Shown: in pieces, positions 1-27,253 of the stretch
How the letters are laid out: every line of letters starts with the position of its first letter
How positions within the stretch are numbered: position 1 is the stretch's first letter
From: a virus
Reading direction: 5' to 3' (one strand)
Virus record (IMG/VR): IMGVR_UViG_3300025122_000121
Location: 1 to 27,253 of that record
Length of the DNA stretch: 27,253 nt
Made by a program: the position numbers and the translations under genes
The notes under the pieces: model-generated
Databases searched by the model: none
The model's input: the letters and a program-made list of their open reading frames with translations, nothing else
Told to the model about the DNA's origin: nothing

Positions 1-980
1 GATGGTTGGAACTTTTTCTCGTAGTCGTCTAACTTTAACGTATACCATGCGCCGGCGGAAGTCAAGCAATCAGATGACTTAATCGCATCAAACCAACTTT
101 CCTCATCACGGATCCCAACCTCGTTGCCCCAAAGAATCCGGAAAGCACAGGATCTACCTTGAGTTCCAAAGCGAGACTTTTCAAGTTTAACCTTAACCTC
201 CGAACCGATACGAAATCCCTTCTCATCTGTAACAAATGAAGACTTGGCTTTACGACCGGTGAGCCAAATACGCAGAGAATACGCATATATCATAGCTTTT
301 CCACCGGGAGTCATGTAAGGCGTAGTCATCGCAATCGATCTTGCGGCTGGTCCTTGTGGAATGTTTGTCTTCAATTGGTTGAGGACAATAAACGTTGCTT
401 GTTTATCGGCGATAGGAATCGTCAGCTTCGACATTCCCTTTGCTAGAATTCTCGCCTTCATTGCCATCGATGATTGAGGATTAAAATCGCCCTCAACATC
501 AGAAATTGCTGGTGTAAATGCGAGTGAATCCCAGATCAAAACTAGTTGTTCGTCAGTTGCTCCAAGTAACTCTTCGATTGTCTCCAGCACAAACTCGACG
601 GACGATGCTTGAACGTACATTAAACGGCTCAAATCGCAGTCTGCTGCCTCTAAAAAAGCTGGGTCGATTGCTGACTCGGAATCAAAATATACAACGAGCT
701 TCCCCTGTTTTTGAGCGTTTGCTGCGATCTGAGCGGCCATGTAAGATTTGCCTGTGGACTCTAATCCTGCGATCTCTGTGACCTTTCCGACAGGAATGCC
801 GGCGCGGTGACCCTTGCAAATAATAGAGTCAAGCCAGCGAGAGCCTGTTGGGATCCAATCTTTAACGGAGGTTGGATTGTCTCCGGTTAAGTCGTGCGCG
901 ACACTTCTGCCGGCTTTCTTGTTTACTAATTTCATTAGGTCTTGCATTGCTACACGACCTGCTTTTGCTTTCTTTGCCAT
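1..980 (-). CDS. RecA/UvsX-family recombinase, 3' end cut by window edge
   Basis: ATP-dependent strand-exchange protein that would coat single-stranded DNA and drive recombination-dependent replication and repair of the phage genome. About 326 residues are visible and the frame is still open at base 1, so the C-terminus is missing. The Walker A motif GLESTGKS is at residues 72-79, against GPESSGKT in bacterial RecA. A Walker B-like strand ends in Asp151 (LVLIWDS). NQLK near residue 201 matches the NQIR of RecA loop L2, followed by TPGGKAMIYAYSLRIWL, which aligns with the RecA TTGGNALKFYASVRL segment. The start is the ATG at 980, preceded by AGAGGG. It looks closer to bacterial RecA than to T4 UvsX in these motifs, but its place beside a gp32-like gene fits the UvsX role. 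It follows the lipoprotein gene and a hairpin, and I see no promoter of its own, so it is probably reached by read-through. Confidence 0.93.
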   Translation of the reverse strand, partial: MAKKAKAGRVAMQDLMKLVNKKAGRSVAHDLTGDNPTSVKDWIPTGSRWLDSIICKGHRAGIPVGKVTEIAGLESTGKSYMAAQIAANAQKQGKLVVYFDSESAIDPAFLEAADCDLSRLMYVQASSVEFVLETIEELLGATDEQLVLIWDSLAFTPAISDVEGDFNPQSSMAMKARILAKGMSKLTIPIADKQATFIVLNQLKTNIPQGPAARSIAMTTPYMTPGGKAMIYAYSLRIWLTGRKAKSSFVTDEKGFRIGSEVKVKLEKSRFGTQGRSCAFRILWGNEVGIRDEESWFDAIKSSDCLTSAGAWYTLKLDDYEKKFQP

Positions 981-993
981 GTGTCCCTCTTTG

Positions 994-1037
994 TTAAGAA
1001 AAGCGGCAGACTTTTCACCGGTCTGCCAGCGGCTTTT
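994..1037 (-). terminator. Hairpin with U-run between lipoprotein and recombinase genes
   Basis: On the minus strand GGCAGAC (1027-1021) pairs with GTCTGCC (1011-1005) around a nine-base loop, followed by GCTTTTCTTA. A-rich and T-rich flanks lie on both sides, so it could act in either direction. The U-run is short (four, then interrupted), so I expect partial termination. That would lower, but not abolish, recombinase expression from upstream promoters. Confidence 0.7.
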
Positions 1038-1042
1038 TTGTA

Positions 1043-1141
1043 TTACTCTGCGACAGCGGCGGTGTCTTCACCGGTGTCTTCGTCAGCGTCTCCGCATCCA
1101 CTCATTAGAGCGCATGCGGCGATCAGTACGGCGTACTTCAT
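1043..1141 (-). CDS. Small lipoprotein, 32 residues
   Basis: A 32-residue reading frame beginning MKYAVLIAACALMSGC. It has a Lys at position 2, a hydrophobic stretch, and a lipobox-like LMSGC that places the lipid-modified Cys at residue 16. The mature part would be a 17-residue, strongly acidic peptide containing a short EDTGEDT repeat. The start is well supported: the ATG at 1141 is preceded by AAAGGAGGG at good spacing. It is flanked by two terminator-like hairpins, so it forms its own small unit between the ssb-like and recombinase genes. Phage lipoproteins of this type often modify the host envelope, for example in superinfection exclusion (T5 Llp is a known case); that role is only an inference here. 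The Met at the -3 lipobox position is less usual than Leu, Val or Ile. Confidence 0.75.
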   Translation of the reverse strand: MKYAVLIAACALMSGCGDADEDTGEDTAAVAE

Positions 1142-1153
1142 AATCCCTCCTTT

Positions 1154-1193
1154 GGATAAAAATGTGGCAGAGTATTTTAGCCCCGCTCTGCCA
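1154..1193 (-). terminator. Rho-independent terminator after the ssb-like gene
   Basis: TGGCAGAG (1193-1186) pairs perfectly with CTCTGCCA (1172-1165) around a 13-base loop and is followed by CATTTTTAT. It lies 25 bases after the ssb-like stop codon and just before the ribosome binding site of the lipoprotein gene. Its arms resemble those of the hairpin at 994-1037. Confidence 0.8.
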
Positions 1194-1218
1194 TCGGTCC
1201 TAGACGCACCTAGTTAGA

Positions 1219-1989
1219 TCAGCCGCTCATCAATTCATCAAAGGCACGGTCTACATCACTTTTCTTACCAGTGGCACCGTACTTGGCTGTCTCAGAAGAG
1301 CGACTTTCAGCGGAAGAATTTCCGGAAAGCTGCTCATCCAAGATTGCGTCGACCTGGGATGCACTAAGACGATCAAATAGACCATCAAAGTCGGGCATAC
1401 GATCGAGGAGGGCGGGGATCGCATCTGCCTCTTCCAGGAGGGTGGACGTGTTTCGACGCATCTTCAGGTTTGTCTGAGGATATGCTCCAGGCTTGGTGGG
1501 CTTTGTATAGGTAAGGGTAATGTCCGTTCCCTCGTTGATGTCGGTAACATCACCATACTCGGGATCCAGAATGTATCCCAAAAGCAACTCGTAAGCCTGC
1601 TTTCCGTAGCCGTAGACTTTAATTCCCTCGTCTTCGCGGCCACGCACAACAACGGGCGAGAAATAGCGAGTGCGCACAAAGAGTGACTTTGCAAGCTTCT
1701 TGCTCTCCTCATCGTTCTTGTCTACTCCTTCGCGCCAGAGCGAAGAAGCAAATTCACAAATGGGGCAGTTTTCTCCAAAGTTGCGCTTTGGACACATAAT
1801 GCCACCACGATGCTCGCCCACATTATAGTGGAAGAACATTTCCTTAAGCGGATCGCCATCGTTTGTCGGCACGATCCGAATATCTGTATCGCCCTCATCT
1901 GGCTTGAACCAGGGTGAGTTTGCGTCCTTATTTCCTTCGCCGCGAAGGGTTGCGAGCTTCTTTCGCATTAGTTCCATATCAATTCCCAT
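1219..1989 (-). CDS. gp32-like single-stranded-DNA-binding protein, 256 residues
   Basis: Binds and protects single-stranded DNA at the fork and works with the recombinase. The zinc-binding subdomain typical of T4 gp32 is visible: His60, Cys66, Cys75 and Cys78 (CPKRNFGENCPIC), against His64, Cys77, Cys87 and Cys90 in T4. An acidic, low-complexity C-terminal region ending DRAFDELMSG matches the usual gp32 partner-binding tail. I chose the ATG at 1989, not the upstream TTG at 2070. The 1989 ATG has AACAGGAG at good spacing, and the 2070 codon lies within the -35 box of the gene's own promoter. At 256 residues it is somewhat shorter than T4 gp32 (301). A hairpin leader precedes it and a strong terminator follows it, so it is a monocistronic unit, consistent with high, separately controlled expression. 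Confidence 0.92.
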   Translation of the reverse strand: MGIDMELMRKKLATLRGEGNKDANSPWFKPDEGDTDIRIVPTNDGDPLKEMFFHYNVGEHRGGIMCPKRNFGENCPICEFASSLWREGVDKNDEESKKLAKSLFVRTRYFSPVVVRGREDEGIKVYGYGKQAYELLLGYILDPEYGDVTDINEGTDITLTYTKPTKPGAYPQTNLKMRRNTSTLLEEADAIPALLDRMPDFDGLFDRLSASQVDAILDEQLSGNSSAESRSSETAKYGATGKKSDVDRAFDELMSG

Positions 1990-2019
1990 TTTAGTTTTCT
2001 CCTGTTGTTGGGTAAAGTA

Positions 2020-2038
2020 AATCAAGCTTTCCTTGATT
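2020..2038 (-). promoter_or_regulatory. 5' leader hairpin of the ssb-like mRNA
   Basis: On the minus strand AATCAAG (2038-2032), loop GAAAG, CTTGATT (2026-2020) form a perfect 7-bp stem at or near the predicted 5' end of the transcript. Downstream CTTT could pair with loop bases AAAG. The rest of the leader to the start codon is A/C-rich and looks unstructured. T4 gene 32 mRNA has a 5' pseudoknot that nucleates gp32 binding for autogenous repression; a similar operator here is a hypothesis. Confidence 0.45.
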
Positions 2039-2041
2039 CCT

Positions 2042-2070
2042 ATTGTATAACACTCAACGTAGCTTGTCAA
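2042..2070 (-). promoter_or_regulatory. sigma70-type promoter for the ssb-like gene
   Basis: The -35 TTGACA (2070-2065, perfect) and the -10 TACAAT (2047-2042, five of six) are separated by exactly 17 bases. Transcription should begin near 2035, giving a leader of about 45 bases before the ATG at 1989. It overlaps the last codons of the upstream tubulin-like gene. It is the only convincing host-type promoter I found in the window. Confidence 0.85.
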
Positions 2071-2906
2071 GTGTATTCTTGTATTGCGTTAGTGTGGGCA
2101 ACGCAGAGCCCAAAGTCATCGTGTTCTGTTTCATAGATTGCATATGAAATCTTGCGAAATGCATTTCGAGGTTTCTCTTTGAGCATGTCGACAATTCTTT
2201 TATGTAATCCTCCTTCGTTTTCTAATCTGTTTTTGTTTATACATAGATAATAACATATGTCTCGATCCATGTCAAGCTTATAAAGCCATTTTTCTTCAAG
2301 ATTTTTTATATCTAAAGCTCCATAAGTTCTGATACGGCTGATATCTAATGGCTTTGCAACTATTCCAATTTCTGGCTCTGCATGATTGAAATAGTTTACA
2401 TAGTGAACTGTCGAAAAAATTGAATCATTAATCATATCATAATACTTTTTAATTGGAATGTCTCCAATTGTTTTTTCAATCAGAACATTAGATAAAAGAG
2501 TAATGGAATTAAATAAACCTGAACGTGCGTATTCCTGCAAAATACTAAATACAATCTTGTCTAAAGCTTTTGGAAGGCCGGTCATTAGTTCGGAATCGGG
2601 TTGAATAAAAAAGACATCTATCTTTTTATCTTTAATTTGCTGTAAGATTCCCAACGAATAATTCGAGCTAAAGGATGAGCCTACAACAAAAATCTGTATG
2701 TGATCGTCAGTTGAGTCTAAAAATTTACCTACATTTGGAATATTGGCCTCGTACTCTTCTGGTGTTTCGTATGTTTTTAATTTGAATTTATATTTCGAAT
2801 TTCTCTCGATCTTGTCATTCATAAGATAAACACTGTAGTTTTTTGTTTGTTTGAATTTCTCGGCAATCTTTGAGGCAGCATTACCTAAGCCAATAATTGA
2901 GATCAC
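2067..2906 (-). CDS. Divergent tubulin/FtsZ-like protein, 279 residues
   Basis: The N-terminus reads SIIGLGNAASKIAEKF (residues 3-18), which resembles the first nucleotide-binding loop of the tubulin/FtsZ/CetZ family (G-x-G-x-A/C-G-x-x-I). Residues 71-90 (VVGSSFSSNYSLGIL) occupy the place of the tubulin signature loop GGGTGSG but lack its glycines. Residues 123-144 (LQEYARSGLFN...SNVLIE) resemble the FtsZ helix and strand that end in the conserved Asn-containing loop. EIGIVAKPLDISRIRT (179-194) resembles the position of the FtsZ catalytic loop without its usual acidic pattern. If the fold is right, nucleotide hydrolysis may be lost or altered. The start is GTG at 2906, overlapping the polymerase stop as GTGA. 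A plain Rossmann-type protein is the main alternative. Jumbo-phage PhuZ is the known phage tubulin, but this protein is not obviously PhuZ. Confidence 0.5.
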   Translation of the reverse strand: MISIIGLGNAASKIAEKFKQTKNYSVYLMNDKIERNSKYKFKLKTYETPEEYEANIPNVGKFLDSTDDHIQIFVVGSSFSSNYSLGILQQIKDKKIDVFFIQPDSELMTGLPKALDKIVFSILQEYARSGLFNSITLLSNVLIEKTIGDIPIKKYYDMINDSIFSTVHYVNYFNHAEPEIGIVAKPLDISRIRTYGALDIKNLEEKWLYKLDMDRDICYYLCINKNRLENEGGLHKRIVDMLKEKPRNAFRKISYAIYETEHDDFGLCVAHTNAIQEYT

Positions 2907-4078
2907 AGCTTTATCTCGTTTAGATTATAATAATCTTTTCCTGCTCTAAAGTTTGACAAATAACCATCTTCAAACGCCTCTCTAATTCCCACCACAATGC
3001 CCCTATCTTCATCTGCATAATCAATCACAATTTCATCGTGTACGATATGTGAAATGAATGATTTTTTACCTTCAAGCATTTGATCAATTAAAACTGCCTT
3101 TGACAATACGCGATCTGCCGTTGTGCTTTGGATTAAGTAGTTTAAGGCCTTTCTCTGTTCCACTTTAATTTTGCGTCCATACGGAGTATGAATATGGCCA
3201 TCTATGTAGTATTTGTCAAGAACTTTCTTGCGATCGTAATAGTCTGATTCGATATCATTTGATTCTGGATTATATAGCCATGCGAAGAAATATAGCTTTG
3301 CTTCCTCGCGTGTCATTTCTAAGTCATTGATAATATTCTGAATATTCCATTCATGAATATCATATTCTGGCTGCTCTTGTCCGCTTAAATCTAATAATGT
3401 ACGAATTTCTGCGCCGTTATAATCAAGGCTCATCATAAGATCATTATGAGGCTTGATCACTCTTCGCAGCTCTTTCTTGAGAGTTAACATCGGGAACGAT
3501 TCAGGATGAGTGGTGAGCCTTCCTGTGATTGTTCCAAACATATTGTAATCAATCGTCTTATAGTTCTTCATGAGTTCTTGAATTTTTTGACGGTTCATAG
3601 AAGAATAAAACAGGTGCTTACAATCTTCGCTATTAAGATTAAGCTTCTGATAGCGAATCTTGTGTAAAAGCTTATATACGCCATCGAGATGTTCGTAATT
3701 ATCGGGCCTTTCATAAATCTCAAAAACGTGTTCTGTTACTTTATTTTTAATCTCGCAAAAACGTACAAGAAAATCATGAGGAATTAAATCAAACGCACAA
3801 TGATCCATCATGTTAACTTTTGCGATCTTGAAAGACTTGATGTATGCTCTCATTTTTCTTTGAACAGCTTGAAGCTCGTTACATAAATCTTCTGGGCAGC
3901 AATCAGTAATGGTGCGCCCTCCAGCGCGGATCCAGGCGTATTCCACATCAGGATCTGCAATGGAAGCACTATAGCGCCATGTCTTTGTTAAATCTGTTGG
4001 AAAATCATCAAACGATAACTTGCCGTCTGTATAAATTCCAATGCATTCTGACTTATCGTCAAGTGCTTGAAAAATCAA
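2903..4078 (-). CDS. Compact family A DNA polymerase, 391 residues
   Basis: Template-directed DNA polymerase of the Pol I/T7 type. TGRL (185-188) is the thumb-palm signature. DYNGAEIR (219-226) is motif A with catalytic Asp219. Arg257, Lys261, Phe265 and Tyr269 have the exact i+4 spacing of E. coli Arg754, Lys758, Phe762 and Tyr766 in the O-helix. NYLIQSTTADR (313-323) matches NYxxQGTAAD, and HDE (347-349) is motif C. The position equivalent to E. coli 762 is Phe. The usual O-helix FGxxYG reads FAWLYN, which is degenerate. There is no 3'-5' exonuclease domain, and the first 150 residues are not recognisable, so the protein is far shorter than T7 gp5 (704). The start is TTG at 4078, supported by GGAGGT just upstream and a TTGA overlap with the preceding gene. 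Proofreading, if any, would come from another gene. Confidence 0.9.
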   Translation of the reverse strand: MIFQALDDKSECIGIYTDGKLSFDDFPTDLTKTWRYSASIADPDVEYAWIRAGGRTITDCCPEDLCNELQAVQRKMRAYIKSFKIAKVNMMDHCAFDLIPHDFLVRFCEIKNKVTEHVFEIYERPDNYEHLDGVYKLLHKIRYQKLNLNSEDCKHLFYSSMNRQKIQELMKNYKTIDYNMFGTITGRLTTHPESFPMLTLKKELRRVIKPHNDLMMSLDYNGAEIRTLLDLSGQEQPEYDIHEWNIQNIINDLEMTREEAKLYFFAWLYNPESNDIESDYYDRKKVLDKYYIDGHIHTPYGRKIKVEQRKALNYLIQSTTADRVLSKAVLIDQMLEGKKSFISHIVHDEIVIDYADEDRGIVVGIREAFEDGYLSNFRAGKDYYNLNEIKL

Positions 4079-5322
4079 TAACCACCTCCGGTCATAACAC
4101 CCTCATAAGTTGATTCTGTGGTGCCAGAATCTAATCCTTCTTGTTCTGCTTTCATTTTATTGATTGCCTTTATAATATAACTCAATGAGCCTCGATAGTC
4201 AAACATTTTATTTAAAATAGATTCAAAAATTGCAATAGTTGTGCCTTTGCCGTGTGTTCGATAAACCTGAATTGCTTCCGAGATTAATCTATTTTTTTCA
4301 GCATCAGTAAATTTTGATTCTTCTTCCATAAAACGAATATTAAAATAAAGCTTCAAAAAATATTCCTCACCAAAAATCTCGTCAAGACTTTCACTAGTAT
4401 ATTCAACAGGAGTAATTATCCTCCGAGTACACCCATCATCAAATGTTGCCTGAGTTGGTTTTATCGTGTTATATAGCCTTAATAAATCAAATTTAAGCTT
4501 ATTAAAATATCCATAGGCAGGCGATCGGTATAGCGTCATAAATACGGAATATATATTTGGCATCTTATACTTAGCAGCATAGCTTAACATAGAAACAGTA
4601 TCTAAATCAGCCACCAGTCGCCATGGCGCATTCATGTCAATCATGAACCCATATGTATTACAAGTATTTGCATAAAAATCCCAATTTTTACTATTAACAA
4701 ATTGTTGTATTTTTTGATCATCATTAGAGTGCTTTAAGTCTGCGATTTCAATTACAAGACCCGATACGGACAATGGGCATAGTCTACTTTTAATGAAAGC
4801 CGGCATCGTGAATGGCAATTTACTATTTGTGGTTGCCTCTAAATATGAATTTAAAGCATTGATGAATTGTTCAAAATTTATTATATTTGAATTCTCTTGT
4901 CTAAAAGCAGCTGCAACGGATTTAAAATAAGCCCTTGCATAGTTTGTGTATAATACTGTTGGATCTTCGTATGCCTTGTAAACCTTTAAGTCACTCATGT
5001 ATTGATCGTCTTTATCTATTAATCCCATTCTCGCATGTTTTCTGAATCGTTGGGCCATGGCTTCAAAGTTGTCTACTACAAAATTTACTGCTTTCAAGTC
5101 TTCTTTGTTTGTTTTACCGGTAAACCTTTTTAAACCTTTTTGAGATTTAAATATCATGGGAACGGAATCAACACTCACTCTTCCATATAAATATTTTTCA
5201 CCAAAATGAAAATTGACCACATTTTTTGGACTAAGCCTTGCCATATCACCATAATAAATAATTTTTTTATTAAAGATTTGAGCTATCTCTTCGCTATTGC
5301 TTTCTTTATAATATATTGACAT
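4075..5322 (-). CDS. Unknown protein, 415 residues, coupled to DNA polymerase
   Basis: I do not recognise this protein. It is rich in Tyr, Asn, Lys and Phe, has no signal peptide or membrane segment, and looks like a soluble globular protein. The most distinctive stretch is around residues 185-245, with LCPLSVSGLVIEIADLKH, a Trp-Asp-Phe-Tyr cluster, then GFMIDMNAPWRLVADLD. The end is Gly-rich (TGGGY). The ATG at 5322 follows AGGA at eight bases. Its stop overlaps the polymerase start by four bases, and the polymerase ribosome binding site lies inside its last codons, so the two are translationally coupled. It could be a replication accessory factor or the last of the virion proteins, since it sits exactly at the module boundary. 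Base composition is visibly more A+T-rich than the tail genes. Confidence 0.8.
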   Translation of the reverse strand: MSIYYKESNSEEIAQIFNKKIIYYGDMARLSPKNVVNFHFGEKYLYGRVSVDSVPMIFKSQKGLKRFTGKTNKEDLKAVNFVVDNFEAMAQRFRKHARMGLIDKDDQYMSDLKVYKAYEDPTVLYTNYARAYFKSVAAAFRQENSNIINFEQFINALNSYLEATTNSKLPFTMPAFIKSRLCPLSVSGLVIEIADLKHSNDDQKIQQFVNSKNWDFYANTCNTYGFMIDMNAPWRLVADLDTVSMLSYAAKYKMPNIYSVFMTLYRSPAYGYFNKLKFDLLRLYNTIKPTQATFDDGCTRRIITPVEYTSESLDEIFGEEYFLKLYFNIRFMEEESKFTDAEKNRLISEAIQVYRTHGKGTTIAIFESILNKMFDYRGSLSYIIKAINKMKAEQEGLDSGTTESTYEGVMTGGGY

Positions 5323-5341
5323 ATTCTGTTTCCTAAATCCT

Positions 5342-8300
5342 TTAACTAGTAATTAAGGCTATCGTGTCTCTGAAAAAGCCCATGACTCCACCTTCTTGCT
5401 GCTGAACTTCCCCAAAAGCACCTTCGGTGCCTTCGCCGGTCCACCCAGATGATGCGTTTTTGCGCCAGTCGGCTGAACATTTGTTATATCCAGCAGCATT
5501 ATCGCCGGCTAGCAAGTTGGCTTCCTTGCCTTCTTTTTCTTCTTTTTCGGCAGATTTTTCAATGGAGTTTACCCACTTTGCTTCGATTTCTGTTTCAGCT
5601 ATACCGGGACCAAAAACATGGGTTGAGCGATAAACCATACAATAACCTCCAATGCCATATTCAGATAAATCATAAACGCCGCCACCATAAGAAGACATGT
5701 TGGGAGCAAATCCTAAAGGTTCGACAAATATATATGTTCCAGGAAACACCTGAACATTGGCAAAAGTTTTAGCCGTTACATCATAAACTACTCTTAATTG
5801 TTTTAATCCATCATAGCCGTCCTGTTCAAACCTAACTTCGGCGAGGCCCTTTGAGTCTGTTTTTGTAAGATTGATCTTCTTTATTATCCCATTTGGTTGT
5901 CCTAACATATAGTGAAAAATACCAACCCGTTCATCTAATGCCCTGATGCCTTTCATTTTTTCAAGCGGTTGAGTTCTTCCAGCAAAAAATGCTAAATAAT
6001 TAATTTCACTCTCCGTTGTTCTTTCAGCTATTGGGCTATCTGAGGGCCCATGTACATTTAAAAAGGGTTGGCGCCACCATTCGTGAAGAAAAACATGAGA
6101 AGCGGCTTCCTTCTGATTATTATCATATTGAAGTATTGCTGCAGTAAATTCGTCTCTTGTGGGGCCCTTGCTATCCTGGTATCTCTGAGGATATGACGTT
6201 AGAGCTGCTTGCTGTACTCTTATTTTTTGTTTAACTGATATAGCATAGCAATCGTCGCTATTCAAAAAGTTTTTAATTAAATTATTAAATAAATCATTTA
6301 AAAATTTTGCTAACGGATAAACGCTTTCATTTTTTTTTGCCAGATTATTGGTTAACCATCCAATAAAATATTTTAATGCAATGGGTATGTCACCCATAGA
6401 TGCAAAGAAAGACTCACTAACATTAGCAGGATTAATAACCTCGAAAGGGCCCAAAAGACATCTAAATCTTTCAAATTGTTTTTTAAATTTTACATATTTA
6501 TCTTTTTCTACTTCTCGATCGCATTCCACCGTATTTTCTGTTAACTCATCAATAATGGGCGGCATTTTTTCTAAGGCCTCGTCAATTTGTTCTAAAATAA
6601 CATCTACCAGATCACTAACGTAAAAAAACGGCAAACTTTCACTATTTGGATTTGTGACAGCTAAAGCAGCCTCAAGGCCTTTCTTTTCGGTGCCTTCCAG
6701 TCCGGAGGCACCATAATTTTCTAATGCGCCGTGGACTAAAGTTTCCCAGTCCTCTTGTGTGGATTCGCTGTCTCTTATTAAGTCCCCTACATCAAAATTA
6801 GTCATTTCCGCAAAAGGGCCAAATTTTGTAAAACGCTGTATTTGTTTATATGGAATATTAATATATTTTATTTTATTTCTTCTTAATAATCTTGCAACCA
6901 CAGATTGTACACTTGTGCGCTTCTCTTCTAAAACTTCTTCTGCAAAAGATTCTTTAATCTTGTTAATTTCATCTGCCTCGCATTCTGCTCTCCATTTTTT
7001 CATCTGCAATCTTCGATGAGTCTGTTGCTTGATAATATCCACATCTGAAAAAATATTAAAGAGACCTTGATCGAAAAAATCTTCAACATAAGCTAGATAG
7101 TTAATTGTAAGTGTAACACGCCCCATGTCATCAAAAGCAAAATCATGAACGGTCGGCGTAAGGTTTAAAGTTACATAAGAATTATATATTGCGTCTTTTT
7201 GTGCTTGTGTCAAAAATGCATCATTGGACGGTCGAGCATATCCTACAACTGCTTTTAATCTAAAATTAAGTTTTGAAAGATTTTCATTTTCTTCATAAAC
7301 TGATTTTCTACATCCATATTCTCCCGATTCTAGCTTCTCTCCTCCTACAGCCAACTTAGAGCCCCCTGTCTTTAAGGCTAGATCAACATAACGCCAACCA
7401 CCTCTATCTTTTAGTAGATCATCAAAACTATTAGAAAAGATTACCAATTTGGCTTTAATACTCTTTTTTGCAGCAAATGGATTGCTACCATCATATACGA
7501 ACAAAAACTTTTTAATTCCAACTCCAGCACCTCGCTTATTCTTATCAGAAAGGGCATCAGCGATATCTTTGCTGCTTTGTTCAAAAGGTATTTCTCGTTG
7601 TTGTTCGACTGTACCGGCGCCATATTCTATCTTAAATAGACGTATCATTGGTTGTAAATGTCCCAACTTGTGAGGCTCGATTTTAAATAATTCAGCTTGT
7701 GTTGGGTTTTGTGTAAGTCTATTTATAAAACCATACGGATCTCCTGACGCCATAACACATGCATTTGCGGTAATGCCGCCGTCTTCGCCGGCCGCTTTTC
7801 CTCTAGCGTGATATGGCAAACGTTTTGCGTGTGCGACACCTCCTTCGAATTCTGTCCTTTTGGCAGCTTCATATTTGTTTTCTATTTTGTTTACTTTATA
7901 GTCTATGAATTCATTAATGAAAGAAAGCAAAAAGCACTGTTCCCTATAGAGAATGCGGCGTCCGTATTCGCTAGTTATGAGAATTTCTCCGAGACCATGC
8001 TCTTGCGATGCTTTATTGTGTTCCTCTTGCTTTCTTTTGCCGCGATCGGTACAGCCCTCGGCCGATACCGTCTTTCCTGTGGGGCCCTCAAGTCGAGTAT
8101 CTCCGCGGGCCCATCTACAATAAAAGTTTAACGCTATTTCTGCAGCATCAATCGGCCCAGTAACTTCTTGCTCAATATCTCGCAACATCTTAAGAAATGC
8201 GCCATCATAACCGTCTGTTATTTCTTGAATGCAGCGCGAGTTTTCTTCTATCTTATCTAAAAGTGTGCCGGCTTCAAGCATTTTCTCTCTCATCACCCGC

Positions 8301-10069
8301 AGGGCGCCAGGGGTGCCGCCGGTGGTATTGACTGCATCTACCCCACCATACACCCTATCGAGGTTATATTCAGAACCAAGACCATAATAACCTTGAGGTG
8401 CTGCCGATCTCTTCGCCAGGGGACTCGCGAGGAAATCGATAAACCCCGCCATAATCTCCTCGCGACTATGTTGCTTGAATACAACAGTCCCGCCAAGATC
8501 GGTGAGGGCCGGGTCTTTGCCCCAGGCGGCTCTTTCTGCATCTGATATATAGCCGGGTTCTCCCGGAGCAATATCGCCATACGCGGTCGCGGTGGAATCG
8601 TACAGTGGCCGATCTTCCAATTGTCCGTGTTCTTCTCCGACGTACTGCATCGTGGTCTTCTGACGGCCTTTGACTGTTGGAATTTCCTGTGTAAGAAAGA
8701 TTGAGGCTTTTTGGTGCCAACGCATTTTGGGGGGCCATTCTGATGTGACCATCATCGGATCGCCGGCGCCTGTTGCGGAATAGCCCGTTCCCTCACCATG
8801 CCAGCCTTGAACAGATGCTTCGGCTTCGGCCTTATATCTCTCGATCCGGTTTCGGCGGCTGGTGAAGGACTCGGCCGGCCATGGGTCTCGGACACCCTCT
8901 GGGGTTGTCCATGTGCCCTCGGCGATGGCCTCCATCCCCTCATGCCCGCTGGGGTGACACTTCGACCATCCGGGACCTAAGTTCGGAAGTTCGGAAGGCT
9001 GGCATGCAGCCTCCAATTTTTTAAGTGCAAGGTATACCTCCCATTTTTCTGCGGTTATTCTTTCAATGTCTCGTCTGTCACTCTCCGCTACGGAAGCCCC
9101 CTCCTGAATGTCAACTCGGCTTTGGCGTTCTGTATTCAGCACGTCGAAAATAGATGGGGCGGCGACGGGCCCGTATACATCTGCGCCGGGGTCCGTCCAC
9201 CAATACTTTTCACCAACCAAGCTTAATAAGGTTTCCTTTCCTCCGTAGCCAATATGATGTAAGCCAACGCCAAAACCACCATGATTTCTGCCTTTAACGA
9301 CGCCAAATGCTTCTTCAAGAACCACTTCGCCGTATTTATCGGGATCCTTTAATGCCTCAATATAGAGTTCTTCTATAAACGGGGTACCCCTTTCCATCGA
9401 TTCAAGCGCAGTAGAGTCGCCGGCAATTTCAGCGCTTTTTTGGGAATAAGCAGTATGGCCGCCAAATGATTCCTGTCGAAAAGAAAACATGGGAGGCTGA
9501 GGGATCCCGCCATCGTCGCTGATGCGAATGCGATCGATGCTGAATGAGGCGATGGTCGCCTCATTCAACTTGTCAGGATCTGTTTGTTTCTCTTGACTGT
9601 ATGGTGCATCCAGAACGGTACCGTTGCTTTTTGTTCTAATGTAATCTGCAGGGCCCCACGAGCCGGCATCTGGAGGCCCATATGGGAAGGGATCTGGGAT
9701 GGAACTGACCTTGTGCCCGGGAACCAACGTATAAAAGGGGGCATACCAGTTCTCGAAATCCATTGCCATCCCTATCTTATTGTCATCGAATTCCTTGGCT
9801 ACGTGGTCATAAAACTCCATAGTGTCGTCGAATATCCCGGGCTTCGTGAATTTGGGGCTGAGGAGGACGGCGCCTATGGGATATCCAAATACAGCATTGT
9901 TGATCGCGATCAGCTCGCTATAAATGCGCTCATATGCGTGCATTGCCTCATTAACCGCCTCGATGCAGCTGGGAAGTTCATCGCGAATGCGCTCGGCTGC
10001 AGCCACAACTTCCGGATCCTTGGCGGCCTCGCCCATGAATTGATTTAGAGCGTCTGAATCTGATGCCAT
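5342..10069 (-). CDS. Giant probable baseplate/tail protein, 1575 residues
   Basis: A very long virion-type protein at the end of the tail cluster, directly after the LysM baseplate gene. The first 770 or so residues are rich in Gly, Pro, Glu and Trp and look like an extended or repeated surface domain. From about residue 770 the protein changes character: LFKIEPHKLGHLQPMIRLFKIEY (near 793), GVGIKKFLFVYDGSNPFAAKKSIKAKL (845-870), and LTPTVHDFAFDDMGRVTLTINYLAYVEDFF (968-998). These read as beta-rich baseplate domains seen in large marine contractile phages; I infer this from pattern memory only. The C-terminal 300 residues include beta segments and an acidic, Lys/Glu-rich linker. The N-terminal half is visibly more G+C-rich than the middle, suggesting a mosaic origin. 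The ATG at 10069 has AGAGG six bases upstream. A baseplate wedge or hub role is likely; enzymatic activity is not evident. Confidence 0.75.
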   Translation of the reverse strand: MASDSDALNQFMGEAAKDPEVVAAAERIRDELPSCIEAVNEAMHAYERIYSELIAINNAVFGYPIGAVLLSPKFTKPGIFDDTMEFYDHVAKEFDDNKIGMAMDFENWYAPFYTLVPGHKVSSIPDPFPYGPPDAGSWGPADYIRTKSNGTVLDAPYSQEKQTDPDKLNEATIASFSIDRIRISDDGGIPQPPMFSFRQESFGGHTAYSQKSAEIAGDSTALESMERGTPFIEELYIEALKDPDKYGEVVLEEAFGVVKGRNHGGFGVGLHHIGYGGKETLLSLVGEKYWWTDPGADVYGPVAAPSIFDVLNTERQSRVDIQEGASVAESDRRDIERITAEKWEVYLALKKLEAACQPSELPNLGPGWSKCHPSGHEGMEAIAEGTWTTPEGVRDPWPAESFTSRRNRIERYKAEAEASVQGWHGEGTGYSATGAGDPMMVTSEWPPKMRWHQKASIFLTQEIPTVKGRQKTTMQYVGEEHGQLEDRPLYDSTATAYGDIAPGEPGYISDAERAAWGKDPALTDLGGTVVFKQHSREEIMAGFIDFLASPLAKRSAAPQGYYGLGSEYNLDRVYGGVDAVNTTGGTPGALRVMREKMLEAGTLLDKIEENSRCIQEITDGYDGAFLKMLRDIEQEVTGPIDAAEIALNFYCRWARGDTRLEGPTGKTVSAEGCTDRGKRKQEEHNKASQEHGLGEILITSEYGRRILYREQCFLLSFINEFIDYKVNKIENKYEAAKRTEFEGGVAHAKRLPYHARGKAAGEDGGITANACVMASGDPYGFINRLTQNPTQAELFKIEPHKLGHLQPMIRLFKIEYGAGTVEQQREIPFEQSSKDIADALSDKNKRGAGVGIKKFLFVYDGSNPFAAKKSIKAKLVIFSNSFDDLLKDRGGWRYVDLALKTGGSKLAVGGEKLESGEYGCRKSVYEENENLSKLNFRLKAVVGYARPSNDAFLTQAQKDAIYNSYVTLNLTPTVHDFAFDDMGRVTLTINYLAYVEDFFDQGLFNIFSDVDIIKQQTHRRLQMKKWRAECEADEINKIKESFAEEVLEEKRTSVQSVVARLLRRNKIKYINIPYKQIQRFTKFGPFAEMTNFDVGDLIRDSESTQEDWETLVHGALENYGASGLEGTEKKGLEAALAVTNPNSESLPFFYVSDLVDVILEQIDEALEKMPPIIDELTENTVECDREVEKDKYVKFKKQFERFRCLLGPFEVINPANVSESFFASMGDIPIALKYFIGWLTNNLAKKNESVYPLAKFLNDLFNNLIKNFLNSDDCYAISVKQKIRVQQAALTSYPQRYQDSKGPTRDEFTAAILQYDNNQKEAASHVFLHEWWRQPFLNVHGPSDSPIAERTTESEINYLAFFAGRTQPLEKMKGIRALDERVGIFHYMLGQPNGIIKKINLTKTDSKGLAEVRFEQDGYDGLKQLRVVYDVTAKTFANVQVFPGTYIFVEPLGFAPNMSSYGGGVYDLSEYGIGGYCMVYRSTHVFGPGIAETEIEAKWVNSIEKSAEKEEKEGKEANLLAGDNAAGYNKCSADWRKNASSGWTGEGTEGAFGEVQQQEGGVMGFFRDTIALITS

Positions 10070-10084
10070 AATTAACCTCTCTTC

Positions 10085-10423
10085 TTAGTACCCTAGAACT
10101 CTTAGAGCTTCTTCAATATTTGTAGGAATCTCAATAACATCTCCGAAATTGATATCAGCTTCAGTTGGAACGCCATTCCACCATGCGATGATCCACCAAA
10201 ATCGCGAATCACCGTAAAAGTTATGAGCTAGTTTATAAAAGCGATCGCCATAACGCCACAAATGTGTGCTTGTTGTGGTGGCGGCGCGTTGTGCGACAGA
10301 TGGATGACGAATAATGGGCGTGGCATATTGTTGAATAGCTTTCACATTGTTTCTCTTCTTTCTCAAGAATCTATAGTAATTGCTTGCGTTTGTTAGTATT
10401 CTGCTGTTTTGGTATCTAGGCAT
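10085..10423 (-). CDS. LysM-domain baseplate protein (T4 gp53-like), 112 residues
   Basis: The C-terminal half reads as a LysM or tail-protein-X-type domain: RYGDRFYKLAHNFYGDSRFW (about 57-76), then WNGVPTEADINFGDVIEIP (83-101). The pattern is D..Y.LA...YGD...W..I...N, ending in a proline-containing strand. The first 50 residues are basic and Asn/Arg-rich. Small LysM proteins next to tape measure genes are standard baseplate components in contractile phages (T4 gp53, P2 gpX). They connect tube, hub and wedges and may touch peptidoglycan. The ATG at 10423 follows AGAGGA. It lies 18 bases after the tube-family baseplate gene and 15 bases before the giant protein gene, in one run. Confidence 0.75.
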   Translation of the reverse strand: MPRYQNSRILTNASNYYRFLRKKRNNVKAIQQYATPIIRHPSVAQRAATTTSTHLWRYGDRFYKLAHNFYGDSRFWWIIAWWNGVPTEADINFGDVIEIPTNIEEALRVLGY

Positions 10424-10441
10424 ATCTGTGTTCCTCTGTCA

Positions 10442-11695
10442 TTAAAGATCCATTATCTCATCGTCTGTTAAGCCATGGTAAGGATCCCCAAGATCGATAA
10501 ATTGATTCTGGGGGCCGAGGATTGAGGCGAAGCTGGCCGCGGATTCGTATTTGTCTTCTTTGTCCCACTGGGCCATCATTTGCTGGTTGCTAGCAACAGA
10601 TGCTTCGTAATGCGCGGCTTGTGCTTTCCTTTCATCTTTTCTTTGTAGCACACTTCCGAATAGGCCCGAATATCTTGCTTTGGCGTTTGCTTCAGCTTGT
10701 GTTTGTACTTGTCTTTTTTTCTGTTCTTCGGTATATTTTTGAGCGGCTGCGTTTTGGGCCTTCTTTAGATCGTAAAAAGTTGGATTTTCCATGCCATCAA
10801 TGTCCACGCCATAAGGAAAGCCGATTTCGGGGCGAGCGTCGAAGCCCTCGTCCTGACCGTAGACGCCGGCTTCGTCGGTACCGAAGTGCCACGTATTGCC
10901 TACTTTTGTCCAACCTAGCGGATGCTCATGAAGAGCCGTAAAGTCTAAGTTAACATCTATTACTTTCGGAACGATGCCGACAGCGCCCCCCTCCTGCAGA
11001 TTTGCGCCAGCCATGTTTGGATTGCCAACTTCTAAAATGCCTGCATCTGGTGCTTCTAAGTTATGATTAACTGTTAGATTGCCAATAAATCCTAAAACTC
11101 CTTCTTCGAAATAACTAGTACTGTACCCTTCTTGCATATCTTTTAGAGTTGCGCCGGCGCTGGTGCCATGGCCATAATCACTTAGCAGATTCATCAGTTG
11201 AATTCTTATTAGTGGAGATTGTGCAATTGTTTGTGCTTCGCCCATCTTAGAGTATGAAGGATATAGCGACTTAATTAATGTTTGTAGTCTTGCAAGATTT
11301 TCGTAACCCTCTCCAACAGAAAAACACGGGATCTTGAACGCTAGCGTTATTTTTCTTGTTGTGCTTTTCCACATTGGGATCGGATCAGCTCGACCATAAA
11401 CTTGTTCAGCAGCCCAGTCACAATTATAAGTTTCATTATATGCAGTTATAAAGGCTTTGAAATCAACTTTTTCATTTGTTATCGTATTTTTAAATTTTAT
11501 CGCAAAACCCTTATTTGCATATGCGTCTGAACCATCAGGTTGATTTTGCATATAAAATGCGCGTGTATTAGGATTATCGATTTCTTGCCCTTCATAGTCT
11601 GCCCTTTCTGCTTTCACGTCTTCAGCGGTGGCGCGCGATTTTTCAAAGGGTCTTCCGAATTTCGAAGAGTTAAACGTTTTGAATTTTGTTGACAT
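10442..11695 (-). CDS. Baseplate tube-initiator-like protein (CIS-tube/XkdP family), 417 residues
   Basis: The core at residues 75-270 has the pattern of the contractile-injection tube-adaptor family: an early beta segment, VYGRADPIPMWKSTTRKITLAFKIP (99-123), YENLARLQTLIKSLYPSYS, SPLIRIQLMNLL, GFIGNLTVNHNLE, then PKVIDVNLDFTALHEHPLGW. Bacillus XkdP-like proteins share the G+xDPIxM..GTxx+ motif and usually carry a C-terminal LysM domain; here the LysM domain is a separate gene immediately downstream. The C-terminal 130 residues are Gln/Ala-rich and probably helical. It likely sits between hub and tail tube, where T4 uses gp48 and gp54. The ATG at 11695 has AAAGGAG nine bases upstream, and the gene starts 14 bases after the tape measure stop. 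Confidence 0.7.
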   Translation of the reverse strand: MSTKFKTFNSSKFGRPFEKSRATAEDVKAERADYEGQEIDNPNTRAFYMQNQPDGSDAYANKGFAIKFKNTITNEKVDFKAFITAYNETYNCDWAAEQVYGRADPIPMWKSTTRKITLAFKIPCFSVGEGYENLARLQTLIKSLYPSYSKMGEAQTIAQSPLIRIQLMNLLSDYGHGTSAGATLKDMQEGYSTSYFEEGVLGFIGNLTVNHNLEAPDAGILEVGNPNMAGANLQEGGAVGIVPKVIDVNLDFTALHEHPLGWTKVGNTWHFGTDEAGVYGQDEGFDARPEIGFPYGVDIDGMENPTFYDLKKAQNAAAQKYTEEQKKRQVQTQAEANAKARYSGLFGSVLQRKDERKAQAAHYEASVASNQQMMAQWDKEDKYESAASFASILGPQNQFIDLGDPYHGLTDDEIMDL

Positions 11696-11709
11696 TAATT
11701 ATTGCTCCT

Positions 11710-14400
11710 TTAAGCTGGCTGTGCTATAACTCTAGTAGTGCCCAGCGTTGCATCGCTAACTAGATCGCCGAAGATTTTAACTGTCTTGCCGGCCACAATA
11801 TCTCCATCTAAATTAAGTTCAATTGTAATATATTGTGTTGCGGGGGTCGAAGGAGTGGCGCCGGTGGCGCCCGTGGAAGACCCACCCCCTCCCGTTGGCG
11901 CGCGAAAACCGAAAGCGTGCGCTATTGTTTGCGCATGGGAAGTAGCTCGCAATGCTGATGCCAAGGCGTCGGCGTTGCCCTCGTCCATATTATCAATCTT
12001 TGCAATAATGTTGTTCATTGAAGTTTCTATAGCGCCCATACCGCCACCTTCTGAAATGGCCGCCAGAGAACCCAATACTTCAACCATTGGTTCGACATCT
12101 GGCGACATAAACTCATCAAGAGCCATTAACATCGTTGATATACCGAGAGCTGCAATACCTAAAGTTATGGCGCCGGCGACGGGCAGCGGCAAGCCCATCA
12201 ATGCTAGCGCTCCAGCCAAAAGCGCTATGGCGCCGGCGAATTTTACTATCGCTAACGCGCCTTTGTCAATATTTGCCCACGCTTCTGGCTTCATTTCGTT
12301 CATGAATGTGGCAAAACCTTCAGCGCCTAGGCTCAGCCCCAGGCCCATCGCTATGGCTGCGGCGCCGACTGCCAATATGGTACCGACGCCGACGCCGACT
12401 GCAAGAGCTTGAGGGCCGCCGCCAAATATGACCATTAATGCCAACATTGCACCAAAAGCTGCTGTAAACTTCCATATAGCATCCGCGGCTGCTTCTCCAT
12501 TGTCGCCTATGTCCTTAAAAGACAAAACAAGAGCTGCAAATCCTTCAGTTGCCATCATGATTGCCGCTCCGATTGCAAGAATCATCAACGAAAATCCAAA
12601 AAGCACGGGAAGCGATGGTGCGGCGGCGGCGCCGGCCCCACCGAGGGCGCCGCCTAGGCCCAGCAGGCCAGAACCCAATCCTGTGATGGCGCCAATTAAT
12701 GAAAAAACAAGCCCAATAAATGGTGCTATAAGCGTGGGCCCTAAAAGAAAGATAAGGATTAAAGGCTTAAAATGTTTAACCACAAAGATAAGAGCATCCG
12801 CCACCCCTTGAAGTGTTGCTTTTAATTTATCCAGCTCTTCGTCATTGCTCTTTATCTCCATTAACCAAGCTCTGAATTCATCAAGCATTGGCTGTAAAAT
12901 TGGCACTAATTCTGCCAACAATGAGTTGAAAGACTCCTGCAGGGACATCATAATCTCTGCTTGTTCGGCCATATCTTTATAATCGTCGCTAGTTTTGCCT
13001 AGATTCTCGTCTAAGGCATCAAAATTACCAGCCATCAATAGCGCCAGATCGCCAACACTATCTAAACCAAGGGCTTCTTTATAAAAGTTTTTCTGGTAAT
13101 ACGACATATCGTCAAAAGAAAGTCCGGTTTGAGCAATGGCATCGCGAATCATTTCGAATCTTGCTGCAGGATCTGTATCCATCATCATATCCATCGCATT
13201 AACAAAGTTTCCACCCAATGCGGCGTTTAAAAGTCCGGTTCTTTTCGCTGCTTCTTCGAAAGTATCAAATTTATCAGTAATGCTAAGAATCTTAGTCATT
13301 TCCATACCGGTAATCTTTGAAATTCGCGCAAGATCTTTAAAAGCTTTTCCGCCCTGATCGCCAAATTTTGCTAGTTGTGGGCCCATCTTTCCAAATTGTT
13401 CAGTCAGCTTGCCGGGTTCGACTCCAAGATCTTTAGCATATGCGGCAATTGACATCATACTTTTCCGGGCCATCTCTGGCGTTTCACCCAGGTATTTAGT
13501 GGCAGTCTGCATACCTTGGGAGAGAGCCTGATCGGAAATATTTCCATATGCCTTAAGCATTACACCGGTGTCAGTTATTGATTGTTGCATATCGGTCGAT
13601 AACATGGTAAAATCCGTGAAACCGTCACGTAAAGATGTGTTTATCTTTGCTGTTTCTTCTGCAGATACGTTAAACCTTCGGGCGGCTGCGGCCGATTTCA
13701 GCATTGCCCTGGTTTGGCTTTCCGTTGCGCCAGTTGTTCTTTCGAAATCTGCTCTCGCCTGATCCATGGAAAATGCGAGACCAATCATTGAATCAACAAA
13801 ACTTGATAAAGCGGTAGTGCCGAGGGTCTTGAAAAACTCTACAGGATTCTTGAATGCAGACCCAATTCTTAAAAATGACTTAACGTTAAAGAAGGGGTGG
13901 GCTGAATAGTCTTTTCCTATTTTTGTCCACACGCTGCCGATATCGCTTGCAAGCGCTTTAGCTTCTGCTAAAGATTCGTTGCGTTTTTTGTCAAGCTCTT
14001 TTTCTTTCTCTTTTCTCGCGAGGCGTTTTTTCTCTTCATCAGATAAGTCTTCTTCTTCTATTATTTTTTCTCTTAATAATTTTAAAGCAATTTTATCTGA
14101 TTCATTTTGAGCCTCTTTTATTTGTTTTAGCAATTCTTGTTGAAGAATTCCCGATTTTTCAGCCTGGGCCCGGTCCTTCAGATCTGTAATTTCAGCCTTA
14201 AGAAGCGTTCGACGCTCAATATCAACTTCTCGTCGTCTTTCTGCTGCTTCGACAGCCTCTTCAAGTAACTTTAAATGCTTGAGCTGCTCGGCGCTCATGG
14301 CACCGGCAGCTGTGGAGGCCCTTTTATATGCGTCTACCAGCGCTTGTACTTGCTCAACTGAAAGATCTTTTAAATTTGATGGCGGCTTGGGATCTGGCAT
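11710..14400 (-). CDS. Tail tape measure protein, 896 residues
   Basis: Sets tail length and probably forms or guides the DNA channel at ejection. Residues 20-150 are highly charged and predicted coiled coil (Lys/Glu/Arg-rich). Residues 150-530 are a soluble helical region typical of tape measures. Hydrophobic, Gly/Ala-rich stretches able to span a membrane occur at about 537-627, 647-690 and 718-765. The C-terminus is Gly/Thr/Pro-rich and then beta-like. It is the longest helical tail gene, placed after sheath, tube and the gp26-like gene as in other contractile phages. At the usual 0.15 nm per residue the tail would be about 130 nm long (inference). The ATG at 14400 follows AAGGA. It has its own late-promoter motif and lies behind a strong terminator, so it begins a new transcription unit. 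Confidence 0.92.
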   Translation of the reverse strand: MPDPKPPSNLKDLSVEQVQALVDAYKRASTAAGAMSAEQLKHLKLLEEAVEAAERRREVDIERRTLLKAEITDLKDRAQAEKSGILQQELLKQIKEAQNESDKIALKLLREKIIEEEDLSDEEKKRLARKEKEKELDKKRNESLAEAKALASDIGSVWTKIGKDYSAHPFFNVKSFLRIGSAFKNPVEFFKTLGTTALSSFVDSMIGLAFSMDQARADFERTTGATESQTRAMLKSAAAARRFNVSAEETAKINTSLRDGFTDFTMLSTDMQQSITDTGVMLKAYGNISDQALSQGMQTATKYLGETPEMARKSMMSIAAYAKDLGVEPGKLTEQFGKMGPQLAKFGDQGGKAFKDLARISKITGMEMTKILSITDKFDTFEEAAKRTGLLNAALGGNFVNAMDMMMDTDPAARFEMIRDAIAQTGLSFDDMSYYQKNFYKEALGLDSVGDLALLMAGNFDALDENLGKTSDDYKDMAEQAEIMMSLQESFNSLLAELVPILQPMLDEFRAWLMEIKSNDEELDKLKATLQGVADALIFVVKHFKPLILIFLLGPTLIAPFIGLVFSLIGAITGLGSGLLGLGGALGGAGAAAAPSLPVLFGFSLMILAIGAAIMMATEGFAALVLSFKDIGDNGEAAADAIWKFTAAFGAMLALMVIFGGGPQALAVGVGVGTILAVGAAAIAMGLGLSLGAEGFATFMNEMKPEAWANIDKGALAIVKFAGAIALLAGALALMGLPLPVAGAITLGIAALGISTMLMALDEFMSPDVEPMVEVLGSLAAISEGGGMGAIETSMNNIIAKIDNMDEGNADALASALRATSHAQTIAHAFGFRAPTGGGGSSTGATGATPSTPATQYITIELNLDGDIVAGKTVKIFGDLVSDATLGTTRVIAQPA

Positions 14401-14426
14401 TGCTGGTCCTTCTTAAGGTCTATAAA

Positions 14427-14435
14427 TTAAATAGT
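14427..14435 (-). promoter_or_regulatory. Putative late promoter of the tape measure operon
   Basis: Minus-strand ACTATTTAA, 26 bases before the tape measure ATG and just downstream of a terminator. No -35 box is present at 16-18 bases. One of four identical or near-identical intergenic copies. T4 late promoters also consist of a single -10-like box (TATAAATA). Confidence 0.6.
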
Positions 14436-14441
14436 TTTGTA

Positions 14442-14470
14442 ATAGAAAAAGACAGAACTGTTGTTCTGTC
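14442..14470 (-). terminator. Rho-independent terminator before the tape measure gene
   Basis: GACAGAAC (14470-14463) pairs perfectly with GTTCTGTC (14458-14451) around the tetraloop AACA and is followed by TTTTTC. It lies six bases past the stop codon of the gp51-position gene and closes the tube and gp26-like unit. Confidence 0.88.
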
Positions 14471-14475
14471 ATATT

Positions 14476-14781
14476 CTAGCTCGTAAATCTTTTCGGTGGC
14501 CCGGGCTGATTATGAGAAGTCAGTGTTTGTGTTTTTGCGCCACCACCGCTACTTGCTTGCTCATATGCTTCTTTTTCGGTTTCTAATTGTTTTATTAATC
14601 GCTCTACAAACCAAGTTCTTAGGCCAACCGGAAGATTATAAGCTTCTGTGAATGACCAGCCTCCGGAATATTTTAGGAAGAAAAATTGTTCATAAATATT
14701 TTCTATATAATTATCGGTCAGGCCAAAAAAAGTCCGCGGAAAGCGGAACCTCCATGTCTTGTTCGTGGGCGCACTCTTCAC
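14476..14781 (-). CDS. Small tail assembly protein in gp51 position, 101 residues or less
   Basis: The core NYIENIYEQFFFLKYSGGWS, then EAYNLPVGLRTWFVERLIKQLETEKE, is a helical domain I associate with small tail or baseplate assembly factors of large myoviruses. In T4 the gene order is 26-51-27, and this gene has the place of 51, so a baseplate assembly catalyst or tail chaperone is plausible. The start is uncertain. The listed start is a GTG at 14781 that would overlap the gp26-like gene by 71 bases, and no ATG, GTG or TTG lies near that gene's stop. The frame is +1 relative to the upstream gene, and a T7 slippery run lies in the overlap, so the protein may instead be made as a C-terminal extension of the gp26-like product by frameshifting. 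Its C-terminus is Gly/Ser/Pro-rich. Confidence 0.7.
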   Translation of the reverse strand: MKSAPTNKTWRFRFPRTFFGLTDNYIENIYEQFFFLKYSGGWSFTEAYNLPVGLRTWFVERLIKQLETEKEAYEQASSGGGAKTQTLTSHNQPGPPKRFTS

Positions 14782-15559
14782 ATTGAAAATTCTGAGTTAA
14801 ATCAACATTGGGCGCCACCACTTTATACATTAATCGAAGATGGCGAGAATCTATGGAAGGAATATTTTGAACCAAGTAATTAATTGCCTGACTTGAAGTA
14901 TCGCCATTAACTGCCGTCACAATACTAACAATCTGACGAGTTACAGAGCGTTCAGTAATTTTCTGTTTTCTATCTGATTCTACTCCATTTAAAAGGCTTT
15001 TTTCATCTCTACCAGTTAAAAGCTTAAAAGTGATACTTACTTGACTTCTTGGCAACGTTGTATTAAACGTGCCATCTCCATTGTCAATAATTCCGCGTTC
15101 CACTGTCGGTTCGCCATAAAAAATATCAGTATCATTTAAATCAAATGAATATTTCTGCTGAGCATTACATGCCGGGCATGTTACGGTTGTGTTATAATCG
15201 TTGCCATATCCTGAAACGCGGGTGGCAATAATTATGGCATTTCTATCGCCAATCAATAATGAATCGGGATCAATACTTTTATCAACAATAAGGCTTTCCA
15301 AAACTCGATCAATAGCAATTCCTTTTTTAAGAAGAGTTCTCGATGTAAGCATGTCTTCTTCTTTCGCCGTCATTTGACGAATTTCAACACTTCCTTCATC
15401 GTGTAAAGGATGGCCGGGGGGGTAAAACTTACCTTTTGAAGGCAGCTCAACAAATTCAGTAGGAACGACGAAAGAAAAGCCTGGATTTTCACCTGCTACT
15501 GAGTGGGGGGCGCCTGTATCAGGTCGTTGTGACCCGGCGCGCTCTCTATTTCTAGACAA
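14711..15559 (-). CDS. gp26-like T4-type baseplate protein, 282 residues
   Basis: Matches the T4_baseplate (gp26) family pattern: ELPSKGKFYPPGHPL (38-52), VEIRQMTAKEEDMLTSRTLLKKGIAIDRVL (58-87), DPDSLLIGDRNAIIIATRVSGYG (97-119), then two CxxC pairs, Cys128/Cys131 and Cys260/Cys263, that probably bind zinc. Ile/Leu-rich helices lie between. In T4, gp26 acts in baseplate hub assembly. The start is TTG at 15559, with GAGGTG four bases upstream; the first 25 residues are Arg/Gly-rich and could be flexible. It follows the tail tube gene by 33 bases and overlaps the gp51-position gene. The last codons include TTT TTT TGG before the stop, a possible slippery site. Confidence 0.82.
   Translation of the reverse strand: MSRNRERAGSQRPDTGAPHSVAGENPGFSFVVPTEFVELPSKGKFYPPGHPLHDEGSVEIRQMTAKEEDMLTSRTLLKKGIAIDRVLESLIVDKSIDPDSLLIGDRNAIIIATRVSGYGNDYNTTVTCPACNAQQKYSFDLNDTDIFYGEPTVERGIIDNGDGTFNTTLPRSQVSITFKLLTGRDEKSLLNGVESDRKQKITERSVTRQIVSIVTAVNGDTSSQAINYLVQNIPSIDSRHLRLMYKVVAPNVDLTQNFQCEECAHEQDMEVPLSADFFWPDR
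14724..14732 (-). other. Candidate programmed frameshift site (T7 run)
   Basis: Minus-strand CTTTTTTTG, read GAC TTT TTT TGG in the gp26-like frame, four codons before its stop. A +1 or -2 slip of Phe-tRNA on TTT keeps perfect pairing and enters the downstream gene's frame at GGC CTG ACC. The product would be 278 residues plus 82, about 360 in total. Confidence 0.4.
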
Positions 15560-15592
15560 TATACACCTCGCATTGTTTTGTTTGTCTTATAA

Positions 15593-16183
15593 TTATACAC
15601 CAAAGAATTCTGTGCCACCGCTGCCAGCAACGGCAGCAGAGCCATCGGCCATGGTTTCAACTCTTGCCCAGTCATATTTAAGAGTGACTGTGAGTTCTGT
15701 AAGCTCATCATCTCCATAAGCTAAATCGCCATATTTGACTTCGGTAATGAACGAATTCCATAATGTCCATTTTTCTAAATCATTACCATCGGAATCAACC
15801 TGAGTAATGTAAACAGTTCCCAGGGCACCGGCTGATTTTGCTTTAGACATTGTAGATAAAGTTGTAGAATCAGTGGGAGGAGTATAGCCCGAAGCAGCAA
15901 CAATATCGGAAAGGGTGGCTGTCATATCTGGATCAACAGGATCAACAAGAGTAACACTTACGTCCTGCCATGTAACAGATCCGGGATAATAAAATGTATG
16001 ATTCAAATACTTGTGTTCAGCAGCCGCGATTTGAAAGCCGGGCTTTGTAACAGTCTTGGCGTACCACAACATGGCGCCACCCTGGGCGGCCTGGACTCCT
16101 TGAAATTGTACAGTAAACCTAAACTTTCTTTTAGGATCTTTTAGAGCGGTGTCTTCACCGAAATTTGTTGACCAGAATGGCAT
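15593..16183 (-). CDS. Tail tube protein (T4 gp19-like), 196 residues
   Basis: Major subunit of the inner tail tube through which DNA passes. The sequence has the gp19 shape: an N-terminal FRFTVQFQG strand, AMLWYAKTVTKPGFQI (38-53), HTFYYPGSVTWQDVSVTLVDP (62-82), and a final strand pair with WNSFITEVKYGDLAYGDDELTELTVTLKYDWARV (141-174), which is the hallmark of the family. The size is close to that of T4 gp19 (163 residues), with a small insert near 95-115. The ATG at 16183 follows GAGGAG. It sits directly after the sheath gene, the usual order, and has its own late-promoter motif 21 bases upstream, consistent with the high copy number needed. Confidence 0.92.
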   Translation of the reverse strand: MPFWSTNFGEDTALKDPKRKFRFTVQFQGVQAAQGGAMLWYAKTVTKPGFQIAAAEHKYLNHTFYYPGSVTWQDVSVTLVDPVDPDMTATLSDIVAASGYTPPTDSTTLSTMSKAKSAGALGTVYITQVDSDGNDLEKWTLWNSFITEVKYGDLAYGDDELTELTVTLKYDWARVETMADGSAAVAGSGGTEFFGV

Positions 16184-16204
16184 ATTTTAAAACTCCTCTT
16201 TATT

Positions 16205-16213
16205 TTAAATAGT
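16205..16213 (-). promoter_or_regulatory. Putative late promoter of the tail tube gene
   Basis: Minus-strand ACTATTTAA, 21 bases before the tube ATG, in the gap after the sheath stop codon. No -35 box is visible upstream; the region there is a hairpin. Same motif as at 14427, 19307 and 26371. Confidence 0.6.
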
Positions 16214-16214
16214 G

Positions 16215-16237
16215 ATGTGGGGGAAATTGCCCCATAT
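16215..16237 (-). terminator. Hairpin after the sheath gene
   Basis: An 8-bp stem built on TGGGG/CCCCA (one G-U pair) with a seven-base loop, immediately past the sheath stop. On the minus strand no U-run follows; on the plus strand TTTTT follows. It may protect the sheath mRNA 3' end or be a weak terminator. Confidence 0.4.
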
Positions 16238-16239
16238 TT

Positions 16240-19200
16240 TTAATCATCAAACGAAGCACCCGTGGAAGTAACAACGAAGTCGATCGCAATGTACTCGATA
16301 GCTCTTGCGGGCTTAATCATAATCTTAGCATACAAAATATTCTGATCAATAAGATCGTCAGTTGTCGTGCTAGAATCAAGTATAAGCTTGTAATCGGTAA
16401 TACCAAATTCCGTCTTAACGTTTGCCAAGAAAGGCTCAATAAGGGCCGTAAACCGATCCCAAGTTGCTTGTACATTTTGCTCAAATAGAATCTGAGTGGC
16501 AAGAATCGAAATCTGCTTCTTAAGATAGATGACAAGCCTTCTCACATTAATTCTATCAAGTGCGCTTGGTAGCTCTTGTAGAGTCTTTTGTCCAAAAACA
16601 ACAATTCCAGTAGATGGGAAAGAAGCAATTGGATTAATTCTGTTTTCGTAAAGTGTGTCTCTTTCCTTGGAAGTTAATCTTTCTGTGACATTCGTAACTG
16701 GAATGCCAGCGGCTCCATCAGTAAGGCCGCCGCGATTAAAGCCGGCTGGCGCAAACCAAATCTGCGAAGATGCATGGGAGCTAGCCAACACGCCCAGCAT
16801 AGCGACAGATGGAGGCACCCAAAGCATGCGGCCGGTATTTTCATCCCTTGTCTGGACCCATGGATAGAATGTAGCTCCATAGCTCGAATCGAGTCTCCTA
16901 GATCTCAAGTCGCGCGCTGTTGCGGCAACGCCCGGGCCGAGTCTAGCAGCCTTGCTAGACTTATACTCCTCATGCGCTGGTGCATACACGCCGGCAAGAT
17001 CAATAATTGCCATGGCATCGGCCCGCTCTTCGCAGACCTTAATCTGGTGAGCGGTCAAATTATCCAAAGTTAATCCGGGAGCAGCAAGGAGGTTCATGTC
17101 AATCTGCTCAGGATCTGCAACGGTATCCATTGCACGATGCCAAGTATGATAAACATAACTATCATCTTCGGTCGAAGTTGAAGACATTCCCTTATTGTAC
17201 ATCGGATCTGGCTTCTTGATATCGAATCCATCGGCGCCACCCCAAACAGGAGCAGTATAACTAGTGATTCCGGCGTCTAACAGATCTGTATAAGATGCTG
17301 TTCCAAAAGCAGTACCAAGAAGACGCGATCCGGATTGATAGAAGAAATCATTGCCGCCGGCCGTTTTAAGTACGATATCATCAAGAGAGAATACGTATGC
17401 ATAATCTTCAATGCCGGTTGTGGCGAAGACATCTACGGGATTCTCACCGCCGCCACCGGTATAGTTAGCATAAAGCAAACGATGGAAATCGGGAATACTT
17501 ACGTCATTAACAGTGCTCTGCGCTGTTCTTGTGGTCTGCATTCCGAAATATGCGTTAGTGGGGTCCGTGAGACCACCATCAGATGCTGATGTACGAAGTC
17601 GTGCTTTGGGAAACACAAAAGAACCGGTGCAGCCGCCATTATCAGTAACGGCATCTATAATGCCATCGCCAGCCATGAGATATAGATCGGTGACGCCTTG
17701 GCCTGAGCCTGAACGCAATATTCCAGCGGAGTTAGGAAGGCCGGTTCCACCAGTTAAGAAGAAGTTGGACAGTAGTCCTTGCGGATTGCTGGCGTGGTGG
17801 CCGGCGTAGCCGGTAGTGCCGCCATATGGTCGAATATTACAGGCGCCAGTACTGGCGACATCGTAAACGCTTCTATACCTTGGGGGTCCGAAATATCCAA
17901 ATGGAAGCAGTGTGCCGTCTGTTGCGCCGGCATCTACGTCACTATTCATTTCAACGTATATAAATTTAGATTGGTTGTCGTATTCGCCATACGTCTTCAG
18001 TCTCTTGCTGTTTTCATCCCAAGACGAATATTTGTTTCCGATCTTGCGCGCAACATAGTTAGGAGAAGAAGGATTAAGATCGCAATTATCGAACCTTTCT
18101 AAGATTTTCATAGAGTTATCTGTATCACCAATGCTGCGAAGTAAGACCGAGAAAGTTCCATATTCGGTGAATGTGGTAGTAGAGCGTCTGATATTAGCAA
18201 TCGAAATCTTAACATTCTTGTGGAGCCACTCGCCGTGGCCTCTTCCGATAAGGCGGAATAGCTTTTGCTGCCTAAACGATACATAACCCGTATAAGTACC
18301 AAGATCCTGGCCAATAAACCAGCCGGTTCGGCCTTCACGAGAGGCCTGTTTTTTCATTTCAAACGGACCTACAGTTGCGCCTTTGCCGATTGACATCATA
18401 ACGCCCAGGGCGCCCGATGTAAATCCGCGATCTCTTAATTCTTGTTCATAAGTCTCGCCAAGCCAATAATCTTTTGCGCCAAGAGAGGTATAGAATGTTG
18501 AAGCGCTCACAAGCTGTGGATTCGTGTTAAACTTCTTGCGGATAAAGTTCGCATTGCTGTCATCAAAACCAAATCTGATTTTTTCTGTGCCAGCGGGACC
18601 ACTAATAACCACAGTATATAAGTTATCAGAATCTACTCCAATTACCATGTTATTCGCGCCAGTAAGAGCACCAGAGGCTGCAGTGTCGGCGGCGGTGAAT
18701 ATTCCAGATCCATTGACTTTGCCGCCATATACGGTACCACTCAAATAGATGTCTGCGTTATCGACATACCAAATAGCTGCCAAGCTGCCTGTTCCAATGT
18801 TGGCTTGGGTGTTTGCTCCGGAAGTGAAAAGCCACAATCCATAAGCACCGCCGTTCTGGGCCGGGGTACGATTTATCGTCTCGTTAGTTCTCCAGCCTGC
18901 AGCGGCGTCATCACCTGCGGCCTTTCCTGCAGTAGTCTGCTGACCTAGCAAGCGAACATATGTAACAGGAGCCACATTTGAGGCCAAAAAGGCTTTTGCG
19001 GCGTAAGTGCCGTACATAGGAGACTGATGGTTTCCATCGCGATAAATGTCGCCGCCTTCCTTACCAGGGGCAGTATCGCCAAACATTGTCACAAAATCGG
19101 CATAAGATTCAACTTTAACGGGAGTCATCCCTAAGCCTCGGCGGGATCGACCCACCACTACGGGCCCGATGGCACCTGCTGTTTTAGGTAAAAACGAGTT

Positions 19201-19257
19201 GTCTATTTCATTAATAAACACTCCAGGAGATACAAACTTAAAACTTTTTATTGACAT
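16240..19257 (-). CDS. Tail sheath protein (T4 gp18-like), 1005 residues
   Basis: Contractile outer sheath subunit. The N-terminus SPGVFINEIDNSFLP (9-23), then AIGPVVVGRSRRGLG, is the classic sheath start. A Phe/Asp patch YADFVTMFGDTAPG follows. The C-terminal 200 residues carry the conserved core: ENRINPIASFPSTGIVVFGQKTL, DRINVRRLVIYLKKQI, LFEQNVQATWDRF and YAKIMIKPARAIEYIAIDFVV. At 1005 residues it is about half as long again as T4 gp18 (659). The extra residues lie in the middle (about 120-750) and read as Gly/Ser/Thr-rich beta domains, probably exposed on the tail surface. The ATG at 19257 follows AGAGGA. A late-promoter motif lies 49 bases upstream. Confidence 0.95.
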   Translation of the reverse strand: MSIKSFKFVSPGVFINEIDNSFLPKTAGAIGPVVVGRSRRGLGMTPVKVESYADFVTMFGDTAPGKEGGDIYRDGNHQSPMYGTYAAKAFLASNVAPVTYVRLLGQQTTAGKAAGDDAAAGWRTNETINRTPAQNGGAYGLWLFTSGANTQANIGTGSLAAIWYVDNADIYLSGTVYGGKVNGSGIFTAADTAASGALTGANNMVIGVDSDNLYTVVISGPAGTEKIRFGFDDSNANFIRKKFNTNPQLVSASTFYTSLGAKDYWLGETYEQELRDRGFTSGALGVMMSIGKGATVGPFEMKKQASREGRTGWFIGQDLGTYTGYVSFRQQKLFRLIGRGHGEWLHKNVKISIANIRRSTTTFTEYGTFSVLLRSIGDTDNSMKILERFDNCDLNPSSPNYVARKIGNKYSSWDENSKRLKTYGEYDNQSKFIYVEMNSDVDAGATDGTLLPFGYFGPPRYRSVYDVASTGACNIRPYGGTTGYAGHHASNPQGLLSNFFLTGGTGLPNSAGILRSGSGQGVTDLYLMAGDGIIDAVTDNGGCTGSFVFPKARLRTSASDGGLTDPTNAYFGMQTTRTAQSTVNDVSIPDFHRLLYANYTGGGGENPVDVFATTGIEDYAYVFSLDDIVLKTAGGNDFFYQSGSRLLGTAFGTASYTDLLDAGITSYTAPVWGGADGFDIKKPDPMYNKGMSSTSTEDDSYVYHTWHRAMDTVADPEQIDMNLLAAPGLTLDNLTAHQIKVCEERADAMAIIDLAGVYAPAHEEYKSSKAARLGPGVAATARDLRSRRLDSSYGATFYPWVQTRDENTGRMLWVPPSVAMLGVLASSHASSQIWFAPAGFNRGGLTDGAAGIPVTNVTERLTSKERDTLYENRINPIASFPSTGIVVFGQKTLQELPSALDRINVRRLVIYLKKQISILATQILFEQNVQATWDRFTALIEPFLANVKTEFGITDYKLILDSSTTTDDLIDQNILYAKIMIKPARAIEYIAIDFVVTSTGASFDD

Positions 19258-19306
19258 TACTGTTTCCTCTTATGAAAATCTCGCAAAATGATAGCGTAAT
19301 CATTAA

Positions 19307-19315
19307 TTAAATAGT
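19307..19315 (-). promoter_or_regulatory. Putative late promoter of the sheath gene
   Basis: Minus-strand ACTATTTAA, 49 bases before the sheath ATG, in the 126-base gap after the gp15-like gene. It is the longest leader of the four copies. The rest of this gap holds no recognisable terminator or gene. Confidence 0.58.
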
Positions 19316-19383
19316 ATTTTTAAACTCAAAAGTCTAGTCAGGAAGTGATAAAAACAAAAGTTTCAGTTCAGGAGCTAATCTTA

Positions 19384-20265
19384 TTAATCTTTAAATAAAG
19401 TGGGCATTCCGGTCGGCATGGTCGATTCTGATGGAAAAGAAATTTCAACTACGTTTTCATCTATTCTAACTATGGGCCTATCGTCGCTATCGCCCTCTCC
19501 CATTAAATATCCTAAAACTCTTATGGTAATATCGCTGGTAAACAGCCGCATATCTTCTGATAAGTTGTTTACATTGTTATTATGAGAAAAATCTTGCTCG
19601 ATGAAAGCTTCATATAGGTGGCCATTTCTCTTCATTGTAAAAGCATTAATTTGGCCAGTTCTGCCGATAAAGGGAGTCATTAAGTCATTCATTTGCTGCT
19701 GATATTCTGTTTTAATGGTAATCTTATAAGTAATGTTGACATAAACAGGAATCGGCACTGACAAATATTGTATAATTACCTTTTTATTTGTTCTCGGATA
19801 ATAAAGTTGCTTGGTGCCGCCTGTTTGAGTTTCTCCACGGGATCCGGCGGCTGCAGCAAAATTTCTAGTTTTGTCTTCTTTTATTTTTTTGGCAATCACC
19901 CATCGACCAGAACGTCCATTTTTATTATCTGAATAATAATGAGCCTGGAAGGATCCTTTTCTGGCGGGATCTTTTACAATTCCTGTTCTCTCAATACTAA
20001 CCAGCGGTAATTTAAGGGCCCCAGCATCATCTCTCAAAAATTTATCGTTTTTAATTTGATAAGCTCTTTCAGGAGCTTGCCACAAAACAGGAACTTTAAA
20101 AAATCCCTCATTAGATCGCGTTCGAAGACCAAGATCTTCTTTTAACCAAGAAACTATGGAATAATCGATTGTTTCTATTGTAGAGGCCAATAAACCAACT
20201 TCTTTTAGCGTAAACTCTGAAGCGTCTTCAGATAGCTGCGCAAAATCAAAATTATCAGGTAGCAT
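19384..20265 (-). CDS. Tail completion/sheath stabiliser protein (T4 gp15-like), 293 residues
   Basis: Resembles the T4 gp15 family, which caps the finished tail and joins it to the head neck. Residues 50-90 have FFKVPVLWQAPERAYQIK then ALKLPLVSIERTGI. After a Lys/Gly-rich insert come KKVIIQYLSVPIPVYVNITYKITIKTEYQQQMNDLMTPF, the T4 gp15 PSPIKMIYELSIFTRYEDDM pattern, and then SEDMRLFTSDITIRVLGYLMG. I chose the ATG at 20265 rather than an upstream TTG frame, because AAAGGGG lies just before it and the overlap with the preceding gene is then only 11 bases. Position between neck genes and sheath supports the call. Length is close to T4 gp15 (272). Confidence 0.7.
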   Translation of the reverse strand: MLPDNFDFAQLSEDASEFTLKEVGLLASTIETIDYSIVSWLKEDLGLRTRSNEGFFKVPVLWQAPERAYQIKNDKFLRDDAGALKLPLVSIERTGIVKDPARKGSFQAHYYSDNKNGRSGRWVIAKKIKEDKTRNFAAAAGSRGETQTGGTKQLYYPRTNKKVIIQYLSVPIPVYVNITYKITIKTEYQQQMNDLMTPFIGRTGQINAFTMKRNGHLYEAFIEQDFSHNNNVNNLSEDMRLFTSDITIRVLGYLMGEGDSDDRPIVRIDENVVEISFPSESTMPTGMPTLFKD

Positions 20266-20743
20266 CGAATAGCCCCTTTCTTGCTCTCTTACAAGTTGCT
20301 GCAATTTCGAAACTATGGTCTATTTGGCCAAACAGCTTCTTTGGTTCTGAAAGTTTGACAATTTCATAGTAAAAATCGCCATATAGGACAAAATCGCCCT
20401 CTCGGACATATAGGTCCTGATCCTCTGTTAATCTTCTTTGGTGAAAATGGACCATAATTTCCCAACTTTTGTCAATTCCAACGCTTTCCATATAATCGGT
20501 TTCATAAGCTGTAAACTCCACAAGCGCATATACTCTAATTGGTGGTAAATAAGTTTTTTCGACCGCTTCTCCGTATAATTCATGAAAATTTGTTGCCTCC
20601 ATGTCTATTGGATAATAAAGAATTTGTTGGCCGATGACTTTTTCAATTAATTCATCATTTACTTGTTTTACAAGATCTCGCTCTTTTTTACCAAGAAATA
20701 GAGGCGGTGGCGGAGCTGTTGGTCTTTTCCATTCATCTGCCAT
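20255..20743 (-). CDS. Probable neck/head-completion protein, 162 residues
   Basis: A small beta-rich protein: FHELYGEAVEKTYLPPIRVYALVEF (52-77), GIDKSWEIMVHFHQRRL, EGDFVLYGDFYYEIVKLSE, LFGQIDHSFEIAATCKRAR. The motif of a GD(F)VxYxxxYYEI strand pair followed by a Gly and a final strand ending in Arg is what head-closure and neck proteins of many phages look like. T4 gp14 would be the positional counterpart, although gp14 is longer. The N-terminus has a Pro run (PTAPPPPLF). It is translationally coupled to the preceding neck gene (stop TAA then AAATATG, weak ribosome binding site) and overlaps the gp15-like gene by 11 bases. Confidence 0.6.
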   Translation of the reverse strand: MADEWKRPTAPPPPLFLGKKERDLVKQVNDELIEKVIGQQILYYPIDMEATNFHELYGEAVEKTYLPPIRVYALVEFTAYETDYMESVGIDKSWEIMVHFHQRRLTEDQDLYVREGDFVLYGDFYYEIVKLSEPKKLFGQIDHSFEIAATCKRARKGLFDAT

Positions 20744-20749
20744 ATTTTA

Positions 20750-22045
20750 TTATCCCACGAAAATCGGTAGTGGAGAGAAGGCCATTGTTTTTGCTGCTGC
20801 TTCTGCTTTTTCGCTGTCTTGCGTTGCAAGAACGCCATATTCCATTTCTTTTAGCATTTCCATAAGCTTATCTCTTAGTTGAGTTTGCTCATCTTTTGCT
20901 TGTGATAGCAACTCTGAATGATTTAACGTTACGCTTTCTCCAGGAATCGGTATTGTTGTAAATTTACCGCGTATTTGTCCCAACATTTCCTTGCAAACAG
21001 CTAACGCATATTTTCTAATCCACTGCTTGCCAATGGAATTGATATTTTCATATGGCACGTTATCAAACGGAAGCGTATTCATATTATTAACGCCATTAAC
21101 GCCAGTCTTATAATTTGCGTCTTCAGCCCAAGCGTTGTCTTCAACATAAAACCTAAACCATATTCTATTTAGCTCTGCTAAATCCCAATTGCTCGGGGTG
21201 GGATATAGTCTTAATTTATTGTTTATGATCTCATATGCATAGTTCGATGTTCTCGTAACAATTGAGTCTTCATACATAACTGCTTGCAATTTATTTTGCC
21301 AAGTTGGCACAATTTCAAACGTGGCATCATCGGCAAATTGGCCATAAGTCGAGTAGTTTCCTACAACGCCAATTCCTCCATAATAGCCATAGAAGCGCCA
21401 CATAGCCCTTGGAGAGCGATAATAAACTTTTGTAACTATAACACGCTTGTCATCAATTTTTCCCCCATAATCGACGGCATTGCCATCATCGTCGACACCT
21501 GATGCGCCGGCTGTTTCAACAATATTTTGTAAATCATAATCTTGTTGTTCTATTACCGGCGAAAATGAAGCAGAATATTGAGGTATGTTGCCACCAAAAC
21601 CTGCGGCGGCCGCAAGGCCATCGCCAGTTCTCTTGGAAAGAGAAAACTTATATCGCGGATATTTAAGAGAAACAAACTGGCCGCCCAAACTAGAAGATAA
21701 AGCAGACTCACCTTTAATTTTACCAAGATGATCAAAAGTTCCCGTAACGTTTCCTAAAGCATCAGAAAGTATGTTCTTGCTTTGGTGAAGATTAATGATA
21801 TATGAATATTCTAAGACTGCCTCTTCATAAGCCGCATATACATTATCGGCCGTCAATTCAATATCGACCACATCTCCTCCAAGTTTCTTATAAACAAAGC
21901 TAACTTGAAAAGATGCGCCACTTAAAAAGTCAACAGAACCGGTATAAGCCCCAAACGGGACTGCTGACGCAACATTGGTTGTCGTTCCCGTTGCCGGAAG
22001 GATAATGGCACTTGTTTGTGAAGCAGGACTAAGATTTGTAGGCAT
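20750..22045 (-). CDS. Probable neck protein (T4 gp13-like), 431 residues
   Basis: The best-matching region is residues 340-405: KQWIRKYALAVCKEMLGQIR, then GKFTTIPIPGESVTLN and an alpha-helical SELLSQAKDEQTQLRDKLMEML. T4 gp13-type neck proteins have this helical core with a PIPG turn. The N-terminal third has VYAAYEEAVLEYSYIIN, like head-tail adaptor helices, and a Gly/Ser-rich beta insert that makes it longer than T4 gp13 (309). It probably binds the portal and closes the filled head. The ATG at 22045 has AGGAG ten bases upstream. It follows a terminator and opens the neck-gp15 unit; the start of its transcript is not clear. Confidence 0.65.
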   Translation of the reverse strand: MPTNLSPASQTSAIILPATGTTTNVASAVPFGAYTGSVDFLSGASFQVSFVYKKLGGDVVDIELTADNVYAAYEEAVLEYSYIINLHQSKNILSDALGNVTGTFDHLGKIKGESALSSSLGGQFVSLKYPRYKFSLSKRTGDGLAAAAGFGGNIPQYSASFSPVIEQQDYDLQNIVETAGASGVDDDGNAVDYGGKIDDKRVIVTKVYYRSPRAMWRFYGYYGGIGVVGNYSTYGQFADDATFEIVPTWQNKLQAVMYEDSIVTRTSNYAYEIINNKLRLYPTPSNWDLAELNRIWFRFYVEDNAWAEDANYKTGVNGVNNMNTLPFDNVPYENINSIGKQWIRKYALAVCKEMLGQIRGKFTTIPIPGESVTLNHSELLSQAKDEQTQLRDKLMEMLKEMEYGVLATQDSEKAEAAAKTMAFSPLPIFVG

Positions 22046-22077
22046 GTATAGAATTCTCCTGCTGTAATTAGTTCTGA

Positions 22078-22107
22078 CAAAACAAAACCCCCAGACAAGC
22101 TAAGGGC
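22078..22107 (-). terminator. Rho-independent terminator after the histone-like gene
   Basis: CCCTTAG pairs with CTGGGGG (two G-U pairs) around CTTGT and is followed by TTTTGTTTT on the minus strand. It lies about 25 bases after the histone-like stop codon. Confidence 0.65.
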
Positions 22108-22130
22108 TGTTTTAGAAAGATTTAACTATT

Positions 22131-22412
22131 TTACGCAGAAGCACTATTTGTTTTCTTTTTTGTTGCTCTTTTTCTCGGCGTAGTTGCTTTTTTCTTCCGG
22201 GGGGCCGTTGTTTTCTTCGCTTTAGTTGGGGTCTCGACCACTTTTGGCTCCAAAACAACTTCGGGAGATGTTTCCAAAGTTACTGTTTCCTCAACAGCCT
22301 CAGATTCTACTGATTCTTGCGCTCTTTTAGCCAAAAGCTTTGCTCTCGGATGATTGCGGTGTTTTGCGTTAAACTTTAATTTGGCAGAATTTAATCTTCT
22401 TTTCTTGCCCAT
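22131..22412 (-). CDS. Small histone H1-like basic protein, 93 residues
   Basis: A lysine- and arginine-rich protein in three parts. The basic head is MGKKRRLNSAKLKFNAKHRN. The acidic middle is at 33-60. The strongly basic tail (61-93) has repeated P-R-K and K-K-A-T/K-K-T elements (KKTTAPRKKKATTPRKRATKKK), the signature of H1-like and Hc1-like DNA-binding tails. I chose the ATG at 22412 (CAGGAG six bases upstream); the 17 residues further upstream look non-coding. It forms its own unit between two terminators, in the middle of the head genes. That suggests a protein that coats or condenses DNA, perhaps packaged with it. A minor capsid or assembly role is also possible. Confidence 0.75.
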   Translation of the reverse strand: MGKKRRLNSAKLKFNAKHRNHPRAKLLAKRAQESVESEAVEETVTLETSPEVVLEPKVVETPTKAKKTTAPRKKKATTPRKRATKKKTNSASA

Positions 22413-22503
22413 AAAAAACTCCTGTTTTGTATAGTAACTAGTATAAAAAAGCAAAAATCTCAAAAATTTACCGGCGAAAAAATTTGGCAGATCGATATTT
22501 TAT

Positions 22504-22531
22504 AAAAAAAAACCCCCTCCGCAGGAGGGGG
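22504..22531 (-). terminator. Strong rho-independent terminator after the decoration gene
   Basis: CCCCCTCC (22531-22524) pairs with GGAGGGGG (22520-22513) around a very tight loop and is followed by nine T on the minus strand (22512-22504). It is the strongest terminator in the window, 17 bases after the decoration-protein stop. Confidence 0.93.
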
Positions 22532-22547
22532 CCTTAAATAAATAATA

Positions 22548-23075
22548 TTAATCTTGGGCGGCGAACGTACACACATCTTCGCTCACGACATATCCAGTGA
22601 TATACATGACAGTGGTGCTTTTTGCGACCAATTTAATATCATAATATGCGTGATTCACCAAGGTGAATCTATCGTGCGAGCTACCATTACCCCAGACAGC
22701 AGAGCAGTTGCCATTTGTGTCAAGAACTGCTACAACTCCTTGAAAATAGCAAGCATCATCTGAAAAATCCATGATAATTTCTTGTGCTTCTGCGGCGGCG
22801 CCAGTACCTGCGCCAATGAAATGATAGGTTTCACCAGCGGCTGCGGGCGTTGGCAAGCTATAAGTTTTATTGCCTGTAACTGCTTCCTGCCAAACTGTTT
22901 TGCCTGCGTGCGTCGATCTCGTGACAGTTAAGTTGGCATCGCCATTTGTGATAAATGCCGGCTGTGTCTTCTGCACCAAATTCTTCATGGTGGTGCTAGC
23001 ACTCCAATCAATCTCTCTCTTTAAATTCTCTATTAGTTTCTCGATTCTCGCGAGACCTACTCTTTTTGTTCCCAT
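22548..23075 (-). CDS. Probable capsid decoration/head-fibre protein, 175 residues
   Basis: It begins with an amphipathic helix (MGTKRVGLARIEKLIENLKREI) that could bind the capsid or form a trimer. A beta-rich domain follows: ANLTVTRSTHAGKTVWQEAV, KTYSLPTPAAAGETYHFIGAG, a Phe-containing FQGVVAVLDTNG segment, and HDRFTLVNHAYYDIKLVAKSTTVMYITGYVV. This layout (TLT...GKT...YTLPxPAAGxxFxFxxG...) is common in proteins encoded right after the major capsid gene of marine phages, where decoration or short head fibres are assumed. I chose the ATG at 23075 with AAAGGAGGG nine bases upstream; the reading frame further upstream overlaps the leader hairpins and is not protein-like. It lies between two terminators and so is its own unit. 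Confidence 0.6.
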   Translation of the reverse strand: MGTKRVGLARIEKLIENLKREIDWSASTTMKNLVQKTQPAFITNGDANLTVTRSTHAGKTVWQEAVTGNKTYSLPTPAAAGETYHFIGAGTGAAAEAQEIIMDFSDDACYFQGVVAVLDTNGNCSAVWGNGSSHDRFTLVNHAYYDIKLVAKSTTVMYITGYVVSEDVCTFAAQD

Positions 23076-23135
23076 AGTTAAAAACCCTCCTTTTATAATC
23101 ATGTCCCTGCATTGGTTTATTTCAGCAATACCAGG

Positions 23136-23183
23136 GGGCAGTTCTAAGTCTGCCCGATAACTTTGGTGTGAACTCTCGTTCAC
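23136..23183 (-). promoter_or_regulatory. Structured leader of the decoration gene
   Basis: Two hairpins in tandem on the minus strand: GTGAAC-GAGA-GTTCAC (23183-23168, a GNRA tetraloop) and GGGCAG-ACTTAGAA-CTGCCC (23155-23136). Neither is followed by a U-run, so they are not terminators. A motif variant, ACTACTTAT, lies just upstream near 23193-23185. They may stabilise the mRNA 5' end or modulate translation. Confidence 0.4.
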
Positions 23184-23204
23184 CTATAAGTAGTTTCAGA
23201 CAAA

Positions 23205-23235
23205 CGAAAGCCCCCGTCAAAGACGGAGGCTTTAC
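23205..23235 (-). terminator. Rho-independent terminator after the major capsid gene
   Basis: AAAGCCTCCGTC pairs with GACGGGGGCTTT (one G-U pair) around TTT on the minus strand, ending in a T-rich tail. It lies 20 bases past the capsid stop codon. Confidence 0.88.
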
Positions 23236-23255
23236 ATTTATATTGCGACTAGGGT

Positions 23256-25079
23256 TTAGCTAGTGGCACCAGCTTCACCAAGAAGTCCGCGAACGACAAC
23301 TAAGCCGTACATATCAGGACGAACCATCTGTTTGGCATAGCGAGTCATCACGCCCTTACGGGGCACGAAGTCCTCTGGTCCAAAGATGGTAGGTGTGGTC
23401 TGCAGTGGTACGTATGGAGCGTACACATATCCGCTTTCAAGGAAAGAGGAGCCGCGGCGACCGACCAGAACAACATTTCGCAGGAAGTATGGGTCAACAA
23501 TGACATCAAACTTCTTGGAAAGATTTCCGACTTTAACAGCTCCAATGGAGCCCTTATCGTCATCAGCTGTAACACTTGCACGGAATCCAGCAGTAAACTC
23601 AAGGAGGTTAGCAACTTCGGGTCCGCAGACGCAGAAATTGGCACCACCACGCAATGTCTTGCGATGGATCTGTGCGGAAACATCATTGATTGTCTCTGCA
23701 AGAGTCTCATACCACTCGCTCACTGTACCCGTGAAGTCGGGAGCAGCAGAGCTAGCACCAATCTCAGCGCCGGTCTCACGATTAACGAAAAGACCTGGAG
23801 AACGAGACCAGTAATAAGTAGCTGCCTTGGCACCAACAATGAGATCTTCCATGATCTCACGATCGATCTCAAGAGCAATCTGCTCGGACAGGATGCTTGT
23901 AAGCTCGACCTCGGCATCAAGGTTGTGGTAAGCATTAAGGTCTTGCCCTAATTCTGGAGTCCACTTAGCCTTGAGTTTCTTGGTCTGAGCGGTAACAGCA
24001 ATGCTATCCACCTTGATGTCGATCTCAGGGATACGCTCGTTATTTTCCAGCCCCCACTCAGTAGCACCAATAATGGAACCAATTGCAGTGGATGCGTTGT
24101 AGTTGTCAACCATTGGGAAACTGAGTTTCAAATTGGTAGAACCGGTAATAGCGCCCATCATTCCAGTAGCGAAACCATCACGAAGAGGCACAGAGCCGCT
24201 TTCGTTAACGAAAACAAACTGAAGCTTGTGATTGGACTGACTTGGATCCTCTCCAGTTGAACCGGAGTTAAGGGAAGTCAAGCGACGAACCAATCTTGCA
24301 GAGTTTAATCCAGGAGTACCAGCCATCGAAACAAGAGAGATGCCAACAAGGTTGTTTACATCGAACTGCTCAAGATTACCAATACTAGAACCAGTTGTCT
24401 GATAGACAGCAACAGCAGAACCAGAAAGATCTGGATCGTACTTGATTAAGCTATCAAGAGTAGCCTGATTCTTGGTGGATAGCTTGTTTGCACCCTCGCC
24501 ACCAACAGCACCAGCAGTACCAGAAGCAACAAGAGCCCAGCCAACAGCGCCGCCAGCAGGAGCAAATTCAGCAGATCCAGTAGGCGAAGCATAACCGTTG
24601 TTTAGTCCATAAGGACCAAGCTGCGATCCACTTGGAGCACTAAGATCTACACCACCAGTGATTTCGGAACCAACCCGGCTTCCACCATACAGAGAGGCCT
24701 CAGTTGCGGGCCAACCCAAACGGGGAAGTTCAGGACTCGTGGATGTAGTGAAATCCAGGAAGAAAATGAGCCCTGAAGGGAGACTCATGGGCTGAACGCT
24801 AACGAGATCGTTTGCGATCAGACCGGCGAACACACGACGAACAATTGGGAATGCGACGGCTGCGAAACCCTCAACATCTCCACCGCTCATAGTGCTAGCC
24901 TCGCGGAGTAACTCTTTTGCTTGATTTTCAAGCAGACGAGCCATGCCGCTGCGAGAACGTTCATTACCTAGACCTTCGAGAAGTCCGGTGCGCTCCCATT
25001 TACTTAACAATGCGTTACCTTCAGCACGCATATCACGATTAACAATTCCTTCTGTTAATCTTTCAACAATACCAGCCAT
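23256..25079 (-). CDS. Major capsid protein (T4 gp23-like), 607 residues
   Basis: Forms the head shell on the HK97 fold. The N-terminus GNALLSKWERTGLLEGLGNERS then MARLLENQAKELLREAST aligns with the T4 gp23 delta region (ELLNKWKPLLEG, ENQEK). Next comes VRRVFAGLIANDLVSVQPMSLPSGLIFFLDF (81-112), a family hallmark. KTKKLKAKWTPELGQDLNAYHNLDAEVELTSILSEQIALEIDREI sits near 370-410. The C-terminus has YVYAPYVPLQTTPTIFGPEDFVPRKGVMTRYAKQMVRPDMYG. T4 gp23 is trimmed by the prohead protease after an acidic tripeptide; several LLE and LTE sites are present in the first 60 residues. The ATG at 25079 has a complete AAGGAGGTGA ribosome binding site. The size is a little above T4 gp23 (521), with a Gly/Ser/Ala-rich insert at 135-215. 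Confidence 0.96.
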   Translation of the reverse strand: MAGIVERLTEGIVNRDMRAEGNALLSKWERTGLLEGLGNERSRSGMARLLENQAKELLREASTMSGGDVEGFAAVAFPIVRRVFAGLIANDLVSVQPMSLPSGLIFFLDFTTSTSPELPRLGWPATEASLYGGSRVGSEITGGVDLSAPSGSQLGPYGLNNGYASPTGSAEFAPAGGAVGWALVASGTAGAVGGEGANKLSTKNQATLDSLIKYDPDLSGSAVAVYQTTGSSIGNLEQFDVNNLVGISLVSMAGTPGLNSARLVRRLTSLNSGSTGEDPSQSNHKLQFVFVNESGSVPLRDGFATGMMGAITGSTNLKLSFPMVDNYNASTAIGSIIGATEWGLENNERIPEIDIKVDSIAVTAQTKKLKAKWTPELGQDLNAYHNLDAEVELTSILSEQIALEIDREIMEDLIVGAKAATYYWSRSPGLFVNRETGAEIGASSAAPDFTGTVSEWYETLAETINDVSAQIHRKTLRGGANFCVCGPEVANLLEFTAGFRASVTADDDKGSIGAVKVGNLSKKFDVIVDPYFLRNVVLVGRRGSSFLESGYVYAPYVPLQTTPTIFGPEDFVPRKGVMTRYAKQMVRPDMYGLVVVRGLLGEAGATS

Positions 25080-25086
25080 AATTTAA

Positions 25087-25096
25087 TCACCTCCTT
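25087..25096 (-). promoter_or_regulatory. Complete consensus Shine-Dalgarno of the capsid gene
   Basis: AAGGAGGTGA on the minus strand is the full complement of the bacterial 16S 3' end. It is ten bases from GGAGG to the ATG at 25079 and is the best ribosome binding site in the window, fitting the most abundant virion protein. Confidence 0.85.
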
Positions 25097-25115
25097 ATAT
25101 ATAATGATTTTATGT

Positions 25116-26339
25116 TTATTTTATTCCAGCTAATCTCTTCATCCTTTCTTGGAAAGGATCAGAGTCTGTCTTCTCATGACGAGAAGCACGAATCACAGAA
25201 GGGGGAGAACGACGATTAATTGCTTCGCTTAGCGATTGTGGTCCACGCTGGGGCGTCGACTGCGCTGTGCTTTGAAGCGTATCAAAAATTGTTCTTGCTT
25301 CTGTAACTGAATCGGCGCGAGAAATTGCTTCGACAATTGTTTCTTTTTGTCGCTCATTTAAGGAGGTATTTCTAAGTACACGATTCGTGTATAACAAGCG
25401 AGCGTTGGAAAGGTTCACATCTTGTAAGCCTTCTTTAAGCTCTTTTGTTGCTTGTTTATATTGTAAAAGCTTTTCTTCAAGTTGTTTATTTTCAAAAACT
25501 AACTCTTCTTGAGCTTTCTTTAAAATCTCTATTTCTTTTTCGACTTCAGTGCTGCGTCGATGGGCCATTTCTTTTTCCATTTCCCACTTCATTTCGTAGG
25601 AAGAGCGGCCGGCCCAGCCGCCTAAATCGGCGCGCATATCAACAGATAGTTTTTCCATGATAGCGTCTATTAATTCCTCTGGAGTTCCAGAGTCTTCGGA
25701 TAAGCCTTTCATCTGCTCTGCGTCCGCTGTCTTGGCTGCAGCTTCTCCAGCAGCAACGCCGGCAGTTTCGCCTTCAGCGGGCCCGTCATCCTCAGAGGCC
25801 GTAGATTCATCTTCTTGGGCACCAAAAATTTCATCGGAACCGGTTGTGATGCTTTCGTCAATTTCAATTTCTTCATCATCTTCGGAAAGAATCTCTATTA
25901 ATTCCTCTTCATCAACATCAAGTTCTTCAAATTCTAGTTGTGTTTCCAAAGATTCAATAGCCTCGTTAAGAGCATCTAAATTAAGATTAAATTCGACCTT
26001 ATCGCCTTCTTTTGGTAAGCCCGAGAGGCCGATTCCCTTGTTCTTACTAAGACCATCAGTTGCGGCAAGAGGAACATCTTCCTCATCGACAACTTCTTCG
26101 GGATCCACAGGCTCTTCCATTCCCATTTCTCCGGGGAGGGCGCCGGGATCTTCCATCGGCAGTTCACCGCCTAAATCCAGGCCAAGGTCGCCGCCAAGTT
26201 CATCTTGTTCTAATAATTGATCTAAAGTTTTACGAACTTCCACAGAATACTTATCAATAATCTTGGTTTCCGCACTTTTTAAGGCAGCTTCACGCAATGC
26301 TTTGGCATCAACAATGGCTTCTTTTAACAGATTAGACAT
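25116..26339 (-). CDS. Prohead core scaffold protein (T4 gp22-like), 407 residues
   Basis: Internal scaffold for head assembly. Residues 40-215 are extremely acidic and low-complexity (Glu/Asp/Gly/Ala). Residues 245-315 form a long charged coiled coil (EMKWEMEKEMAHRRSTEVEKEIEILKKAQEELVFENKQLEEKL). LLYTNRVLRNTSLNERQKETIVEAISRADSVTEARTIFDTLQ (about 313-355) is the conserved C-terminal element I know from scaffold proteins of large myoviruses. The end is basic (QERMKRLAGIK) and would contact the capsid protein. The ATG at 26339 follows AGGAG at seven bases. It lies 36 bases before the capsid gene with no terminator between, so the two share the late promoter at 26371. Confidence 0.8.
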   Translation of the reverse strand: MSNLLKEAIVDAKALREAALKSAETKIIDKYSVEVRKTLDQLLEQDELGGDLGLDLGGELPMEDPGALPGEMGMEEPVDPEEVVDEEDVPLAATDGLSKNKGIGLSGLPKEGDKVEFNLNLDALNEAIESLETQLEFEELDVDEEELIEILSEDDEEIEIDESITTGSDEIFGAQEDESTASEDDGPAEGETAGVAAGEAAAKTADAEQMKGLSEDSGTPEELIDAIMEKLSVDMRADLGGWAGRSSYEMKWEMEKEMAHRRSTEVEKEIEILKKAQEELVFENKQLEEKLLQYKQATKELKEGLQDVNLSNARLLYTNRVLRNTSLNERQKETIVEAISRADSVTEARTIFDTLQSTAQSTPQRGPQSLSEAINRRSPPSVIRASRHEKTDSDPFQERMKRLAGIK

Positions 26340-26370
26340 ATAAGGGCTCCTAAAAAAATACTAATTCAAA

Positions 26371-26379
26371 ATAAATAGT
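26371..26379 (-). promoter_or_regulatory. Putative late promoter of the scaffold-capsid unit
   Basis: Minus-strand ACTATTTAT, 31 bases before the scaffold ATG. A weak -35-like TTGCTT lies 17 bases upstream, unlike the other three copies, which have none. Confidence 0.55.
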
Positions 26380-26430
26380 GCTCCTACATCGAAAAAGCAA
26401 ATATATTAAGAGCTTAAAGCGAAAGCAAAA

Positions 26431-26712
26431 TTATTCTATCTCTTTAACATTTATTACTTTTATGTGCTCGTTTCTGATAATATTAATAAGCTCAGCATTC
26501 TGAACAACATGTAAGATTTTTTCATTCTCTGCTGGTGTGTAATGCTCTATTGAGCCTGTTGCTAATAATAGCCGATCATACTCATTGTTAATTATCGAAA
26601 CGACTACATAACCATTGGTTTCTATAGTGCCTTCTGCTGGGCTATCATAATCTTTTAAGGGCCTTAGATCGTCAAGTGTCACATATTTGATATTTGTTTG
26701 AATGATTCTCAT
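26431..26712 (-). CDS. Unknown small protein, 93 residues
   Basis: I do not recognise it. It is a compact mixed alpha/beta sequence: MRIIQTNIKYVTLDDLRPL, GYVVVSIINNEYDRLLLATGS, HVVQNAELINIIRNEHIKVINVKEIE. It has no signal peptide, membrane segment or metal motif. The ATG at 26712 has AAGAG close upstream and GGAGG 13 bases upstream. It lies nine bases after the Asp-box protein and before the scaffold gene, among head genes. The spot between the head genes and scaffold often carries prohead core helpers or inhibitors (T4 gp67 and gp68 are such proteins), but there is no sequence support for that here. Confidence 0.7.
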   Translation of the reverse strand: MRIIQTNIKYVTLDDLRPLKDYDSPAEGTIETNGYVVVSIINNEYDRLLLATGSIEHYTPAENEKILHVVQNAELINIIRNEHIKVINVKEIE

Positions 26713-26721
26713 TCTCTTACA

Positions 26722-27253
26722 TCATCCTCCAACCAAAGGAAGTTGCCAGTTAATTGCAACATGCTTCAAATCCTGGGCGATGGACTCATCGCTCCATGAC
26801 CATGCGGCGCCATGATCGGTGCTTGTTCCGATGCGCCCATCGTCTCCAACCGCAACCCACGTTCCACTGCCATTTGTTGCGATGTGTTGAAGCTTGTCGG
26901 TGTGTGTTGCGGAGTGATCAATTTCAGTCCAGCTAACACCGTTATCTGTGCTTCTGGCCATATATGCGCTATTTCCTACTATAACCCATGTTCCCGTGCC
27001 ATTAGCGCCGCCATCATATGCAATTGCATTGAGAGCCGTTGTGTTGGCGCCGGATATATTGGTAGAGATGTCTGTCCAATTTTGACCGCCATCGGCACTC
27101 ATTGCTGCTTTGCCGCCACCTGCTGCCACAAACCACTTGCCACCTCCTTGGGCGACTCCTTTATTAATGGTCTTTCCGGCGCCAAGAAAGTTTGCGGAGC
27201 CGACCAATCCAGCAGACGAAGTGGCAATCAAATCATCGCGAACCCCTATCATT
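26722..27253 (-). CDS. Asp-box (BNR-repeat) beta-propeller protein, 5' end beyond the window
   Basis: Three Asp boxes of the form S-x-D-x-G-x-x-W are present: SADGGQNW (52-59), STDNGVSW (101-108) and STDHGAAW (144-151), counting from the codon at 27252. Each is preceded by a WxxVG strand (WFVAAGG, WVIVGN, WVAVGD). Blades of about 45 residues like these build six- to eight-bladed propellers of the sialidase type. Only about three blades are visible, so the gene surely starts outside the window; the ATG at 27252 is probably internal. Such proteins in phages can be tail fibres, receptor-binding or carbohydrate-binding virion proteins. The ending INWQLPLVGG is abrupt for the repeat. It precedes the small unknown gene by nine bases. 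Confidence 0.75.
   Translation of the reverse strand, partial: MIGVRDDLIATSSAGLVGSANFLGAGKTINKGVAQGGGKWFVAAGGGKAAMSADGGQNWTDISTNISGANTTALNAIAYDGGANGTGTWVIVGNSAYMARSTDNGVSWTEIDHSATHTDKLQHIATNGSGTWVAVGDDGRIGTSTDHGAAWSWSDESIAQDLKHVAINWQLPLVGG

Follow-up and report, generated by a model that had tools for sequence, protein, structure and literature searches.

The known phage tubulins, PhuZ and TubZ, are single GTPases, and they occur in nucleus-forming jumbo phages or in plasmid-like phages. Two phage tubulin groups have been described, TubZ of phage C-st and PhuZ (PMC7950403), and a survey of jumbo phages recorded two distinct FtsZ/tubulin representatives (PMC7824862). TubZ works together with TubR and a centromere (PMC7950403), and PhuZ keeps the catalytic aspartate of the T7 loop (PMC3678025). 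The far-T4 genome paper mentions neither tubulin nor FtsZ (PMC4360716), and our partial coverage of the open literature returned no paper on a phage with two tubulins.

Here we consider a gene from an uncultured virus, found in IMG/VR record IMGVR_UViG_3300025122_000121, positions 1 to 27,253; this stretch of 27,253 nt is called the window below. The open reading frame at 2067-2906 on the minus strand starts with GTG and encodes 279 aa. Its product, D, had been predicted from the sequence to be a divergent tubulin/FtsZ-like protein made together with a DNA polymerase. The same group of phages encodes a second FtsZ-like protein of about 380 aa, which we call C.

Gene D and its replication neighborhood

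The reading frame is a real gene, since it is kept at no fewer than 576 IMG/VR loci (at least that many in a profile scan; a single-sequence scan returned 58 relatives) and is under strong purifying selection, the median dN/dS being 0.058 over 442 pairs. Scans started from divergent members added a further clade, about 45% identical to that of the window. The comparisons below use 179 distinct full-length relatives that are about 45-100% identical. Sequence and profile searches gave no credible family match to D in Pfam, PHROG or PDB. The gene is in none of 50,697 phage records, isolate phages included (the sole match had an E-value of 5), and a scan of GTDB contigs with short conserved patterns found neither D nor C in cellular genomes.

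By Pfam, the D gene is flanked by a DNA polymerase on one side and a gp32-like gene on the other. The polymerase, a small enzyme of family A with 391 aa, is encoded at 2903-4078 on the minus strand (PF00476, E 3.5e-12; phrog_17, DNA polymerase). Its stop overlaps the start of D by 4 nt, GTGA, at 2903-2906 on the same strand, an arrangement that suggests translational coupling. The overlap is exactly 4 nt in 167/167 junctions in which a polymerase motif was found, out of 170 testable loci, and the predicted joint translation with the polymerase is borne out to that extent. Co-translated proteins often have a fixed stoichiometry or touch one another, but co-translation proves neither. What the gene overlap shows is joint dosage of the polymerase and D, not physical contact.

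The gp32-like single-stranded-DNA-binding protein is encoded at 1219-1989 on the minus strand, with its ATG at 1989 (PF08804, E 1.7e-14; phrog_1192, E 1.1e-23). Ahead of this ssb gene lies a sigma-70-like promoter, TTGACA-17-TACAAT (2042-2070, minus strand; 11/12 matches), which overlaps the stop codon of D, so that D does end within the promoter of the ssb-like gene, as had been noted at the outset. A promoter-like site with at most two mismatches is present at 159 of the 168 D-ssb junctions, vs. 6/179 in-gene controls. From these sequence features, the polymerase and D would seem to be translated as a unit, and the gp32-like gene to have a start of its own.

Several other genes of the neighborhood deserve a record. 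Upstream of the polymerase, and overlapping it by 4 nt, is a gene of 415 aa (4075-5322, minus strand) that has no family and only a sub-threshold Pfam match; a gene of similar length occupies the same place in another locus (L058, 2513-3808). A protein of 1,575 aa without a PHROG match (5342-10069, minus strand) is encoded between the window's replication module and its tail genes. On the 203-kb contig of L058, a D12-class adenine methyltransferase and a 384-aa gene of unknown function are found between the gp32-like and UvsX-like genes (6774-9040). In the window and in two further loci (L335 and L336), a UvsX/RecA-like gene comes next after ssb, with neither the methyltransferase nor the 384-aa gene in between.

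Predicted fold and nucleotide-side loops of D

AlphaFold2, run without templates on an alignment of 94 members of the D family, gave a model with a pLDDT of 93.3, a pTM of 0.91 and no residues below 50. As the alignment held D relatives only, the fold signal came from the D family itself. An earlier run with 40 close sequences was poorer, its C-terminal domain above all (pLDDT 66); it also matched FtsZ, for the N-terminal part, which was a lead only until the 94-sequence model was at hand. When that model was compared with PDB by Foldseek, the best 50 matches were all FtsZ/TubZ, with E-values of 3e-12 to 2e-10, and for nearly all of them the TM score normalized by D was 0.65-0.73. The alignments run over about 310-360 columns, and therefore the match spans both FtsZ/TubZ domains. 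In BFVD, the best matches were FtsZ of an uncultured phage (E 3e-13), the PhuZ encoded by phage Noxifer, and a protein annotated for cell division in another phage record. The model has an N-terminal domain of the nucleotide-binding type, a core helix and a C-terminal alpha/beta domain, in the tubulin order. It is nearly certain from this model that D has the two-domain fold of FtsZ/TubZ, and the fold originally predicted for the reading frame is upheld over both domains.

The sequence of D is a different matter. PF00091 matched none of the 40 D members scanned. In profile comparisons (hhalign), D vs. FtsZ gave a probability of 1.2%, that is, no similarity; D vs. C gave 1.6%, and D vs. C plus gp138 of phage G gave 4.5%. 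The best local profile matches fall on structurally equivalent segments (S6-T6-H7 and T1), despite their low probabilities. At these values, the idea that D is a degenerate relative visible by sequence was rejected. The PhuZ profile phrog_4733 had no match to D either, the only PHROG match being phrog_6705 at an E-value of 0.066. Of the two kinds of evidence by which the prediction was to be judged, structure comparison thus agreed with it, the top matches being FtsZ and TubZ, and profile comparison with FtsZ did not. We call D an FtsZ-fold protein or pseudo-FtsZ, and not FtsZ, PhuZ or TubZ, because its structure places it in the superfamily, whereas by sequence and catalytic residues it does not qualify for the GTPase family.

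The order of elements in the model is S1, T1, H1, S2, a short H2-H3 stretch, S4, T4, H4, S5, T5, H5, S6, T6, H6 and the core helix H7 (152-175), with no H8 and no H9; the assignment in tubulin nomenclature is our own and follows this order. The helix at 152-175 corresponds to the core helix, so that the missing helix is H8 and not H7; there is no helix between 175 and 225. The short C-terminal domain consists of strands 192-198 and 216-224, helices within 225-243, and strands 252-260 and 265-272.

At the T1 position, D has GLGNAAS (residues 6-12; 2871-2891, minus strand), which in the model lies at the junction of S1 (2-7) and H1 (9-20). Across the 179 sequences, G6 and G8 hardly ever change, whereas position 7 can be either L or I and position 9 is variable. 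The expected conservation of GLGNA therefore holds for G-[LI]-G, but not for GLGNA as such. The T4 position, which in the model follows strand 69-75 and leads into helix 79-90, is occupied by GSSFSSNY (residues 76-83; 2658-2681, minus strand). Throughout the family this loop is rich in Ser and Asn and usually reads G-S-S-x-S-[SA]-N-Y, with G76 invariant in the 179 and S80, N82 and Y83 present in 167-168. GGGTG is found at this position in 0/179, nor is the FtsZ signature [SAG]GGTG[SAT]G present; the replacement of GGGTGSG by GSSFSSN (residues 76-82), first read from the single sequence, is thus a property of the family. The T7 region (residues 176-190; 2337-2381, minus strand) follows the core helix and has no DxxD, and H8 is missing after it. 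No acid is conserved at residues 176-190 in the 179 sequences, so that the catalytic acids of the NxDxxD type are absent: E177 and E179 give way to T, S, L, I or H in some members, P178 is conserved and G181 is invariant. The catalytic loop that had not been evident in the window's protein is accordingly lacking, as an acid pair, in all the relatives.

Other loops have been kept. P103-D104 of T5 is invariant in the 179 sequences, and S139 and N140 of T6 are present in 176/179 each. The better conserved parts of D include the T4-equivalent loop, T5 and the last two strands, and conservation peaks at FGxCVAHTN in the C-terminal strands, at a distance from the catalytic parts that have been lost. 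Judged by its sequence, D lacks the known hydrolysis machinery of FtsZ and retains some of the nucleotide-side loops. The altered nucleotide chemistry that was originally proposed is better worded as this loss, to which all 179 sequences testify.

The putative partner C and the phages that carry both

A Pfam Tubulin search of large contigs found C in five of six clade contigs (G001, G002, G006, G007, and G008), the sixth, G009, being a 41-kb fragment. The genes lie at 1297-2445 in L162 and L164, 1039-2187 in L163, and 1318-2442 in L165 and L166. C is a member of the PF00091 family: it scores above the curated cut-off (42.0 and 35.1 bits vs. 33), matches FtsZ in PDB by sequence (E 3.5e-10), and in profile comparison with FtsZ reaches a probability of 97.6% (E 4.5e-12). 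Its T1 (GVGGGG), T4 (AGGGGGTGS), T6 (DNER) and T7 (FDxxDLE) motifs show little or no variation across 70 distinct sequences, and T1, T4 and T7 are those of the family. The only relative of C in an isolate phage is gp138 of Bacillus phage G, which is 23.5% identical. In addition, the N terminus of C is extended by a conserved stretch of about 60 aa with acidic/hydrophobic peptides (EFDFL and EDFGMVEDFG), which could serve to bind a partner. The C gene of L162 and L164 shares 4 nt with an overlapping SbcC-like recombination gene.

With its 27 kb, the window ends before the place of C, and the relation of the two genes comes from longer contigs. Starting from D contigs, C was found in ten, two of them with a partial gene at the contig end; starting from C contigs, D was found in six, four of them new. 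Together, 14 contigs span both places, and every one of them has both D and C, with C roughly 39-47 kb upstream of D and on the same strand. The spacings are derived from contig coordinates, and that of G010 requires the genome to be circular. Where a contig has one gene without the other, the place expected for the second lies past the contig end. The two proteins evolve differently: in 12 genome pairs, the mean identity was 58% for D vs. 81% for C, and hence D evolves faster, and the divergences of D and C were uncorrelated (r 0.17, p 0.17). The distance of about 40 kb between the genes, the faster evolution of D and the lack of correlation do not favor a tight conserved interface. Profiles connect D with neither C nor FtsZ (probability 1-5%), so that C may not be the ancestor of D.

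The carriers of D and C are uncultured, mostly marine, T4-like viruses of bacteria. By identity, the nearest capsid and sheath relatives are those of Rhodothermus phage RM378, Flavobacterium phage immuto and Microcystis phage Mel-JY01, which points to far-T4-like phages. The major capsid protein is 39-50% identical to those of immuto, Mel-JY01, RM378 and the uncultured phage LR756508, and the nearest records to the tail sheath come from the same four phages. The sheath of the window (16240-19257, minus strand) has 1,005 aa and is much longer than in immuto or RM378; its similarity to them is in separate pieces only, which suggests large inserted domains.

Neither D nor C was found in immuto and the other far-T4-like relatives searched. 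The replication module of immuto is the same, with a small family A polymerase (441 aa), ssb, RecA, exonuclease and DnaB, and it has two short genes between the polymerase and ssb, where D would be. Whether these could be a split D was considered and rejected, the sequences being unrelated by eye. Since the isolates have neither gene, both were gained in the uncultured clade or both were lost in the others. Unusually small family A polymerases, of 391-441 aa, are common to the clade (2903-4078, minus strand, in the window) and immuto (L430, 1-1326), and immuto has a second, longer family A polymerase too (L432, 3855-6188).

Possible roles of D and known systems

We infer for D the replication-linked cytoskeletal role that was suggested originally, and the idea gained support from C, the second FtsZ-like gene of these phages, whose motifs are intact. 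In the form that we tentatively prefer, D would be a non-hydrolysing pseudo-FtsZ that interacts with C and serves as a cap or anchor of its filaments where the phage DNA is replicated. D appears to retain the nucleotide ("top") face in its general architecture and to have lost the T7/H8 ("bottom") face, by which a subunit docks on the nucleotide of its neighbor. With one face kept and the other lost, D could join a C filament only at the end where T7/H8 is exposed. There it might cap, seed or anchor C, somewhat as gamma-tubulin does for microtubules. Co-synthesis with the polymerase would put the D-bound end of the filament at the phage replication center, and the C filaments could then organize, segregate or center the replicating phage DNA.

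The evidence does not firmly separate this capping or anchoring role from three others. D could be an accessory of the polymerase or replisome, in which the FtsZ fold is reused as a protein-protein (or protein-DNA) module that stabilizes or loads the small polymerase, with no filament and no tie to C. Such a role would account for the overlap with the polymerase at 167/167 junctions, the location of D between the polymerase and the gp32-like gene, the small size of a polymerase of 391 aa, and the concentration of conserved residues in the C-terminal strands rather than around the lost catalytic parts. We nevertheless find it doubtful, for immuto has a similar small polymerase and module without D, showing that such a polymerase needs no D, and the co-occurrence with C in 14/14 contigs would be left aside. 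A more unlikely role is that of a decoy, in which D caps protofilaments of the host FtsZ and blocks division of the infected cell. A protein with the FtsZ fold and no hydrolysis motifs would make a suitable poison subunit, and phage FtsZ inhibitors are common, several of them working via other folds, in the part of that literature available to us. But D is locked to the polymerase and is not among small early genes for host takeover, and its family ranges down to about 45% identity, whereas a mimic that binds host filaments should track a conserved host protein.

It is quite improbable, too, that D forms filaments of its own as an NTPase of altered chemistry, binding a nucleotide or another ligand via the Ser/Asn-rich T4-like loop, which would be the stronger form of the original suggestion. 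The conservation of that loop, of P103-D104 in T5 and of G-[LI]-G is what one would expect of such a protein; the T7 acids and helix H8, needed for docking and hydrolysis in FtsZ, are however missing. Finally, D might have been a Rossmann-fold NAD or nucleotide-sugar enzyme, like FtsZ only in the shared N-terminal alpha/beta topology. Some members do have weak Pfam matches to F420_oxidored, CoA_binding and GARS_N, the window protein being well below the cut-off, but the full-length model did not show the plain NAD-type Rossmann fold that was to count against the prediction. Its best 50 PDB matches are FtsZ/TubZ at a TM of about 0.7, with the C-terminal domain included, and this enzyme is thereby ruled out as far as a predicted structure can do so.

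If the capping or anchoring role of D is extended to the phage as a whole, one arrives at a two-component viral tubulin cytoskeleton, in which C makes the hydrolysing filament, and D, GTPase-dead, one-faced and made in step with the replicative polymerase, seeds or anchors C at the replication site. The complete scheme is speculative and, taken with all its parts, rather unlikely; if true, it would be a prokaryotic-virus analogue of a gamma-tubulin-like organizer. The findings suggest that these phages, though outside the phiKZ-like group, also organize replicating DNA with a cytoskeleton. They also explain an otherwise unannotated gene of hundreds of viral contigs, and make of D and C a directly testable protein pair.

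Among known systems, D shares its fold with FtsZ (PF00091; for instance S. aureus 6rvn and E. coli 6ll6). The two-domain fold is predicted over the full length of D with the same order of strands and helices, and the likeness extends to an H7-equivalent core helix, a glycine T1 loop and an Asn at the T6 position. D differs from FtsZ in having no GGGTGxG, no T7 acid pair, no H8, a shortened C-terminal domain and only about 10% identity. PhuZ of the phiKZ-like nucleus-forming phages (phrog_4733) is a tubulin fold of phages, and the D model matches PhuZ of Noxifer (E 2e-7); in contrast to PhuZ, D lacks the T7 aspartate, is outside phrog_4733, and occurs in a T4-like phage with a gp23-type capsid, coupled to a polymerase and accompanied by C, a second FtsZ-like protein. 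The fold of D matches also that of TubZ of Bacillus plasmids and phage C-st, but D is without the GTPase motifs. It is the partner C that gp138 of Bacillus phage G resembles.

Among cellular proteins, plant ARC3 is a GTPase-poor FtsZ-like regulator, and gamma-tubulin is a filament seed that keeps GTP binding. The likeness of D to these two would be one of functional idea, that of a tubulin-fold controller which acts on the filaments of a canonical partner and does not itself drive them. We know of no earlier dedicated pseudo-tubulin in a phage. What is new with respect to PhuZ and TubZ is the presence of two tubulin-superfamily proteins with opposite fates in a widespread group of uncultured T4-like phages: C has remained a strictly conserved GTPase by its motifs, whereas D evolves faster, has been stripped of the hydrolysis motifs and is hard-wired to the translation of the polymerase.
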